Shown: positions 1 to 64,000 of the stretch, piece by piece | Layout of the letters: every line of letters begins with the position of its first letter | Numbering within the stretch: position 1 is the first letter of the stretch | Assembly: GCA_019638575.1 (NCBI GenBank) | Contig: JAHBTN010000005.1 | Span: 1-64,000 of the forward strand | DNA length: 64,000 nucleotides | Origin: Ferruginibacter sp. | GTDB lineage: Bacteria > Bacteroidota > Bacteroidia > Chitinophagales > Chitinophagaceae | Reading direction: 5' to 3' | Program-made: the position numbers and the translations under genes | Notes under the pieces: generated by a model | Seen by the model: only the letters and a program-made list of their open reading frames with translations | What the model was told of the DNA's origin: nothing | The model's database searches: none

Positions 1-1
1 A

Positions 2-142
2 ATTGAACCTGGTTTTGCAGAAAGTTGTGGTACATGTCCTTCAACATCAGGAGGTGGGGTAAAACTTACATGCATATTGAAAGATGGTTTTTGTATTAAA
101 CCAGCAAATTGTAATAATGCAGTAGAATGTAAAAAAGATTGA
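2..142 (+). CDS. C-terminal end of a small cysteine-rich protein (5' end outside window)
   Basis: An open frame runs from the window edge to TGA at 140-142, giving the last 46 residues of a protein whose start lies outside. It is rich in cysteine (six), glycine, serine and asparagine, with paired Cys-Gly-Thr-Cys and spaced Cys residues, and ends in charged Glu-Cys-Lys-Lys-Asp. I cannot name the family. Small Cys-rich secreted peptides followed by a TlpA-like thioredoxin are common in Bacteroidota, so an exported disulfide-bonded or modified peptide is a guess. A strong terminator follows directly. Base composition is AT-rich like the next gene and unlike the rest of the window. Confidence 0.55.
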   Translation: MEPGFAESCGTCPSTSGGGVKLTCILKDGFCIKPANCNNAVECKKD

Positions 143-160
143 TAAGCATTGATTTTTATA

Positions 161-200
161 ACATAGCTTTCTACTTTATTAGGAAGCTATGTTTCTTTTG
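161..200 (+). terminator. Rho-independent terminator
   Basis: An 11-bp stem (161-171 with 182-192, one G-U pair) with a 10-nt loop is followed by a T-rich run (192-199). It closes the transcript of the cysteine-rich protein and separates it from the thioredoxin gene. Confidence 0.8.
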
Positions 201-247
201 ATTAAACAAAATGATTTTAAAATGTAAATTCTAAAAAGCAAAAATTA

Positions 248-1375
248 ATGAATATATATAGATTAATTTTGGTTTTTTTATTTGCATTATTTACTAAAGT
301 AAATGAAGCACAAAAAAAATTTGAAGCTATAATCTCTTTTCCAAAGTCAATAAATCTTAATAAGGTAAGTATTGAATATTATAATGGAAAAGAAACCATT
401 TCATTAAAATCGGACTCTAATAATAAGAAAATATTCATACATGATACTTATTATACTGATTATCCGATTTTAATGATTACTTACATAAAAGAAGAAGGTG
501 TAGTTATAAATCTAAAAAGATATTTACTAAAAGATAAGTCTACAATTATATTTTATAATAACGGAAATAGTGATTTAAATAATGCAAAGCTTATCAATGC
601 GATTGATTTTAAGAATTTAGGTGAAAGTCAATTTGATATTTTTGCAAATAAAGAAATAAAAGAACTAGATAATTTCTTAGCAATTAATGCTAAATATTTA
701 AAAGATAGTTTATCGTTGTATGAGCAATATCTAAAATTAGATTCTATATTAAAAGCAAAGAAATTAAAGTTTATCAAAGGAAATAGTGATTTATTTTATT
801 CATTCTGGGTATTTAAAAACGAATTTGTATCGAATACTGATTATAGTGCAAAAGATTTATTAAACATCTATAATTATTTTTTTTCAAAAATATATAAATA
901 CACTTTTGAAGGGAAATTGGTTTTAACGATTTTACAAGGCAGAATAAATGCAGTTAAAGGCAAAATGGCGCCTTTGTTCTCTGCAATTGATTTAAAAGGG
1001 GATAGTATTAACTTAATAAAGTTTAGAAATAAATATGTGATATTAAATTTTTGGGCTTCCTGGTGCAAGCCTTGTATTACTGAAATGCCTATTCTAGATT
1101 CAATATATAATTATTATTCAAAAAATAAAATTGTTATTATCTCTGTATCGCAGGATCAAAATAGAGATAACTGCATAAATGCAATACTAAAATACCAAAT
1201 GAATTGGTTTAATATTTTTAATGATTCTATGGTAAACAGCGCTTATGGTAATAATCCTGCAATCCCACAAGTTTATTTGATAGACAAGACAGGTAAGATT
1301 ATTTATTCCAGAACAGACGATAAAGATTATGATTTAAAGAAGTTAATTTCTATAGTAAAAAAATTAGAATTATAA
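248..1375 (+). CDS. TlpA-like secreted thiol-disulfide oxidoreductase
   Basis: 375 aa. An N-terminal signal peptide (about residues 1-21) is followed by about 220 residues of poorly conserved, Lys/Asn-rich sequence and a C-terminal thioredoxin-fold domain (about 243-375). The redox motif WASWCKPC has its cysteines at about 273 and 276, and a cis-Pro loop (Ala-Ile-Pro-Gln-Val) follows at about 340. The layout is typical of Bacteroidota periplasmic TlpA/ResA-like reductases with an N-terminal DUF4369-like region; the substrate is unknown. The gene is clearly more AT-rich than neighbours from glyA onward, with Asn/Lys/Ile codons dominating, which suggests recent acquisition. It has its own start after the upstream terminator. 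Confidence 0.85.
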   Translation: MNIYRLILVFLFALFTKVNEAQKKFEAIISFPKSINLNKVSIEYYNGKETISLKSDSNNKKIFIHDTYYTDYPILMITYIKEEGVVINLKRYLLKDKSTIIFYNNGNSDLNNAKLINAIDFKNLGESQFDIFANKEIKELDNFLAINAKYLKDSLSLYEQYLKLDSILKAKKLKFIKGNSDLFYSFWVFKNEFVSNTDYSAKDLLNIYNYFFSKIYKYTFEGKLVLTILQGRINAVKGKMAPLFSAIDLKGDSINLIKFRNKYVILNFWASWCKPCITEMPILDSIYNYYSKNKIVIISVSQDQNRDNCINAILKYQMNWFNIFNDSMVNSAYGNNPAIPQVYLIDKTGKIIYSRTDDKDYDLKKLISIVKKLEL

Positions 1376-1425
1376 ATTCAGGTCTTCTTTGTTTGTTCAA
1401 AACCCTATTACTTACAAAATCTGTA

Positions 1426-1608
1426 ATGAAAAGATATTTTATCGTTTTAGGACTCCTGCTATTATTTTTAAATAGTTTTTCTCAAACTGATTATTCAGGG
1501 AATTCAAATGTACGTCTGAGTATTTCATCGGGTGAGCCACCCCAAAAGGGTGGTTCACCCCAAAAATTTTCATCTCACATTCTTACAAAAAAATTAGCAG
1601 GCGCATAA
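1426..1608 (+). CDS. Small secreted protein, possibly a truncated remnant
   Basis: From ATG 1426 (preferred over an in-frame TTG at 1393 because a clean signal peptide begins there) the frame gives 60 aa: a hydrophobic signal segment ending in a Ser-Phe-Ser-Gln cleavage region, then about 40 residues. The part after residue 35 is encoded by a GC-richer palindrome (1531-1559) and has no recognisable fold. I read it as a secreted protein cut off by a repeat insertion, or a spurious short ORF fused to one. Function is unknown. Confidence 0.35.
   Translation: MKRYFIVLGLLLLFLNSFSQTDYSGNSNVRLSISSGEPPQKGGSPQKFSSHILTKKLAGA
1531..1559. repeat. REP-like palindrome
   Basis: Two 12-nt arms (1531-1542 and 1548-1559) pair with a single G-U and enclose a 5-nt loop. 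The element is GC-rich within AT-rich DNA and lies inside the short ORF at 1426-1608. No T-run follows, so it is not a terminator. It looks like a dispersed palindromic repeat. Confidence 0.6.
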
Positions 1609-1636
1609 GTTTTATACGCATCAGGATAAAACCTTT

Positions 1637-2914
1637 TTATCCCAATTGCGGGTACAAAGGAAAATCTTTCATAAATGATTTTACATCGGCAGCCACTGTT
1701 GCAATGGTTTTCTCATCATCAATATGCATCAAAACTTTGTCAATAAAATCAACCAGTGTTTCCATCTGTGTTTCCTGCATGCCCCTTGTGGTAACAGCCG
1801 GCACACCTACCCTTATACCCGATGTAACAAAGGGGCTTTTATCATCAAAAGGCACTGCATTTTTATTTAATGTTATGTGCGCCTTGTCTAAAGTTTCTTG
1901 TGCTTTTTTGCCGGTGATATTTTTGTTTCGCAGGTCAATCAACATAAGATGGTTATCGGTGCCATTGCTTATTAAGTTATAACCACGCTTTACAAAAGCG
2001 CTCGCCATGGCTTGTGCATTGCTGATTACCTGTTTGCCATAAACTTTAAAATCATCGGTAAGTATTTCGCCAAATGCTACGGCTTTGGCAGCTATTACAT
2101 GCTCAAGCGGGCCGCCTTGTGTGCCGGGGAAAACAGCCAGATCTAATAACGAGCTCATCATCCTAAGGTTTCCTTTGGGATCTTTAATGCCCCAGGGGTT
2201 TTCAAAATCGTGGCGCAGCATAATAATGCCGCCCCTTGGCCCACGCAAAGTTTTATGGGTGGTGGATGATACAATATGGCAATGATCAAAGGGGTCGTTT
2301 AGTAAACCGGAAGCAATTAAACCGGCAGGGTGAGCAATATCTGCAAATACAATAGCACCCACTTCATCGGCAATGGCACGTATGCGTTTATAATCCCAAT
2401 CCCTGCTGTATGCCGATGCACCGCAAATGATCATCTTTGGTTTTTCGGCCCTGGCTTTTGTTTCTAATTGTTCGTAATCAACTAAACCATCTTTAGTAAC
2501 ACCATAATGTATGGCCTGGTAAGTTTTTCCGCTAAAGTTAGCCGGGCTGCCATGTGTTAAGTGCCCACCCATACTTAAATCGAGGCCAAGAAATTTTTCA
2601 CCGGGTTTCATCACCGCCAGGTAAACGGCGCCGTTAGCCTGTGCACCGCTATGTGGTTGCACATTGGCCCAACTGCAATTAAATATTTTTTTTAACCGGT
2701 CAATGGCTAATTGTTCAATCTCGTCCACCACTTCGCAACCACCGTAATATCTTTTACCGGGATAACCTTCGGCATATTTATTAGTAGGCACGGTACCCAT
2801 GGCCTGCATTACCTGCATGCTGGTAAAATTTTCGGAGGCAATAAGCTCAATGCCATTTCGCTGGCGTTGCAGTTCTTTATTTATTAAATCAAAAACAAGT
2901 GTATCATTTTGCAT
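1637..2914 (-). CDS. glyA: Serine hydroxymethyltransferase
   Basis: 425 aa, full length. Cytosolic PLP enzyme that interconverts serine plus tetrahydrofolate with glycine plus 5,10-methylene-THF, the main one-carbon source. The PLP lysine is K221 in the conserved [10 protein letters not shown] segment. The N-terminal ELIASEN motif, the YPGKRYYGG loop (about 51-59) and the ADIAHPAGL segment (about 191-199) are intact. It is monocistronic. A TATATTTG -7 element sits about 20 nt upstream of the ATG. Its stop codon lies inside a short inverted repeat (1624-1642). Confidence 0.98.
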
Positions 2915-2932
2915 ATAGTATCATTAGAAACG

Positions 2933-2940
2933 CAAATATA
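2933..2940 (-). promoter_or_regulatory. Probable -7 element of glyA
   Basis: TATATTTG on the minus strand matches the Bacteroidota -7 consensus TAnnTTTG and lies 18 nt before the glyA start codon. No convincing -33 TTTG at the expected spacing was found. Confidence 0.45.
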
Positions 2941-3062
2941 AGAAGGGTGGTTTATTTAGCTGATAGTTTTACCAACAAAACCTAATGTGTTTTAATTACA
3001 TAAAATTCACTACTTTCACACCCGTTTCAGGTATAAGAAAATTTGAGTATAAACTAAAAATA

Positions 3063-3075
3063 CTGCCGTAGGCAG
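3063..3075. repeat. Short palindrome (CTGCC-GTA-GGCAG) in a gene leader
   Basis: A perfect 5-bp stem with a 3-nt loop. It is extended by outer complementary AAACTAA/TTAGTTT words (about 3053-3084) and ends a few bases before the ATG at 3090. It resembles CTGCCTACGGCAG-type dispersed palindromes. It could form a hairpin just upstream of the start codon. Confidence 0.45.
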
Positions 3076-3089
3076 GTTAGTTTTCAATA

Positions 3090-4100
3090 ATGAAGGCAAT
3101 CATTCCCGTTGCAGGAGCAGGTACAAAGCTTCGTCCGCATACATATACACAACCAAAAGCGCTTATTCCGCTTGCAGGCAAAACAATACTCAGCATCATC
3201 ATCGATCAGTTGCATGAGGCAGGTATAAAAGATTTTATTTTCATTATCGGGTACCTTGGCGAAAAAATACAGGATTATGTAAAGACCGAATACCCGGGGC
3301 TTAACAGTTCTTTTGTACAGCAAAACGAGCGCTATGGTACCGGCCATGCTGTAAACTTAACCCGTGAGTTGGTGGGCGATGATGAAGTGATGATAATTTT
3401 AGGCGATACCATTGCCGATTATGATGTGAAGGAGATAATGGATTCGCCGGTTTCGATGCTGGGCGTGAAAAAGGTAGATGACCCACGCAATTTTGGCGTA
3501 GCCGAAATTGAGGAAGACGGATACATTAGCCGTGTGGTTGAAAAGCCGGCAATACCTAAAAGCAATATGGCATTGGTGGGTGTGTACAAGATAAAAGAAA
3601 CAGCCGTCATGTTTTCGTGCCTCCAAAAACTAATTGTAACTAACGATAATGGTTACGAAGAGTTTAGCCTAACCGATGCATTGGAATGTATGATGCAGAA
3701 CGGGGCAAAGTTTAAATCGTTTAAAGTAAATAACTGGTTCGACTGCGGGAAAAAAGAAACCCTTCTTGAATCAAATGCCACTTTATTAAAAAAATTCGGC
3801 GGCAATGTTTTCGACGGGAAATCATTTGAGAATACCATCATAATTCCGCCTGTTTCCATTGCAGCAGGCTGCGAAATAAAAAATTCTGTTATAGGCCCCA
3901 ATGTGGCCATTGGTGAGCATACAAAAATAAACCACGCAATTATTAAAAATTCTATCATTGGCGCTTACTCAAACCTGTTTGAGATTGTACTTAGCCATTC
4001 ACTAATTGGCAGCGATGCCGAAGTGAAAGGCGTAAACCGTAGCCTTAACATTGGCGATAATACTGCTATTGATTTAAGCGGTATGAAATCTTTGGACTAG
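3090..4100 (+). CDS. Sugar-1-phosphate nucleotidyltransferase
   Basis: 336 aa. The N-terminal nucleotidyltransferase domain (about 1-235) opens with the nucleotide-binding loop GAGTKLRP (9-16), with Lys where Arg is usual, and has the LGDT metal-binding segment (about 108-111) and a VEKP motif. The C-terminal third (about 250-330) is a left-handed beta-helix built of hexapeptide repeats. The fold fits glucose-1-phosphate thymidylyl-/uridylyltransferase or mannose-1-phosphate guanylyltransferase types that make NDP-sugars for envelope polysaccharide; the exact substrate cannot be read from sequence. The polysaccharide export genes at 5.2-8.7 kb fit that role. Confidence 0.88.
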   Translation: MKAIIPVAGAGTKLRPHTYTQPKALIPLAGKTILSIIIDQLHEAGIKDFIFIIGYLGEKIQDYVKTEYPGLNSSFVQQNERYGTGHAVNLTRELVGDDEVMIILGDTIADYDVKEIMDSPVSMLGVKKVDDPRNFGVAEIEEDGYISRVVEKPAIPKSNMALVGVYKIKETAVMFSCLQKLIVTNDNGYEEFSLTDALECMMQNGAKFKSFKVNNWFDCGKKETLLESNATLLKKFGGNVFDGKSFENTIIIPPVSIAAGCEIKNSVIGPNVAIGEHTKINHAIIKNSIIGAYSNLFEIVLSHSLIGSDAEVKGVNRSLNIGDNTAIDLSGMKSLD

Positions 4101-4259
4101 GATATTTGTAGCTGGTTACTACTTTACCTGTATTTCTTTTATACCGCAAAACAGCAAAAAAAATGCTGCTGATTAAAATAAATTCTTTTACTTTGCGTTT
4201 CAAAGTACTTTCTATTCGTTAATCAATTTTAACGATATTTGAAAAAACTGTATATAAAC

Positions 4260-5198
4260 ATGCAAAACCGGGTAACCAGATTATTTAATACCAGCTATCC
4301 TATTGTGCAGGCAGGCATGATATGGGCAAGTGGTTGGCGGCTGGCAAGTGCTGTAAGCAATGCCGGCGCCCTGGGTTTGATAGGTAGCGGAAGCATGTAT
4401 CCCGATGTACTTAAAGAACATATACAAAAATGTAAAGCAGCCACCGATAAACCATTTGGTGTTAATGTACCGTTGCTGTATCCCGATATTGATAAGCATA
4501 TCGATATCATCATAAAAGAAAAAGTACCAATTGTATTTACATCGGCCGGCAACCCAAAAACCTGGACGGGCATTTTAAAACAACACAACATTACTGTGGT
4601 GCATGTTGTAAGCAGCAGCAAATTTGCCGTAAAGGCACAGGAGGCAGGTTGCGATGCAGTAGTGGCCGAAGGATTTGAGGCCGGTGGCCACAATGGTAGA
4701 GAGGAAACAACTACCATGGTTTTGATACCTGCAATATGTGAAGCGGTTAGCATACCTGTGATAGCAGCAGGCGGTATTGCCACCGGCAGGCAAATGCTGG
4801 CCGCCATGGTATTGGGCGCCGATGGTGTACAGGTAGGAAGCCGCTTTGTTGCAAGCGCCGAAGCATCATCGCACCAGGATTTTAAAAACCTTGTAGTGAA
4901 TGCTAAGGAAGGTGATACACAACTTGCTTTAAAAAAATTAACGCCGGTTAGGCTTTTAAAAAATGAATTTTATAACCAGGTAAACGAAGCAGAAAAAAAA
5001 GGAGCAACGGAAGAAGAATTACAAAAATTATTAGGCAGGGGCCGGGCTAAAAAAGGAATGTTTGAAGGAAAAATTGATGATGGTGAATTGGAAATTGGAC
5101 AAGTTAGCGCTCTAATTAAGAACATACAACCTGCTGCTGAAATTGTAAAGGAGATATACACATCGTATGAAGAAGCTTTACGGCAGCCAGTTAAATAA
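4260..5198 (+). CDS. NAD(P)H-dependent flavin oxidoreductase (nitronate monooxygenase / FabK-like)
   Basis: 312 aa from ATG 4260; a TTG at 4239 would add seven residues but the ATG matches the family N-terminus. TIM-barrel FMN enzyme of the 2-nitropropane dioxygenase family. Visible motifs are the N-terminal PIVQAGM segment, the EGFEAGGHNG loop with the family histidine, AAGGIATG and GADGVQVGSRF for FMN phosphate binding. Members oxidise nitronates or act as enoyl-ACP reductase (FabK); sequence alone does not decide. The 3' end carries the promoter region of the next gene. Confidence 0.82.
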   Translation: MQNRVTRLFNTSYPIVQAGMIWASGWRLASAVSNAGALGLIGSGSMYPDVLKEHIQKCKAATDKPFGVNVPLLYPDIDKHIDIIIKEKVPIVFTSAGNPKTWTGILKQHNITVVHVVSSSKFAVKAQEAGCDAVVAEGFEAGGHNGREETTTMVLIPAICEAVSIPVIAAGGIATGRQMLAAMVLGADGVQVGSRFVASAEASSHQDFKNLVVNAKEGDTQLALKKLTPVRLLKNEFYNQVNEAEKKGATEEELQKLLGRGRAKKGMFEGKIDDGELEIGQVSALIKNIQPAAEIVKEIYTSYEEALRQPVK

Positions 5199-5203
5199 AT
5201 TAT

Positions 5204-5211
5204 TATATTTG
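5204..5211 (+). promoter_or_regulatory. -7 element upstream of the SLBB export gene
   Basis: TATATTTG matches TAnnTTTG exactly and lies 36 nt before ATG 5248. Because it is downstream of an alternative in-frame ATG at 5167, it supports 5248 as the true start. A weak TTTA lies at 5177-5180. Confidence 0.5.
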
Positions 5212-5247
5212 CCGGCAATTAAAAATTTGAAAATCAACCCCCAATAT

Positions 5248-7656
5248 ATGTTACAATACACAAGAAAATTTTATTCCCGTTTTAAAAAAGAAATTTGTGT
5301 TTTCATAACATTCTATTTGTTTGTGTTGAATGCAGTTGCGCAAAATCCAATTAAAGATCCCAATAATCCTGATGTACCCATCTTACCAACTCAAATATCT
5401 CCCGGCCAGTTTTATGATATTTTAAAAGATAAGAATACAGATAAAAAGAAAACAGGCGACGACAATAATTTTTCTCTTAAAGACAAAATTGAAAAAGACA
5501 GCCTGGTAAAAGAAATTACACCGCAATCAATAAACCCTACCGAAGATACTTATGGCATGAGCCTTTTCAGGTCGGGTGTGGTAGCCTCTATCACAGAACT
5601 ATCTACTCCGCCATTAGATTATCCTATTGGTGTGTACGACCGAATCATTGTATCGTTATGGAATGGAGCCGAGGCTACTTTAGATTATACTGTTGCAAGA
5701 GATGGCTCAATTTTTCCGGCAAGTATCGGCAAAATATATTTACAAGGCCTCACTTTTGAACAGGTACGTTCATTGCTTACTCAGCGTTTTAAATCTTTTG
5801 TGCCCCCATCTACAAACATTTCTGTATCTATTGGCCAGCCACGTACTATATCTGTAAATGTAGCCGGTGAAGTAAGAAAGCAGGGGCCAGTTACCGTATC
5901 TGCCTTTACCAATGCTTTTAATGTAATTGCTTTGGCAGGCGGCCCAACCAATCTTGCTAATTTGCGTAATATACAAATAAAGCGTAACGGCAGGGTGATA
6001 GATGAACTGGATGTATATAAATACTTAACTACTGGCGATTTTGGAAAACACATCTACTTAGAGAATAATGATTTTGTAATTGTATCGGCTGTTGCAAAAA
6101 GGGTGAAAGCCGAAGGGAAATTTAAGCGCCCAATGTATTACCAGTTAAAAAATAATGAGGGCATGAAAGCATTATTGCAATATTCTGGCGGATTGGAGAG
6201 AGATGCATTTTCGAGCGGTGTAAAAGTTTACCGCACCGAGCTGGAGAAACAGGTTATTGAAGATGTGAATGCAACCGCCATCATTAATCCAACACATGAT
6301 CCCAGGTTTGTTAATACAGATTTTCCGTTGGTGGATGGTGATATAGTACGAGTAATTGCCGTAAACCCCGGCCTGGTAAATAAGATTGAGATGAAAGGCG
6401 AAATATCTTATCCCGGCCAGTACGAAGCAAGAAAAGGCGATAAATTATTTGATTTGATAAACAGGGCAGGAGGCATAACCCGTAACACTTATTTGCCACG
6501 AGCATATATTTTTAGAGGAGGCGGAGATAGTACCAATATTAAAGCCAGCAAAGTAGAAGTAAACTTAACAGATATAACTACTAATGATACAGCCAGTAAG
6601 TACAATGTAGAATTATATGCCAACGACCAGGTATTGCTTTTTAATTCCAATCAATTTGCCGATAAACAATATGTTGAAATTTTTGGAGAAGTAAGGCAGC
6701 AAGGTAAAGTAAATAAATACGGTGGAATGACCTTGCAGGACCTTTTATACCTTTCTGGCGGATTAAAACAATCGGCAGAATATGGCCGTATTGAAATATC
6801 GAGTGTGGTTGATATTGATTCGGCCAAAGGTATGCAAATGCCTACCCGTACAATTGTGAAAACGATAAAGATTGCGCCAACATTAGAGCTTGACAGTGTT
6901 TCGGCAGGTATAATATTAAAACCTTTCGACCAGGTGTATGTACGTAAAAACCCAACTTTTGAATTGCAGCAGTTGATTACTTTAAATGGACTTGTTCAGT
7001 ATGAAGGCCCTTATCCAAGGCTTAGCAAAACCGAAAGGTTATCTTCTTATATACAAAGAGCAGGCGGCCTTAAAGAAAATGCAGATTTAAGCGGCGCCAT
7101 TTTGTATCGCCGAAAAACACAATTTTTCAGTGAAAACATTACTAAGAAAGTTGCTTCATCTGTTGACTCATTGGGAAATTTAAATTTAGATTCTGCCAAA
7201 TCATCAATAGCCGAAGCCATTACAGAGCCCATCAGTATTGATTTATACAAGGCATTAAAATATAAAAATTCTAAGTATGATATAATACTGCAGGAAGGCG
7301 ATGTTATATTTATTCCGGAAGTAAATCCATTTGTAAGTGTAAAAGGCGTGGTACAATCGCCACTTAAATTAACTTTTGATAAAGAGCATACTAATGTTGG
7401 TTATTATATTGATAAAGCAGGTGGTTATGGTATTAAGCCATGGCGAAACAGGGTTTATGTAACTTATGCTAATGGCAAAAGCCGAAGAACAAAGAACCTG
7501 TTTTTTATACATTTTTATCCAAAGGTAAAAGCAGGCTCTACTATTACTGTGCCTTTAAGGCCTAAAGGTTCGGAAGTTACCGACTCGATGGTACAAGTGG
7601 TGATATCAACCATACCGGTTGTACTGGCAGCAGTTCTTATAAAAGCTTTTAATTAA
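5248..7656 (+). CDS. Outer-membrane polysaccharide export protein with multiple SLBB domains (Wza-like)
   Basis: 802 aa from ATG 5248; the longer 829-aa frame from 5167 overlaps the previous gene and would bury the signal peptide. A signal peptide (about residues 1-32, ending AVAQ) is followed by a polysaccharide export (Poly_export) domain at about 100-190 and then a series of SLBB beta-grasp domains recognisable by recurring AGG(L/I/P) and 'GxVxxPG' turns. A short hydrophobic C-terminal helix ends at Lys-Ala-Phe-Asn. Such proteins form the outer-membrane channel for capsule or exopolysaccharide. The Wzz-like partner starts 19 nt downstream, forming a two-gene unit closed by a terminator. 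Confidence 0.93.
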   Translation: MLQYTRKFYSRFKKEICVFITFYLFVLNAVAQNPIKDPNNPDVPILPTQISPGQFYDILKDKNTDKKKTGDDNNFSLKDKIEKDSLVKEITPQSINPTEDTYGMSLFRSGVVASITELSTPPLDYPIGVYDRIIVSLWNGAEATLDYTVARDGSIFPASIGKIYLQGLTFEQVRSLLTQRFKSFVPPSTNISVSIGQPRTISVNVAGEVRKQGPVTVSAFTNAFNVIALAGGPTNLANLRNIQIKRNGRVIDELDVYKYLTTGDFGKHIYLENNDFVIVSAVAKRVKAEGKFKRPMYYQLKNNEGMKALLQYSGGLERDAFSSGVKVYRTELEKQVIEDVNATAIINPTHDPRFVNTDFPLVDGDIVRVIAVNPGLVNKIEMKGEISYPGQYEARKGDKLFDLINRAGGITRNTYLPRAYIFRGGGDSTNIKASKVEVNLTDITTNDTASKYNVELYANDQVLLFNSNQFADKQYVEIFGEVRQQGKVNKYGGMTLQDLLYLSGGLKQSAEYGRIEISSVVDIDSAKGMQMPTRTIVKTIKIAPTLELDSVSAGIILKPFDQVYVRKNPTFELQQLITLNGLVQYEGPYPRLSKTERLSSYIQRAGGLKENADLSGAILYRRKTQFFSENITKKVASSVDSLGNLNLDSAKSSIAEAITEPISIDLYKALKYKNSKYDIILQEGDVIFIPEVNPFVSVKGVVQSPLKLTFDKEHTNVGYYIDKAGGYGIKPWRNRVYVTYANGKSRRTKNLFFIHFYPKVKAGSTITVPLRPKGSEVTDSMVQVVISTIPVVLAAVLIKAFN

Positions 7657-7675
7657 ACGAGCCTAATTTTTTTGT

Positions 7676-8728
7676 ATGAACAATTTAGAACTTATAAAAC
7701 TACTATTGCAACGTATTAAAAAGTACAGTTGGTTAATAGCCGTTTTAGCATTGGCCTTTGGCGCTTTATTCTTTTATATGGCTAACCAAAGCCTGTTGTT
7801 ATATACATCAAAGTCAACTGTGTTTCCATTAAACGGCACTCCCGAAACCAATCCCGGTTCTACCATCAGTAGTTTGTTAGGCCTGGGCGATGTTACCAAA
7901 TCATTTACAGGCGATGCCTCTATAAATATTGTAGAACTTGCAACCAGCCGCCGTACCAGGGAAGCTGTAGCGATGGCAAGAATACCTTCTATGCAAAACA
8001 AAACTGTATCTGATTTGATTATTGAAGAAAACAATAAGTATACAGGTTTTATGCAGAATGATAAAATAGAAAGGCCCAAAGACAGCCTGGATAAAATAAA
8101 TATTGCCAGTAACCTGCTTCAACTTTCATTTATAGCTAAGATAAACAAGAACGGGATACTTGAATTGTATTTTACAAACAGTAACCCCGAGCTGGTAAGG
8201 GAAATAAGTTATATATACATTGATAAGATTTCGGAGTTTTATATTGACCTGAAAAAGAAAAAAGCACAAATTGATTATGAGTTTGCCATTAAGAAAGTTG
8301 ATTCGCTGCAAAATGTATTGAACCAACTTGATAAGCGTGCCATTAAACTGGACGAAAGCACTTTCTTTACCAATGAGGGCCTGCAGCGTTACAGCCTGCC
8401 AAAAGCAAACCTGGCACAGGATAAAGCTACTGTGCAATCGCAATACTATTATGCGGTTAATAACAGGGAATCTGCTGCATACCGTTTACAAAAAGAAACA
8501 CCATTGATAGAACCGCTTGATAAACCTGAGCCGCCCTTTGATAAAACAAAAAAATCAAGAATTATATACAGTATCCTTGGATTGATGCTGGGATCTATCA
8601 TTGCCTTGCTTATTATCAGTTGGAAAGTGATTAATAAATACCTTGCTGATGAACTGAACAGGGCTATTGAAAAAGCTTCAAAACCTAAATCAACAACGGC
8701 TGTTCAGCAGGCAGGACCGGTAAAATAA
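7676..8728 (+). CDS. Wzz-like polysaccharide chain-length / co-polymerase protein
   Basis: 350 aa. It has the standard two-membrane-helix layout: TM1 at about residues 18-37, a large periplasmic part with coiled-coil-prone Lys/Gln/Leu segments at about 195-260, and TM2 at about 291-313 after a Pro-Glu-Pro-Pro-Phe-Asp segment (the proline-rich motif of Wzz proteins). The cytosolic tail has no Walker motifs, so there is no fused tyrosine kinase. It probably controls chain length and docks to the SLBB exporter encoded just upstream. Confidence 0.88.
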   Translation: MNNLELIKLLLQRIKKYSWLIAVLALAFGALFFYMANQSLLLYTSKSTVFPLNGTPETNPGSTISSLLGLGDVTKSFTGDASINIVELATSRRTREAVAMARIPSMQNKTVSDLIIEENNKYTGFMQNDKIERPKDSLDKINIASNLLQLSFIAKINKNGILELYFTNSNPELVREISYIYIDKISEFYIDLKKKKAQIDYEFAIKKVDSLQNVLNQLDKRAIKLDESTFFTNEGLQRYSLPKANLAQDKATVQSQYYYAVNNRESAAYRLQKETPLIEPLDKPEPPFDKTKKSRIIYSILGLMLGSIIALLIISWKVINKYLADELNRAIEKASKPKSTTAVQQAGPVK

Positions 8729-8734
8729 TTTATT

Positions 8735-8763
8735 AAAAACGCTCCGGGTATTGGAGCGTTTTT
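8735..8763 (+). terminator. Rho-independent terminator after the export pair
   Basis: Perfect 11-bp stem (8735-8745 with 8753-8763) with a 7-nt loop; the 3' arm ends in five T. The A-run on the other side means it can also serve the convergent minus-strand ABC operon. Confidence 0.85.
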
Positions 8764-8789
8764 AATTTGTAGTATATGCAGTAAACTGT

Positions 8790-10055
8790 TTATTTCCTAA
8801 GCGCCCATTTCAGCATCTCTTTCCAGGTGGGTTTTTTGCCATACATTAAAATACCGGTACGATAAATTTTAGCAGCCAGCCAGGTGGTGCATAAAAAACC
8901 AATCACCAGTAAAGCCATTGATAAAATAAGTTGCCAAACAGGTACGGTGCCAGGTACACCAAACGGAAGCCGGGCCATCATTACAATGGGTGAAGTAAAA
9001 GGAATAATGCTGCCCCAAACTGCGATAGGCCCGTTAGGGTCCCTGATAGCAACAGTCATCATAAATATAGCGAAGATGATGAGTAAAGTGATAGGGAAGC
9101 TTAATGATTGTGCTTCTCTTACATCTTCATTGATAGCACTGCCAATGGCTGCATATAATGATGAATAAAAGAAAAACCCTCCCATAAAATAAAATGCAAA
9201 GCAACCCAGTATTAAAGGAAGATTTACACTGGCAAATGATTTTTGTATGCCAGCCACAATTGCGCTTGCCACAGCGCTTTCTGAGCCCATCATTTTACCA
9301 ACCGTATACACCAGTAAGATGCAGGCAACCCATATAAAAAATTGTGTAAGGGCCACTAAACTGATGCCAATAATTTTACCAAGCATTAGTTGAAATGGCT
9401 TTACCGATGATACAACTACCTCTGCAATACGATTTGTTTTTTCTTCCATCACACCCATCATCACCTGCGAGCCATAAATAAGCAGGATGAAATAAATTAA
9501 AAATCCGCATACATAACCAATAGTTGAAGAAACGGCTGAATTTGCATTCTTGTTTTCCTGGTTTTCTTCTTTTATGCTAATGTTACTTGTATTAAGTACA
9601 GTTTTCTTTTCATTATCTATACCCAGTTTTTCATTCACCACTTCGCTCCAAATTATATTGAGCTTGTTTTCAATCATGCTTTCGGTACCGGTGCCATGTG
9701 TTTTATCTGTAATGAATTTTATATTTTTTCTTCCTGTTTGCCAGTCAATGGGTGGTATAATGATGTAGCCATCGTACCCGGCTTTTCTAAAATGGCTTTG
9801 TACCGATGTGTCTTTTACAGGGGTAAATAAAATTGTACTGTCGTTAGCATTTATTTTTGCTAAAAGGCTATCGCTAAAATAGCCCGAACTGTCAACAATG
9901 GCAATATTCATTTTTTGCACCGAACTGCTTAAATAACCTGTACCAAAAATGAGGGCCATATACAAAGCGGGGAATAAGATGGTGGTAAATACAAATGATT
10001 TCTTTTTTACCCTGGTTAAATATTCTCTTTTTAATATCAATAATATCTTGTTCAT
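8790..10055 (-). CDS. ABC exporter permease (NatB / ABC-2 type)
   Basis: 421 aa from ATG at 10055; a TTG two codons upstream is less likely. One N-terminal TM helix (about 20-40) precedes a large extracytoplasmic domain (about 45-175), followed by five C-terminal TM helices, the layout of NatB/YhaP Na+-efflux-like and lipid/peptide ABC-2 permeases. The Met-Glu-Glu-Lys-Thr-Asn-Arg segment just after the second helix is a family hallmark (coupling helix). The substrate is unknown. The ATPase gene lies immediately upstream (23-nt gap), so the two form one operon. Confidence 0.9.
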   Translation of the reverse strand: MNKILLILKREYLTRVKKKSFVFTTILFPALYMALIFGTGYLSSSVQKMNIAIVDSSGYFSDSLLAKINANDSTILFTPVKDTSVQSHFRKAGYDGYIIIPPIDWQTGRKNIKFITDKTHGTGTESMIENKLNIIWSEVVNEKLGIDNEKKTVLNTSNISIKEENQENKNANSAVSSTIGYVCGFLIYFILLIYGSQVMMGVMEEKTNRIAEVVVSSVKPFQLMLGKIIGISLVALTQFFIWVACILLVYTVGKMMGSESAVASAIVAGIQKSFASVNLPLILGCFAFYFMGGFFFYSSLYAAIGSAINEDVREAQSLSFPITLLIIFAIFMMTVAIRDPNGPIAVWGSIIPFTSPIVMMARLPFGVPGTVPVWQLILSMALLVIGFLCTTWLAAKIYRTGILMYGKKPTWKEMLKWALRK

Positions 10056-10078
10056 GATCAATTAATTGTTTTAAAATT

Positions 10079-11008
10079 TCAGTTTACGTTTTGAAACTGC
10101 CTGGCAGTTGCTGTTCCTTCTACCAGCTTTATAAAAATTTCATTTAATGATGGCAACACTTCATTAAATGAATGAATAGCAGCTTTTTCATTTATAAAAT
10201 ACTGTAGTATATCATTGGGGCTGCTGTTATCTTTTAATTTTAAAATCAACTTTCCCTGTTTTTCATTCACCACATCAAATAAATTTGAATTTCCCTGTGC
10301 AGGCAGGTTATCGGCCGTAAGGCTGTAGATGTTTTCTTTATAACTGTTTTTTATTTCGGCAATCTTGCCGTCTAAAATGTTTTTCCCTTTATTAACTAAC
10401 ACAATATGGTTGCAAATTTCTTCAACCTGTTCCATACGGTGTGTGCTAAAGATAACTGTGCTGCCGTTTTTAGCCAGGCTAAAAATTTCATCTTTTATTA
10501 AATTGGCATTAACGGGGTCAAGCCCGCTAAATGGTTCATCTAAAATGATTAGTTTAGGGTTATGCAGTACAGTAGTTACAAACTGCAGCTTTTGGCTCAT
10601 ACCTTTACTAAGGTCTTCCACTTTTTTGTTCCACCAGCTTTCCATTTCCAGCTTTTGAAACCATGTTTTTATTTTAGCATTGGCATCGGCCTTACTTAAT
10701 CCTTTTAAACGTGCCAGGTAAACTGCTTGCTCGCCAATTTTCATTTTTTTATACAAGCCTCTTTCTTCGGGCATGTATCCAATATCTGCTACATCTTTTT
10801 CAGGGTTAAATTTTTTCCCGTTAAAAATAATTTCGCCGCTATCCTGGTAAAATATACCCGTTATCATTCGAAGCAATGTTGTTTTGCCTGCACCATTAGG
10901 GCCAAGCAACCCAAAAATGCCTCCTTCTTCAATATTCATGCTAATACCGTCAACAGCTTTTTGGGTAGCAAAATATTTTTTAAGGTTATGTACTTCTAAA
11001 ACATTCAT
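10079..11008 (-). CDS. ABC exporter ATP-binding protein (NatA-like)
   Basis: 309 aa. The ATPase domain (1-220) has Walker A GPNGAGKTT at about 35-43, the signature LSKGMSQK at about 138, Walker B LIILDEPFSGLDP at about 154-166 and the H-loop STHRMEQ at about 190. The C-terminal extension (about 225-309) is the DUF4162-type domain common in NatA/CcmA-like ATPases. It pairs with the downstream permease. A TACATTTG -7-like element lies at 11028-11035 on the minus strand. Confidence 0.93.
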   Translation of the reverse strand: MNVLEVHNLKKYFATQKAVDGISMNIEEGGIFGLLGPNGAGKTTLLRMITGIFYQDSGEIIFNGKKFNPEKDVADIGYMPEERGLYKKMKIGEQAVYLARLKGLSKADANAKIKTWFQKLEMESWWNKKVEDLSKGMSQKLQFVTTVLHNPKLIILDEPFSGLDPVNANLIKDEIFSLAKNGSTVIFSTHRMEQVEEICNHIVLVNKGKNILDGKIAEIKNSYKENIYSLTADNLPAQGNSNLFDVVNEKQGKLILKLKDNSSPNDILQYFINEKAAIHSFNEVLPSLNEIFIKLVEGTATARQFQNVN

Positions 11009-11083
11009 TGTATATATTTTTTCGCTTCAAATGTACGTATCCAAAACTTATTATAGGTTGTGTATTTATAAACGGTAAACTAT

Positions 11084-12697
11084 TTATAATAGAATAATTG
11101 CTAATTGGCGGGCAATTTTTTCTCCATCCATAGCGGCACTTACTATACCACCTGCAAAGCCGGCGCCTTCGCCACATGGGTATAAATTTTTTAATTGGGG
11201 ATGCGTTAAACTATCCAAATTGCGTGGAATACGAACCGGCGATGAGGTACGGCTTTCTGTAGCTACAATTACGGCATCATTTGTATAATATCCTTTAAGT
11301 TTTTTTCCAAATAGTAAAAAAGCATTTACTAATGATTGATGAATGAATCCCGGTAAAACTTTTTGTAATGTGGTGCTTTGTAAACCCGGCAGGTACGAAT
11401 TAGAAGGCAAGGTGGCAGATAGTTTATTACTGCAAAAATCGGCCATACGTTGTGCCGGGGCTACAAACTTACCACCGCCAGCAGTAAAACATTGTTGCTC
11501 TACCGCCTGTTGAAAATGCATCAGCAATAAAGGGCTTCCTTCATCAGATATTTTTTTGCCTGCTTTTTTTAATTCATAGGCAGCATCTGCTTTTGTTACC
11601 TGCACTACAATACCGCTGTTGGCATAGGGATTGTTTCTTTTTGATGGGCTCCATCCATTTACCACAATCTCACCGGCTGCAGTTGCAGCCGGTGCAATAA
11701 TACCACCCGGGCACATACAAAACGAAAATACGCCCCGGCCATTTACCTGTTGAACCAGGCTGTATGATGCAGGTGGTAAAAACTCACTTCGTGTTGTTGT
11801 ATTTATATTGGTTGTTGCTTCAGGACAGCCATATTGTATTTTGTCAATAAGGGCTTGAGGATGTTCAATACGTACACCCAGTGCAAATTCTTTTGCTTCA
11901 ATATGAATTTGTTTTTTATGCAGCAGTTCAAAAATATCCCTTGCACTATGGCCGGTAGCCAACATAAATGCATCGGCTTCAAATTGGTTGCCATCTGCTG
12001 TTGTAACAGATTGTATTTGTTGATTACTAATGGTAAAGTCAACTACTTTTTTATTAAATAGAAATTCTCCGCCACAATCAATAACCTGTTTACGCATTGC
12101 TGTTATTATTTGTGGTAATTTATTAGTGCCAATATGCGGATGACTTTGATACAATATCTTTTCATCGGCTCCAAAATTTACAAACAAGTTCAAAATCCTG
12201 TCTATATCGCCACGTTTTGAGCTACGGGTGTATAATTTTCCATCGCTGTAAGTACCGGCGCCACCTTCGCCAAAGCAATAATTGCTTTCGGGGTTAATGA
12301 TACCTTCTTTATTAAGTAATGCAAGGTCTCGCCGGCGGGTACGTACATCTTTTCCTCTTTCCAGGATGATGGGCTTTATACCCTTTTCAAGCAGGTGCAG
12401 GGCGGCAAATAATCCTGCAGGGCCGGCACCAATTATAATTACTTTTTTATTTGCATTTTTTACATCTTTAAAATAAAATGACTGTATTTTTCTTTGAAAA
12501 AATGGTTCGTTTATGAAGGCATTTACTGTAAGATTTACCCAAATTGTTTTGGAACGGGCATCAATAGATTGTTTGATGATATGATAACCGGTAACAGAAG
12601 TGGTTTTATGGCCTGTAGTTTTTGAAATAAGGTTTTTTACAGCTATATCATCGGCTGCTTCTGATGGCAGAAGTTTTAGAGAAATCTTTTGTTGCAT
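11084..12697 (-). CDS. FAD-dependent dehydrogenase (COG2509-like)
   Basis: 537 aa. An N-terminal domain of about 80 residues precedes a Rossmann dinucleotide-binding motif, VIIIGAGPAGLFAALHL, at about residues 88-104 followed by an acidic LERG. Conserved blocks FGEGGAGTYSDGKLYTR (about 143-159), AxGHSARD (about 255) and a C-terminal PCGEGAGFAGGI FAD loop identify the uncharacterised FAD dehydrogenase family related to HI0933/FixC. The substrate is unknown. Transcribed alone; the 79 nt upstream hold nothing recognisable except a TTATCCAAA near-DnaA-box at 12710-12718. Confidence 0.85.
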   Translation of the reverse strand: MQQKISLKLLPSEAADDIAVKNLISKTTGHKTTSVTGYHIIKQSIDARSKTIWVNLTVNAFINEPFFQRKIQSFYFKDVKNANKKVIIIGAGPAGLFAALHLLEKGIKPIILERGKDVRTRRRDLALLNKEGIINPESNYCFGEGGAGTYSDGKLYTRSSKRGDIDRILNLFVNFGADEKILYQSHPHIGTNKLPQIITAMRKQVIDCGGEFLFNKKVVDFTISNQQIQSVTTADGNQFEADAFMLATGHSARDIFELLHKKQIHIEAKEFALGVRIEHPQALIDKIQYGCPEATTNINTTTRSEFLPPASYSLVQQVNGRGVFSFCMCPGGIIAPAATAAGEIVVNGWSPSKRNNPYANSGIVVQVTKADAAYELKKAGKKISDEGSPLLLMHFQQAVEQQCFTAGGGKFVAPAQRMADFCSNKLSATLPSNSYLPGLQSTTLQKVLPGFIHQSLVNAFLLFGKKLKGYYTNDAVIVATESRTSSPVRIPRNLDSLTHPQLKNLYPCGEGAGFAGGIVSAAMDGEKIARQLAIILL

Positions 12698-12776
12698 TGC
12701 GTTTGGTTTTTATCCAAAAAGCGTAATCTATATTAATAATTGTACCCTTTTTTATATACAGGTTGTATAAGTATTA

Positions 12777-13163
12777 TTAAAAGGGTAAGTCGTCAACAGC
12801 ATCGGGTGGTGTTGATGAAAATGTATCCAGGGGTTCAAGGTATTCATTGTCAGTTTTAGGGCTACCGGGTTGTAAAATCTGTTCAATACGCCATGCATCC
12901 AGGTTGGTAATATAATTTACTTTGCCGTCTTTCTCCCATTTGCTTCCTTTTATATTAAAGTACACTTTTATTTCATCGCCAATATTAACCCGGTCTATAA
13001 TAGTTGTTTTATCTTGTACACATTGAAACTTAACATAGTTGGTTATAGTACGGCCATTAATATCTTCAGTTTTTTCAACTGCAAATTCCCTTGTTTTAAA
13101 AGTTTCGGTACGTTGTACGGTATCATATTTGGCAACTAATTTGCCTGTAAGTTCATAACTCAT
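12777..13163 (-). CDS. DUF3127 protein with an SSB-like C-terminal tip
   Basis: 128 aa. A beta-rich N-terminal domain (about 1-100, OB-fold-like) matches the Bacteroidota DUF3127 family. It is followed by a Pro/Ser/Asp-rich tail ending Asp-Asp-Leu-Pro-Phe. That end closely resembles the Asp-Asp-Ile-Pro-Phe tip with which bacterial single-stranded DNA-binding proteins recruit repair and replication enzymes. A role in binding single-stranded nucleic acid is an inference from fold and tail. A TACTTTTG -7-like element lies at 13181-13188 on the minus strand. Confidence 0.8.
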   Translation of the reverse strand: MSYELTGKLVAKYDTVQRTETFKTREFAVEKTEDINGRTITNYVKFQCVQDKTTIIDRVNIGDEIKVYFNIKGSKWEKDGKVNYITNLDAWRIEQILQPGSPKTDNEYLEPLDTFSSTPPDAVDDLPF

Positions 13164-13693
13164 ATAAGTAATTTAGTATTCAAAAGTAAACCTAATTTTT
13201 ATCAAAATAATTTTTTTAAAACCTTTCTTTCTTTAAGATAAAAAGGGCTATCTTACTCTTTGTTCATTTACATAAAAGCTGCTTAAAACAAAACCCGGTA
13301 AACAGAGTGAGATTTATATAAGAAATTAGGTTAAATATTTAAAGTTTTAAAAAAATATTTTACTGTACATGGGGTAGTTTTTGGAGAAGCAATATGAAAA
13401 TAGCCATAAACAAATTCTTGTAATATACCTGTAAATCAGCTATATTGTACCGTGTATAATTTTTATTTGAATGGCAAAAAATGAACTGATTTTTGGTGAG
13501 GTGGGTTGCTAAAATTGCATACTGTAGTTGATTGGGAAAAAACAAGTGAATAAAAAATTTTTTTTTCAACATTTTATTCGATATTCGCTGTCCTGCGAAG
13601 ATTTTTTATGAATAAATTTTGTTTGTAAAAAATTAAACCGGCAACCAAAGAAGATACAATTCATAACTCGATATATAAATTGCTAAGGAACTA
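13164..13693. other. 530-bp AT-rich intergenic region upstream of dnaA
   Basis: No convincing gene was seen. On the minus strand it holds a -7-like element for the DUF3127 gene. A small hairpin (TTCGC 13584-13588, GCGAA 13595-13599) followed by six T at 13602-13607 could act as an attenuator or terminator before dnaA. No clusters of TTATCCACA DnaA boxes were found, so there is no direct support for an origin here. Confidence 0.5.
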
Positions 13694-15127
13694 ATGGAGA
13701 AAGCTTTTGAAAAAGTATGGACTAACTGTTTAGAGATTATAAAAGACATTGTAGAATGGCAGCATTTTAAAACATGGTTCGAACCAATAAAACCGGTAGC
13801 ATTAAAAGAAAAAATTTTAACCATCCAGGTTCCCAGTCAATTTTTTTATGAGTACCTTGAAGAGCATTATGTATCGCTGCTTGCAAAAACATTAAAGAGA
13901 GAACTTGGTAAAGAGGCAAGGCTTGAATACAGGATAATGGTTGACAGCGGTAACAGTAAAAACAAACCTCAAACGGTTGATATGCCGGGGCAGGGTTACA
14001 AATCTTACTCAAATAATGAAATGGATTTTCCACTTGTAATAAATAATCCTGTTAAGAACCCATTTGTAATTCCCGGGCTCAAAAAAATGCAGATTGATCC
14101 GCAGTTGAACCAGGCGTATACTTTTGATGCATTTGTAGAAGGTGATTGTAACAGGGTGGCACGCCAAGCCGGAAAAACAGTGGCCGAAAAACCCGGCACC
14201 ACTTCATTTAATCCTTTGGTGATATATAGCAGTGTGGGTTTGGGTAAAACACACCTGGCACAGGCTATTGGCAACGAAGTTAAAAGGCTTCATCCCAATA
14301 AAGTGGTATTATATGTTAGTTCCGAAAAATTCATCAACCAGTTTATTGACCATGGCCGTAACGGTGCTATCAATGATTTTATACATTTTTACCAGTTGAT
14401 AGACGTGTTGATAATTGATGACGTGCAGTTTTTTAACCGTGCCGAAAAATCGCAGGATGCATTTTTCTCAATTTTTAATCACCTGCATCAAAGTGGTAAA
14501 CAACTGATATTAACCAGTGATAAAGCGCCAAAAGACCTGGAAGGTGTACAGGAAAGACTGCTAAGCCGTTTTCGTTGGGGTTTAAGCGCCGATTTACAGG
14601 TACCCGATTACGAAACAAAGATTGAGATACTTAAGTTAAAGATGAAGAACGATGGTTTGGAAATGCCACAGGAAGTAGTGAAATATATTGCTTATAATAT
14701 GAATAGCAATGTTCGTGAACTGGAAGGTGCATTAATATCATTGTTGGCACAATCTTCGCTTAATAAAAGAGAAATTGATTTAGAATTGACAAAAAAAGTA
14801 CTTCGCAATTTTGTAAAATCCTCCAGTAAGGAAATTACCATCGATACCATTCAAAAAATGGTATGTGAGTACTTTGATGTGCCATACGATAAACTGCTTC
14901 AAAAAACCCGTAAAAGAGAAATTGTACAGGCAAGACAAATAACCATGTACCTGGCAAAAGCATTTACAAAAAATTCGCTAAAAACAATTGGGGAGCATTT
15001 TGGTGGCAGAGACCATACTACCGTAATACACAGTTGCCAAACCGTAAAAGACCTAATGGATACAGATAGTTTATTTAAAGAAAGCGTTTTGGAACTACAG
15101 CAAAAAGTACATTTGGCTGCTATGTAA
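13694..15127 (+). CDS. dnaA: Chromosomal replication initiator DnaA
   Basis: 477 aa, full length. Domain I (about 1-80) mediates oligomerisation and DnaB contact. A linker with a Phe-Val-Ile-Pro-Gly-Leu segment precedes the AAA+ domain, which has Walker A GLGKTHLA at about 180-187, Walker B LIIDDVQFF at about 237-245 and sensor and box VII motifs. The C-terminal domain IV carries the DnaA signature GGRDHTTVIHSC at about 436-447, which binds DnaA boxes. It is monocistronic and followed by a strong terminator. Confidence 0.98.
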   Translation: MEKAFEKVWTNCLEIIKDIVEWQHFKTWFEPIKPVALKEKILTIQVPSQFFYEYLEEHYVSLLAKTLKRELGKEARLEYRIMVDSGNSKNKPQTVDMPGQGYKSYSNNEMDFPLVINNPVKNPFVIPGLKKMQIDPQLNQAYTFDAFVEGDCNRVARQAGKTVAEKPGTTSFNPLVIYSSVGLGKTHLAQAIGNEVKRLHPNKVVLYVSSEKFINQFIDHGRNGAINDFIHFYQLIDVLIIDDVQFFNRAEKSQDAFFSIFNHLHQSGKQLILTSDKAPKDLEGVQERLLSRFRWGLSADLQVPDYETKIEILKLKMKNDGLEMPQEVVKYIAYNMNSNVRELEGALISLLAQSSLNKREIDLELTKKVLRNFVKSSSKEITIDTIQKMVCEYFDVPYDKLLQKTRKREIVQARQITMYLAKAFTKNSLKTIGEHFGGRDHTTVIHSCQTVKDLMDTDSLFKESVLELQQKVHLAAM

Positions 15128-15153
15128 AAATTTTAACCAGGCACTTATAATTG

Positions 15154-15186
15154 ATCCGGATTCTTAAAGAATTTGGATTTTTTTTA
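15154..15186 (+). terminator. Rho-independent terminator of dnaA
   Basis: 11-bp stem (15154-15164 with 15168-15178, two adjacent G-U pairs) closing on a 3-nt loop, followed by a run of eight T (15178-15185). Confidence 0.8.
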
Positions 15187-15252
15187 TAAAAACAACCTGT
15201 ATTGAAAATTGTTAAATAGTTAAATAAAATATGCCTGTTTTTACCATTTAGT

Positions 15253-15284
15253 TTTGGGTTATAACAGTATGAATTGTATTTTTG
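15253..15284 (+). promoter_or_regulatory. Promoter of tRNA-Ser
   Basis: TTTG (15253-15256), a 20-nt spacer and TATTTTTG (15277-15284) match the Bacteroidota housekeeping promoter exactly. The tRNA 5' end follows 28 nt later. Confidence 0.75.
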
Positions 15285-15312
15285 CCACCCCTTACAAAAT
15301 AAGGGAAGATTA

Positions 15313-15402
<90 letters not shown>

Positions 15403-15414
15403 AAAATTTGAGAA

Positions 15415-15463
15415 GAGGGTTAAACTGTTCCGCCAATTGGCGGATCGAATCCCACCCTCGCCG
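15415..15463 (+). pseudogene. Decayed 3'-half copy of tRNA-Ser with an inserted palindrome
   Basis: The variable-arm sequence GGGTTAAACTGT and the 3' part TCGAATCCCACCCTC, then CCGC, repeat those of the intact tRNA-Ser just upstream. The 5' strand of the T-stem is replaced by the perfect 14-nt palindrome CCGCCAATTGGCGG (15430-15443). Acceptor, D and anticodon arms are missing, so it cannot be a working tRNA. Confidence 0.8.
15430..15443. repeat. Perfect palindrome CCGCCAATTGGCGG
   Basis: A 14-bp self-complementary element within the tRNA-Ser remnant. It is GC-rich in AT-rich surroundings and resembles a dispersed REP-type unit. Confidence 0.7.
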
Positions 15464-15494
15464 CAAAAAAAACTTAAAACGATAACCAATAGTT

Positions 15495-15569
15495 CGGGAT
15501 GTAGCGTAGCCCGGTTATCGCGCCTGGTTTGGGACCAGGAGGTCGCAAGTTCGAATCTTGCCATCCCGA
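15495..15569 (+). tRNA. tRNA-Pro (anticodon TGG)
   Basis: 75 nt. Acceptor arms CGGGATG and CATCCCG pair; the discriminator is A15569. The anticodon stem CCTGG/CCAGG encloses loop TTTGGGA with TGG at 15530-15532. The T-loop TTCGAAT is present. No encoded CCA. It lies 93 nt after tRNA-Ser and is probably cotranscribed. Confidence 0.96.
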
Positions 15570-15580
15570 CACCACAACCC

Positions 15581-15618
15581 AATCCCTTCGATTTTATATC
15601 GGAGGGATTTTTATTTTG
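15581..15618 (+). terminator. Terminator after the tRNA-Ser/tRNA-Pro unit
   Basis: 12-bp stem (15581-15592 with 15598-15609, one G-U) with a 5-nt loop, followed by TTTTATTTT. Confidence 0.85.
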
Positions 15619-15631
15619 AAAAATGATAAAA

Positions 15632-15690
15632 GTGTAGCCGGTTATCATCGTCCCGACTTGAGCGTCGGGAAGGTCGCAAGTTCGTCCCAA
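15632..15690 (+). pseudogene. Decayed copy of tRNA-Pro with an inserted palindrome
   Basis: GTAGCCGGTTATC and AGGTCGCAAGTTCG match the D-arm and variable/T-arm of tRNA-Pro(TGG) located 120 nt upstream. The anticodon arm between them is replaced by a perfect 7-bp hairpin, TCCCGAC-TTGAGC-GTCGGGA (15651-15670). The 3' acceptor half is lost. It lies beyond the terminator. The same design is seen in the tRNA-Ser remnant. Confidence 0.75.
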
Positions 15691-15948
15691 TTAATAATTC
15701 AATCCTTGTAAAAATTAATTATTTCACAAAAAGCCGCAAAGTTATAAAGCAGGCAAGGTTATTTTCAATTTCCTTTTTTGAATAAAATATATATCATTAA
15801 CCAGTTTCTAAATAAATATCTTTTTTAAAAATGGGATATTATAAAATTCAAAAACTGATATCTAAAATGCTATTGTATATTAAAATACCGGCTATATCAT
15901 TGGCAGGAAATTTTAATTTTTTAATTTTACCCGAATAATAAATCTTTT
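15691..15948. other. Intergenic region before tRNA-Pro(CGG)
   Basis: AT-rich, no gene seen. Around 15722-15750 there is a word series (TTTCAC, AAAG, GCAAAG, TAAAGC) that looks like a decayed copy of the TTTCACGCAAAG repeat flanking the GxxExxY gene at 27.1-27.5 kb. Confidence 0.35.
15900..15929 (+). promoter_or_regulatory. Probable promoter of tRNA-Pro(CGG)
   Basis: TTG (15900-15902), a 19-nt spacer and TAATTTTA (15922-15929, final G missing) lie 19 nt before the tRNA 5' end. Confidence 0.5.
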
Positions 15949-16022
15949 CGGGCAGTAGCGCAGTCAGGTAGCGTACAACGTTCGGGACGTTGGGGTCGCT
16001 GGTTCGAATCCAGTCTGCCCGA
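15949..16022 (+). tRNA. tRNA-Pro (anticodon CGG)
   Basis: 74 nt. Acceptor arms CGGGCAG and CTGCCCG pair; the discriminator is A16022. Anticodon stem CAACG/CGTTG encloses loop TTCGGGA with CGG at 15983-15985. The T-arm contains GGTTCGAATCC. No encoded CCA. Confidence 0.96.
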
Positions 16023-16046
16023 TTTTTTTAAATTTAAATAATAGAA

Positions 16047-16077
16047 AAGGGTTTCAATTAATTAAATCGAAACCCTT
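16047..16077. terminator. Inverted repeat after tRNA-Pro(CGG), probable terminator
   Basis: AAGGGTTTC (16047-16055) pairs with GAAACCCTT (16069-16077). It is preceded by a T-run directly after the tRNA but lacks a strong T-run of its own. It may serve the tRNA or the convergent metallopeptidase gene. Confidence 0.5.
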
Positions 16078-16155
16078 CACCGGGATTAATTTTTCTTAGA
16101 TTTTTCTTTTGTTTTTTATGGACTACTTTAAAAATTTGAAAGCATTGGTTTGATA

Positions 16156-17082
16156 TTAATCTTTAATGGCAACCAATGTCCAGTTATTTGTTCGGCGGTT
16201 CCATAAAATTGAATAATCTGTACCGTGATATAATTTATAAGTACGGTAACCATTATAATATTTCATTCTTAACCAACCGTAATTATAAATTTCAAATTTA
16301 AAAACAAAAGGTTTGCCGGCTTCTAATGTTACATCCTGGAAAGTTTTTCCATCGTCGCTAAGCTGAATGGTTTGGTTGTTATTGCCTTGAAGTGTAAGAA
16401 ATATCCAGCTTGGATCGGTGTTTGGGTCAGTTTGCCCACTACCGCCGGTATTAGGGTTGGGCGCCGGTGATGTTGGGACCGGCGTTGTTGGTTTGGTGGG
16501 AGGAGTGGGTTTATTACCGGCAACAGCACCCTTGTCCCATCCGTTTGAAATGGCTGTCACCCTATCACTTTTACCGGGATGAGTGCTGCTGGCTCTTTCA
16601 GAAGCAATAGCTTTAATGGCTGCTACTGCTTCGTCTTTACTTGCACCCATCAACGCCATTAAATACCCGCTAAATGCATCTGCTTCCAGTTCTTTGGGTG
16701 GCGTGCTTCCCGTTCTGCTTACCACATGATTGTAATAATGATGCCCCATCTCATGCGCCATAATACTGATGCTTGACCATTTGGTATGTGTATAGCTATC
16801 CACATCTTCCAAAAAATCATTGTCGTACACAATCCATCGCATATTGTTGATGATAGTGGCATAAGCATTTTGAATACCATTTCTTTCCTGCAGCCTGAAA
16901 TTTTCGTTCCAGTTTATTTTCTGCAACATTTCATCTACAATTTCCTTGGCTTCATATACCGACTGGAAATTAGCAACCATACTTTTGGGTGGGATGATAT
17001 AACCACAGCCGGTAACCCTTTTTTGTGCTTGTGTATTAACAAATGCAAAAATGAAAAGGGTAAAAACAAATATTTTTTTCAT
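16156..17082 (-). CDS. Secreted zinc metallopeptidase (M48-like) with a C-terminal beta domain
   Basis: 308 aa from ATG at 17082, where a clear signal peptide begins; a longer frame to 17151 has no sensible N-terminus. Zinc motif HEMGHH and a downstream Glu-Leu-Glu-Ala-Asp segment supplying the third ligand match M48-type peptidases. A Pro/Thr-rich linker (about 200-230) separates a C-terminal domain of about 80 residues that looks beta-stranded (Tyr/Trp-rich) and may bind a surface or ligand. The usual M48 membrane helices are missing, so it is probably periplasmic or exported. Confidence 0.8.
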   Translation of the reverse strand: MKKIFVFTLFIFAFVNTQAQKRVTGCGYIIPPKSMVANFQSVYEAKEIVDEMLQKINWNENFRLQERNGIQNAYATIINNMRWIVYDNDFLEDVDSYTHTKWSSISIMAHEMGHHYYNHVVSRTGSTPPKELEADAFSGYLMALMGASKDEAVAAIKAIASERASSTHPGKSDRVTAISNGWDKGAVAGNKPTPPTKPTTPVPTSPAPNPNTGGSGQTDPNTDPSWIFLTLQGNNNQTIQLSDDGKTFQDVTLEAGKPFVFKFEIYNYGWLRMKYYNGYRTYKLYHGTDYSILWNRRTNNWTLVAIKD

Positions 17083-17242
17083 AATCCGTTTTTTCTTTGT
17101 GAATTCTAAAATTAATATTTTATTTATATCCTGTATTAAAATATATAACATGATTTGTACAATGAAAAAAATACAGCATAAGATATACTCTTAAATCCAT
17201 AGAAATATTTTTTGCGTACATGAATCACTTAAAAAAAACAAT

Positions 17243-17785
17243 ATGGAAAGAAGAATTTATAACCCCATTCAAAAAGACTATGTAAATTTTATAAAAACAT
17301 CAACTGATACTAATGGTGCATACACTTTAGTGGAAGTGGAGTTGGCAGATGGCGGCGGCGTGGGGCTTCACTATCATAAAACCTACAGCGAAAAGTTTGA
17401 ATGCATGGAAGGTGAAGTGCAGGTGCAACTTGATAAAAAGATTACTACTTTAAGTGTGGGACAAACGGCTACGGCCGAAAAAATGGTTAACCATCTTTTC
17501 AGGAACAGGAGCGGTAAACCCTGTAAATTTAAAGTGGAGATAAGGCCTGCAAGCCGTGGATTTGAGCAATCATTACAAATAGGTTATGGACTTGCTAGCG
17601 ACGGCCTGTGTTATAAAAACGGGTTTCCTAAAGATAAATTAGCATTGGCCTGGCTGTTTGATGTAAGCGAAAGTAACCTGCCCGGATGGAGAAGTATTTT
17701 TGAATTTATTTTACGTCGCCAGGCAAAGAAAGCCCGTAAAAAAGGGATTAATAAAAAATTAATTGAAAGGTATTGTAAATTTTAA
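17243..17785 (+). CDS. Cupin-domain protein
   Basis: 180 aa. The first cupin motif is visible as Gly-Leu-His-Tyr-His-Lys-Thr-Tyr-Ser-Glu-Lys-Phe-Glu (about 38-50), with two His and a Glu as metal ligands, followed by a second strand set with His83. The C-terminal 70 residues are basic (RRQAKKARKKG). A mononuclear cupin enzyme or ligand-binding protein is likely. No pathway can be assigned from the neighbours. Confidence 0.75.
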   Translation: MERRIYNPIQKDYVNFIKTSTDTNGAYTLVEVELADGGGVGLHYHKTYSEKFECMEGEVQVQLDKKITTLSVGQTATAEKMVNHLFRNRSGKPCKFKVEIRPASRGFEQSLQIGYGLASDGLCYKNGFPKDKLALAWLFDVSESNLPGWRSIFEFILRRQAKKARKKGINKKLIERYCKF

Positions 17786-17819
17786 ATGTTGTCTTAACCT
17801 TCAACTTTTATCTCACTTG

Positions 17820-18293
17820 TTATTTCAATAATTTTAAATCGGGCTGTGCATATTTATATACTTTAAAATAAATGGTTGTTTTGGTTTGATAAACTCCTTC
17901 TATTTTTGAAAGCTCGTTTACAAACTGCACCAGGTGATCGTTATCCCTGCACATCACATCCACTTCAAGGTCATAATCGCCCGATGTCATTGCTAAAAAA
18001 CTAACTTCAGAAAGCTTTGCAATTTTTTGTGCAACTTTTTCTTTTAATGTTGCCGGCCTTACATACACTGCAATATGTGCATACGACCTGAAACCAACTT
18101 TCTCGGGGTCTACACGGCCAATGATATTTACCGTGCCGTCTTCAATCATCTTATTAAAACGGGTACGAATGGTACCAATGGATACTTTCAGTTTTTCTGC
18201 AATCACCGTAAACGACATACGGCCATCCTGCTGTAAATAACTGAGGATGGCAAAATCTAGTTCGTCTAAAATGATGGGACTGGTTTTATCCAT
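17820..18293 (-). CDS. Lrp/AsnC-family transcriptional regulator
   Basis: 157 aa. An N-terminal winged helix-turn-helix (about residues 10-60, with LDELDFAILSYLQQDGR and SIGTIRTRFNKM) is followed by a RAM/AsnC ligand-binding domain (about 70-150, GDYDLEVDV). It is divergent from the pyrimidine degradation operon and separated by 111 bp, the typical place for a local regulator. The effector is unknown; beta-alanine, a pyrimidine or another amino acid are plausible. The shared gap contains a 9-bp inverted repeat. Confidence 0.93.
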   Translation of the reverse strand: MDKTSPIILDELDFAILSYLQQDGRMSFTVIAEKLKVSIGTIRTRFNKMIEDGTVNIIGRVDPEKVGFRSYAHIAVYVRPATLKEKVAQKIAKLSEVSFLAMTSGDYDLEVDVMCRDNDHLVQFVNELSKIEGVYQTKTTIYFKVYKYAQPDLKLLK

Positions 18294-18317
18294 AAAGACA
18301 AATATCTAACTAAAAAA

Positions 18318-18360
18318 TAAAAATATAGCAATAATTTTTTTATTAACTGAAATATTTTTA
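18318..18360. promoter_or_regulatory. Possible operator in the divergent lrp / pyrimidine-operon gap
   Basis: TAAAAATAT (18318-18326) and ATATTTTTA (18352-18360) form a perfect 9-bp inverted repeat with a 25-nt spacer between the two divergent start codons. AT-rich inverted repeats are typical of Lrp-type sites, but in AT-rich DNA this can arise by chance. Confidence 0.35.
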
Positions 18361-18404
18361 ATTTACTTACTTATTTCTGCAAAAATTTTAGTTTAATAAT
18401 AATT

Positions 18405-19862
18405 ATGAAATACAAAGCAATTCAAAACTTTATTAACGGCCGGTTTGTAAATGCCGGTACCGATAAAACAATGGATGTTATTTCTCCTATCGACGGAAAT
18501 CTTTTATCTACTGTTCCTATGTCGTCAAACGCTGATTTAGACAAAGCTGTAAAAGCAGCACAGGCTGCATTTCCGGCATGGAGCAAAACACCCATCAAAG
18601 AACGGGTGCAGGTTTTTTTTAAGTATAAAACATTACTTGAAAAACACTTAAAAGAACTTGCTGAATTGTGTAGTGAAGAAAATGGAAAAACATACGGTGA
18701 ATCGGTAGCTGAAATTGAAAAATGTGTTGAGCTTACTGAGTTTGCTACATCATTACCTCAATTAATTACAGGCGAAATACTTGAAGTAAGCAGGGGTGTT
18801 GAATGCCGTACCGAACATGCACCGCTTGGCGTGGTTGCGTCTATTGTGCCATTTAATTTCCCGAGCATGGTTCCTAACTGGACTATTCCTAATGCAATTG
18901 CTTTAGGAAATTGTATGATTATGAAACCGTCAGAAAAAGTGCCATTGAGCTGTGGCAAACTTGCAGAGTTGCTGAAAGAAGCCGGGTTGCCGGATGGTGT
19001 TTTTAATATTGTTCATGGCGATGTGGAGATTGTTGAAGCTATCTGCGATCATCCAAATATTGAAGCCGTGTCTTTTGTAGGTTCTACAAAAGTTGCAAAA
19101 ATTGTTTATAAGCGTGCCACATCAAACTATAAACGATGCCTTGCATTAGGTGGCGCAAAAAATCATTTAATGGTTTTGCCCGATGCAATACCGGCTATGA
19201 CGGCACAAAATGTGGCAGCAAGCATGAGCGGATGTGCAGGGCAGCGTTGCATGGCTGCATCGGCTATGATTGGTGTGGGCAATGTAGATGCCATTATTGA
19301 TAAGATTTGTGAAGAAGCAAGAAAGATAATCCCCGGCGAAAATTTAGGGGCCGTTATCAATAAAGAAAGTAAAGACCGTATTGAACGTTATATCAGCGAA
19401 GCAGAAAAAGATGGTGCAAAAATTTTAGTGGATGGCAGGAATACAAAAGTAAAAGGGAAAGAAAATGGTACGTATGTGGGCCCCACGGTGATTGATTTTG
19501 TAAAGCCCGAAATGAGTGTGGCAAGAGAAGAAATTTTTGGCCCGGTGATTTCCATCATGCGTACCAAAACGGTAGATGAAGCATTGGCGATTGAAAATGC
19601 AAACCCTTATGGAAATGCTGCAAGTGTGTTTACACAAAATGGTGGTATGGCACGTTATATCATAGATCATGCAAGCGCCGGTATGATTGGTGTGAATGTG
19701 GGTGTGCCGGTGCCACGGGAGCCTTTCAGCTTTGGAGGATGGAACGAAAGTAAATTTGGTGTAGGCGATATCACGGGAAAGAGTTCGATAGAATTTTGGA
19801 CAAAGTTGAAAAAAAGTACAACCAAGTGGAATGCCGAAGCCGGCATAAACTGGATGAGTTAA
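18405..19862 (+). CDS. mmsA: CoA-acylating methylmalonate/malonate-semialdehyde dehydrogenase
   Basis: 485 aa. Aldehyde dehydrogenase superfamily. The catalytic cysteine is C282 in Gly-Gln-Arg-Cys-Met-Ala. The subgroup markers are the RGVECRTEHAPLGVV segment (about 130-144) and lack of the usual glutamate general base, as expected for CoA-dependent members. In this operon it would convert malonate semialdehyde (from beta-alanine) to acetyl-CoA, or methylmalonate semialdehyde (from the thymine branch) to propionyl-CoA. First gene of the operon; the aminotransferase gene begins 33 nt downstream. Confidence 0.94.
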   Translation: MKYKAIQNFINGRFVNAGTDKTMDVISPIDGNLLSTVPMSSNADLDKAVKAAQAAFPAWSKTPIKERVQVFFKYKTLLEKHLKELAELCSEENGKTYGESVAEIEKCVELTEFATSLPQLITGEILEVSRGVECRTEHAPLGVVASIVPFNFPSMVPNWTIPNAIALGNCMIMKPSEKVPLSCGKLAELLKEAGLPDGVFNIVHGDVEIVEAICDHPNIEAVSFVGSTKVAKIVYKRATSNYKRCLALGGAKNHLMVLPDAIPAMTAQNVAASMSGCAGQRCMAASAMIGVGNVDAIIDKICEEARKIIPGENLGAVINKESKDRIERYISEAEKDGAKILVDGRNTKVKGKENGTYVGPTVIDFVKPEMSVAREEIFGPVISIMRTKTVDEALAIENANPYGNAASVFTQNGGMARYIIDHASAGMIGVNVGVPVPREPFSFGGWNESKFGVGDITGKSSIEFWTKLKKSTTKWNAEAGINWMS

Positions 19863-19895
19863 AAAAAGTAAAATAGAATTTCAAAACTTATAATT

Positions 19896-21242
19896 ATGTC
19901 AACCATAAAAGAAATTTCAGAATCACAGGAGATAATAAAGAATAACCAGGACTATACTTTGTTTAGCTGGAGCAAACAAAAAGGCGCAACACCCATTGCC
20001 GTAAAACATGCACAGGGCGTGTACCTGTACGATTACAACGATAAAAGAATTTTAGATTTTTCATCGGGATTGATGAATGTAAACATAGGCCATGGCGACC
20101 AAAGGATTACAGATGCAGTGGTTAAGCAAATGCAGGAAGTGGCGTACGTTACACCAAGCTGTGTTACCAAAGTACGTGGTGAGTTGGGTAAAAAACTGGC
20201 CGAAATTTGCCCCGGTGATTTAAACAAAGCTTTTTTTACATTATGTGGCGCTACTTCTATTGAAAATGCAATTAAGCTTGCAAGGCTTTATACCGGCCGG
20301 CATAAAATTATTACCCGTTATCAATCTTATCATGGTTCTACCATGGGAGCTATTTCTGCAAGTGGCGATCCCCGCCGGTTACCGGTAGATGCTCAACAAT
20401 CGCCCAATTTTGTTCATTTTGATCTTCCGTATTTATACCGTTGGGAATACGGTGAAGAAAATTTATTGAAAGAATCGGTAGCACAATTAGAAAGAATAAT
20501 TGCTTATGAAGGCCCCGGCAGCATTGCTGCTATTTTGCTGGAAGGTGAGTCGGGTTCATCGGGTTGTTTACAATACCCAAAAGGATTTTTAAAAGCTGTA
20601 AGAGAAATTTGTAACCGCCATGGCATATTATTGATAATGGATGAAGTGATGAGTGGCTTTGGACGCACCGGTAAATGGTTTGGTTTTCAAAACCACGATA
20701 TTGTTCCTGATATGATTTGCATGGCCAAAGGATTAACCTGTGGTTATCTTCCTTTTGGTTGTTTGATGGTGTCGGATAAAATTGCTTCAAAATACGATGA
20801 TACTGTGTTGTCAATTGGTTTAACATATTCGGCACACCCGGTTAGTTGTGCCGCCGCTTTAGCAACTATAAATATTTATGAAGAAGATGGTTTAATTGAA
20901 AACACTGTTGCCATGGGAAAATATATGGAACAGCAAGCAGCCGAAATGATGAAGAAGCATCCATCAATTGGAAATTTTAGAAACACCGGATTATTAGGTT
21001 GTTTTGAGTTGGTAAAAAATCGTACCACTAAAGAACCAATGGCGCCTTTTAATGCAAAACCTGATGAAATGGAAGTAATGAATAAGGTGGCTGCTAAATT
21101 AAAAGAACTGGGGCTTTATACTTTTGTAAGATGGAGTTATGTATTTGTAGCGCCACCGCTTTGTATCAACAAGGAACAAATTGATGAAGGGCTTGCCATT
21201 ATCAGCGAAGCAATTAAAATTGCAGATGAGTATGTGGAGTGA
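19896..21242 (+). CDS. Class III (omega) aminotransferase, probably acting on beta-alanine
   Basis: 448 aa. PLP fold-type I enzyme. The Schiff-base lysine is K278 in Met-Ala-Lys-Gly-Leu-Thr, and D249 in LLIMDEVMSGFGRTG contacts the pyridine nitrogen. The family includes beta-alanine:pyruvate, taurine and 4-aminobutyrate transaminases. The position between mmsA and the pyrimidine genes supports beta-alanine or 3-aminoisobutyrate as amino donor, yielding the semialdehyde used by the upstream dehydrogenase. It is followed by a 188-bp block of heptamer repeats. Confidence 0.9.
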   Translation: MSTIKEISESQEIIKNNQDYTLFSWSKQKGATPIAVKHAQGVYLYDYNDKRILDFSSGLMNVNIGHGDQRITDAVVKQMQEVAYVTPSCVTKVRGELGKKLAEICPGDLNKAFFTLCGATSIENAIKLARLYTGRHKIITRYQSYHGSTMGAISASGDPRRLPVDAQQSPNFVHFDLPYLYRWEYGEENLLKESVAQLERIIAYEGPGSIAAILLEGESGSSGCLQYPKGFLKAVREICNRHGILLIMDEVMSGFGRTGKWFGFQNHDIVPDMICMAKGLTCGYLPFGCLMVSDKIASKYDDTVLSIGLTYSAHPVSCAAALATINIYEEDGLIENTVAMGKYMEQQAAEMMKKHPSIGNFRNTGLLGCFELVKNRTTKEPMAPFNAKPDEMEVMNKVAAKLKELGLYTFVRWSYVFVAPPLCINKEQIDEGLAIISEAIKIADEYVE

Positions 21243-21249
21243 GGGGTTG

Positions 21250-21319
21250 GTAGTAGGTAGTAAGTAGCAAGTAGTAAGTAGTAAGTAGCAAGTAGTAGGT
21301 AGCATGTAGTAAGTAGCAA
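21250..21319. repeat. Heptamer array GTAG(T/C)AN x10
   Basis: Ten unbroken 7-bp units in the order GTAGTAG, GTAGTAA, GTAGCAA, GTAGTAA, GTAGTAA, GTAGCAA, GTAGTAG, GTAGCAT, GTAGTAA, GTAGCAA. The strand has only two kinds of C-containing word and is otherwise C-free. It begins 8 nt after the aminotransferase stop. Confidence 0.9.
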
Positions 21320-21335
21320 GATGAAGACTGTAGTG

Positions 21336-21429
21336 AAAAGTCAAAAATCAAAAATCAAAAGTCAAAATTTACTATTCACCATTCAGCATTCAAAATTCAT
21401 AATTCATAATTCAAAATTCATAATTCAAA
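21336..21429. repeat. Heptamer arrays AAAA(A/G)TC x5 and ATTCANN x8 ending at a start codon
   Basis: Five AAAANTC-type heptamers (21336-21370) and, after 3 nt, eight units of ATTCACC, ATTCAGC, ATTCAAA and ATTCATA (21374-21429). The block is almost G-free on the plus strand and ends one base before the ATG of the transporter gene. Confidence 0.9.
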
Positions 21430-21430
21430 A

Positions 21431-22894
21431 ATGCCAGATACCAACACTTCTCTTTACAATGAAGATCTTGCACCAATTGAACAAAGCAAGCGCTCCTGGG
21501 GAACATGGAACTATGCAGCATTATGGATAAGCATGAGCCTTTGTATTCCTACTTACATGCTGGCTAGTTCGTTGATAGAGGGTGGTATGAACTGGTGGCA
21601 ATCTATCTTAACCATATTCATTGGCAACACTGTTGTTTTAATTCCGATGATATTGAACGGGCATGCCGGTGCAAAATATGGTATCCCTTTTCCTGTTTTT
21701 GCAAGGGCAAGTTTTGGCACCCGTGGCGCAAATATTCCTGCCATTTTACGGGCTATTGTAGCATGCGGATGGTTTGGTATTCAAACATGGATTGGCGGTT
21801 TCTCTATTTATCAAATGATGAAACTTTGGTTTCCTTCACTTGCAACAATGCCACAAATTTTTCCGGCATCGTTTGGTTTGGAAACCGGGCCTGCCATTTG
21901 TTTTTTTCTTTTTTGGCTGCTCAATATGTGGGTGGTTTATCTTGGTGTAGAAAGCATCAGGAAATTACTTGTATTTAAAGCTTTCTTTTTACCACTTGCA
22001 GCTTTGGCGTTGTTAATATGGGCAATTAATGCAGGCCACGGCCTGGGACCAATTTTATCGCAACCATCAAAATTACAAGGGCCGGCATTTTGGTCTTTCT
22101 TTTTTCCTGCACTTACAGGCATGGTTGGTTTTTGGGCAACACTTTCTTTAAACATTCCAGATTTTACACGGTATGCTAAAAGCCAAAAAGCACAAATAAA
22201 CGGGCAAATAATCGGACTTCCGCCATCCATGACATTGTTTGCTTTTATTGGTGTAGTGGTAACATCTGCCACATTTATTATTTATGGCGAAACCATTTGG
22301 GACCCGGTTGTACTTGCCGGTAAATTTCAAAATAAATTATTGGTAAGTATTGCTATGATTGCTGTTGCTATATCTACGTTGGCAACCAATATTGCAGCCA
22401 ATATTGTTAGTCCTGCAAATGATTTTGCCAATCTATCTCCAAAAAAAATAAATTTCAGAACCGGAGGATTAATAACCGGTATATTAGGCATTTTAATTTT
22501 TCCATGGAAACTGATAGCTGATCCTAACGGTTATATTTTTACATGGCTCATTGCTTATTCAAGTTTATTGGGGCCTATTGGCGGCATTATGATTGCCGAT
22601 TATTATTTTATAAGAAAACAATTGCTGCATGTTGATGATTTATATAAACACAACGGGCAGTATGCATTTGTAAACGGATTTAATTCATCAGCCATCATTG
22701 CATTGCTGGCAGGTGTTATACCAAATATCCCGGGGTTTTTATTACAGGTTAAACTGGTTTCACCTACAGCTTTTCCATCATGGATATCGGGGCTATATAA
22801 TTATGCATGGTTTGTTGGTTTTATTGTTAGTGGCATTGTATATATATGGCTGATGAGGAATTATAAAAGAGAAATTGTAAATTTAGAGAAATAG
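21431..22894 (+). CDS. NCS1-family nucleobase:cation symporter
   Basis: 487 aa, about 12 hydrophobic segments. The N-terminal region (Trp-Gly-Thr-Trp-Asn-Tyr, then ASLIEGGMNWWQ and GKxGIPFPVFARASFG-like motif) is characteristic of the NCS1 family (uracil, allantoin, cytosine, hydantoin transporters). Given the downstream PreTA and dihydropyrimidinase genes, uracil, thymine or dihydropyrimidine uptake is the likely role at the inner membrane. The start follows a heptamer array directly, with no Shine-Dalgarno site. Confidence 0.92.
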   Translation: MPDTNTSLYNEDLAPIEQSKRSWGTWNYAALWISMSLCIPTYMLASSLIEGGMNWWQSILTIFIGNTVVLIPMILNGHAGAKYGIPFPVFARASFGTRGANIPAILRAIVACGWFGIQTWIGGFSIYQMMKLWFPSLATMPQIFPASFGLETGPAICFFLFWLLNMWVVYLGVESIRKLLVFKAFFLPLAALALLIWAINAGHGLGPILSQPSKLQGPAFWSFFFPALTGMVGFWATLSLNIPDFTRYAKSQKAQINGQIIGLPPSMTLFAFIGVVVTSATFIIYGETIWDPVVLAGKFQNKLLVSIAMIAVAISTLATNIAANIVSPANDFANLSPKKINFRTGGLITGILGILIFPWKLIADPNGYIFTWLIAYSSLLGPIGGIMIADYYFIRKQLLHVDDLYKHNGQYAFVNGFNSSAIIALLAGVIPNIPGFLLQVKLVSPTAFPSWISGLYNYAWFVGFIVSGIVYIWLMRNYKREIVNLEK

Positions 22895-22906
22895 AAATTG
22901 AAGACC

Positions 22907-24289
22907 ATGTCTATATTGATTAAGAATGCAAATATTGTTGGCGCTGCAGAAAATTATACAGGCGATATTTTTATACAAGGCGAAAGCATTGCTGTAATTG
23001 GTAAAAACCTGGATATACAGGCCGATAAAGTAATTGATGCAACAGGCCTGCTTGCATTCCCCGGTTGTATTGATCCGCATGTGCATCTCGAGATGCCTTT
23101 TATGGGTACATTCAGCAGCGATAATTATGAAACGGGCACCCGTGCTGCACTGTATGGCGGTACTACAACTGTTATTGATTTTATTTTACAATCGCAGGGC
23201 CATTCTTTATACGATGCTTATAAAGCATGGAGTGGCAGGGCCAATGGAAATGCTGTAGGCGATTATAGTTTTCACATGGCTGTTACCGATTTTAATGAAA
23301 ACACCTGCAAAGAAATTGTTGATCTTATTGAAAAAGAAGGCATCACTTCGTTTAAAATGTTTATGGCTTACAAAGGCGCATTGATGATTGATGATAAGCA
23401 AATGGTGGGCCTGATGAACGAAGTAAAAAAACGTGGCGGCATGGTTACAGTACATGCCACCAATGGTGATATGATTGATTTCCTGGTTGCAAAAAATTTA
23501 AGCGAAGGAAATACAGCTCCTTTGTATCATTATTTATCTCAACCCGAAATTACAGAGGCCGAGGCATCAGAAAGGTTTGCATCAATTGCAGGTTACACCG
23601 GATGCCCCGGTTATATTGTACACATGACCTGCGAAGGCGCTTTACATGCAGTGCGTGAAAACAACAGGCTAAATCAAAAAGTTTTTGCAGAAACCTGTAT
23701 TCAGTATTTGTTGTTAGATGCTTCGCTTTACGAAAAAGATTTTGATGGCGCCAAATGGGTGATGAGTCCACCATTGCGGGAGAAGAAAGACCAGGAAGCT
23801 TTGTGGGCAGGCATTAATCAGGGATTAGTGCAAGTAGTTGCTACCGATCATTGCCCTTTTAAATGGGAACAAAAACTTTTGGGTAAAGATAATTTTTCAA
23901 AAATACCCAACGGCCATCCTGCCATTGAGCATAGGGTAGAACTGTTATACAGCGAAGGAGTAAGAAAAGGAAGAATTACGATGAATAAATTTGTTGAAGT
24001 ACTTTCTACAAATCCGGCAAAAATATTCGGCATGTTTCCACAAAAAGGTTGTATTGCCCCAGGCAGCGATGCAGATATTGTGTTGTTTGATCCTAATAAG
24101 GAACATACCATCAGTGCAGCTACGCATCACATGAATACTGATTACTCTGCTTACGAAGGCTGGCAACTGACAGGTAAAACAAAAACGGTTTTATTAAGAG
24201 GCAAGGTTGTAATTGAAGATGGAAACTGTTTAGCAGAGAAAGGAAATGGGAAGTTTATTAAAAGAAGTAAGGTTTCACAATTAATTTAG
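22907..24289 (+). CDS. hydA: Dihydropyrimidinase (hydantoinase)
   Basis: 460 aa from ATG 22907; an upstream TTG at 22898 is unlikely. Amidohydrolase with a binuclear metal centre: H58 and H60 in Asp-Pro-His-Val-His-Leu, carboxylated lysine K150 in Phe-Lys-Met-Phe-Met-Ala-Tyr-Lys, further His ligands in VHATNG and MTCEGA regions, and Asp in VATDHCPF. It opens dihydrouracil or dihydrothymine to N-carbamoyl-beta-alanine or N-carbamoyl-beta-aminoisobutyrate. Lies 12 nt after the transporter gene. Confidence 0.95.
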   Translation: MSILIKNANIVGAAENYTGDIFIQGESIAVIGKNLDIQADKVIDATGLLAFPGCIDPHVHLEMPFMGTFSSDNYETGTRAALYGGTTTVIDFILQSQGHSLYDAYKAWSGRANGNAVGDYSFHMAVTDFNENTCKEIVDLIEKEGITSFKMFMAYKGALMIDDKQMVGLMNEVKKRGGMVTVHATNGDMIDFLVAKNLSEGNTAPLYHYLSQPEITEAEASERFASIAGYTGCPGYIVHMTCEGALHAVRENNRLNQKVFAETCIQYLLLDASLYEKDFDGAKWVMSPPLREKKDQEALWAGINQGLVQVVATDHCPFKWEQKLLGKDNFSKIPNGHPAIEHRVELLYSEGVRKGRITMNKFVEVLSTNPAKIFGMFPQKGCIAPGSDADIVLFDPNKEHTISAATHHMNTDYSAYEGWQLTGKTKTVLLRGKVVIEDGNCLAEKGNGKFIKRSKVSQLI

Positions 24290-24295
24290 AATGTA

Positions 24296-24313
24296 GAATT
24301 ATGAATTATGAAT
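24296..24313. repeat. Left inverted repeat of the four-helix-bundle cassette
   Basis: GAATTATGAATTATGAAT is the exact reverse complement of 24787-24804. It is made of the TATGAAT heptamer and includes the ATG (24308) of the four-helix-bundle gene. Confidence 0.85.
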
Positions 24314-24682
24314 GAAGGCAAAGACAATATTATAGTTAAGAAATCATATTCTTTTGCATTGGATATAATAGGCTTGTATAAAACATTGGTAGAAAACAAA
24401 AAAGAATTTGTGCTATCGAAACAAATGTTAAGAAGCGGCACTTCAATAGGCGCTAATATACACGAAGCTGTTGCAAGTGAATCGAAGAAAGACTTTATTC
24501 ATAAGTTAGGCATTGCTGGTAAAGAAGTGCGGGAAACAGGTTACTGGCTTAATCTTTTAAAGGATAGTGATTATATTACTAAAGAAAATTTTATACAATT
24601 GAACAAAGACTGTGAAGAACTTGCTCGGATATTAAACAGTATCATACTTACTACTAAAGAGAGGTATTTTAAAGCTGTATAA
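24308..24682 (+). CDS. Four-helix-bundle protein (23S rRNA intervening-sequence protein family)
   Basis: 124 aa. The family signature is Met-Leu-Arg-Ser-Gly-Thr-Ser-Ile-Gly-Ala-Asn (about 41-51) followed by amphipathic helices and the E..ETxYWLxLL segment. In some bacteria this protein is encoded inside insertions in 23S rRNA genes; related bundles occur with retroelements. Here it stands alone between hydA and the beta-ureidopropionase gene, with no link to pyrimidine chemistry, and is flanked by an 18-bp perfect inverted repeat made of heptamers. The start codon itself is inside the left repeat, so it looks like an inserted cassette. Function unknown. Confidence 0.85.
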   Translation: MNEGKDNIIVKKSYSFALDIIGLYKTLVENKKEFVLSKQMLRSGTSIGANIHEAVASESKKDFIHKLGIAGKEVRETGYWLNLLKDSDYITKENFIQLNKDCEELARILNSIILTTKERYFKAV

Positions 24683-24737
24683 TTAATTCAAAAATCAAAT
24701 CAAAAACAAAAATCAAAGTCAAAAATAAAAAATTATA

Positions 24738-24807
24738 ATTCAACATCCAACATTCAAAATTCAACATTTAACATTCAACATTCATAATTCATAATTCATA
24801 ATTCAAA
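24738..24807. repeat. Heptamer array ATTCANN x10, right boundary of the cassette
   Basis: Ten units (ATTCAAC, ATCCAAC, ATTCAAA, ATTCAAC, ATTTAAC, ATTCAAC, ATTCATA x3, ATTCAAA) end 3 nt before ATG 24811. The preceding 24684-24737 holds looser TCAAAAA words. The stretch is almost G-free on the plus strand. Positions 24787-24804 form the right inverted repeat. Confidence 0.9.
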
Positions 24808-24810
24808 CAA

Positions 24811-25677
24811 ATGCCACGTATCATCAAATCAGGATTAATACAAATGAGCCTGCCAAAAACAGAAGGCGAAGGAACCATACCGGAAATTGTAAATGCTATG
24901 GTGCAGAAACATATTCCGTATATTGAAGAAGCCGGTAAAAAAGGTGTGCAGATACTTTGCCTGCAGGAAATTTTTAATACACCTTATTTCTGCCCGGGAC
25001 AGGATAAAGCCTGGTACGAAAGTGCAGAGTCGGTTCCAGGCCCTACAACAGAGCTGATGGCAACCTATGCAAAAAAATACAACATGGTCATCATTGTTCC
25101 TATTTATGAAAAAGAACAGGCCGGTGTGTTGTATAATACAGCCGCAGTGATTGATGCCGATGGAACTTATCTTGGCAAGTACAGGAAAAATCATATTCCA
25201 CATACAAGCGGTTTCTGGGAAAAATTTTTCTTTAAGCCGGGCAATCTTGGTTACCCGGTTTTTCAAACTAAGTATGCCAAAGTGGGTGTGTACATCTGCT
25301 ACGACCGCCATTTTCCTGATGGTGCAAGATGCCTTGGTTTAAATGGCGCCGAGATTGTTTACAACCCATCGGCAACGGTGGCAGGCTTATCACAATATTT
25401 ATGGAAGTTAGAACAACCTGCACATGCCGCTGCCAACGGGTATTTTATGGGTTGCATCAACAGGGTGGGAGTAGAAAGGCCCTGGAACCTGGGCAAGTTT
25501 TACGGCAGCAGTTATTTTGTTGACCCACGTGGACAAATTTTTGCACAGGCAAGCGAAGACAAAGATGAATTGTTGGTTGCAGAATTTGATTTGGATATGA
25601 TTGAAGAAGTTAGAAGCATCTGGCAATTCTTCAGAGACAGGAGGCCGGAAACCTATGGCAAACTGGTAGAACTTTAA
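24811..25677 (+). CDS. Beta-ureidopropionase / N-carbamoyl amidohydrolase (nitrilase superfamily)
   Basis: 288 aa. The catalytic triad is visible: E53 (Cys-Leu-Gln-Glu-Ile-Phe), K126 (Tyr-Arg-Lys-Asn-His-Ile-Pro) and C163 (Val-Tyr-Ile-Cys-Tyr-Asp-Arg-His-Phe-Pro). The family includes beta-ureidopropionase and N-carbamoylputrescine amidase; the neighbours favour hydrolysis of N-carbamoyl-beta-alanine to beta-alanine, CO2 and NH3. The length is close to the N-carbamoylputrescine amidase type, so the substrate is assigned by context. Followed by a 13-bp hairpin of heptamer words. Confidence 0.9.
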   Translation: MPRIIKSGLIQMSLPKTEGEGTIPEIVNAMVQKHIPYIEEAGKKGVQILCLQEIFNTPYFCPGQDKAWYESAESVPGPTTELMATYAKKYNMVIIVPIYEKEQAGVLYNTAAVIDADGTYLGKYRKNHIPHTSGFWEKFFFKPGNLGYPVFQTKYAKVGVYICYDRHFPDGARCLGLNGAEIVYNPSATVAGLSQYLWKLEQPAHAAANGYFMGCINRVGVERPWNLGKFYGSSYFVDPRGQIFAQASEDKDELLVAEFDLDMIEEVRSIWQFFRDRRPETYGKLVEL

Positions 25678-25681
25678 AGAT

Positions 25682-25742
25682 GAATACTGAATTATGAATG
25701 TAAAAACATTCAACATTCATAATTCAAAATTCCAAATTGAAA
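25682..25742. repeat. Paired heptamer blocks forming a 13-bp hairpin before preT
   Basis: GAATACT, GAATTAT, GAATGTA (25682-25702) are followed after 5 nt by ATTCAAC, ATTCATA, ATTCAAA, ATTCCAA, ATTGAAA (25708-25742). Positions 25689-25701 and 25713-25725 are perfectly complementary over 13 bp with an 11-nt loop. The block ends 3 nt before ATG 25746. No T-run follows, so it is not a terminator. Confidence 0.88.
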
Positions 25743-25745
25743 TAA

Positions 25746-27098
25746 ATGATTAAAAATAACAGATTATCAAAAGAACAATACGCCAACAACTTCAGCGATA
25801 TTCATCCACCGTTTGAAACAAAGGATGCAGCGTTGGTAGAAGCAAACCGTTGCCTTTTTTGTTATGATGCACCCTGTACAAAAAGTTGCCCCACAAGTAT
25901 TGATGTACCTAAATTCATCAAACAGATAGCAACAGAAAATATCAAAGGCTCGGCGCACACCATTTTTTCATCCAATATAATGGGTGCAGGCTGCAGTAAG
26001 GTTTGCCCGGTAGAAAAATTATGCGAAGGCGCCTGTGTATATAATTTGATGGAAGAAACACCCATTCATATTGCAAAACTGCAACGCTATGCCACCGAAA
26101 TAGCCATGCAAAAAAACTGGCAGCTGTTTCAAAGAAAACCATCTACAGGAAAAAAAGTTGCCATTGTTGGTGCCGGGCCTGCTGGTTTAAGTTGCGCCCA
26201 TGTGTTATCAAGAAATGGAATTGATGTAACCGTTTTTGAAAAAGAAAGTAAAGGCGGAGGATTGATGACTTACGGCATTGCTGCTTATAAAGTAACGCCT
26301 CAATTTTGCAATGATGAAGTAGATTATATTGTAGACATTGGTGGTATTGATGTAAAGTATAACATTGAACTGGGAAAAGACATTACGTTGGCCCAGCTTA
26401 AAAAAGAATTTGATGCAGTTTATTTAGGCATTGGCGTAGGTGTAGCCAGGCAATTAGATATACCGGGCGAAAAACTGGAAGGCGTGGTAGATGCTATTAA
26501 ATTTATTTACGAAATACGTGCCAATGGTTTTTCAACGGTACCGGTTGGTGATAAAGTTGCTGTAATTGGTATGGGTATGACAGCCATTGATGCAGCCACA
26601 CAGGCTAAAAGATTAGGTGCAAAAGAAGTAACACTTGTTTACCGCCGTACAGAAGCCGAAAAACCATGTACCGATGTGGAACTTGATATTGCAAGGCTTG
26701 ATGGCGTGGAAGTGATATGGCTGGCTGCTCCTCAAAAAATAAAAGGTGCCAGAGGTAAGGTGAAACAACTTGTGTGCAGTGTGATGCAACTTGGTGAACC
26801 GGATGCAAGCGGAAGAAGAAGCCCGGTGGATACAGGCGAAACTTTTACACTTGATGTAGATATGGTTATTAAAGCTGCAGGGCAGGTACCTTTTGAAAAA
26901 CTGGTGGGCAAACTAAAAATTCAAAACACAAAAGGAAAAATTTCTATCGACGAAAATTGTGCAACAAATATTAAAGGGGTATTTGCAGGCGGCGATGCAG
27001 TGAATGGCGGAAAAGAAGTGGTAGATGCCGTACAAGCGGGAAAAGATGGCGCTGCTGCGATAATGAATTTTCTCTTTCACGCAAAGAAGCAAAGTTAA
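25746..27098 (+). CDS. preT: NAD-dependent dihydropyrimidine dehydrogenase subunit PreT
   Basis: 450 aa. The N-terminal ferredoxin-like domain (about 1-110) carries two clusters of cysteines (Cys-Leu-Phe-Cys...Cys-Thr-Lys-Ser-Cys-Pro and Gly-Cys-Ser-Lys-Val-Cys-Pro) for Fe-S clusters. It is followed by an FAD site VAIVGAGPAGLSCA (about 138-151) and an NAD(P) site VIGMGMTAIDAA (about 275-286), like the glutamate synthase small subunit. With PreA it reduces uracil or thymine to the dihydro form using NADH. The last codons (Phe-His-Ala-Lys-Lys-Gln-Ser-stop) lie in the left repeat of the GxxExxY cassette, so the C-terminus may have been remodelled by insertion. Confidence 0.94.
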   Translation: MIKNNRLSKEQYANNFSDIHPPFETKDAALVEANRCLFCYDAPCTKSCPTSIDVPKFIKQIATENIKGSAHTIFSSNIMGAGCSKVCPVEKLCEGACVYNLMEETPIHIAKLQRYATEIAMQKNWQLFQRKPSTGKKVAIVGAGPAGLSCAHVLSRNGIDVTVFEKESKGGGLMTYGIAAYKVTPQFCNDEVDYIVDIGGIDVKYNIELGKDITLAQLKKEFDAVYLGIGVGVARQLDIPGEKLEGVVDAIKFIYEIRANGFSTVPVGDKVAVIGMGMTAIDAATQAKRLGAKEVTLVYRRTEAEKPCTDVELDIARLDGVEVIWLAAPQKIKGARGKVKQLVCSVMQLGEPDASGRRSPVDTGETFTLDVDMVIKAAGQVPFEKLVGKLKIQNTKGKISIDENCATNIKGVFAGGDAVNGGKEVVDAVQAGKDGAAAIMNFLFHAKKQS

Positions 27099-27110
27099 AA
27101 AAGATACAAA
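27075..27110. repeat. Left repeat of the GxxExxY cassette
   Basis: TTTCACGCAAAG (27075-27086) followed by AAGCAAAG and GATACAAAG words. The 12-mer is the exact reverse complement of 27520-27531. It overlaps the last codons of preT. Confidence 0.8.
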
Positions 27111-27151
27111 GAATGTAATCTGAAAATGAAATTGCAAAACTTGTTGTCGAT

Positions 27152-27493
27152 TTGTGTTTTAAAATACATGTGCAATATGGCCCCGGCCTGTATGAATCTG
27201 TATATGAAGAAATATTTTGTTACGAGTGGCAGAAAAACGGGATTTCATTTGTAAGGCAATATCCAATCCCTTTGGTTCATGAAGAAATAAAAATGGAAGC
27301 AGGGTTCAGGGCAGATGTTCTTATTGAAGACCGTGTTATTGTGGAATTAAAATCAATAGAAATGTTAGCGCCAGTTCATTACAAACAGGTACAAACATAT
27401 TTAAAACTCTCAGGCTGTAAACTTGGGTTATTGATAAATTTTAATGTTGCTTTGATAAAAGACGGTATTCATCGTATAGTAAACAATTTATAA
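27152..27493 (+). CDS. GxxExxY protein (PD-(D/E)XK-like), possibly without a normal start
   Basis: At least 113 aa. The family motif Gly-Leu-Tyr-Glu-Ser-Val-Tyr is at about 12-18, and the segment Ala-Asp-Val-Leu-Ile...Val-Glu-Leu-Lys-Ser resembles the D...ExK core of PD-(D/E)XK nucleases; the activity of this family is not established. The conserved frame continues upstream of TTG 27152 (SENEIAKLVVD) to a TAA at 27116-27118, directly preceded in frame by ATG 27113. So the natural start appears to be ATG followed by a stop, leaving only TTG or a non-canonical codon. It lies between preT and preA within a 12-bp inverted repeat, an apparent inserted passenger. It may be a pseudogene. Confidence 0.75.
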   Translation: MCFKIHVQYGPGLYESVYEEIFCYEWQKNGISFVRQYPIPLVHEEIKMEAGFRADVLIEDRVIVELKSIEMLAPVHYKQVQTYLKLSGCKLGLLINFNVALIKDGIHRIVNNL

Positions 27494-27495
27494 AC

Positions 27496-27537
27496 TTTGC
27501 GTCTTTGCACACTTTGTTGCTTTGCGTGAAAAAAAGA
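27496..27537. repeat. Right repeat of the GxxExxY cassette
   Basis: A series of CTTTGCGT, CTTTGCAC, ACTTTGTTG, CTTTGCGTG words with about 8-bp spacing. CTTTGCGTGAAA (27520-27531) is the reverse complement of the left 12-mer. It ends just before the preA ATG at 27543. Confidence 0.8.
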
Positions 27538-27542
27538 GACTT

Positions 27543-28811
27543 ATGGCAGATATCAGTTCAAACTTCCTGGGTATAAAATCTCCTAATCCATTTTGGTTGG
27601 CGAGTGCACCACCCACCGATAAAAAAATAAATGTACTCCGGGCTTTTGAAGCAGGCTGGGGTGGCGTGGTATGGAAAACACTGGGCAGCCAGGTAAAAAA
27701 TGTTTCGTCAAGATATTCGGCAGTGAATTTTGGCGCAAAAAAAATGATGGGCTTTAATAATATTGAACTCATCAGCGACAGGCCGTTGGATTTAAATTTA
27801 AAAGAGATAAAAGAATGTCTTAAACTTTTTCCCGACAGGGCCATGGTTGTTTCGCTAATGGCCGATAATGATAGAAAGAGTTGGCACGAATTGATTAAAA
27901 AAGTAGAAGACACCGGCGCACATGGATTGGAACTGAATTTTGGTTGTCCGCATGGTATGACCGAAAGGGGCATGGGCGCTGCGGTTGGGCAAGATCCGGA
28001 AATAGCAAAGATGGTTGTAGAATGGGTGATGGAAGCAGCTACCATACCTGTAATAACAAAGCTTACACCCAATGTACATTCTGTAGTGCCTACCGGTAAA
28101 GCTGTGGTGGAAGCTGGTACCAATGCATTATCATTAATCAATACTATTCAATCGGTAACGGGTATTAATCTTGATACGCTGGTACCTAACCCCTATGTTG
28201 CAGGCAAATCGGTTTTTGGCGGTTACTGTGGCCCTGCCGTAAAACCAATTGCATTAAAAATGCTAACCACTATTGCTCAAAATCCTGTTACATCAAAAGT
28301 TCCGGTTTCGGGTATTGGGGGCGTTAGTACATGGAGGGATGCGGTAGAGTTTATGCTGCTGGGTGCCAGCAATGTACAGGTATGCACCGCCGCCATGAAC
28401 CACGGCTTTAGGATTGTGGAAGATATGATTGAAGGAATGAATAACTGGATGGATGAAAAAGGATTTAAAACCCTTGATGATTTTATTGGCAAGTCGGTTG
28501 ATAAAATTACCCATTGGGAAGACCTCGATATCAACTATCACCATATTGCAAATATTAACCAGGATAAATGTATTCACTGCGGCTTGTGTTATATTGCCTG
28601 CGAAGATACATCGCACCAATCCATCAATATTGAATACGGTAAACCATACAATACATATACCATTAAAGAAGATGAATGTGTAGGTTGCAACCTTTGCCAG
28701 CTTGTATGCCCGGTTAACGGCTGTATTACTATGGAAGAACATAGGGTGGCACCTGAATACCTTAACTGGATTGAGTTTCAAAAAAGAGGGCTACCACTTA
28801 ACGATCATTGA
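27543..28811 (+). CDS. preA: NAD-dependent dihydropyrimidine dehydrogenase subunit PreA
   Basis: 422 aa from ATG 27543; an upstream TTG at 27522 lies in the repeat and is unlikely. The N-terminal dihydroorotate-dehydrogenase-like FMN barrel (about 1-310) has NPFWLASAPPT, the LNFGCPHGM segment with the substrate loop, and SGIGGVSTWRDA. The C-terminal ferredoxin domain has two 4Fe-4S motifs (Cys-Ile-His-Cys-Gly-Leu-Cys and Cys-Val-Gly-Cys-Asn-Leu-Cys, about 342-395). It is the catalytic subunit that reduces uracil or thymine, partner of PreT, and the last gene of the operon. Confidence 0.95.
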   Translation: MADISSNFLGIKSPNPFWLASAPPTDKKINVLRAFEAGWGGVVWKTLGSQVKNVSSRYSAVNFGAKKMMGFNNIELISDRPLDLNLKEIKECLKLFPDRAMVVSLMADNDRKSWHELIKKVEDTGAHGLELNFGCPHGMTERGMGAAVGQDPEIAKMVVEWVMEAATIPVITKLTPNVHSVVPTGKAVVEAGTNALSLINTIQSVTGINLDTLVPNPYVAGKSVFGGYCGPAVKPIALKMLTTIAQNPVTSKVPVSGIGGVSTWRDAVEFMLLGASNVQVCTAAMNHGFRIVEDMIEGMNNWMDEKGFKTLDDFIGKSVDKITHWEDLDINYHHIANINQDKCIHCGLCYIACEDTSHQSINIEYGKPYNTYTIKEDECVGCNLCQLVCPVNGCITMEEHRVAPEYLNWIEFQKRGLPLNDH

Positions 28812-28937
28812 TGTGCATTAAAATGTGCTTAACAGGTGCATAACCATTGAAGGGAATACTTGCATCTGCCAAATGCAAAAATTATCTTTAGGTCATAATT
28901 GAGAAGTACTAAGCCCTGTAGGAATAGTACAAAAGAT

Positions 28938-29003
28938 AGCATCGGGTTTGCAAGAATACAAGTAAGAAATTATGTAGTAAGCGGCAAACCTGATGCTTTT
29001 TTT
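28938..29003 (+). terminator. Terminator of the pyrimidine operon with a long loop
   Basis: 14-bp stem (28938-28951 with 28984-28997, one G-U) enclosing a 32-nt loop, followed by TTTTTTT. A second small hairpin (GTACTA 28906-28911, TAGTAC 28925-28930) stands just upstream. The larger 28890-29003 region could be one folded RNA. Confidence 0.75.
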
Positions 29004-29016
29004 ATACCGTAATTTT

Positions 29017-30270
29017 TTACACCACTCCGGCCAGTTCTAAACTTCGCCTGCTAATTTTTTTGTATTCCACTGTTTCAATTACGGCATTGGGGCATAGCAC
29101 CAATGATACGCCGTGTTGTTTCCACCAATCAGAATTAAATAATTTTTCTGCATGGATAACTGCAATAAGCCAGCTATGTTTTAACTCATTGTGCCATTCT
29201 TCTATCCACTCAAATTCATCTTTATTTATCTTATTGATTTCATCGGTGCTGATGAAAACTTTCAGGTAATAATCATTGCTGAGCTCGGTATCTGTTTGAT
29301 GATGAATTTTTTTGTATTCGTATTTGTAATTGTAACCCAATGCCGATATATCGCTTAACACTGCAGATGCTGTTGGGAAAGCACCTGCGCCCTTGCCTTT
29401 AAAGAAATGTTCATCGGCAAATGTGCTTTCGGTGGTTAAGGCATTAAATTCATTTTGTACATGGTACAAATCATCCTGTGCTGTTACAAACTGCGGCAAT
29501 ACAAATGCAGACAGCTTACCGTTGGCTAACCTTTTTGCGTTGGCAACCAGTTTAATGCTGTACTTTTTTTCTTTGGCAACATTGGCATCGGGCAGCGAAA
29601 TGTTTTCGATACCATTAAAGATGAAATCACCGGGTTTTGCAATGACCCCAAAAGAATGCGCCAGTAAAATGCTTAGCTTGTTGGCTGCATCAAAACCGCC
29701 GATATCTAGTTTGGGATTTGTTTCAGCAAAGCCTAACTGCTGTGCAAGCGTTAAGGCAGCTTTAAACTCCAACTGTTCTTCAAAAATTTTTGTGAGGATA
29801 AAGTTGGTGCTGCCGTTAATGATGCCCCTGATGGATTTTAATAAATCATTATCGTAATATTCTTCCAGGTTGCGAACAATGGGCATGCTGGCGCAGCAGG
29901 CAGCTTCGTACAGAAACGCTACATTGTTTTCTTCCTGCAGTTGCAACAATTCTTCAAAATGTTCGGCAATCATTTTTTTGTTGGCACTAACCACCGATTT
30001 GCCTTTTTGCAAGGCTGTTTTTACAATATCATAAGCTGCGTCGGGGTCGTTAATCAGTTCTACCACCACGTTGATGCTTTCATCTTCCAGTATGTGCAAT
30101 GGGTTGGTGCTGAAGTTTTCGGCAGCAATGCTCCTTTTTTTATTAGCATCTTTAATTACAATTTTTTTTATTGATGCCTGCAGGGTAGGTGTGCTGTGCA
30201 ATACATCATACAGCCCTTTGCCTACCACACCAAAACCAAATAAACCTATATTTAATTGTTTGTTTGCCAT
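29017..30270 (-). CDS. hom: Homoserine dehydrogenase
   Basis: 417 aa. NAD(P)-binding motif IGLFGFGVVGKGLYDVL at about 7-23. The catalytic domain has the KGAGAFPTASAVLSDI block (about 307-322) and GGFDAANKL (about 207-215). It reduces aspartate semialdehyde to homoserine, the branch point to methionine and threonine. There is no fused aspartokinase and no clear C-terminal ACT regulatory domain. It lies 83 nt downstream of the trans-sulfuration gene on the same strand, so it is probably under the same SAM riboswitch. Confidence 0.93.
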   Translation of the reverse strand: MANKQLNIGLFGFGVVGKGLYDVLHSTPTLQASIKKIVIKDANKKRSIAAENFSTNPLHILEDESINVVVELINDPDAAYDIVKTALQKGKSVVSANKKMIAEHFEELLQLQEENNVAFLYEAACCASMPIVRNLEEYYDNDLLKSIRGIINGSTNFILTKIFEEQLEFKAALTLAQQLGFAETNPKLDIGGFDAANKLSILLAHSFGVIAKPGDFIFNGIENISLPDANVAKEKKYSIKLVANAKRLANGKLSAFVLPQFVTAQDDLYHVQNEFNALTTESTFADEHFFKGKGAGAFPTASAVLSDISALGYNYKYEYKKIHHQTDTELSNDYYLKVFISTDEINKINKDEFEWIEEWHNELKHSWLIAVIHAEKLFNSDWWKQHGVSLVLCPNAVIETVEYKKISRRSLELAGVV

Positions 30271-30353
30271 TTTATTTTACCTGTTACAATTGTTGAAAAA
30301 TTTTTGCCCCGTTTATTGATGCCGTACAAGAGTGCGACGCCAATGAAGCCGGG

Positions 30354-31535
30354 TTATGCACTGATGCTTGGCTCAAAAACCTGCTTTTCTTTTTGTTGTT
30401 TTTCAAAAGCCTGTTCAATGTCGGCAATTAAATCCTGTACATCTTCCAGGCCAACACTTAAACGGATTAAGCTATCAGCAACACCCGATGCCCTTCTTTT
30501 TTCGGCAGGAATGCTTTTGTGCGTCATTTGCGCCGGGTGGCACAATAGGCTTTTTACACCGCCAAGGCTTTCGGCCAGTTTAAAATAATTGGTTGATGTA
30601 ACAAATGCAGTGGCCGCCGCCTCGGTATTATTTTTTAAAGTAAACGATACAATGCCGCCAAAACCTTTGCTTTGTTTTTTTGCAATGTTGTGGTTAAGGT
30701 GTGTTTTTAACCCCGGGTAATAAACTTTGTCAACTGCAGGATGTGTTTCTAAAAATTCGGCAACGGCTTGTGCATTGCGGCAATGCTGTTGCACACGCAG
30801 GTGAAGGGTTTCAATGCCACGTATCACCAGCCAGCTATCGAACGGTGCAAGTATAGCGCCACTTGCATTTTGTATAAATTTTATTTTTTCGCCCAGCTCT
30901 TTTTCTTTTGTTACCACAAGGCCAGCAATAAGATCGCTATGGCCGCCCAGGTATTTGGTAGCGCTGTGTATTACAATATCAGCTCCCAGCGAAAGAGGCT
31001 GTTGTAAGGCGGGTGATGCAAAAGTATTATCCACGCAAAGTAAACAGGAATTGGCCCTGGCTATTTTTGCAATGGCTTCAATATCGCTTACTTTAAGCGT
31101 TGGGTTGGTGGGTGTTTCAAGCCAGATAAGTTTTGTAGCCGGTGTGATGGCATTGAAAACATTTTCGGCATTGGTGGTATCCACATAATTTATTTTGATG
31201 CCGAATTTTTCATAAATATGGGTGAACAACCTGAAGGCGCCGCCGTAAATATCATCTACAGCCAGTATTTCATCGCCTGCTTTTAAAAGTTTTACTACTG
31301 CATCAATGGCTGCCAGCCCGCTGCCGAAGGCAACGCCTACGCTTCCTTTTTCTAATTGTGCAATAATGGTTTCTAATGTTGCTCTTGTAGGATTGTTACT
31401 GCGGGCATAATCGTAGCCTTTGTTTACACCCGGTGCTTCCTGTACAAAAGTGCTTGTTTGATAAATGGGAACACTGATGGCTCCGGTTAATGCATCTACC
31501 GGAATGCTGTGGATTAGTTGTGTTGCGTTACTCAT
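30354..31535 (-). CDS. Trans-sulfuration family PLP enzyme (cystathionine gamma-synthase / O-acylhomoserine sulfhydrylase type)
   Basis: 393 aa, Cys/Met metabolism PLP family. It has YARSNNPTRATLE near 43-55, the PLP-binding SATKYLGGHSD (Lys at about 205) and the C-terminal SLGGVKSLLCHPAQMTH region. The SAM riboswitch upstream and homoserine dehydrogenase downstream indicate a biosynthetic role making cystathionine or homocysteine from an activated homoserine. Distinguishing MetB, MetZ and cystathionine gamma-lyase by eye is unsafe, so no symbol is given. Confidence 0.88.
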   Translation of the reverse strand: MSNATQLIHSIPVDALTGAISVPIYQTSTFVQEAPGVNKGYDYARSNNPTRATLETIIAQLEKGSVGVAFGSGLAAIDAVVKLLKAGDEILAVDDIYGGAFRLFTHIYEKFGIKINYVDTTNAENVFNAITPATKLIWLETPTNPTLKVSDIEAIAKIARANSCLLCVDNTFASPALQQPLSLGADIVIHSATKYLGGHSDLIAGLVVTKEKELGEKIKFIQNASGAILAPFDSWLVIRGIETLHLRVQQHCRNAQAVAEFLETHPAVDKVYYPGLKTHLNHNIAKKQSKGFGGIVSFTLKNNTEAAATAFVTSTNYFKLAESLGGVKSLLCHPAQMTHKSIPAEKRRASGVADSLIRLSVGLEDVQDLIADIEQAFEKQQKEKQVFEPSISA

Positions 31536-31674
31536 GTTACTTGTTTTTTAATTTTTTAAAGTGATTGTTTTGTTTTTTTTCAATCCCTTATCAAGTGAGT
31601 AACCAACTTATTAAGCAGGTGGCTGCTTAAAGATTAGACGGGCAATTGCTGTAAGCCGGTTTGCATAGGCTGTA

Positions 31675-31706
31675 AAACAAAAAACCCATCCGGTAAATCA
31701 GATGGG
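31675..31706 (-). terminator. Intrinsic terminator of the SAM riboswitch
   Basis: On the minus strand CCCATCTG pairs with the complementary arm (31685-31706, one G-U) and is followed by TTTTTTGTTTT. It lies about 40 nt downstream of the aptamer, in the expression-platform position. Confidence 0.85.
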
Positions 31707-31746
31707 CTTTTAATATGTTGCAATATCTAGTAAGCATGTAATCTGA

Positions 31747-31860
31747 CTTATCTTTCTCTGACTGTAACGTCGGAGATGGAATTGGCACCTTTTCATGAAG
31801 TGAATCATGATAGGTTGTCAAGGCTTCATCGGGCCATTACCCTCAGCCTTTCTTGATAAG
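31747..31860 (-). promoter_or_regulatory. SAM-I riboswitch (S-box) aptamer
   Basis: Read on the minus strand, P1 is CTTATCAAGA paired with GATAAG. The hallmark conserved blocks follow in order: GGCTGAGGG, TGGCCCGATGAAGCC, TTGACAACC, AAGGTGCCAATTCC. This is the SAM-I consensus. Binding of S-adenosylmethionine should favour the downstream terminator and switch off the methionine genes at 30354-31535 and 29017-30270. Confidence 0.96.
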
Positions 31861-31880
31861 AGAATTTTAAAGAACTGACG

Positions 31881-31913
31881 CAAAGTTAAAGGGAGAATAA
31901 TTTAATTTCCAAA
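31881..31913 (-). promoter_or_regulatory. Promoter of the SAM riboswitch / methionine operon
   Basis: Minus-strand TTTG (31910-31913), a 21-nt spacer and TAACTTTG (31881-31888) match the Bacteroidota consensus. The aptamer starts about 20 nt downstream. Confidence 0.75.
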
Positions 31914-32016
31914 TTTATTTTTTAAAATAAAATGCGATTCTTTGTAAAACACAATACCGGCAAGGGTTTTAGAATATTTTTTGCTAAAAGCAAAAATATA
32001 ATTGAAAAGGAAAAAA

Positions 32017-32568
32017 TTAACTTTTAATATTTTTTTCCATCCATCCGGCTTGTGAATTTGCAGATTTTTCCAGGCTAACAAGTTTTGCAATCTTTTCCTG
32101 GCCATTGCGAATGGATTTTGAAACCATGCTGTGTTCTATAGGTTCATCTTCTTTTATCCCCATCATTTTCAGTAAGGGCAATATTTTATCGCTGCCAAAA
32201 TATTTAAAAAGCGGTTCGTCCAATGCACTCATAACGGTTATTTTTTCGGGTCCCCAGTTTTTTACCATTTCTATTTCCTTTTCATGCAAGGGATAATGCT
32301 CTGCAAACACCGGTATCTTACCTTGTATTTTTGAACCATGCAGGTGGTGGGTTTCCATCACTAAATTTTCATCAAGTGCCTGCTGCTTAAAAAAGTTTTT
32401 TAATGTTGTGGCTGTATCGGCAAACCAGCAAATAAATACATGGTTAGCATTATTTTTTGCTAAGGCTGCACAGGCGTTCATTTTTGCGGCTGTGGATACA
32501 TAAGCCCTGTCTGTAAATACATGCATATCATCGCCGGCATCTTTCTTTCCAAATAAATTAAAAAGCAT
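32017..32568 (-). CDS. Conserved hypothetical protein
   Basis: 183 aa, no signal peptide or membrane helix. It begins Met-Leu-Phe-Asn-Leu-Phe-Gly-Lys-Lys and contains an alternating beta/alpha pattern (VFICWFADTATTLKNFF, EKITVMSALDEPLFKYFG) that suggests a Rossmann-like fold. I do not recognise a family or active site. Divergent from uvrA, with its own strong promoter. Confidence 0.75.
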   Translation of the reverse strand: MLFNLFGKKDAGDDMHVFTDRAYVSTAAKMNACAALAKNNANHVFICWFADTATTLKNFFKQQALDENLVMETHHLHGSKIQGKIPVFAEHYPLHEKEIEMVKNWGPEKITVMSALDEPLFKYFGSDKILPLLKMMGIKEDEPIEHSMVSKSIRNGQEKIAKLVSLEKSANSQAGWMEKNIKS

Positions 32569-32584
32569 AGTTGTTGTTAAGTAA

Positions 32585-32616
32585 CAAATTTAATTAAGAA
32601 AGCCGCCATCAGCAAA
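32585..32616 (-). promoter_or_regulatory. Promoter of the hypothetical gene at 32017-32568
   Basis: Minus-strand TTTG (32613-32616), exactly 20 nt, then TAAATTTG (32585-32592), a full match to TTTG-N20-TAnnTTTG, 17 nt before the start codon. Confidence 0.75.
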
Positions 32617-32659
32617 TCAACAACCATTTTGTTTGTACCTTTATCGCAAGTAAGTACAC

Positions 32660-35527
32660 ATGGCCAAAGTAACAAAGGCTTCAACAGAAGAACCTTTTCA
32701 AAATGATTTTATAGAGGTATTGGGCGCCCGGGAACATAACCTGAAAGGTATTGATATTAAGATACCCAAAAACCAATTAGTAGTGTTTACCGGTGTTAGC
32801 GGCAGCGGTAAATCATCGCTTGCGTTTGATACCATTTATAACGAAGGGCAGCGCCGCTATATGGAAAGTTTTAGCGCTTATGCCCGGCAATTTATTGGCG
32901 ATATGGAGCGGCCCGATGTGGATAAAATTACCGGGCTATCGCCTGTAATTTCCATCGAACAAAAAACAACTAACAAAAATCCAAGAAGTACGGTAGGGAC
33001 TGTTACGGAGATTTATGATTTCCTGAGATTGCTGTATGCTAGGGTGGCAGAGGCTTACAGCTACAATACCGGTAAAAAAATGGTGAAGTTTAGCGAAGAA
33101 GAAATAGTACAGAATATTTTTGAAAAGTATGATGGTAAAAAAATTTCGGTTTTGGCGCCATTGGTGAGGGGCAGGAAAGGGCATTACAGGGAGTTGTTTG
33201 AAGATGTACGAAAGAAGGGTTATTTAAAAGTAAGGGTTGATGGCGAAGTGATGGATTTGAAACCAAAGATGCAGGTTGACCGTTACAAGATACATGATAT
33301 TGAATTGGTGGTTGACAGGCTTGCTGTTACCGATGATATGAAGCTACGCTTAAGCCAAAGTGTTCAAAAAACTTTGCAGCTTGGTAAAGACCTGATGTTT
33401 TTATTGATACAGGATGATGGTAAGCTGGTACAATACAGCAAGCAGTTGATGTGCGAAGAAACAGGTATCAGTTATGAAGAGCCATCGCCCAATGCATTTT
33501 CGTTTAACTCGCCTTATGGTGCATGCCCCACCTGCAGGGGGCTTGGCAATGTTTATACCATTGATATGGATACGGTATTGCCTGATATATCGGTAAGTGT
33601 TAACGAAGGCGCTATTGTGCCTTTGGGCGAAGAAAGAGATGCAAGTGTGTTTAAACAGGTGGAAGATTTTGCACGCAAAAACAAAATCAATTTAAATAAA
33701 CCTGTTAAAGAACTTACAGCCCAACAACTGAATTTGCTTCTATATGGCGATAAAGATATTAACCCTGCCCTTGAACTTGACATGAGCGATGAATCCATCC
33801 CTGATTTTTATACCGGTAGTTACGAAGGTATAGTTCCTATGCTTAAACGATGGTTCTCATCAACCAACAGTTCGGATATGCTTAGGAGTTGGGTAGAAAA
33901 ATTTATGGTGCTGTCAACCTGCAGCACATGTAATGGCACAAGGTTAAAAAAAGAAAGCCTTTGGTTTAAGATTGATAATTGGAATATAGCTGATTTAGGC
34001 AATCTTAATATAGATAACCTGGCTGCCTGGTTTGATGGGCTTGAACTGCGGATGAGCGACAAACAGAATGCAATAGCTAAAGATATTCTTAAAGAAATTA
34101 GGGAGCGTTTGCAATTTCTACTTAATGTTGGGCTAACATACCTTTCGCTAAACAGGCCATCTAAAAGCCTTAGTGGTGGCGAATCGCAGCGTATAAGGCT
34201 GGCAACTCAGATAGGTTCGCAATTGCAGGGCATTACTTACGTGTTAGATGAACCGAGTATTGGTTTGCATCAAAGAGATAATCAACGGTTGATTGCTGCC
34301 TTACAACACCTGCGTGATATTGGTAACAGCGTAATTGTTGTAGAACATGATAAGGATATTATGCTGGCATCCGATTATCTTGTTGATATAGGCCCCAGGG
34401 CAGGCAAACATGGCGGCGAAATAGTTGCCAAAGGCCCGCCCAAAAATATTTTACATTCCAATTCTGAAACAGCACAATACCTGTTGGGTAAAAAATTAAT
34501 TGACGTACCCAAAGAACGCAGGAAAGGCAATGGAAAATTTATTGAACTAAAAGGAGTGAGGGGAAACAACTTGCGTGATATTGATGTAAAATTTCCATTG
34601 GGTAAACTGATATTGATAACAGGTGTTAGTGGCAGCGGAAAATCTACTTTGATAAACGAAACGCTTTACCCGTTGCTGAGTAAATATTGTTACAACTCAA
34701 AAGCAGTACCATTGGCATATAAGTCGATAAAAGGCTTGGAGCATATTGATAAAGTTATTGAGATAGACCAAAGCCCTATTGGCCGTACGCCTCGTAGCAA
34801 CCCGGCTACTTACTGCGGTTTTTTTACCGAGATAAGAACATTGTTTGCATCGGTACCCGAAGCAAAAATTAGGGGATATAAGCCTGGCCGTTTTTCATTT
34901 AATGTAAAAAGCGGCCGCTGCGATGTTTGCGAAGGTGGCGGCATGCGTGTGATTGAAATGAATTTTTTGCCCGATGTGCATGTGCATTGCGAAAAATGCA
35001 ATGGCAAAAGATATAACCGTGAAACTTTGGAGATACGTTACAAAGGCAAATCGATAAGCGATGTGCTGGATATGACGGTGGATGAAGCTGTTGAGTTTTT
35101 TCAACCGGTACCATTTATTTACCGTAAGATAAAAGTATTACAGGATGTGGGGCTTGGTTATATCACTCTTGGTCAAAGCGCTGTAACACTTAGTGGTGGC
35201 GAAGCACAACGAGTTAAATTATCAACTGAGTTAGGCAAAAAGGATACCGGCAAAACATTTTATATTTTAGATGAACCCACAACCGGCCTTCACTTCCAGG
35301 ATATACAGCACTTGCTGGATGTAATTAATAAACTGGTTGACCGGGGTAATACTGTTTTAGTTATTGAACATAATATGGATGTGATAAAAGTAGCCGATCA
35401 TATAATTGATATAGGCCCCGAGGGAGGAGATGGCGGCGGACAAATTTTGTTTGAAGGCGTACCTGAAGATTTGATAAAAGTGAAAGAAAGTTTTACTGCA
35501 AAATACCTGGAAGCCGAGTTAAAATAA
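32660..35527 (+). CDS. uvrA: Excinuclease ABC subunit A
   Basis: 955 aa, full length. Two ABC ATPase halves: Walker A GVSGSGKSS at 45-53 and GVSGSGKST in the second half (about 655), each with a matching signature (SLSGGESQRIRLA and TLSGGEAQRVKLS) and LDEP Walker B. Zinc modules are visible as Cys-Pro-Thr-Cys / Cys-Ser-Thr-Cys and Cys-Asp-Val-Cys...Cys-Glu-Lys-Cys. It recognises bulky DNA lesions with UvrB in nucleotide excision repair. Monocistronic, followed by a terminator. Confidence 0.98.
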   Translation: MAKVTKASTEEPFQNDFIEVLGAREHNLKGIDIKIPKNQLVVFTGVSGSGKSSLAFDTIYNEGQRRYMESFSAYARQFIGDMERPDVDKITGLSPVISIEQKTTNKNPRSTVGTVTEIYDFLRLLYARVAEAYSYNTGKKMVKFSEEEIVQNIFEKYDGKKISVLAPLVRGRKGHYRELFEDVRKKGYLKVRVDGEVMDLKPKMQVDRYKIHDIELVVDRLAVTDDMKLRLSQSVQKTLQLGKDLMFLLIQDDGKLVQYSKQLMCEETGISYEEPSPNAFSFNSPYGACPTCRGLGNVYTIDMDTVLPDISVSVNEGAIVPLGEERDASVFKQVEDFARKNKINLNKPVKELTAQQLNLLLYGDKDINPALELDMSDESIPDFYTGSYEGIVPMLKRWFSSTNSSDMLRSWVEKFMVLSTCSTCNGTRLKKESLWFKIDNWNIADLGNLNIDNLAAWFDGLELRMSDKQNAIAKDILKEIRERLQFLLNVGLTYLSLNRPSKSLSGGESQRIRLATQIGSQLQGITYVLDEPSIGLHQRDNQRLIAALQHLRDIGNSVIVVEHDKDIMLASDYLVDIGPRAGKHGGEIVAKGPPKNILHSNSETAQYLLGKKLIDVPKERRKGNGKFIELKGVRGNNLRDIDVKFPLGKLILITGVSGSGKSTLINETLYPLLSKYCYNSKAVPLAYKSIKGLEHIDKVIEIDQSPIGRTPRSNPATYCGFFTEIRTLFASVPEAKIRGYKPGRFSFNVKSGRCDVCEGGGMRVIEMNFLPDVHVHCEKCNGKRYNRETLEIRYKGKSISDVLDMTVDEAVEFFQPVPFIYRKIKVLQDVGLGYITLGQSAVTLSGGEAQRVKLSTELGKKDTGKTFYILDEPTTGLHFQDIQHLLDVINKLVDRGNTVLVIEHNMDVIKVADHIIDIGPEGGDGGGQILFEGVPEDLIKVKESFTAKYLEAELK

Positions 35528-35532
35528 AAAAA

Positions 35533-35557
35533 CCATGTTTTGTTAACATGGATTTTT
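35533..35557 (+). terminator. Rho-independent terminator of uvrA
   Basis: CCATGTT (35533-35539) pairs with AACATGG (35545-35551), followed by ATTTTTATT. Confidence 0.75.
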
Positions 35558-35795
35558 ATTAATTAAGTGAAAGGGATATCAACGAAATTTTAAAATTGTG
35601 GTTTCAGGGGTAATCTTCGGATATCAACATATCCGTAGCTATCCTCGGGGGTTAAACTTCAGTTGTATCACAATGCACTTAATCATTTATTTAAACAATT
35701 CAATTACAATTACAAGGCAAACAGTTAGGGCAATAATTGCTTTAAATGAACCCGGGTTAAGTTGTAAATTATTACTCATAATAGTTATCTTTTTA

Positions 35796-36791
35796 TTAAT
35801 AAACAGCGGGGCATCTTGTTTGTTTTGCAGCCCTTTTGGCAAAAGAACTTTCATAAATTTCACCCAGCCTTACACCAATTTTCATTACTATAGAAAAATA
35901 GGTATCGCCATCTTTAGTATCGCCACGTTGTGTGCCGGCAGGGTACCTCGTCATGCCGGGGTAAATAATACCTACTGCCTTATCCGATAATTGATATGCA
36001 AGCGAAGCTTCAGATGCAGAGAGGTATTTTGTGTAATTTGTTGGGTCAATATATTTCTTACTTACATCATCAATATAATCAGTGAAAGTTTTCCTGTACA
36101 GGAATTCTGCACTAAGGTTAATACGGTCAGATATATAATATTTTATACCACCACCAAATGGGATATTTATTTGAGTTAATTTATAAGGTTTGCTATAGGG
36201 ATACTCAGGCATTCCTTGTCCTTCTAGTCTCAATGGATGAAGATAGTACCACGATTTATTTCCGGCGGCATCTGTTAATGAACCTTTAGGATTAAAATGG
36301 AACACACCAACACCTGCCATTACATATGGCCTTAGCCTTGGTTCGTACTCCGAATTGGTGTTAAAAAGCATGGTAGGAAAAAATTCCAGGGCAGCGTATC
36401 CTTCTAAAACAGTTGTTTTAAAATCAAGATTTCGTTGTTTGCGCCATAACTCATGTATGCCCGATGTGTTGATAGTGGCATCATCTCCTTCCAGGTAGGT
36501 AACATCGGCAGCCAATCTTAAACCAAACCATTTTTTAGGATACATGGTTACGAATGCCCCTTTCATCAATTTTGTAAAATTAAGATTAAGGTCTTTAAGG
36601 TTATTGGTGCCTTTACCGGTATGGCCTCCCAGGTCGCCTAAAAAAAAGCTGGGACCAAAATTTAAGCCTACTTCCCATTTTACTTTTTCACCAAACAAGA
36701 AAGCCTGAGAATATGATATTGTGCAAATGCTAACGCTTAGCAGGGTAAGAAGTGCAGTTTTGGTAACAGTTTTGCGTAGATATGGTTTCAT
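35796..36791 (-). CDS. Outer-membrane beta-barrel protein (DUF6089-like)
   Basis: 331 aa. A signal peptide (about 1-29, ending Ser-Tyr-Ser-Gln) precedes a chain of alternating aromatic/polar strands. Near the N-terminus Trp-Glu-Val-Gly-Leu-Asn-Phe-Gly...Phe-Leu-Gly-Asp-Leu-Gly-Gly is typical of Bacteroidota small porin-like proteins. It probably forms an 8-12-stranded barrel in the outer membrane; function unknown. The C-terminal residues are basic and lack the usual terminal Phe. Confidence 0.75.
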   Translation of the reverse strand: MKPYLRKTVTKTALLTLLSVSICTISYSQAFLFGEKVKWEVGLNFGPSFFLGDLGGHTGKGTNNLKDLNLNFTKLMKGAFVTMYPKKWFGLRLAADVTYLEGDDATINTSGIHELWRKQRNLDFKTTVLEGYAALEFFPTMLFNTNSEYEPRLRPYVMAGVGVFHFNPKGSLTDAAGNKSWYYLHPLRLEGQGMPEYPYSKPYKLTQINIPFGGGIKYYISDRINLSAEFLYRKTFTDYIDDVSKKYIDPTNYTKYLSASEASLAYQLSDKAVGIIYPGMTRYPAGTQRGDTKDGDTYFSIVMKIGVRLGEIYESSFAKRAAKQTRCPAVY

Positions 36792-37097
36792 CAGAAATCA
36801 GGTTTGGTATTTCTACAGAATTTGGATTATTGGGTGGCTTTTATTTTAATCTTTTAAATCGTTTTGTAAAAGACAGTATAAAGGCTACTTTTTTTAAACG
36901 ATATTATGCTAAACTTATTGTTATATGGGTTACAAAATATTTTCAACACTATATTACCATTTTAAAATGTAGCAGTAATCGGGTGTAGATAATCAGATAA
37001 ATAAAAACTATCAGAATGAATGATTGACTGATATATTTCAATTTAATACACAGGAATAGTAAATACACTAAGAAAATTTACGTGTGCCGGTAAACGG
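36792..37097. other. 305-bp AT-rich gap without a gene
   Basis: Between the outer-membrane protein start and the truncated haemoglobin stop. A 68-codon plus-strand frame exists but has no family resemblance or promoter. Nothing else seen. Confidence 0.5.
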
Positions 37098-37493
37098 TTA
37101 TATCAACGAAGATTTATTTTTTGCCTGTTGCATTTTATACTGCATTACATCAGATATAGATTTGGCTCTTGTTTTAGCCAGTGTGGCTGTTTTACCTTCA
37201 AACAATTCATCAATGGCTTTATTGAAAAGATGTAACCAGCTTTCGAAATGAACAGGTTGCAGGGGAAGAATTTTGTTAATTTCATAATGCACTTCCATAG
37301 CATTATTTTTATAAACAGGGTTATCAAGCAATATAGCCTCCCAAAAATCAGTAATAAGAGCTATGTGCTTTTCCCAGTTAATTTTAACTACATCATTAAA
37401 AATAAAACCAATCGTTTTATCAACCCTTACATAATCGTAAAAAAGAGTTACAAATTTTTCAATATCCGTTCTTTTTTCAATATCAGGTTTCAT
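37098..37493 (-). CDS. Group III truncated haemoglobin
   Basis: 131 aa. The 2-on-2 globin core is present: FVTLFYDYVRVD (helix B region), Phe-Trp at 50-51, the likely proximal haem ligand His69 in Met-Glu-Val-His-Tyr, then LPLQPVHFESWLHLF, which is characteristic of group III. Such proteins bind O2 or NO and are thought to act in peroxide or nitrosative stress. The gene starts 5 nt after the stop of the YkuD-like gene and is probably cotranscribed with it. Confidence 0.88.
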   Translation of the reverse strand: MKPDIEKRTDIEKFVTLFYDYVRVDKTIGFIFNDVVKINWEKHIALITDFWEAILLDNPVYKNNAMEVHYEINKILPLQPVHFESWLHLFNKAIDELFEGKTATLAKTRAKSISDVMQYKMQQAKNKSSLI

Positions 37494-37498
37494 AATTT

Positions 37499-38755
37499 TT
37501 ATTTTTGCAGGTAAGGTAAAATATCCTGCAGGCTTACCGGCTTTTGTGCATCATCAATTTCAATTACTACACAATAGCCTTTAGCGCCACCGGCAGTTTT
37601 TAATGCATTCACCAGTTTTTGCTGATCGCTTATTAATCTTTTTCCATTAACTTCACTCCATATCTCTTTAGTACACAGGCAGCCCTGGGTAGGCGTTAGT
37701 GGATAGTAAGGTTGGTTATTGTAATATGCCGGATTTACAGTAGTGCCATGTGCAATAATTTCGGTGCGGCCTGCAAGCCCTGCATACCAGGCTTCGTAAA
37801 AGGCATATACATCTTTATATGCAGCCGGAACAAGAGATGCGTAATCATTTCCAAAACGCATGGTTACAGAATCGGGTATATCTTCAGATTTTTCAAAAGG
37901 CAAAACCATCTGTATATTTTCTGTAGGTCCAATAAAATTACCCAACGATTTACCAAATCCTGTCATTTTAAAAATGCCTTGCGGTGTATTACCATTACTG
38001 ATGTATCCCGGCATATTGCTTAAGCTGCGGGCAAGTTGCGGTACCGAAAAATATACGCCATCTGTATCTTGCATAAATTCACCGTTTTTTTTGCGAATCA
38101 TAGCCAGGCCGGGGTAATTCCTGTTTTTTCTTTGAAAACTGAACAGTACAATTTCGTTTTTTAAAAAGGAAGCTTCTGTGATAGCTGATAAGGGAAAAGG
38201 TTTTGAAGGCAGCAAAATTTTATTTTGCAACATGGTGAAAAAAGGATTAGCTGTAGAATCATTTTTTATCAGCGATAATTCATCTATCCTTTTTAAAATC
38301 GAATCTTTATAAGTCCCTTTTTCATCATTCATTAAAAGATATTCGCTGCACATGGCAAAAAGCCTGCTGTTTGTAGTTTGTTTTAATAAATATGCTACCT
38401 GCGAAACAAATTGCCGGGGATAGTTTGAATAAACAAGTTCAATAAAGGCACGCTTAAACTCATCACTCCTTATAGTAATAGAATCAAATGCAAACTTCAC
38501 CCGTCCATCAATCCAGGGCGAGTGGTATTGCAGCAGTTCCATAGCCGAAAATGCATCTTGCCAATACTCTTCGGTAGAATCGGTTAATGGTAATGATAAG
38601 TTTTTTTTAATACTGTTGTTTAGAAGGTTGCGGTATTCCTTTATCCTGTTTTGTTTTGTGGTAAATGTTGCTACAGGTGTATTACCTGTTTGAGCCAGTA
38701 CCGTTGCATTAAAAGCAATGGTAAAAAAAACAAGAGAGGCAAATCTATTCTGCAT
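37499..38755 (-). CDS. Secreted protein with a possible L,D-transpeptidase (YkuD-like) catalytic region
   Basis: 418 aa. A signal peptide (about 1-21, ending Leu-Ala-Gln) is followed by an alpha-helical region to about 180 and a C-terminal part. The C-terminal part has PGYISNGNTPQGIF (about 250-263), then Ile-Ile-Ala-His-Gly-Thr (about 340) and, 20 residues on, Thr-Gln-Gly-Cys-Leu-Cys. The order 'NTPxG ... HGT ... GCxC' mirrors the YkuD fold, where His and Cys are catalytic, so cell-wall crosslinking or anchoring is possible. The spacing differs from classic YkuD proteins, so this stays tentative. Confidence 0.6.
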   Translation of the reverse strand: MQNRFASLVFFTIAFNATVLAQTGNTPVATFTTKQNRIKEYRNLLNNSIKKNLSLPLTDSTEEYWQDAFSAMELLQYHSPWIDGRVKFAFDSITIRSDEFKRAFIELVYSNYPRQFVSQVAYLLKQTTNSRLFAMCSEYLLMNDEKGTYKDSILKRIDELSLIKNDSTANPFFTMLQNKILLPSKPFPLSAITEASFLKNEIVLFSFQRKNRNYPGLAMIRKKNGEFMQDTDGVYFSVPQLARSLSNMPGYISNGNTPQGIFKMTGFGKSLGNFIGPTENIQMVLPFEKSEDIPDSVTMRFGNDYASLVPAAYKDVYAFYEAWYAGLAGRTEIIAHGTTVNPAYYNNQPYYPLTPTQGCLCTKEIWSEVNGKRLISDQQKLVNALKTAGGAKGYCVVIEIDDAQKPVSLQDILPYLQK

Positions 38756-38768
38756 CTGTGCAATTTAT

Positions 38769-38802
38769 AAAAAAATAAGCATCCTGTTTTTTGCAGGATG
38801 CT
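38769..38802 (-). terminator. Rho-independent terminator of the esterase transcript
   Basis: A 9-bp stem (38778-38786 with 38794-38802), read on the minus strand, is followed by TTATTTTTTTAT. Confidence 0.8.
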
Positions 38803-38828
38803 TAGTACCTTAATTAAAATGAAATAAG

Positions 38829-39701
38829 TTATTGCACATTGGCCGATAAAAATGCCTGTATATTATTATATGCATCTGTATAGGTGGCTACATCCCAATC
38901 GCCATGGCCACCGGTTGCATAATAAACATATTGATTGGTTACGCCTGCCGTTACCAGTTTGTTTTTTAAGGCAAGTGATTGCGTAGTTGCATTCACAAGC
39001 GGATCGGCGCCGCCTTGCAAAATAATAGTTGGTGGGTTAGCAGCATTTACAAAAAACAACGGGCTCGACTGCTGGTACAACGACAAGTTGGTTGACGGTG
39101 TTCCATTTAATAATGCAGCCATAGCAAGCTGGCTGCCGGGGTTATCATTATACATGGCAACCATATCAGTTGGCCCAAAAAAATCTACTACGGCTTTTAT
39201 TTTTACCGGGCTTGTATATTTATATGCCTGCAATAAAGAAAGATGAGCGCCTGCACTTGCACCCATCAGCACAAATTTATCGCTCACCAGATAATTGTTA
39301 CGGTTGCCATAGATGTATTCCACGGCAGCTTTTACATCTAATTCCTGCGTAGGAAAAGTATTGGTGGCTGGCAAGGCACCTAAGCGGTAATTGATATTGA
39401 ATATTGCATAACCCGGCATACGTTTTTTAATAGTATCCAGGTTGGCAGATGTGAAATCGGCCTTATCGCCACTTACCCAGCCGCCGCCATGAATTAATAT
39501 TATTACTTTGGTGGTTGCGGTACTCCTGTTTGCAGGCAGGTAAATATCCATTTTCTGCAGGGGATTGGTGCCATAAGCTACATTTAATTCATTTTTTTCA
39601 GCAATGGGACCACCGGTGCCTGTGCCTGTATCGTTTTTACTGCAAGAAATTGTTACAACAGCAAGTGTAAATACCAATAAAAAAAATTTCCTGGTTTTCA
39701 T
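38829..39701 (-). CDS. Lipoprotein alpha/beta-hydrolase (esterase, BD-FAE/CE10-like)
   Basis: 290 aa from ATG at 39701; an upstream frame to 39758 would overlap the ABC gene and precede the signal peptide. The lipobox Thr-Ile-Ser-Cys (Cys20) marks a lipoprotein. Oxyanion motif HGGGW at about 70, nucleophile elbow Gly-Ala-Ser-Ala-Gly at about 145, Asp in GGADPLV and His in GGHGDWD complete the hydrolase. The family includes carbohydrate and feruloyl esterases and steryl-type lipases; the substrate is unknown. Confidence 0.87.
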   Translation of the reverse strand: MKTRKFFLLVFTLAVVTISCSKNDTGTGTGGPIAEKNELNVAYGTNPLQKMDIYLPANRSTATTKVIILIHGGGWVSGDKADFTSANLDTIKKRMPGYAIFNINYRLGALPATNTFPTQELDVKAAVEYIYGNRNNYLVSDKFVLMGASAGAHLSLLQAYKYTSPVKIKAVVDFFGPTDMVAMYNDNPGSQLAMAALLNGTPSTNLSLYQQSSPLFFVNAANPPTIILQGGADPLVNATTQSLALKNKLVTAGVTNQYVYYATGGHGDWDVATYTDAYNNIQAFLSANVQ

Positions 39702-39750
39702 TATAATAATTTGAGTTGAAAAAATATCTGCAGGCAATGATAAGCAATAA

Positions 39751-41595
39751 TCATGCAATTTTTTGCATCAGGGTAAGCCGTTTATAAATACTTTCTTCCG
39801 CTTCAATCAAATCAAAATGGTTTCCCCGCTCTGCAATTTTACCATCCTGCAATATCAAAATCTCATCTGCTTCTTTAATAGTACTTAAACGATGAGCAAT
39901 CACCAATGTTGTACGGCCCTGCATCAAATTGTTGAGTGCATCCTGTACCGATTTTTCAGATTCAGTATCTAGGGAAGAAGTAGCTTCATCTAAAATCAGT
40001 ATGGCAGGGTTTTTAAAAACAGCCCTTGCAATACTTAGCCGCTGCCGCTGCCCGCCCGACAGCCTAATGCCCCTGTCGCCGATATTGGTTTGATAACCTT
40101 CTTCGGTATCCATGATAAAATCATGTGCGTTGGCAATCCTGGCAGCTCTTATTACTTCATCCATGCTTGCATCGGGTTTACCCAATGCGATATTGTTAAA
40201 GACAGAATCATTAAATAAGATGATATCCTGTGTTACAAAACTCATCTGGCTCCTGATGCTTTCCATGGTATAACTGCGTATATCTTTACCATCAATGCAA
40301 ATGCTGCCCGATGTAACATCATAAAACCTGGGCAGCAAATCGGCAATGGTTGACTTGCCCACACCTGATGGCCCAACCAGTGCAACCGTTTTACCTTTTT
40401 CTATTTCAAAACTTATATCTTTTAATACAGGCTTATCAGAATAACTGAAACATACATTTTTAAACTGGATGCTGCTATTGAATGCGCCCAATGCTTTTGC
40501 GCCGGGATGGTCTTCCACTTCTATTTTAGTATCCAGCACTTCCAATATCCTTTGCCCCGATGCTTCGCCACGCTGTATATTTGCCAGGGCCACCACCATG
40601 GCTTTGGCGGGCCTTATCACCTGCGAAAAAATGGCAATGAAGGCGATGAATTCGCTTGCCTGTAAACCGGTACCGGCGGCCTTGTTGCTCAATATCATGC
40701 TGCCGCCATAGATCAAAATGCAGGCCACTACTATCACACCCGATACTTCTGAAAAAATTGGCGCCAGTTCCCTTTTCTTAAAACCCTGCAAGCTGGCATT
40801 GCGGTAATAATCATTTTCACGGCTGAACCTTTTCAATATAAAATCAGTGGCATTGAACGAGCGGATGATACGCATGCCCATCAGTGTTTCATCAATGATG
40901 GTGAGCAGTTTGCCAATGGATGACTGCATATCGCTTGCTTCTTTACGTAATTTTTTTGTAACCATGGCAATACCTATTGCAGAAACCGGGATGATGAGTA
41001 ATGTAAAAAAAGTGAGCTTAGCCGATATTACAAACAACCCGATGAAATAGGCAATCATCAAATAAGGTTCTTTAAATAGAATTTCGAGTGAGTTACCGGC
41101 CACTGCTTCAATTTCAAAAACATCGGCATTCATCCTGCTTAGCAAATCGCCTTTTTTTTCTTTTGTGAAATAGCCTAAGTGCAGGCGGTTTATTTTTTCA
41201 AAGATGGCTTCTCTTATTTTTTTCACAAGCATGGTTCTGGCATTAACCATGCTGCGCTGTGCCAGGTAACGGAAAATGTTTGTGAGTAAAACAGCCATCA
41301 CAATCAATGCAGCAATAAAATACAGGGCATACACCGGGTTCATCATCTTTAGATGATGTACCTGGTAATAAAAAAGTTCTTTGAAATAGCCAGCCGAAAA
41401 GGAGAAGGATGGAGCCGTAGCATATTTTTGCAGGCTTTCAACTGTGTGATGGTCAAACAGGAAATTTAGCAAAGGGATTATCAGCGCAAACTGAAACACA
41501 CTGAAAAAAGATGCAATGAGTGTGCATACAAAAAAAGGGATAACAAATTTTCCGTAAGGTTTTGCAAACTTTAATAACCGGCGGTAGGTTTTCAT
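39751..41595 (-). CDS. ABC transporter, fused permease/ATPase (MsbA-like)
   Basis: 614 aa. A six-helix exporter domain (1-330) with the EKKGDLLSRMNADV coupling segment is followed by an ATPase domain: Walker A GPSGVGKST at about 404, signature RLSGGQRQRLSIARA at about 510 and Walker B ILILDEATSSLDTESE. This is the half-transporter architecture of MsbA/lipid or polysaccharide flippases; it would act as a homodimer. The neighbouring glycosyltransferase genes support export of a lipid-linked glycan or lipid A. Confidence 0.9.
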   Translation of the reverse strand: MKTYRRLLKFAKPYGKFVIPFFVCTLIASFFSVFQFALIIPLLNFLFDHHTVESLQKYATAPSFSFSAGYFKELFYYQVHHLKMMNPVYALYFIAALIVMAVLLTNIFRYLAQRSMVNARTMLVKKIREAIFEKINRLHLGYFTKEKKGDLLSRMNADVFEIEAVAGNSLEILFKEPYLMIAYFIGLFVISAKLTFFTLLIIPVSAIGIAMVTKKLRKEASDMQSSIGKLLTIIDETLMGMRIIRSFNATDFILKRFSRENDYYRNASLQGFKKRELAPIFSEVSGVIVVACILIYGGSMILSNKAAGTGLQASEFIAFIAIFSQVIRPAKAMVVALANIQRGEASGQRILEVLDTKIEVEDHPGAKALGAFNSSIQFKNVCFSYSDKPVLKDISFEIEKGKTVALVGPSGVGKSTIADLLPRFYDVTSGSICIDGKDIRSYTMESIRSQMSFVTQDIILFNDSVFNNIALGKPDASMDEVIRAARIANAHDFIMDTEEGYQTNIGDRGIRLSGGQRQRLSIARAVFKNPAILILDEATSSLDTESEKSVQDALNNLMQGRTTLVIAHRLSTIKEADEILILQDGKIAERGNHFDLIEAEESIYKRLTLMQKIA

Positions 41596-41609
41596 TTCTT
41601 GTTCAGGGG

Positions 41610-42677
41610 TTAATATAATGAGCGGTAGATTTTCCAGTATTCCCTGGCTGCATTATCCCAGTCATATTCTTTGCCTTTATTTATTATCTGCTGCTGCATG
41701 TTAAGCTTTATATATTGTTTCATGCCGGTGGCAAATGTTTCTTTCATGTGTGCTTCCGAAAAATTTTCAAAATAAAAAGCCACTTGTCCGCCAATTTCAG
41801 GCAGGGCTGTCTTGTCCGATAAAAATAATGGTTTACCAACCGACATGGCTTCTGCCACTGATAATCCAAAGCCTTCGGCATTGGATGGAAATGCAAAAGC
41901 ACAGCAGTGGTTAAAGTACCATGATTTTTCATTTTCATTTACCGGGCCAAGCACTTTTATATTATTTGATATCCCCCATTTTTCAGCACTGTCAAGTATA
42001 GATTGGTAATAATCGCTGTCTTCAATTTTTCCTGCAATAACAAGTTCAAGGTTTTGCTGCCCTTGTATTAAATTAAGCAAGCTGTGAAAATTCTTTTTTG
42101 GTGAAATGGTACCCACCGAAAAAATGAATGGTTTTACCGGCCTGTAAGATTCTTTCAGCAATTGGGGTTTGGTTAATGTGTTGGTTCCGTTGTGGATGAT
42201 ATGCACCGGTTTGTTTTTGGTATCGCAATAAAACATCACATCGTTGCAACTGTATTTACTCATGCAGATGATTACATCGGCATGGTTAACCAGCTTTTGC
42301 AATCTTTTTAAATAACGGTTTTTCTTAAGCGCCGTTTTAGAGGGGTCGTACATGAAATTAAGGTCATGTACAGAAAGCACCACTTTTATCTTCTTGTTCC
42401 TGCAGGGAACATAATGGCTGTCCTGGTAAGTGGCATGCCATACGGTATATTCATCAAGCGCAGGCAACCTCCATTTATGAAGCTCCGTTTGAATGATATA
42501 TTTATTATGTGCGCCAAAAACGTTTTTGCTGCCCAATGGAGTATAATAAGTAAGTTCTTCATTTTGGGCATTCATGTGTTTTTGAATATGGTTGCCCAGG
42601 TTTAAACAGTAATGGTATAAACCTGTATTTTCATATTTCATCCGTTCACAATCAAAAACAATACGGTTTTTCGTCAT
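41610..42677 (-). CDS. Glycosyltransferase family 4-type (GT-B)
   Basis: 355 aa. N-terminal acceptor domain with DCERMKYENTGLYHYCLNLG; C-terminal GT-B donor domain with FSVGTISPKKNFHSLL, then AFPSNAEGFGLSVAEAMSVGKP, which contains the E-x7-E nucleotide-sugar motif. It lies 14 nt upstream of the MsbA-like gene and is probably cotranscribed. It is a paralogue of the divergent gene at 42899. Confidence 0.9.
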   Translation of the reverse strand: MTKNRIVFDCERMKYENTGLYHYCLNLGNHIQKHMNAQNEELTYYTPLGSKNVFGAHNKYIIQTELHKWRLPALDEYTVWHATYQDSHYVPCRNKKIKVVLSVHDLNFMYDPSKTALKKNRYLKRLQKLVNHADVIICMSKYSCNDVMFYCDTKNKPVHIIHNGTNTLTKPQLLKESYRPVKPFIFSVGTISPKKNFHSLLNLIQGQQNLELVIAGKIEDSDYYQSILDSAEKWGISNNIKVLGPVNENEKSWYFNHCCAFAFPSNAEGFGLSVAEAMSVGKPLFLSDKTALPEIGGQVAFYFENFSEAHMKETFATGMKQYIKLNMQQQIINKGKEYDWDNAAREYWKIYRSLY

Positions 42678-42898
42678 GTGCAGGGGTTATTGTTTGGATA
42701 AGTTAAGGCTATAATTATTTAACGGGTTTAATAAAAAACAGGTTGCCCCTGTGTTTCAAAAATCGTGCAAAAAATAAAAAGTTAGCAAATATCCTGTTTA
42801 ATGTTGAAAAGTAATATTTATGTTTGAAAAGAAAAGCTAAAATTTGTGCCGGCAATTGCAGGTAAAACGGGATAACCTTTCAAATCAAAAACGGTTTA

Positions 42899-43960
42899 AT
42901 GAAAAAGATAATCCTTGATTGTGATTTAATGCGTTACCGGCACTCGGGCCTGTATCATTATTGCCTTAACCTGGGCAACCATGTTAGGCGGATACTGGAA
43001 AAAGAACACAGGGAAAAAATCGCTTTCTATATTCCGCCGGCAGAAAAAAACAGTTTTGATGCAGGCGCTAACTGTATTGTGGAAAGAAAATGGCACGATA
43101 AGTTTTTCAAACCATTCTTATGGGATTGCGATATCTGGCATGCACCATTCCAATCTGGCAGGGTAGTGCCTGCAGGTAAAAAGAAGATAAAAACATTACT
43201 CACCATCCACGATTTAAACTGCCTGCACGAAGGGAAATCTATGAAAGTGCAAAAGGAGAGCCTGCAAAAAACACAAAAGCTTATAGACTACAGCGATGCT
43301 ATTGTTTGCATCTCTCATCATTGTAAAAAAGATGTATTGGAAAACATGGAGGTTAGCAACAAACCTTTGTATGTAATTCATAATGGCACACATCATGTAT
43401 CGGCGCCGCCTGTAAATCCTGATGGGTATAAACCTGCTATGCCTTTTATTTTTGCGATGGGATATGTGAATCAGAAAAAAAATTTTCATACACTGGTACC
43501 GTTGTTGAAAGACCCGGGCATTGAACTGGTAGTGGCTGGCAGGCTGGATGAACCTGATTATATTAAAGACATGCAAAAGTTGGCTGAGAGGCTTGCTGTT
43601 ACCGACAGGCTGCATATACTGGGGCCTGTTGCTGAAAAAGATAAAGCCTGGTATTTTAAAAACTGTTTAGCCTTTATGCTACCTTCATTGGCAGAAGGTT
43701 TTGGGGCGCCGGTGGTAGAGGCGATGAAGTTTGGTAAACCCATCTTCTTATCAAACCTTACATCGTTGCCCGAAATTGGTGGCGATGCTGCTTTTTACTT
43801 TAATGATTTTGAACCCGGCAACATGCAGCAGGTATTTAACCTAGGGCTTACAAAATACCGTAACAACGGTATGGCAGATGCCATCATGAAAAGAGGAAAT
43901 GATTTTGAATGGGAAGATAAGGCAAGGCAATATATTGAAGTGTACAAAACTTTATTGTAA
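42899..43960 (+). CDS. Glycosyltransferase family 4-type (GT-B), paralogue of the divergent gene
   Basis: 353 aa. It shares the opening Asp-Cys-x-x-Met-Arg/Lys-Tyr-x-x-x-Gly-Leu-Tyr-His-Tyr-Cys-Leu-Asn-Leu-Gly-Asn-His with its neighbour and the C-terminal FMLPSLAEGFGAPVVEAMKFGKP donor site. The two genes face away from each other across 221 bp, implying a duplication with inversion. Cotranscribed with the FkbM methyltransferase gene 17 nt downstream. Confidence 0.9.
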   Translation: MKKIILDCDLMRYRHSGLYHYCLNLGNHVRRILEKEHREKIAFYIPPAEKNSFDAGANCIVERKWHDKFFKPFLWDCDIWHAPFQSGRVVPAGKKKIKTLLTIHDLNCLHEGKSMKVQKESLQKTQKLIDYSDAIVCISHHCKKDVLENMEVSNKPLYVIHNGTHHVSAPPVNPDGYKPAMPFIFAMGYVNQKKNFHTLVPLLKDPGIELVVAGRLDEPDYIKDMQKLAERLAVTDRLHILGPVAEKDKAWYFKNCLAFMLPSLAEGFGAPVVEAMKFGKPIFLSNLTSLPEIGGDAAFYFNDFEPGNMQQVFNLGLTKYRNNGMADAIMKRGNDFEWEDKARQYIEVYKTLL

Positions 43961-43977
43961 CCATCATTTAAAAGAAC

Positions 43978-44829
43978 ATGTCAGAACCGTTTAGTTCCAT
44001 ATCATCTATTGCAGGGTTAAGCCGGCAGGAGTTTGAAAAAACCTGTAAGGAACATACTGCTCATTATTACCTGGGCAATAGTTTATTATTATGCCGCATA
44101 CTTACCAAATACAGGATTTATTTAGATGGGAGGGAAGTGGGAGTTACACCAAATATTTTGACAGACGGTTTTTGGGAATCGTGGATTACAAAATTTATTG
44201 CCGGTATTGTACAACCCGGCTTTATCTGCATTGATGCTGGCGCTAATTTTGGGTATTACTCCTTAATGCTGGCCGAGCTATGCGGCAAGGAGGGCAAAAC
44301 CATTGCCATTGAACCCAATTCGCATATAGCCAAACTTTTGTTATTCACTTCTAAATTAAATCAGCACAAGTTTAGTGTTTTACAAAAAGCATTAGCCGAA
44401 AAAAAAGCAAAACTCACCTTGTTTGTACCACCAGATTTTTGGGGTGGCGGCACAATCAGGAAAGATAAGCTGGAAGACCATTTGGCTAAAGAAAAAATTG
44501 ATGCTGATACCATGGATAATTTGGTAAAGGAACTGCAACTACCCCGTGTTGATTTTATTAAAATGGATTGCGAAGGAGCCGAGCCACAAATTTTTGAAGG
44601 CATGAAGGAAACCCTTGCCAATAACCCCTGTATTAAGATTGTGATGGAATACAGCCCTTTTATTTATAAAGACCCCACCGGGTTTACCAATTACCTGTTT
44701 GATACTTTTGATGTACATGTTATCAATGCCGACTCGGTGCCAGTGCTTTATAACAAAGAAAATATGGACCAGTTAATACAATTAGACGATCATATTGATT
44801 TGTATCTTACCTTAAAAAACGCAACATAA
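43978..44829 (+). CDS. FkbM-family SAM-dependent methyltransferase
   Basis: 283 aa. SAM-binding motif I is CIDAGANFGYYSLMLAELCG (about 82-101), followed by AIEPN and the FkbM hallmark DFIKMDCEGAEPQIFEGM (about 192-209). The family O-methylates sugars or lipids. Its place after the glycosyltransferase suggests decoration of the same surface glycan. Confidence 0.9.
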   Translation: MSEPFSSISSIAGLSRQEFEKTCKEHTAHYYLGNSLLLCRILTKYRIYLDGREVGVTPNILTDGFWESWITKFIAGIVQPGFICIDAGANFGYYSLMLAELCGKEGKTIAIEPNSHIAKLLLFTSKLNQHKFSVLQKALAEKKAKLTLFVPPDFWGGGTIRKDKLEDHLAKEKIDADTMDNLVKELQLPRVDFIKMDCEGAEPQIFEGMKETLANNPCIKIVMEYSPFIYKDPTGFTNYLFDTFDVHVINADSVPVLYNKENMDQLIQLDDHIDLYLTLKNAT

Positions 44830-44849
44830 TATTTTAACGGATTACCCCT

Positions 44850-46112
44850 TTAGTAATTGTATTTATCCTTCCACAGCATTTTTAAATATTTATGCATTTC
44901 TTCTTCCCTGGCATTTTTGCCGGGTTTATAAAATGAAGTGCCTTTTATTTCATCGGGTAAATATTCCTGTGGCGAGAAATTGTTTTGGTAGTTGTGAGAA
45001 TATTCATAACCCTTTCCATACCCTTCTTTTTTCATCAGCTTGGTGGGGGCATTGCGTATGTGCAACGGCACGGAAAGATCGCCATGTTGTTTTACGGCGC
45101 TTATTGCAGCGCCGATGGCAACTGTGGCTGCATTGCTTTTTGCACTGCCTGCCAGGTAAATGGCACATTGCGAAAGTATGAGTTGCGACTCGGGCCAGCC
45201 AATTTTATTTACAGCATCAAAAGTTGCATTAGCAAGCAACAATGCATTGGGATTAGCATTGCCTATGTCTTCACTTGCCAGTATCAACATACGGCGGGCA
45301 ATAAATTTTACATCTTCTCCGCCTTCTATCATACGTGCCAGCCAATAAACTGCCGCATTAGGGTCGCTGCCACGAATTGATTTTATGAATGCAGAGATGA
45401 TATCATAATGCTGTTCGCCTTTTTTATCATAAATGGCAATGCGTTGCTGTGCTATCTCCATCACTGCATCGTTGCTGATGATGGCATCGGCACCCAATGC
45501 ATCGGTAACCAGTTCAAGCAAGTTAAAAAGTTTTCTTGCATCACCTCCCGAAATATTAATAAGGGCCTCGGTTTCTTTTAAGGTAATATTTTTTGTTTTT
45601 AAAACGTCATCATTTTTTATGGCAAGTTTCAATAAGCCAACAAGATCTTTTTCATTCAGTGGTTTTAAGATATAAACCTGTGTTCTGCTCAGCAATGCGC
45701 TGTTCACTTCAAAAGAAGGGTTTTCGGTAGTGGCACCTATTAATGTGATGATACCTTTTTCAACCGCACCCAGCAAAGCATCCTGCTGCCCTTTGTTAAA
45801 GCGGTGTATCTCATCAATAAATAAAATAACGTGCCGTTGTTTTTTTGCAAGTTCTATCACTTCACGCACTTCCTTAACGCCGCTGCTGATAGCGCTTAAC
45901 TGGTAAAAGGGAACATTTAAAGTATGAGCTATAATATTAGCAATAGTAGTTTTGCCAACACCCGGCGGCCCCCACAAAATCATGCTTGGCACTTTACCGT
46001 TTTCTATTGCAGTGCGTAAAATACTTCCCTTGCCTGTAAGGTGCTGCTGCCCGGCAAGTTCATCCAATGTATTGGGACGAAGGCGTTCGGCTAAAGGAGG
46101 AAGTGAAGCCAA
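44850..46112 (-). CDS. rarA: Replication-associated recombination protein A (AAA+ ATPase)
   Basis: 420 aa. Clamp-loader-like AAA+: the N-terminal PLAERLRPNTLDELAGQ, Walker A WGPPGVGKTT at about 47-56, Walker B FIDEIHRFNKGQQD and a sensor region, then the MgsA/RarA C-terminal tetramerisation domain (SIRGSDPNAAVYWLARMIEGGED). It acts at stalled replication forks. No ATG is available: the frame opens with TTG at 46112, which fits the family N-terminus. The sense strand just upstream contains three heptamer-like words (46120-46140). Confidence 0.94.
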   Translation of the reverse strand: MASLPPLAERLRPNTLDELAGQQHLTGKGSILRTAIENGKVPSMILWGPPGVGKTTIANIIAHTLNVPFYQLSAISSGVKEVREVIELAKKQRHVILFIDEIHRFNKGQQDALLGAVEKGIITLIGATTENPSFEVNSALLSRTQVYILKPLNEKDLVGLLKLAIKNDDVLKTKNITLKETEALINISGGDARKLFNLLELVTDALGADAIISNDAVMEIAQQRIAIYDKKGEQHYDIISAFIKSIRGSDPNAAVYWLARMIEGGEDVKFIARRMLILASEDIGNANPNALLLANATFDAVNKIGWPESQLILSQCAIYLAGSAKSNAATVAIGAAISAVKQHGDLSVPLHIRNAPTKLMKKEGYGKGYEYSHNYQNNFSPQEYLPDEIKGTSFYKPGKNAREEEMHKYLKMLWKDKYNY

Positions 46113-46163
46113 AATAAAAATTTTAAATTCAAAATTTTAAAAGGCAAATTTCAGCTATTGCCA

Positions 46164-47990
46164 CTAACTTTTCATGTTGAGTTTTATCTGCAATTCATCA
46201 AACTGCTTTTCATCAATAGTTGATGGCGCATCAAGCATTACATCCCTGCCCGAATTATTTTTAGGGAAGGCAATAAAATCACGGATGCTTTCGCTGCCGC
46301 CGATGATGGCGCATAGCCTGTCGAATCCAAATGCAAGGCCGCCATGTGGCGGAGCGCCATATTCAAATGCACCAAGCAGGAAACCGAATTTATGTTGCTG
46401 CTCTGTTTCATCCATACCAAGTGCTGCAAACATTTTTTCCTGAAGTTCACGCTGATAAATACGGATGGAGCCACCGCCAACTTCATTGCCATTCAGTACC
46501 AAATCATAAGCATTGGCTTTTATGCCGGCATAAGGATGTTCTAAATATTTTGAAGCATCTTTAATTACAGGGTCATTACTGATCATGATATCAATATGAT
46601 TTGGCTTGGGCGCTGTAAACGGGTGGTGGCGGGCTACCCAGCGGTTTCCTTCTTCATCATATTCAAACAGGGGAAAGTCTATCACCCACAATAATTTAAA
46701 TTCATCAGCTTTGCGTAAACCTAATCGTTCAGCCATTTCCATTCTTAATGCACTGATGGCTTTACGGGTTCTTTCTTCGGCGCCGGCTACAATCAAAACA
46801 AGGTCGCCGGGTTTTGCAGCGGCAGCTCCGGCAATGGCTTTTAATTTATCTTCTGTAAAAAATTTATCTATGCTGCTTTTGTATGTACCATCATTATTGC
46901 ATTTAATAAATGCCAAACCTTTCATACCTATTTGTGGCCGTTTCACCCACTCTGTTAGTTCATCGGTTTGCTTGCGGCTGTAATCGCTGCAGCCGGGTAC
47001 GGCTATGGCAACCACGGTTTCAGCATCATTAAAAACAGCAAATTCACCATTTATTAAAGAAGAAATATCTGTCTTACCAGTAAAACTATGTGCAGGAAAT
47101 TTAAGGTTGCACAGTTGCATGCCGAAACGGATATCGGGTTTGTCGTTGCCATAAGTCCACATGGCATCTTCCCATGTCATGTGTTGTACTGCTTCGGTAT
47201 AATCAACCCCTTTTACATCTTTAAAAATCCTTTTTACTAAACCTTCAAACATGCTGATGATGTCTTCCTGCTCTACAAATGCCATTTCGCAATCTATTTG
47301 TGTAAACTCAGGCTGCCTGTCAGCACGCAGGTCTTCATCTCTAAAACATTTTACTATCTGGTAATAACGATCGTAACCGCTCACCATTAGTAATTGTTTA
47401 AAAGTTTGCGGACTTTGTGGCAAAGCATAAAACTGCCCCGGGTTCATTCTTGAAGGTACCACAAAATCCCTGGCGCCTTCGGGTGTACTTTTAATTAAGA
47501 AAGGAGTTTCAATATCCATGAAATTATTTTCATGCAGATAGTTTCTTGTACTGCGGTTAACAAGGTAACGCAGTTCAAGATTTTTCTTAACGGCATTCCT
47601 GCGCAGGTCTAGGTAACGGTATTTCATGCGCAAGTCATCACCACCATCGGTATCATCCTGTATGGTAAAAGGTGGTAAGGCAGATTTATTAAGGATTGTA
47701 AATTTTGAAATATTAATTTCTATTTCACCGGTTGGAATATTTGCATTTTTATTGCTTCGTTCGTTCACTATTCCTGTTGCCTGTAAAACAAATTCACGAC
47801 CCGGAGGGTTGGCTTCTAACTGTTCATTCAGGTTTTCTGAAAATAACAATTGGGTGATGCCATATCGGTCACGCAAATCAATAAATGTGATGCTGCCAAA
47901 TTTTCTTACGGTTTGCACCCATCCGGCAAGGGTTACTTCTTTGTTCTTATCCGAAAGCCGCAATTCTCCACAGGTATGCGTTCTGTACAT
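46164..47990 (-). CDS. aspS: Aspartyl-tRNA synthetase (bacterial type)
   Basis: 608 aa. The N-terminal OB anticodon-binding domain (1-110, with [22 protein letters not shown]) precedes a class II catalytic core with motif 2 [19 protein letters not shown], the bacterial GAD insertion (about 290-420) and motif 3 [10 protein letters not shown] near the end. It charges tRNA-Asp. The start codon abuts a heptamer array and there is a -7 element 42 nt upstream, so its 5' leader appears to be nearly only repeat. Confidence 0.97.
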
Positions 47991-48025
47991 TATGAGCTAT
48001 GAGTTATAAATTATGAGTTATGAAT
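47991..48025. repeat. Heptamer array x5 directly upstream of aspS
   Basis: On the aspS sense (minus) strand the units are ATTCATA, ACTCATA, ATTTATA, ACTCATA, GCTCATA, ending with zero gap at the ATG. One G occurs in 35 nt. It is inverted relative to the array at 48206-48289. Confidence 0.85.
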
Positions 48026-48031
48026 TGGCGG

Positions 48032-48039
48032 CAAAGATA
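48032..48039 (-). promoter_or_regulatory. -7 element of aspS
   Basis: Minus-strand TATCTTTG fits TAnnTTTG exactly. A start about 7 nt downstream would place the 5' end at the first heptamer of the array at 47991-48025. Confidence 0.5.
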
Positions 48040-48119
48040 ATTCAATTGTGTTATATCTTAGAAATGCGCTTTTATTGGCATTTAATATTGAAATCTTAAT
48101 ATTCAAAAGGCAAAAGACA

Positions 48120-48196
48120 ATAGATTATAGACAATAGATGATAGACAATAGACAATAGATGATAGACAATAGACAATAGATGATAGACGATAGACA
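48120..48196. repeat. Heptamer array ATAGANN x11
   Basis: Eleven unbroken units of ATAGATT, ATAGACA, ATAGATG and ATAGACG, in a near-regular order of two ATAGACA per ATAGATG. Confidence 0.92.
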
Positions 48197-48205
48197 AAAG
48201 TCATC

Positions 48206-48289
48206 ATTCAACATTCATAATTCAAAATTCATAATTCTCAATTAACCATTTACCATTAACCATTAACAATTAACCATTCACCATTCACA
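48206..48289. repeat. Heptamer array ATTNANN x12, G-free
   Basis: Twelve units: ATTCAAC, ATTCATA, ATTCAAA, ATTCATA, ATTCTCA, ATTAACC, ATTTACC, ATTAACC, ATTAACA, ATTAACC, ATTCACC, ATTCACA. Looser words continue into the macroglobulin stop region. The plus strand has no G across the array. Confidence 0.92.
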
Positions 48290-48293
48290 TTTC

Positions 48294-51200
48294 TCATTCC
48301 ACATTCACCCTAATCCCTTCGCTATGGCTGGTAAACTTGGGTGCGTACATGCATTGAATACTGGTAATACCATTACTGAAATTGCCGGCATGTGTTACAA
48401 ACATAGCATATTCAAAAACATAACTGCCACGGTTTAGCCATCCAAAGAAAAAGTTGGTGCTTGCATCTTTGGTGCTTTCGTAATAACCAAGGCCTCCCTG
48501 GTATTTGTATTCGCTTATTACATTAACCGGTTCCATACAGGCTGCCCTCATATCTTTCATGTGTACGTATTCCATATCTCGGTCAACCTTTAATTCGATA
48601 CGCACTTTTACTTTATCGCCAACTTTTAGTTGGGCGCCATCTTCCAGGACAACCAATACAGGGCCTTTGTCAGAATTTTTTTCGATGAAAAGTTTTTTTA
48701 CCAACCTTAATGGTGTTGCAGATGGTGTTATCTTATCAAGGTCTTCAAAATACTGCCAGTACACCGAGCCCCAACTTGTGGATGAACTGTTTTTTTCTTT
48801 TGTTGAATTGCTGATGCTTACGCTAATATTACCCATCTGCGGATTCACTTTTTGGGCATCGATAGTTTTTTTGAAATAACCGGTTCCGGCTTCGGTGGCA
48901 TCATCATTACTTTTAATGATGGTATTGCCCAATTGTATGGTTACTTCTTTTTCTTCGGCCAGCCAATTACTGCCGCCCAGTAAAAGTGCATAACAGGCTT
49001 CGGCAGTGGCCTTGGTTGTTTTCCAGTTTTGAGTTTGCTTTTGCTTAAGCAACCATGTCTTTAAATCATCAATAGTATTTATGTCTTTGTCAATATCTGT
49101 AAAAGCCTCTATCATCATGGCTTGCGATTCAATGGGCGCCTGGTACCAGTAATAACCGCCGGTTGTCCATTCTTTCCAGTACATGCCCATTTCTTCTTTA
49201 TTGATTGCGTTTTCTTTTAAAGATTTAATGATGGCCTTAGGTGTTACCGCATCATTGCTGCGATGCAGCGCCAAAGCAATCATTGCCTGCATGTATTTGC
49301 TGTTGCTTAACCAGTATTTTTTTGCCTGGCCAAAGTAATAATCATAAGCTGTTTTTGATGCGGCCGCAACTTTATACTCGCTAAAGAAACTACGCATGTA
49401 CAAATATTGTATTTGAAAACTGCTTAGGTTATTTTGGTTCAGCTTCACTTTATACCTGATAAGGTTATCGTAATCTTCTTTTATTTTTTTATCAAGATAT
49501 GGGATGGCTTTGTCGATGATGGTTTTTATATCCTGGTAATGATCACCGGTAAGTGCATTTAATTTTCTCAAGTGGCCAATGCCGGTAGCAATGTATTGCG
49601 TCATATACCTGTCGTCGGCACCGCCTTTAAACCAAACAAAACCGCCATTGCTGCTTTGCATTTCTTTCAGTTTGTTGAAAGCGTTCTGCTGCTCCTTGCT
49701 CATACGCAGCATATCAAACAGCAGGGCTATGTTTTTCTTTTGCTGGTTTTCGTTTTGTGCATCAAGCACCCAGGGAGTTTCCTGCAGCAAAACTGATTTC
49801 AGTTCTTCATTTTTTTGCAGGTTGGATAGCAGCGCAGCGGTATCAACATTTTTCCATTTTTCAAACACCGCTTTAATTTTTGGAGATGCCTTTGTGATAT
49901 ACGATGCAAGTGTGTTTGCATAATACCTGTTGAAAGTTTGCTCGGCACATTCGTAAGGATATTCCATCAGGTAGGGCAGGGCCTGCACTGCATACCAGAT
50001 AGGGTTGCTTGTGTATTCAACCGTTACTGCATGATTACTGATGGTTGTGCTGCTGCCGCTGTTTAGCAACTTATCGAACCTGAAAGTTTTTGTAGTTTGG
50101 TTACGCAGGTTAATGGGCAAGCTTTCGGTTACCAGCATACGATTGGTTAAAATGGGTATGGCCATCTCTTCGCCATCGCTATGGTCGCCGGCTTTTGCTA
50201 CAATGCGGTAACTCATGGCCGAGTTGAAATTGAAAGGAATCTCCATAGGAAATTTCACCGCCTGGCTTTGTCCTGCAGCCACCGTAAAATACTGGTTGGG
50301 GAAAACATTTTTAAACCAGCCATCAACCGGTTTGTTGGTGGCAGCATCTAATAACTCCAAAGTGGCTACACCGGTAAGTTCCTTATCGCTTAGGTTTACA
50401 ATTTTTGCGCTAAACTCCATATTATCGCCTTCCCTCATAAAACGTGGAGCGTTGGGCTGCACCATTAAGGGCTTTTGTGTTACCACAGTTTTTTCTGTAT
50501 AGCCGCTTGCCACATCTTTTGTATGGGCAAGCGTCATCAGTTTCCATTTGGTTAAAGCTTCGGGCATGGTGAACGAAAACTCAACATTGCCATCGGCATC
50601 GGTTTTTAATTCGGGGAAGAAGAAAGCGGTTTCGTTGAAGTTTTTACGTATTTGAACATTTGTGTTTCCAGTATTTTTTTCAGCAACTGATGTGCTTTTT
50701 GATTCCATATTGATACCTAAGGAATCAAACATTATTTCTTCATCTTTTTTTACTTTAACACCTGCAACTTTTCCCGACAATGCTTTTCGAACTACCATTT
50801 CATCAGCTGCTCCTTCGCTTGCCATTGGCGATGGCGCTGCTGCCATTGATTCACCTAAGCGGTATCTTGAATAATAATAGTTATCAAATCCCAACAACCT
50901 ATCGTACGATTTATTTTTTTGTGGCAGGTAATCGTAGTCGGTTTTATTATATTCTTCCGAATTGATATCGGTAAAACCATTGGCACTCCAGCTTACAGAA
51001 CCGTATAGCCCCGGCCATATATACGGCCGTTGCCAGCTATGCGGTTTAAACTGGTCGAGGCTTGCATCGTACATTCCAGCCAGTAATTCGGCTGCTACTT
51101 TTTCGCCTTTATTGCCGGTTATTTGCAGCGTCCATTTTTCCTTTGCACCGGGTAATAATTTATCCCTAAAAGTTTTAAAACTGATGTTCAACTCTTTGTT

Positions 51201-54200
51201 GCTCCAGGGAATTTCAAAACTTTGGTTGCCGCTATAAACACGGTTATGCTGTACAAATGCATAGCTCATTGCCATGCCGCCACGGTCCTGTTCATTTACA
51301 TTGTATGCAAAGGAAACCGGTTGCGTATTGGTAATTGTTGCAAAACTAAAATCTACAGGCTTATCCATTTTGCTAAGCGTATGTATTAGCCAGATTTTTT
51401 CAAAGCCTGTTTTTATGCCATAGCTTATTTGTTCGCCGGGCTGGGCATTGCCTTTTATCATATCTACATCTACCGCAACGTAATTTATTTCATTGGCCCT
51501 TGTATCGGTTAAATGAATGTATTGTTCGTCTTTTACCAACTCTCCGTATTTATCTTTTGTTGTAGCAACAATCTTGTACCAGCCGGCTGTAAAATTTACG
51601 GGCTTAAAATTGAAAGTTGAATTTTCGGAAGTGGTATCCTTAATATCAAGCACTTTATTTGCAAGTGGCCAGTTTACTTTAAGGTCTTCATCTTTATAAA
51701 CATCATAAGGAAACAGGGATTCGTATTCCTGTTTGCTCATGGTAAACTGGTCGGGCATGTCCCAATACCTGCTGCGGAAAATTTTTGTAGGCGATTTCAA
51801 TTTGGTAATACTAACATTTACTTCAGCCTTATCAAAAATACCATTCAGGTTAGTGCTGCTGATGTGTAAGGTTTTCAAACTGTCTGCAGGCATGGTTTCG
51901 GGCATATTAATATCCAGTTGCAGTGCATGATAGGCAACCGCCACCGATGTACTGCCGCTACGGGTTTCGCCATTGATGTCGGTGATATCGGCGCTTACTT
52001 CGTAATAAAATGTTGGCTGCCCTTTTTTATCAGCCGTTTCATCGGGTATGGCTTTAAACTTTATTTTAAATTCACCGTTTGCATCGGTTTGGGTACTGCC
52101 ATTTGTAATTTCCATTTCATCGCTGTTGCCCGATGGCCAATACCTGTAATAGCCCCATCCCCACCAAATAGGGTATTGCACTTTGCGAACCACACGGTAA
52201 CTTACTTTGGCGCCATCAATATTATTACCTGCATAAGCTTTAGCTGTTCCGGTTACTTCAATGCTGTCGTTAACACGATAGGTGCCTTTGGGTTTTTGTA
52301 TCTCTGTATAAAATTTCGGCCGCTTATATTCTTCTACACTAAAACTAATGTAAGCATTGGTAATTGAATCGTACAGGCTAAACTCGCCGTTCATAACGCC
52401 TTCGGGCAGGCGAAAAGAACCATTGTAGCTGCCATACTCATTTGTGGTAACATTTAGTTCAGCAGATTTTTGGCCATTGGCATCTTTTAAAATAAGCTTT
52501 GTTTTAAAATTAGGCAGCACGGCGCTTTTGATTACATCTTTGGGTGTTGAAATAACAATGCCTTTAAAATACATTGTTTGTCCCGGCCTGTAAATTGACC
52601 GGTCGGTGAATAAAAAGGTACGGGGTTTAAAAACGGGCTCATAACTGTTGTAATTATACGAATAGATATTATCGTCGAGAAACAATTCATCACTGCCATA
52701 AATTACATGCAATAAATAATTCCTGCTTTCACCTGGTTTTGAAATTTTAAAGTAACCATTTTTATCGGTGCTGTATTTCTCCATTTTCTTATCTACATAC
52801 CTGTAGCTGTTATAATCATAAACCGATTCCCAAATCTGCACCTGTGCATTTGCAAGCGGTTGGCCGTTATCCCTGTCCAACACATAATAATCATCGTTGT
52901 TGGTATGTATATAGCTAATGTTGCTGATATAGGTTACCTGTTTTGCAATGATGTTTTTGCTAAGCGAAAAATTGGCATCAATACTTGCAAGTATCATGTA
53001 CATGCCTTTTTCAAGCCCGTCAATTTTTATTTCGGCGGCATGTTGCTGGTAATCCTGCAGGTTGGGCAGGTTAATACTCCAGCTTTTTACAGGTTTTAAG
53101 CCTGTAAATGCTTTCCATTTTTGGTTATAATCTATACGTTCATATTTTTTTAAATCTTCCCTGCTTGTTTTTATCACCCGCAGGTATAGTGTTTGTATAT
53201 TCTTATATTTCACCAACGTACGAAATGGTTGGTTGGGTTGGTTCACTTTCTCTGTCTGCAGGTTAAGTGATGGTATTGCAATTTGCATCAATTCGTTTTT
53301 TGCATTGATGCCGCCTTCAGATTTTGGGAACTTTGCATACACCTGTTCAAACAATTCTTTGGCCCTTTTTATTTCGTATTGATTGGCTGTTTTGGTAAAC
53401 GGATCATACTCGCTGCCACGGTTTAAATAAATGTTGCCCCGCAGGTACATAGCCTGTGCAATAGCGGGGTTGCCGGGGTATTGTTTTTCAATATCCAGCA
53501 AAGCGGCTTCGTATAGTTTTTCTTTTTGGGCCGATACGGAAACACTGTTTACAAAATTCAGTCTTGCCAGGTCGGCATCAATTAATGCATCGGGGTTGGC
53601 ATCTTTGATATGGAATTTTAGTATATCCCCGAAAAGCAGCAGGGCTTTGTGTTGCAGCGATGCTGTGTCTTTAGTGATAAATGAAGTATTTATAAATTCA
53701 CCTGCATTTGCAAATGCTTTTTCATTATCAACTTTAAACTGATAAGCCGGTTTTGTTAAGTCGCTTTCATCGGTTTTAAAAAAATCAAGAGCCCTAAAAG
53801 CCAGGAAATCGTACAGGGTAGGGCGCAGTTGCCGGGTGTTTTCGCCTTTAATGATGATGGCATCAAGCCCTTCAAGTTTTGTATTTTTTAAAACAGCATC
53901 ATTTTGTAAAGAAGCAATGTACAGTTTTGAAATGGTTTGGTATAGCTTGTTAATGCTCCAGGTAGTAATATCGTTACTTTTTTCTTCGGCAAGCTGTGTG
54001 CGGTCGTTAAATTTCCATCGGTTGTTTTGCAGATAAAGCCAAAACATTTGTGCCTGCATACTCTGTAAAATATTTTTTGCCGGCGATTTTGATTTTTCAA
54101 TCAATGTATCAATAAAAAAGATATTGTTTTCACGGCTGTCTTCTTCCACCATGTTGCGGTATTTAACCTGGTACATACAGGCTTTAATCTGTTGTGCATC

Positions 54201-54389
54201 GTTGCCTGCTTTGCTGGCCAGGTTATAAATAACCATCACTTCCTGTAGCGCCGATTTTGTAAGGCCTTTTTTCTCAAGCGCTTCTACTTTTTTCCAGTTA
54301 GCGCTGTAATCGTTGTTTGTTTGTGCCATGCTGATGAATGATAAGCCTGTTATGAAAACCAATAACAGGGATATTTTTTTTAAAAACAT
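48294..54389 (-). CDS. Alpha-2-macroglobulin family protein (very large, thioester-containing)
   Basis: 2031 aa from ATG at 54389 (a second ATG at 54395 is possible); the longer frame to 54527 precedes the signal peptide. A signal peptide (about 1-23, ending Ser-Met-Ala-Gln) is followed by helical/TPR-like sequence to about 350 and several macroglobulin (MG) beta domains. The thioester motif Cys-Ala-Glu-Gln is at 1481-1484, then the alpha-helical thioester domain (about 1500-1800) and a C-terminal receptor-like domain. Bacterial A2Ms are thought to trap foreign proteases in the periplasm and often partner PbpC, whose gene is 8.5 kb away on the same strand. Around residue 1195 a stretch, Ala-Leu-Ser-Gly-Lys-Val-Ala-Gly-Val, looks like a SusC plug motif. 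The 3' end abuts a heptamer array. Confidence 0.93.
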   Translation of the reverse strand: MFLKKISLLLVFITGLSFISMAQTNNDYSANWKKVEALEKKGLTKSALQEVMVIYNLASKAGNDAQQIKACMYQVKYRNMVEEDSRENNIFFIDTLIEKSKSPAKNILQSMQAQMFWLYLQNNRWKFNDRTQLAEEKSNDITTWSINKLYQTISKLYIASLQNDAVLKNTKLEGLDAIIIKGENTRQLRPTLYDFLAFRALDFFKTDESDLTKPAYQFKVDNEKAFANAGEFINTSFITKDTASLQHKALLLFGDILKFHIKDANPDALIDADLARLNFVNSVSVSAQKEKLYEAALLDIEKQYPGNPAIAQAMYLRGNIYLNRGSEYDPFTKTANQYEIKRAKELFEQVYAKFPKSEGGINAKNELMQIAIPSLNLQTEKVNQPNQPFRTLVKYKNIQTLYLRVIKTSREDLKKYERIDYNQKWKAFTGLKPVKSWSINLPNLQDYQQHAAEIKIDGLEKGMYMILASIDANFSLSKNIIAKQVTYISNISYIHTNNDDYYVLDRDNGQPLANAQVQIWESVYDYNSYRYVDKKMEKYSTDKNGYFKISKPGESRNYLLHVIYGSDELFLDDNIYSYNYNSYEPVFKPRTFLFTDRSIYRPGQTMYFKGIVISTPKDVIKSAVLPNFKTKLILKDANGQKSAELNVTTNEYGSYNGSFRLPEGVMNGEFSLYDSITNAYISFSVEEYKRPKFYTEIQKPKGTYRVNDSIEVTGTAKAYAGNNIDGAKVSYRVVRKVQYPIWWGWGYYRYWPSGNSDEMEITNGSTQTDANGEFKIKFKAIPDETADKKGQPTFYYEVSADITDINGETRSGSTSVAVAYHALQLDINMPETMPADSLKTLHISSTNLNGIFDKAEVNVSITKLKSPTKIFRSRYWDMPDQFTMSKQEYESLFPYDVYKDEDLKVNWPLANKVLDIKDTTSENSTFNFKPVNFTAGWYKIVATTKDKYGELVKDEQYIHLTDTRANEINYVAVDVDMIKGNAQPGEQISYGIKTGFEKIWLIHTLSKMDKPVDFSFATITNTQPVSFAYNVNEQDRGGMAMSYAFVQHNRVYSGNQSFEIPWSNKELNISFKTFRDKLLPGAKEKWTLQITGNKGEKVAAELLAGMYDASLDQFKPHSWQRPYIWPGLYGSVSWSANGFTDINSEEYNKTDYDYLPQKNKSYDRLLGFDNYYYSRYRLGESMAAAPSPMASEGAADEMVVRKALSGKVAGVKVKKDEEIMFDSLGINMESKSTSVAEKNTGNTNVQIRKNFNETAFFFPELKTDADGNVEFSFTMPEALTKWKLMTLAHTKDVASGYTEKTVVTQKPLMVQPNAPRFMREGDNMEFSAKIVNLSDKELTGVATLELLDAATNKPVDGWFKNVFPNQYFTVAAGQSQAVKFPMEIPFNFNSAMSYRIVAKAGDHSDGEEMAIPILTNRMLVTESLPINLRNQTTKTFRFDKLLNSGSSTTISNHAVTVEYTSNPIWYAVQALPYLMEYPYECAEQTFNRYYANTLASYITKASPKIKAVFEKWKNVDTAALLSNLQKNEELKSVLLQETPWVLDAQNENQQKKNIALLFDMLRMSKEQQNAFNKLKEMQSSNGGFVWFKGGADDRYMTQYIATGIGHLRKLNALTGDHYQDIKTIIDKAIPYLDKKIKEDYDNLIRYKVKLNQNNLSSFQIQYLYMRSFFSEYKVAAASKTAYDYYFGQAKKYWLSNSKYMQAMIALALHRSNDAVTPKAIIKSLKENAINKEEMGMYWKEWTTGGYYWYQAPIESQAMMIEAFTDIDKDINTIDDLKTWLLKQKQTQNWKTTKATAEACYALLLGGSNWLAEEKEVTIQLGNTIIKSNDDATEAGTGYFKKTIDAQKVNPQMGNISVSISNSTKEKNSSSTSWGSVYWQYFEDLDKITPSATPLRLVKKLFIEKNSDKGPVLVVLEDGAQLKVGDKVKVRIELKVDRDMEYVHMKDMRAACMEPVNVISEYKYQGGLGYYESTKDASTNFFFGWLNRGSYVFEYAMFVTHAGNFSNGITSIQCMYAPKFTSHSEGIRVNVE

Positions 54390-54527
54390 AATCATCTGTT
54401 TATACCGTTTATACTGTTTTACTGTCTTAAAATTTAAAACCCGGTATCTATTACAAGATACAATTTGTTGACCAGCCATTAAAGTGCCAACAAAAATTAA
54501 TAATCTATTCTTAGATGGAATTGCCAC

Positions 54528-54680
54528 TTAATTTGCATAAACCTAACTAATAAAATTCCATTAACATTTGATTAATTAGCATTTTTAAACCAATGGCATG
54601 TAAATTGGTTTAATTGAATAAGACAGTTTGAAAACATGGCAATTGTAATTTCAAATTTGTTACATGGCTATACTTTTAAG
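54528..54680 (+). other. Possible small transcript region before an orphan terminator
   Basis: No gene is recognisable between the macroglobulin gene and the plus-strand terminator at 54681. A hairpin (TAAACCAAT 54586-54594, ATTGGTTTA 54604-54612) lies inside. A plus-strand terminator without an upstream plus-strand gene suggests a small RNA. No promoter was identified. Confidence 0.3.
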
Positions 54681-54705
54681 CCGGAGCTTTTGCTCCGGTT
54701 TTTTT
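54681..54705 (+). terminator. Orphan plus-strand terminator
   Basis: CCGGAGC (54681-54687), loop TTTT, GCTCCGG (54692-54698), then seven T. The other strand has no T-run, so it works for plus transcripts only. Confidence 0.8.
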
Positions 54706-54734
54706 ATGCATAGGCTCATATTTTTATTAGGTAA

Positions 54735-54761
54735 AATAAAAAACCGGCGTAAGCGCCGGTT
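54735..54761 (-). terminator. Terminator of sucD
   Basis: Minus strand: AACCGGCG pairs with CGCCGGTT around a 4-nt loop (54742-54761), followed by TTTTATTTTA. Confidence 0.85.
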
Positions 54762-54792
54762 ACATACAATTAAAAATAATTTTTTAATGGTT

Positions 54793-55668
54793 TTATTTCT
54801 TCAGCACATTTGCCATGGTGATGCCTATATCGGCGGGGCTTGCCACCACATGAATACCGCACTCGGCCATTATCTTCATTTTAGCTGCAGCCGTATCATC
54901 GGCGCCGCCAACAATAGCGCCGGCATGGCCCATACGGCGGCCCGGAGGCGCTGTTTGCCCGGCAATAAAACCTACCACCGGTTTTTTGTTATTTATAGAT
55001 TTAATATAGTTGGCCGCTTCTGCTTCCATACCGCCTCCAATTTCACCAATCATTACAATCGCATCTGTTTCGCTGTCGTTCATAAATAATTCAACCGCTT
55101 CTTTGGTAGTGGTGCCAATGATGGGATCGCCGCCAATACCAATAGCAGTAGAAATGCCAAGCCCGGCTTTTGCAACCTGGTCGGCAGCTTCGTAGGTTAG
55201 TGTTCCCGATTTTGAAACAATGCCAACCCTTCCTTTCTTAAAAATAAATCCGGGCATGATACCCACTTTACATTCATCGGCAGTAATTACGCCGGGGCAA
55301 TTGGGGCCAACAAGCCTTGTATTTTTATTCTGTAAATATCTTTTTACTTTCACCATATCCTGCACCGGTATGCCTTCGGTAATACAAACCACTAAAGCAA
55401 TACCAGCATCTGCAGCTTCCATAATGGCATCTGCAGCAAAAGCCGGTGGTACAAAAATGATACTTACATTGGCGCCGGTAGTTTTAACGGCATCAACTAC
55501 TGTATTAAAAACAGGTTTATCTAAATGCGTACTGCCTCCTTTGCCGGGTGTAACGCCACCAACTACATTAGTGCCATATTCAATCATTTGAGTAGCATGA
55601 AAAGTACCTTCGGTACCTGTAAAACCCTGTACAATAATTTTAGAATCTTTATTAACTAATACTGACAT
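54793..55668 (-). CDS. sucD: Succinate-CoA ligase (ADP-forming) subunit alpha
   Basis: 291 aa from ATG at 55668 (family start [18 protein letters not shown]). It has the CoA-binding [16 protein letters not shown] segment, the phosphohistidine region [20 protein letters not shown] with the active-site His in Gly-His-Ala, and [11 protein letters not shown] cycle enzyme forming succinate and ATP from succinyl-CoA. The beta subunit gene sucC is not adjacent, which is usual in many Bacteroidota. A TATCTTTG -7 element lies at 55699-55706. Confidence 0.96.
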
Positions 55669-55698
55669 GTTGATAAATCTGTAATTTTTTAATTGCTG

Positions 55699-55706
55699 CA
55701 AAGATA
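55699..55706 (-). promoter_or_regulatory. -7 element of sucD
   Basis: Minus-strand TATCTTTG, an exact TAnnTTTG match, 30 nt before the start codon. No clear -33 seen. Confidence 0.5.
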
Positions 55707-55833
55707 AGGGAGATGCGGTTATTGTTAGGGAGGATTTTTGGTTGCCGGTATTTGTTCCCTGGTGTGGCTTTTGTGGCGACGCTCCGTTGAAAATTTGTGC
55801 AGGGCCGTGGCTTTTATCAAAGCGGATGTTTTA

Positions 55834-56658
55834 TCACACTAATTTATCGCCATTCAGCAATTCATTCATATCCCTGTTATCGTCAATTTTGCCTTTGGCT
55901 TCAAGCATACGCATATCTTTTGCATCCTGTAAAAACTCGCTGGCAAAAATAAAACCATTAAGCCTTTCGTTTTTTGAAAAGATGATGTCTTTTTTATTGC
56001 CCGACCATTCTTTTTTTCCTTTGTACAGGTACAGGATGTTTTCTCCAATTTCCATCACGCTGTTCATATCGTGGGTATTGATAACGGTGGTCATGTTAAA
56101 TTCACGGGTGATATCCAGGATAAGTTTATCAATCACCATTGAAGTTTGTGGATCGAGGCCGGAGTTGGGTTCATCGCAAAACAAAAACTTTGGGTTAAGC
56201 ACAATAGCACGTGCAATGCCCACCCTTTTTTTCATACCACCACTAAGTTCGGCCGGAAATTTTTTGTTGATGCCTACAAGGTTTACCCTTTCTAATACTT
56301 CATTTACCTGTTTTAGTTTTTCGGCAAAAGGTTTGTTGGTAAACATATCGATGGGGAACATAATGTTTTGCTCCACCGTCATGCTATCAAACAATGCAGA
56401 GCCCTGGAACAGCATGCCAATCTGCTGTCGCAGTTCTTTTCTCTGTTCAATTCCCATATCGGTAAAGCTCACACCGTCATAGATGATTTCGCCTTCATCC
56501 GGTTCAAACAAACCCACCAGGCATTTTTGCATTACGGTTTTACCGCTTCCGCTTTGCCCTATGATGAGGTTGCATTTGCCAGTTTCCATTATATGGCTTA
56601 CATCTTCCAGTACAACTTTTTCGCCAAAGCTCTTGCGTATGTGGTTAAATTCAATCAT
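55834..56658 (-). CDS. ABC transporter ATP-binding protein (MlaF-like)
   Basis: 274 aa from ATG at 56658 (family start MIEFNHIRKSFGEKVVLEDVS). Walker A IGQSGSGKT at about 34-42, signature LSGGMKKRVGIARA at about 144-157, Walker B FLFCDEPNSGLDP and H-loop NTHDM are intact. It pairs with the MlaE-like permease gene that starts upstream, 26 nt away. The complex moves phospholipid between membranes; no MCE-domain (MlaD) gene is in view. Confidence 0.9.
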   Translation of the reverse strand: MIEFNHIRKSFGEKVVLEDVSHIMETGKCNLIIGQSGSGKTVMQKCLVGLFEPDEGEIIYDGVSFTDMGIEQRKELRQQIGMLFQGSALFDSMTVEQNIMFPIDMFTNKPFAEKLKQVNEVLERVNLVGINKKFPAELSGGMKKRVGIARAIVLNPKFLFCDEPNSGLDPQTSMVIDKLILDITREFNMTTVINTHDMNSVMEIGENILYLYKGKKEWSGNKKDIIFSKNERLNGFIFASEFLQDAKDMRMLEAKGKIDDNRDMNELLNGDKLV

Positions 56659-56683
56659 TATAAAATAACAAGGGTAGTAAAAA

Positions 56684-57433
56684 TTATCCTGCTTTATCAA
56701 GTAATAGTGCAGCCAGCACATAATCTGCAAATAATATCATGATGCAACTAATAACAACGCTTTTTGTACTGCTTCTTCCAATTTCCAAAGCGCCGCCTTT
56801 TACATAGTAACCATAATAAGATGGTATGGTGCTGATGATAAAGGCAAAGGTGTAAGCTTTTATCAGCGCAAAAAATACATTGTAAGGAACAAAATTCATC
56901 AGCAGGCCCATATCATAGGTATCGGGCGATATAATGCCTGTTGCAGTGCCCGCCAGCCTTCCGCCCCAAATACCCAGCACCATCGAAAGTATCACCAGCA
57001 AAGGAATAGTTATAAGGCAGGCAATAATTTTTGGCATTATCAGGTACGACTTGGTGTTGATACCCATAATTTCCAATGCATCTATTTGTTCACTCACACG
57101 CATGTTGCCCAGTTCACTGGCAATTTTACTGCCAATAACACCTGCCAGTACAATACAAACCACGGTGGGTGCAAATTCCAGTATCACTGTATCCCGTACA
57201 ATTTGTGCAATAGTGGTAGATGGAATTAAAGGGCTTACTAACTGGTAAGAAGTTTGTACAGCGCTTACCGCTCCCATAAATATAGAAATGATAATAACAA
57301 TTCCCAGCGAGCCAATACCTATTTCAACACACTGGTGCATGAGTTCTTTCCAGTACATACGCATGTTTTCGGGCCTGGTAAACATACCTTTCAACATGAT
57401 TAAATACCGGCCAAAATGGTTGAAAAAAAGCAT
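56684..57433 (-). CDS. MlaE-like phospholipid ABC permease
   Basis: 249 aa. About five to six membrane helices and the MlaE hallmark block Phe-Ala-Pro-Thr-Val-Val...GSKIASELGNMRVSEQIDALEIMGI (about 116-155), the coupling segment that contacts MlaF. First gene of the two-gene Mla unit. Confidence 0.92.
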   Translation of the reverse strand: MLFFNHFGRYLIMLKGMFTRPENMRMYWKELMHQCVEIGIGSLGIVIIISIFMGAVSAVQTSYQLVSPLIPSTTIAQIVRDTVILEFAPTVVCIVLAGVIGSKIASELGNMRVSEQIDALEIMGINTKSYLIMPKIIACLITIPLLVILSMVLGIWGGRLAGTATGIISPDTYDMGLLMNFVPYNVFFALIKAYTFAFIISTIPSYYGYYVKGGALEIGRSSTKSVVISCIMILFADYVLAALLLDKAG

Positions 57434-57537
57434 TTATTAATTCTTCTTGTTGAGTGTTTTCGGTTGTACGAATATATGCTATTTTAGATTGATGAAGCGG
57501 TTGTATATATAACATCAATCACCATTCAATAAATTTT

Positions 57538-59883
57538 TTAATCTTCCGATTGAATTTTTTTCCGTTTCCACCATTTACTTTTTCTTACCACTTCTTTTGT
57601 ATCTGTCTTGCATTTTGTTTGTGCATCTACCACTGCAATTAGCACCATGTTAAAGATTGAGCGGATAGAACTGCCTAATTGCAATACATGTACAGGTTTA
57701 TTTAAACCTAATAATATGGGGCCGATGGAATCGGTGCCACCAACTTCCTGTAGTAAATTGTATGCAATATTACCTGCTGCCAGGTTGGGGAAGATGAGAA
57801 CATTTACTTCGCCATCTAACAGTTCGGTAAACGGATAGTTCTCTTTTAATATTTCTTTGTTGAATGCCAGTATGCCCTGCACATCGCCATCACAAATAAG
57901 TGTAGGCGCTTTTTCTTTCACTATCTCTCTTGCCCTGCGTACCAGGTTTGCTTCCGGCGAATCGCTGCTGCCGAAATTAGAATATGACAACATGGCGATT
58001 CGTGGCTTTATATTAAATAACCTTACTTCTTTGGCAACAAGTAATGTTATTTCTGCAAGTTCTTCGGCTGTAGGGTTAAAGTTTACCGTGGTATCGGCCA
58101 AAAATAAAGGGCCTCTTTTGGTAAACATGATATACATACCTGCAATTTTTTTAACACCCGGTTCGGTACCAATAATCTGCAATGCAGGCCTGATGGTATC
58201 GGGGTAATTGCGGCTTAGCCCGCTAATCATACAATCGGCCTCACCGTTTTCGATAAGCATGCAACCAAAATGGTTGCGTTCTTTCATGGCTTTTTGGCTT
58301 TCGTATTTATTTACGCCCTTGCGGTGTCTCTTAGCAAAAAACATTTCGCCATATTTTTTTCGAAGGTCTTCATACTGATCTTCGGCAGGGTTAATGATGG
58401 GCATTCCATCAAGGTTAATACCATTGTCTTCTGCAATCTTCTTAATCCTTTCTTCTTTACCCAATAATATCGGGTAAGCCACACCTTCTTCAATTGCAAG
58501 TTGTGCTACTTTTAATATTTTAATATTCTCTGCATCGGCAAAAACAATCCGTTTTGGATCTTTGCGGGCTTTAGTGCTTATAATACGGCTAAGTTGGTTA
58601 TCTAATCCCAGGCGGTTTTGTAAAGTTTCTATATATCCATCCCAATCTGTAATTGGTTTTTTTGCCACACCGCTTTCCATAGCAGCTTTAGCAACTGCCG
58701 GCGCCACTGTTGATAAAAGGCGTGGGTCTAATGGTTTTGGAATAATGTACGACGGCCCAAACAGGATTGTTTTTTCGTTGTAGGCAAGGTTTACAATATC
58801 GGGTACAGGCGCTTTGGCAAGTTCGGCCAAAGCTTTTACTGCAGCCAGTTTCATAGCTTCGTTGATGGCAGTGGCCTGTACATCCAACGCTCCACGAAAA
58901 ATATACGGGAAACCAAGTACATTATTCACCTGGTTGGGATAATCGCTGCGGCCGGTAGCCATAATAATATCTTTACGGGCAGCTACAGCTACATCATAAT
59001 TTATTTCTGCTTCGGGATTGGCCATTGCGAATACGATTGGATTTTTTGCCATGCTCTTAACCATTTCAGGCGTTACGGTATTGCCGGCGCTTAAACCTAT
59101 AAATACATCAGCATCTTTAAATGCTTTTGCCAAATCGTAATCTTTATATTTAGCATCCACACAAAAATCTTTTTTCATCTCTTCTACATCTTCCCTGCCT
59201 TTGTATAAAACACCTTTGCGGTCAAACACGATAAAATTACTGTGTTTGGCTCCCAGCGATTCGTACAGTTTTATGCATGCCATTGCCGCAGCGCCTGCAC
59301 CATTAACCACAAATTTTACTTTATCAATTTTCTTTTTTTGAAGAGTGAGTGCATTTAATAATGCCGCTGCACTAATGATAGCTGTGCCGTGCTGATCATC
59401 ATGCATGATAGGAATCTTGCAGCGTTTTTTCAGTTCCTGTTCAATATAAAAACATTCAGGCGCTTTTATATCTTCGAGGTTGATGCCTCCAAATGTTGGC
59501 TCCAGTGCCTGTACTATCTGTATAAATTTTTCGGGGTCGGTTTCGTTTATTTCAATATCAAACACATCTATATCTGCAAATATTTTAAACAACACTCCTT
59601 TACCTTCCATTACTGGTTTGCCGGCTTCGGGGCCAATATTGCCCAGTCCTAAAACTGCAGTGCCATTACTTATTACGCCAACAAGGTTACCCTTTGCGGT
59701 GTATTTATAAACATTTTCAGTATTTGCAGCAATTTCTAAACATGGCTCGGCCACACCGGGCGAATATGCCAATGAAAGGTCTCTTTGTGTTTTAGCTTCT
59801 TTAGTTGGTATTACTTCTATCTTACCGGGGCGGCCTTTTGAATGGTAGTCTAAAGCTTCCTGTTTACGTAGGTCTTTTGCCAT
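57538..59883 (-). CDS. maeB: NADP-dependent malic enzyme with phosphotransacetylase-like C-terminal domain
   Basis: 781 aa. The malic enzyme part (1-430) has [25 protein letters not shown] and the Rossmann segment [15 protein letters not shown] (about 191-205). The C-terminal part (about 440-760) is homologous to phosphate acetyltransferase and in this family is regulatory (acetyl-CoA sensing) and structural. Oxidative decarboxylation of malate to pyruvate provides NADPH. The two-domain length matches MaeB. Confidence 0.96.
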
Positions 59884-59994
59884 AAGTTATTGTATATTTA
59901 ATATGCACAATTTGCTTATTGTAGCATATCTGTTATTGGTTTTTTTACCAGGGAAGTGCAAATTACATAAATAAGGGGATAGTGTATATCGGTA

Positions 59995-60480
59995 TCAGGC
60001 AGATTTTACTTTAAAGCTCCAGGTAACTGTAAATTCAGCTATCATTTCACCGGCTTCATTTTTTCCATAAGTGTTTGCCGTTATTGTTTTTCCCTCGCCG
60101 GATTTTACCGCTTCTTCAATTGTTTGTTTAATCAATTGCCCGTCTGTACAGGTAAAAATTGTTATGCCGGTAGCTTTTTTTAAAAAGCGGCCTTCGATAT
60201 TTGAAACCAGCATGCTTATAGCTGGCGAGCGCTTATATATATGTGCAAGGGCCAGCACACCTGTACTCATTTCGGCGGCCATGCTAAGGCAGGCAAAATA
60301 AGTACTCTTAAAAGGATTTTTGCTAAACCATTTAAAGGGAACTTTTACCCGGCATTGGTTTTCATCGGCGTAAACAACTCTTACACCCGAAAAAAATGCA
60401 CTTGGTAAATTTAATAATAAATAGATACTGAATTTAAATGGATGCTGTATGGTTTTTAAAAACCGGCCCGGGTTGCTCAT
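59995..60480 (-). CDS. DUF4442 hotdog-fold protein (thioesterase-like)
   Basis: 161 aa. The family pattern is a helix (about 1-30), PFKWFSKNPFKSTYFACLSMAAEMSTGVLAL, the hotdog central helix, then beta strands with EGRFLKKATG and a C-terminal VTWSFK strand. It resembles acyl-CoA thioesterases but lacks an assigned substrate. Transcribed alone. Confidence 0.8.
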   Translation of the reverse strand: MSNPGRFLKTIQHPFKFSIYLLLNLPSAFFSGVRVVYADENQCRVKVPFKWFSKNPFKSTYFACLSMAAEMSTGVLALAHIYKRSPAISMLVSNIEGRFLKKATGITIFTCTDGQLIKQTIEEAVKSGEGKTITANTYGKNEAGEMIAEFTVTWSFKVKSA

Positions 60481-60556
60481 ACCTTGGAATTTTAAATTTC
60501 ATGATGGAGATTTTCTATTCCTGTGCTATCACTTAACTTTAAACTGTACTCAAAAA

Positions 60557-61048
60557 TCAATCGCCATACATTTTTGGGTTTAATGCGTTGGGGCTCCACA
60601 TCTCCAGGAAGGCCTGCACTTTTTCCCTGTTATAACTTTTTCCTCCATCCTCCAGGTATTCGCTGTTTTGAGTATGTATGCGTTGGCCTTTTTCATTTAA
60701 GATGATGAACACGGGGAATCCGAACCGTTGGGGATAGCCATATTTTTCAAATATCTTTTTGTTTTGGTTTTCTTTACTCCAGTTTAAATGGTACCAAACA
60801 AATCCTGCGTTGATGACCGAATCAATTTTTGGATCAGCTTTGCAAAACCTTGCAAATTCAATACACCATTTGCACCAGTTACCGCCACCTTGTAATAAAA
60901 CAAACTTATGTTGTGCTTTGGCTATTTTTATAGCTGCTGCAATATCTTTTTCGGCATCGGCATTGGGATTGTATAATTTGTTTTCGGCATTTTGTGCAAA
61001 ACAAACCGTACCCCACAGGCATAGGCCTATTATCATTATTTTTTTCAT
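60557..61048 (-). CDS. Secreted thioredoxin-family protein
   Basis: 163 aa. A signal peptide (about 1-19, ending Val-Cys-Phe-Ala-Gln) precedes a thioredoxin fold with the redox motif Gly-Asn-Trp-Cys-Lys-Trp-Cys (about 56-62) and a cis-Pro loop Gly-Phe-Pro-Val-Phe. The DsbD-gamma/DUF255-like variety is likely. It starts 9 nt after the stop of the C1 peptidase gene upstream in transcription, so the two are cotranscribed and the thioredoxin may handle the protease's cysteine. Confidence 0.85.
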   Translation of the reverse strand: MKKIMIIGLCLWGTVCFAQNAENKLYNPNADAEKDIAAAIKIAKAQHKFVLLQGGGNWCKWCIEFARFCKADPKIDSVINAGFVWYHLNWSKENQNKKIFEKYGYPQRFGFPVFIILNEKGQRIHTQNSEYLEDGGKSYNREKVQAFLEMWSPNALNPKMYGD

Positions 61049-61057
61049 GGGATGATT

Positions 61058-62635
61058 TTACTTGTTTACTTCCACCACGCAAAGCACAGCATTTTGCTGT
61101 GGGCTATTGGCTTTAAAATTTATTGTGCCACCGGCGCCTGCCGAAAAACTTACACCTGCCACCGCATTTTGTTTTAAAGCATCGGCCACTTTTGCTTCGT
61201 AATTTGCTGCAGTGCTTTTTGTAATGGCATTGTTTACAGCATACCAGTCGAGCGCCTGTTTTGTTACAACAATAGCAAACACATCTTTTTTACCAATATT
61301 ATCAGGCACCAGGCTTTTGCCCCGTGGAAACAAACGGTAACCCGTGATGCCGCAGTAAGGCGAGAAAGATGTTTTTGTTGCATCATCTTTGTTAGGATAA
61401 GGGAATAAAGTATAACTGCTTCCATCAGTCTCCTGTCCAAAAATATAAGTGTAACACTCGGTTGAATTTTTTATTTCCATCTTAAACTTTGTTCCGGGCG
61501 CCACGGTGCTTACGGTTTCAAAAATATTCCCCGACTTCACTTTTAAAGGGATGTATTGTTTGTTATCGTTTTTAACAAGGCCAATGGCAGCTTCAAAACT
61601 TACATTAACAGCAGCGCCACGCTTGGGCATGGGGTCAATGCCGTAGGCTTCCCGTACAAATTCTTTAAAATCGGCATAGCGCACCCATGCCACACCGTTA
61701 TTACCCCACTCGGGGCCCCAGCTATTCATAATCTGGAATGCCTGCTTGCGGTCGTCGTAACCTATCACACACATGGCATGCCCGCCAAATCCCATCTGGC
61801 TGCGGTCTGCATCGGTAGGCGTCCATAAATCTTTTCCCATCATATCCTGCATGAACGAGCCGCCAACCATCATGCCAATAACCACCGGTGCATCTTTGGC
61901 AAGGTGTTCTTTTACGGCTCTTACATTTATTCCCTGTACGCTTTCTCCATCGGTAAGCCTGGTAAAACCGTGCATAAGGTTTTGCGAAGCCTTGTTTTCA
62001 AGAACCGAGTTTGGCTGCCTGCTGCAATCCTGGTCGGTGTATGGAAAATCGGCATAAGACACTACACCTTTTTTTTGCATAAACTCCATGGCGTTTTGTA
62101 TATAGGCTCCCTGGCATCCATCTAAACCAATTTGGTTATACACAAATGCAGGACTGTATGCCGTACTGTTGCCGCTTTGCCCGGTTGATGCCGCTTCTAC
62201 AATTGTACGTGCAGCATATACACTGCTCCATGCAACGCAGGATCCTTGCTGCCCCTGGTTACGGCGGTCGGGTGCAAATTTTAATAATGATACCGCTTCA
62301 GGTAAAGGGTTTTTGCTGTTATCATCGGCAAGGCCTTCGTACACACTTGCTTTTTTAAACTGCTCGGGGCTAAAGTTATAGCCGCTCTGCGAAAAAAGGC
62401 TTTGTATAATATTGGAGCCCCCGCAGGAACTGTTCTTAAAAAATAAAAAATAAGCAGCAGCGCCAACAGCCAGCAGCAATAAAATTTTTTTCATGCCGCC
62501 GCCGCCCCTGAACAAGCCAAGCAGCAAGGGCAAAAAATTTAAAAGGCTTCCGCCACCGCCGCCTCGGCCACCCGATGTGTTACTGTCGTCAAAGTCCTGT
62601 TGATCCTGCGGATCATCTTCCATACGTATAGGCAT
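61058..62635 (-). CDS. Membrane-anchored C1 (papain-like) cysteine peptidase
   Basis: 525 aa. The N-terminus is acidic and Gly-rich (about 1-47), then a TM helix (about 49-66) and the catalytic domain. The catalytic set is complete: Cys133 in Gln-Gly-Ser-Cys-Val-Ala-Trp-Ser, His286 in Gly-Gly-His-Ala-Met and Asn304 in Met-Asn-Ser-Trp-Gly. Gln residues at 127-130 supply the oxyanion hole. The C-terminal 175 residues form a separate beta-rich domain of unknown role. No obvious propeptide is seen between the helix and the catalytic core beyond about 50 residues. Confidence 0.9.
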   Translation of the reverse strand: MPIRMEDDPQDQQDFDDSNTSGGRGGGGGSLLNFLPLLLGLFRGGGGMKKILLLLAVGAAAYFLFFKNSSCGGSNIIQSLFSQSGYNFSPEQFKKASVYEGLADDNSKNPLPEAVSLLKFAPDRRNQGQQGSCVAWSSVYAARTIVEAASTGQSGNSTAYSPAFVYNQIGLDGCQGAYIQNAMEFMQKKGVVSYADFPYTDQDCSRQPNSVLENKASQNLMHGFTRLTDGESVQGINVRAVKEHLAKDAPVVIGMMVGGSFMQDMMGKDLWTPTDADRSQMGFGGHAMCVIGYDDRKQAFQIMNSWGPEWGNNGVAWVRYADFKEFVREAYGIDPMPKRGAAVNVSFEAAIGLVKNDNKQYIPLKVKSGNIFETVSTVAPGTKFKMEIKNSTECYTYIFGQETDGSSYTLFPYPNKDDATKTSFSPYCGITGYRLFPRGKSLVPDNIGKKDVFAIVVTKQALDWYAVNNAITKSTAANYEAKVADALKQNAVAGVSFSAGAGGTINFKANSPQQNAVLCVVEVNK

Positions 62636-62848
62636 AATTAAAAACTTTAGGTTTAAAAGTAAGAAGTTTTTTATAAATAACTGCCCGGTTTTTATCTACC
62701 TATACGATTGGGCTGTAATTAATTCAACATGATGATTTTACTTTTTGGATATTTGATGCTGTATTTAAAATCAACTTTCTTTTATTAATCATAAATATTA
62801 AATAATAATTTCAATAACTATAAAATTTCGTTATTTAAAATTATAAGT
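62636..62848. other. 213-bp AT-rich gap between the C1 peptidase and pbpC
   Basis: No gene, terminator or repeat of note was seen; it contains only low-complexity AT-rich sequence. Confidence 0.5.
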
Positions 62849-64000
62849 TTATTTCTCTTTTTCCAAAACCTCAAACTGCCTCGAAACACTGATGCCGTTT
62901 TCATCTACCAATGTGATGATATGCTTGCCGGGCGCAGGATTTAATGCTATTTGGTGAAAATTTTGTGTGGTGCCAATAAATTCATCATCGAGGCTCCAAT
63001 AAATTTTTGCACCTGCCCGGCGATGTGCTGCCGTAAAAATTGTTTTGCCACGTTCGCCATTAATTTCGAGCGGCACATAAATTTTTGCATCGGGCTGCGG
63101 ATAAATAATCTCAATCAGTTTTCCTGTTTCGGCAAATTCGCAACCGGGTTTAAATGGTGGCAACGGTGCATAATCAATATTCCGTTGTTTATAATAATAT
63201 TCCATGGCAGGCGTAAGTACAAACCAACTTTTGTGCTGCATATTTGATGGTGATTCGCATGACTCTGTAACACGGTATTTTCCTGTAGCATCAAGGTGTA
63301 TCATTTTATGATACGGGCATAGCGGAACTTTTAAGCCATTGGGCTGCGAGAATAAAGTATCCACATCTGGACAATCAATATTGGCACGGTAACCACTTTG
63401 CCTGCACACAGGCACAAACGAAAAATTGTATTTGGGTTTTTCAAACCATTTGTTATTAGGCAGCAACCTGAAAATATCAAACAGCACCGGCGCTGCAGCC
63501 TGCACGCCAACCAATCCCGGCCTGCCTTCTCCATCGGTATTGCCCACCCATACCGCCACTACGTTTTTTGGGGTAACACCTACTGCCCATCCATCTCTAA
63601 AACCAAAGCTGGTGCCGGTTTTCCATGCAATTTTTTGTGAAGAAGCAAATTGTTGCCATAGCCCTTCTTCGCCCGGCCGCATCACATCCTGCATAGCCTG
63701 GAAAGAAAAATAAATACTTGTAGCATCAAGTGGAATGTAGTTGGTTGATAGTTGTTGGTTATTGGTTGTTGATGGATGATTGTTGGTTTTGCTGTTACCA
63801 AAAATATAATTGGGTGGATGAAAATCTGCTGCATTTATTTTGCCATGATTTTTTGTTTGATGATTAAGTGTACGTGCCATAGATGCATACACGCCTGCAA
63901 GGTCCCAGGGGGTTACTTCGCAACCGCCCAATATTAAACTGAGGCCGTAAAAATCGGCATTGTTATTTAATGTAGTGATGCCGCACTGTTGCAGGGTTTC
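62849..64000 (-). CDS. pbpC: Penicillin-binding protein 1C, C-terminal part (5' end outside window)
   Basis: The frame is open to the window edge (upstream of Met 63931 it continues), giving 383 residues. The transpeptidase region retains Lys-Thr-Gly-Thr-Ser-Phe-Gly-Phe-Arg-Asp (KTG motif) and WVGNTDGEGRPGLVGVQAAAP; a C-terminal PBP1C-specific beta domain (about 280-383) follows. PbpC is a periplasmic glycan polymerase/crosslinker, usually partnered by bacterial alpha-2-macroglobulin, whose gene is nearby. Between the active-site region and SIYFSFQAM a 16-residue Asn/Thr/Gln/Ser-rich stretch is encoded by a heptamer array (63737-63785). Confidence 0.93.
   Translation of the reverse strand, partial: ETLQQCGITTLNNNADFYGLSLILGGCEVTPWDLAGVYASMARTLNHQTKNHGKINAADFHPPNYIFGNSKTNNHPSTTNNQQLSTNYIPLDATSIYFSFQAMQDVMRPGEEGLWQQFASSQKIAWKTGTSFGFRDGWAVGVTPKNVVAVWVGNTDGEGRPGLVGVQAAAPVLFDIFRLLPNNKWFEKPKYNFSFVPVCRQSGYRANIDCPDVDTLFSQPNGLKVPLCPYHKMIHLDATGKYRVTESCESPSNMQHKSWFVLTPAMEYYYKQRNIDYAPLPPFKPGCEFAETGKLIEIIYPQPDAKIYVPLEINGERGKTIFTAAHRRAGAKIYWSLDDEFIGTTQNFHQIALNPAPGKHIITLVDENGISVSRQFEVLEKEK
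63737..63785. repeat. Heptamer array x7 inside the pbpC coding region
   Basis: Plus-strand units GTAGTTG, GTTGATA, GTTGTTG, GTTATTG, GTTGTTG, ATGGATG, ATTGTTG. The coding (minus) strand is almost G-free, encoding Asn, Thr, Gln and Ser. The frame is intact, although 7-bp units shift the frame unless changed in threes. Confidence 0.85.

Follow-up and report, generated by a model that had tools for sequence, protein, structure and literature searches.

Why should the gaps of one operon in a Ferruginibacter genome be built of words of exactly 7 bp? Three such gaps lie in the window, the 64,000-nt stretch of DNA analysed here, within what the first-pass annotation called a pyrimidine operon. By domain content (aminotransferase III, permease, amidohydrolase, CN-hydrolase and a dihydropyrimidine dehydrogenase-domain (DPD) protein), this operon looks like one for pyrimidine breakdown. 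The arrays are present in all three gaps with a period of 7, and are best read as the arms of mobile elements, which changes the meaning that the earlier annotation gave them.

Heptamer arrays in the operon and across the genome

The best 28-nt stretch of period-7 self-match reaches 25/28 at 21250-21430, 26/28 at 24738-24806 and 23/28 at 25682-25742, whereas none of the other periods between 4 and 12 exceeds 16/28 in these gaps. When the letters of each gap are shuffled 1000 times, its period-7 value is never attained. Arrays and hairpin arms without a gene occur in the window as follows.

21250..21320, + strand: GTAGTAN array (G-type) directly 3′ of the aminotransferase gene (tandem repeat finder)
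21336..21430, + strand: AAAANTC then ATTCANN array (C-type) directly 5′ of the permease gene (tandem repeats)
25688..25701, + strand: 5′ arm of an ORF-less hairpin in the CN-hydrolase/DPD gap (complement of 25713-25726)
25713..25726, + strand: 3′ arm of this hairpin in the CN-hydrolase/DPD gap (pairs with 25688-25701)
47989..48027, − strand: single heptamer array in the aspS leader (period search)
48103..48309, − strand: double array between a 2077-aa ORF and aspS (tandem repeats)
63737..63785, no strand: heptamer array, weak, within an ORF that encodes a PbpC C-terminal domain (tandem repeats)

We then extended the census to 464,000 bases, made up of 20 stretches of 20 kb taken at regular steps over five contigs together with the window. 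At 23/28 matches or better there are 22 period-7 segments, five of them from the window itself, against none for periods 4-6 and 8-11 and one each for periods 3 and 12; one dinucleotide shuffle of the 464,000 bases contained no period-7 segment. The habit is genome-wide, as had been proposed: the spread of segments across the sampled genome rules out a local oddity of the contig, and the period census and gap shuffles rule out a chance origin. Related arrays had also been placed at 47991-48289, where they are present, and at 63737-63785, where the array is weaker (21/28, missed at 23/28) and lies inside an open frame, not a gap. The almost exclusive use of period 7 supports a special origin, and the earlier interpretation holds in part; no enzyme making or maintaining heptamers was identified. 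Constancy of the first four bases in the words is only loosely true by eye.

An IVP gene between inverted arms

The amidohydrolase/CN-hydrolase gap contains an IVP gene with arrays on both sides.

24296..24314, + strand: 5′ arm of the IVP element, word GAATTAT, overlapping the IVP start codon (reverse complement of 24779-24797)
24308..24682, + strand: IVP gene, 124 aa, PF05635 four-helix-bundle protein (Pfam E 1e-31)
24689..24731, + strand: degenerate (C)AAAAATC-type array separating the IVP gene from the 3′ arm (tandem repeat finder)
24738..24806, + strand: 3′ arm array, word ATTCANN, ending 4 nt 5′ of the CN-hydrolase start codon (period 7)

PF05635 is the family of the four-helix protein ("IVP") that 23S rRNA intervening sequences encode, and the window's protein is related to the solved structure 2rld (E 7.9e-35). 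The stretches 24296-24314 and 24779-24797 form a perfect 19-bp inverted heptamer pair that frames the gene, and the minimum-energy and centroid structures both have the 5′ arm base-paired. The fold of the whole 541-nt element is only mildly better than that of its shuffles (z −1.68, 6/100), which counts against a mobile-element reading. No IVP gene occupies this gap in any of 15 relatives, and in eight of them the gap measures 34 nt or less. Both the gene and the inverted partner array at 24296-24314 had been overlooked in the first-pass annotation.

Arms around IVP genes in other genomes

Inverted arrays of 7-mers, sometimes 8-9-mers, often flank IVP genes in relatives, in other phyla and on cyanobacterial plasmids. 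When the arm match within a locus is ranked against the arms of other loci, a rank of 0.05 or less is found at 46 of 74 IVP loci of this genome and its relatives (74 usable from 82 hits), at none of 30 loci of TsaE, the sole single-copy control family, at 29/45 other non-Clostridial and 10/32 Clostridial loci (3 of 80 rows dropped) and at 8/20 loci on cyanobacterial plasmids (8 of 28 records left out). The loci that miss this rank (28/74, 16/45, 22/32 and 12/20, respectively) count against a mobile-element reading. The 74-locus comparison supersedes an early one with 34 loci and longer flanks. Period-7 stretches occur in IVP flanks at 29/74 loci of this genome and relatives, 20/45 other non-Clostridial, 7/39 Clostridial and 13/20 cyanobacterial plasmid loci, and in control flanks at 1/30 TsaE and 0/28 PDDEXK_3 loci. 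Duplex energies of the 150-nt flanks have a high background and separate the sets more poorly than arm match does, with ranks of 0.05 or less at 50/117 non-Clostridial, 11/37 Clostridial and 8/20 cyanobacterial IVP loci, and at 11/28 PDDEXK_3 and 3/30 TsaE controls.

The arm word is element-specific, has 7 (less often 8 or 9) bases and is without or poor in C on the 5′ side. Among 90 arms of the 45 best loci the period is 7 in 53, 8 in 22 and 9 in 7, and the word differs at each IVP locus yet is common to both sides of one locus. This match is accompanied by a G-before-C polarity, with more G than C in the 5′ arm at 43/46 loci, and by an orientation along operons: both neighbours lie on the IVP strand in 119/154 cases, and the IVP gene is antisense to two co-directional neighbours in 8/154. 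The near-identical elements L335 and L355 hold six and five copies of TGTTCCC, respectively. At one cyanobacterial locus (L331) the arrays are direct instead of inverted, which speaks against a mobile element. No rRNA gene lies near the IVP gene in the 20 loci searched for one.

Filled, empty and ORF-less sites

Arms and gene travel together. Element pairs in different contexts share arms in 7% of cases below 30% protein identity and in 77% of 13 pairs above 70%; a within-genome control of arm sharing against IVP likeness gave 120 positive and 68 negative outcomes. Clostridia were left out of the pair comparison; their contexts were wrongly called different because their IVP genes have a common upstream neighbour, which we take to be rlmD from its C-terminal motif. 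On Nostoc plasmids, one junction occurs in three states: empty, filled (arms and IVP gene) and as an ORF-less remnant. These plasmids also show an insertion into a stop/start gap of 0-3 nt; in close relatives, gaps of 0-3 nt contain no arms, gene or hairpin. An ORF-less unit on these plasmids, a 182-nt insert, sits inside an IVP gene. TTCTA or ATG stands on both sides at two Nostoc plasmid sites, and no such repeat flanks the 182-nt insert. The IVP elements show no transposase and no clear target duplication, against what a mobile element might be expected to have. That IVP genes land in ready-made hairpin loops is less likely: across other contexts, the likeness of arms rises with that of the IVP proteins, and the gaps of close relatives have 0-3 nt and no hairpin.

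Arrays without a gene

ORF-less arrays carry the words of their own genome's IVP arms (30.05 versus 18.97 ± 2.85; 0/2000 sets). This comparison covered 22 of the 25 arrays not flanking an IVP gene, leaving out L066:227-266, L077:4904-4948 and window 63737-63785. For 13 of the 22 the best match is in a single element, that of the window, whose arms are also the best match of the array at 21336..21430 (score 55). Array-bearing gaps lie between co-directional genes in 14 of 17 cases. Over 13 ORF-less gaps of the genome, self-complementarity is not above the cross-gap expectation (mean 12.8 own versus 13.8 cross) and reaches a rank of 0.1 or less in one, which weighs against a mobile-element reading.

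Within the window, the ORF-less hairpin at 25688-25726 is strongly folded (z −5.41; 0/200 shuffles equally stable), and its CN-hydrolase/DPD gap measures 71 nt here versus 13 nt in the close relative G014. The array at 21250..21320 is not complementary to the next one (fold z −0.58), and the halves of the double array at 48103..48309 are not complementary to each other (fold z +1.49, worse than most shuffles); that these two gaps fold no better than shuffles is a further point against. The double array is missing from the syntenic G014 gap, and in place of the aspS leader array G014 has a different sequence of similar length. Among 371 ORFs of this genome, 14 have inverted flanks at score 20 versus 10.3 expected, a total not above expectation that also counts against; the top three are one RAYT and two IVPs.

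Proposed mobile arms and rival explanations

We consider it probable that the heptamer arrays belong, as arms, to small mobile elements of one family, which insert into operon gaps. In its full form such an element runs from a 5′ array through one PF05635 (IVP/S23-like) gene to a 3′ array, and the two arrays are reverse complements of each other. The transcript would fold so that the IVP gene lies in the loop of a long stem, and RNase III may cut this stem as it does in 23S rRNA intervening sequences, which would make insertion into an operon gap harmless. A drifting word could keep its period and its match between arms through one-word slippage and copying of arm from arm. The ORF-less arrays would be shortened or worn copies, the element itself is presumed mobile, and the IVP protein might, as a guess, bind the arm as RNA or single-stranded DNA.

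The arrays could instead be plain slippage products in non-coding gaps that IVP genes merely happen to occupy, and a polymerase preference for 7-mers owing to the size of the DNA contact has been proposed (PMC4679880, PMC4692102). Such slippage would suit the ORF-less gaps that are not self-complementary, the arrays that stand single (L065; aspS leader) or once inside an ORF, and the difference of one 7-mer between L335 and L355. It is nevertheless unlikely: a word is common to the two sides of one IVP locus but not to other loci, TsaE and PDDEXK_3 flanks are without period 7 (1/30, 0/28), and the whole unit, arms and gene, is missing from 0-3 nt gaps in close relatives. Hairpins are also the substrate of Y1/RAYT transposases, and REP-like hairpins might be moved in trans by such a host enzyme with the IVP gene as passenger. 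Five PF01797 matches occur in the genome, four above the family cut-off, and a RAYT has the best inverted flanks among the 371 ORFs. RAYT flanks here have other, fixed sequences, however, whereas the IVP arm word is locus-specific, hard for a sequence-reading enzyme, and arm likeness rises with IVP protein likeness; we regard this route as distinctly unlikely.

Even less probable are host regulatory hairpins, with which arrays would link the translation of operon genes or protect the mRNA between them; such a role has been suggested for short tandem repeats (STRR) in cyanobacterial hupS-hupL (PMC2670836). The co-directional setting of 14/17 array-bearing gaps fits this, as do arrays that occupy the space from stop codon to start codon, but orthologous gaps in relatives are short or hold other words or other genes, and this turnover makes a conserved regulatory function doubtful. 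A retro-element is very improbable. PF05635 has been likened to Avd of diversity-generating retroelements (PMC10053308), and an Avd-like IVP protein could act together with a reverse transcriptase, by which the element would be copied back into DNA; in the relative G038, two PF05635 matches lie about 0.6 kb from RVT_1. Yet RVT_1 is absent from this genome and from G017, G014 and G006, each with 10-12 PF05635 matches, and occurs in 9 of 39 relatives, a distribution that makes reverse transcription a weak candidate for the mover.

Relation to known repeats

Arms around an IVP gene recall several known systems. In 23S rRNA intervening sequences (Coxiella, Leptospira; S23p/IVP ORF) a PF05635 ORF likewise lies between complementary arms, which in Coxiella form a 28-bp stem cut by RNase III (PMC4990558). 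The elements here differ in lying in operon gaps of protein-coding genes, with no rRNA in the 20 loci searched for it, in having arms of tandem 7-9-mers with many words, and in having ORF-less forms. Cyanobacterial STRR, too, consist of 7-bp words in tandem, are dispersed over intergenic gaps and form hairpins in some operons (PMC2670836); the STRR accounts consulted tie them to neither an IVP gene nor a mobile unit. The parallel, already drawn in the first-pass annotation, is stronger than supposed, since such arrays flank cyanobacterial genes of the same IVP family. TAACTGA heptamers, 7-bp direct repeats in gaps of Beggiatoaceae, Cyanobacteria and Bacteroidetes, were read as translational regulator sites, with horizontal spread proposed without a mechanism (PMC4679880); they span the same far-apart phyla but use a single word. 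REP/BIME palindromes with RAYT are also dispersed in gaps with a gene between inverted copies, but the gene here is PF05635, not a Y1 (HUH) transposase, and there is no fixed palindrome, the arms being locus-specific tandem words. MITEs share the short ORF-less unit with inverted ends, one of which was found here inserted in a gene, but no parent transposase or clear target duplication accompanies it here. Diversity-generating retroelements include a reverse transcriptase, and this genome has none.

A wider reading is possible, though short of likely: a widespread mobile class without known transposase, comprising one four-helix protein and a pair of self-matching arrays whose word of 7-9 bases is arbitrary, may land at operon stop/start junctions in Bacteroidota, Cyanobacteria, Campylobacterota, Fibrobacterota, Leptospiraceae and Bacillota. 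STRR and the Bacteroidota heptamers would then be its ends and relics, with the 23S rRNA intervening sequences as the branch that resides in rRNA. The function of heptamer arrays in cyanobacteria and other bacteria is reported as unknown (PMC2670836), the function and origin of the IVP protein of 23S intervening sequences as unclear (PMC4990558), and annotations contain many 'four helix bundle' genes without an explanation; in the literature searched we found no description of a link between heptamer arrays and IVP genes. If the arrays are IVP element arms, these three puzzles merge into one, two features of bacterial genomes that have long lacked an explanation would be linked, and pairs of empty and filled sites, as on the Nostoc plasmids, make the merged question testable. 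Heptamer habits common to far-apart phyla would also be explained, and the known mobile elements would gain one that occupies operon gaps and leaves the genes intact. As a thought only, the arms might grow by end extension, with a G-type 3′ end at either side of a break, by analogy with telomere repeats.

A second cargo type is found in the gap between DPD and the next gene.

27128..27490, + strand: PDDEXK_3 / GxxExxY ORF (Pfam E 4e-36)

Its inverted flanks are of the CGCAAAG type.

Heptamer arrays in the window and the genome

The arrays of 7-bp words that the first-pass annotation placed in gaps of one operon, and at two further sites, are present in the window. Across the three operon gaps, period 7 is the sole standout among periods 4-12 and was equalled in 0/1000 shuffles. 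The annotation had allowed that period 7 might not be enriched genome-wide, or that the arrays might be an oddity of this contig; in 464 kb of genome (the window plus 20 stretches chosen at regular steps, from five contigs) we found 22 period-7 segments versus 0 for periods 4-6 and 8-11 at the same threshold, so the enrichment holds. The remaining matches are multiples of 7, plus one each at periods 3, 12, 22, 24 and 27, and at relaxed thresholds 34 segments have period 7 and no other period between 4 and 12 exceeds 5. One array (window 63737-63785) lies within an ORF encoding a PbpC C-terminal domain, and in another stretch (L081, contig C36:1-20000) heptamer arrays fill each of five gaps in a row of ~800-aa FtsX-like permease paralogues.

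An IVP gene enclosed by inverted arrays

One gap of the window's probable pyrimidine breakdown operon contains a 124-aa gene matching PF05635 (E 1e-31), the four-helix-bundle protein of 23S rRNA intervening sequences (hereafter IVP). The features discussed here are:

24290-24810: operon gap with the IVP gene
24296-24314: 19-base arm, GAATTATGAATTATGAATG
24779-24797: part of the array 3′ of the IVP gene, exact reverse complement of 24296-24314
25678-25745: gap with a gene-less small hairpin, words as in the IVP arms (fold z -5.41)
21250-21430: gap with GTAGTAN left array and AAAANTC, ATTCANN right array, unpaired (fold z -0.58)
47985-48310: array with its two halves unpaired (fold z +1.49)

The 19-base stem encloses the IVP gene in both the minimum-energy and centroid folds, and the fold of the whole element is mildly better than that of shuffles (6/100 as good). 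The ORF-less gaps of the Ferruginibacter genome speak against reading every array as a simple hairpin.

Matching arms around IVP genes

The Ferruginibacter genome has six PF05635 matches, one with two in-frame stops, and at least one match occurs in 38 of 39 relatives, whose genomes are drafts. We compared each upstream flank with its reverse-complemented downstream counterpart, ranking the score against the flanks of other loci. Among 74 usable IVP loci (the six own plus relatives' loci, the best-scoring and others in part hand-picked from ranked lists, with kinship only partly handled), 46 had matching arms at rank ≤0.05 and 21 at ≤0.01; the control, a single family of single-copy TsaE genes from the same genomes, gave 0/30 at ≤0.05. 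Duplex energies of the flanks point in the same direction with lower contrast. Arm words are numerous, each common to both sides of its own locus, and in the arms of the 45 best loci the period is 7 in 53/90, 8 in 22/90 and 9 in 7/90.

When the window's IVP protein was run against GTDB contigs, 80 of 567 confirmed loci were retained; rank 0.05 was reached by 29/45 usable loci outside Bacillota and 10/32 within, spread over Bacteroidota, Ignavibacteria, Fibrobacter, Campylobacterota, Leptospiraceae and Clostridia. In Clostridia (L270-L302), IVP genes follow one kind of upstream gene, presumably rlmD-like judging by the motif at its C-terminus, and small ATGAATTG / CAATTCAT hairpins form ladders there. 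A plasmid search matched 28 records, 26 of them cyanobacterial; of 20 cyanobacterial plasmid loci fetched, 8 reached rank 0.05 and 15 rank 0.2, with words including GGGAACA, GGGAGTA, TGTAGGG and the 8-mer-like GGGGAGCA. In one of these (L331) the arrays are direct, not inverted. Of three plasmid IVP genes with cas neighbours (L331, L338, L342), two lie between cas6 and cas4, and the third has cas10 on one side and a cmr3-family gene on the other.

Period-7 stretches occur in IVP flanks at 29/74 own and relatives' loci, 20/45 other non-Clostridial, 7/39 Clostridial and 13/20 cyanobacterial plasmid loci, and in control flanks at 1/30 TsaE and 0/28 PDDEXK_3 loci. Flanks of PDDEXK_3 genes, a second possible cargo, match in 14/28 loci of the relatives, in words unlike those of IVP elements. 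The window has one such ORF (PDDEXK_3/GxxExxY, 27128-27490) in an operon gap, with inverted CGCAAAG-type flanks.

Occupied and empty sites

An inverted-array unit, gene-bearing or gene-less, is inserted in operon gaps. At a junction 3′ of a TraM-domain gene in Nostoc plasmids, L335 and L355 carry an IVP element (spacers of 496 and 489 nt) with 97.7% identity and 6 versus 5 TGTTCCC copies; L352 and L353 have an empty 52-nt spacer, and L354 a 260-nt ORF-less form with the same left end as the element. At site A, 420 nt with an IVP gene in L345 and L360 correspond to a 3-nt stop-start gap in three plasmids. Site B holds 505 nt with an IVP gene in L340, and is unfilled in four plasmids (a TAATG stop-start overlap in two, 2- and 3-nt gaps in the others). 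Both neighbours' reading frames are intact at both sites. In L359, a 182-nt ORF-less unit of the same word class lies inside the IVP gene, its flanks identical to L345 over 40 nt on each side.

The breakdown operon is kept in relatives while its gap contents vary. The amidohydrolase/CN-hydrolase gap held an IVP gene in 0/15 relatives and was ≤34 nt in 8/15; four relatives have one in another gap of this operon, where the window and one relative have a PDDEXK_3 gene. The CN-hydrolase/dihydropyrimidine dehydrogenase gap is 13 nt in G014, the closest relative by these proteins, versus 71 in the window. In L105, the 668-nt permease/amidohydrolase gap has an ORF resembling, by eye, an ORF6N-domain protein, another possible cargo.

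Between IVP pairs in different contexts, closer proteins have closer arms. With the target genome's remaining IVPs as reference, arm likeness favoured this in 120 mutually dependent comparisons and opposed it in 68 (14/19 in favour at protein identity ≥60%). A set of 22 ORF-less arrays from the Ferruginibacter genome matches that genome's own IVP arms better than foreign IVP arms (30.05 versus 18.97 ± 2.85; 0/2000 sets), a match resting mostly on one word class.

Polarity and orientation

The 5′ arm has G > C in 43/46 IVP loci, and in ORF-less co-directional gaps of the window genome G > C holds for the first half in 11/11 and C > G for the second in 8/11. Because the G-before-C rule reads identically on either strand, it characterises the hairpin rather than transcription. 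L356, a further element at the Nostoc junction next to the TraM-domain gene, has reversed polarity, AATTCAAAATTC first and GAATTTTGAATTTT last. IVP genes are oriented along their operon: gene and both neighbours, called mechanically as open frames, are co-stranded in 119/154 cases, with the IVP gene antisense to two co-directional neighbours in 8/154. Array-bearing gaps in the Ferruginibacter genome number 14/167 co-directional, 2/71 divergent and 1/46 convergent.

Possible machinery and comparable known systems

Heptanucleotide STRR arrays were reportedly first described in 1990, and the Nostoc tRNA-Leu intron contains heptamer stems. STRR hairpins lie in some cyanobacterial operons with function given as unknown (PMC2670836), TAACTGA heptamers occur in Beggiatoaceae, Cyanobacteria and Bacteroidetes (PMC4679880), and Xanthomonas and Nostoc have heptamers rich in G (PMC4692102). 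Four-helix genes are also on record: one in Flavobacterium columnare, with guanylate kinase and a nadD-like gene on either side and classed as a phage region (PMC5524665), and two strain-specific ones in Arthrospira (PMC8700078). No link between heptamer arrays and IVP genes was described in the mostly open-access literature searched.

The transcript would form a stem that RNase III would cut, by analogy with the 23S intervening sequence (IVS) of Coxiella (PMC4990558). One-word slippage with arm-to-arm copying could produce both the period and the arm match. The PF05635 family has been likened to Avd (PMC10053308), and reverse transcriptase was absent from the Ferruginibacter genome and three IVP-rich relatives. 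In G038 (contig C24, 2609-4667), an RVT_1 match has two PF05635 matches close by, and the locus may be a diversity-generating retroelement with Avd. Among 371 ORFs of the window genome, the total with inverted flanks is not above expectation; the highest flank score, 52, goes to a RAYT and the next two, 24 and 23, to IVP genes. This top-scoring RAYT (Y1_Tnp) gene, L067:4717-5265, has long inverted flanks, GGGAACACTTG / CCAGT.
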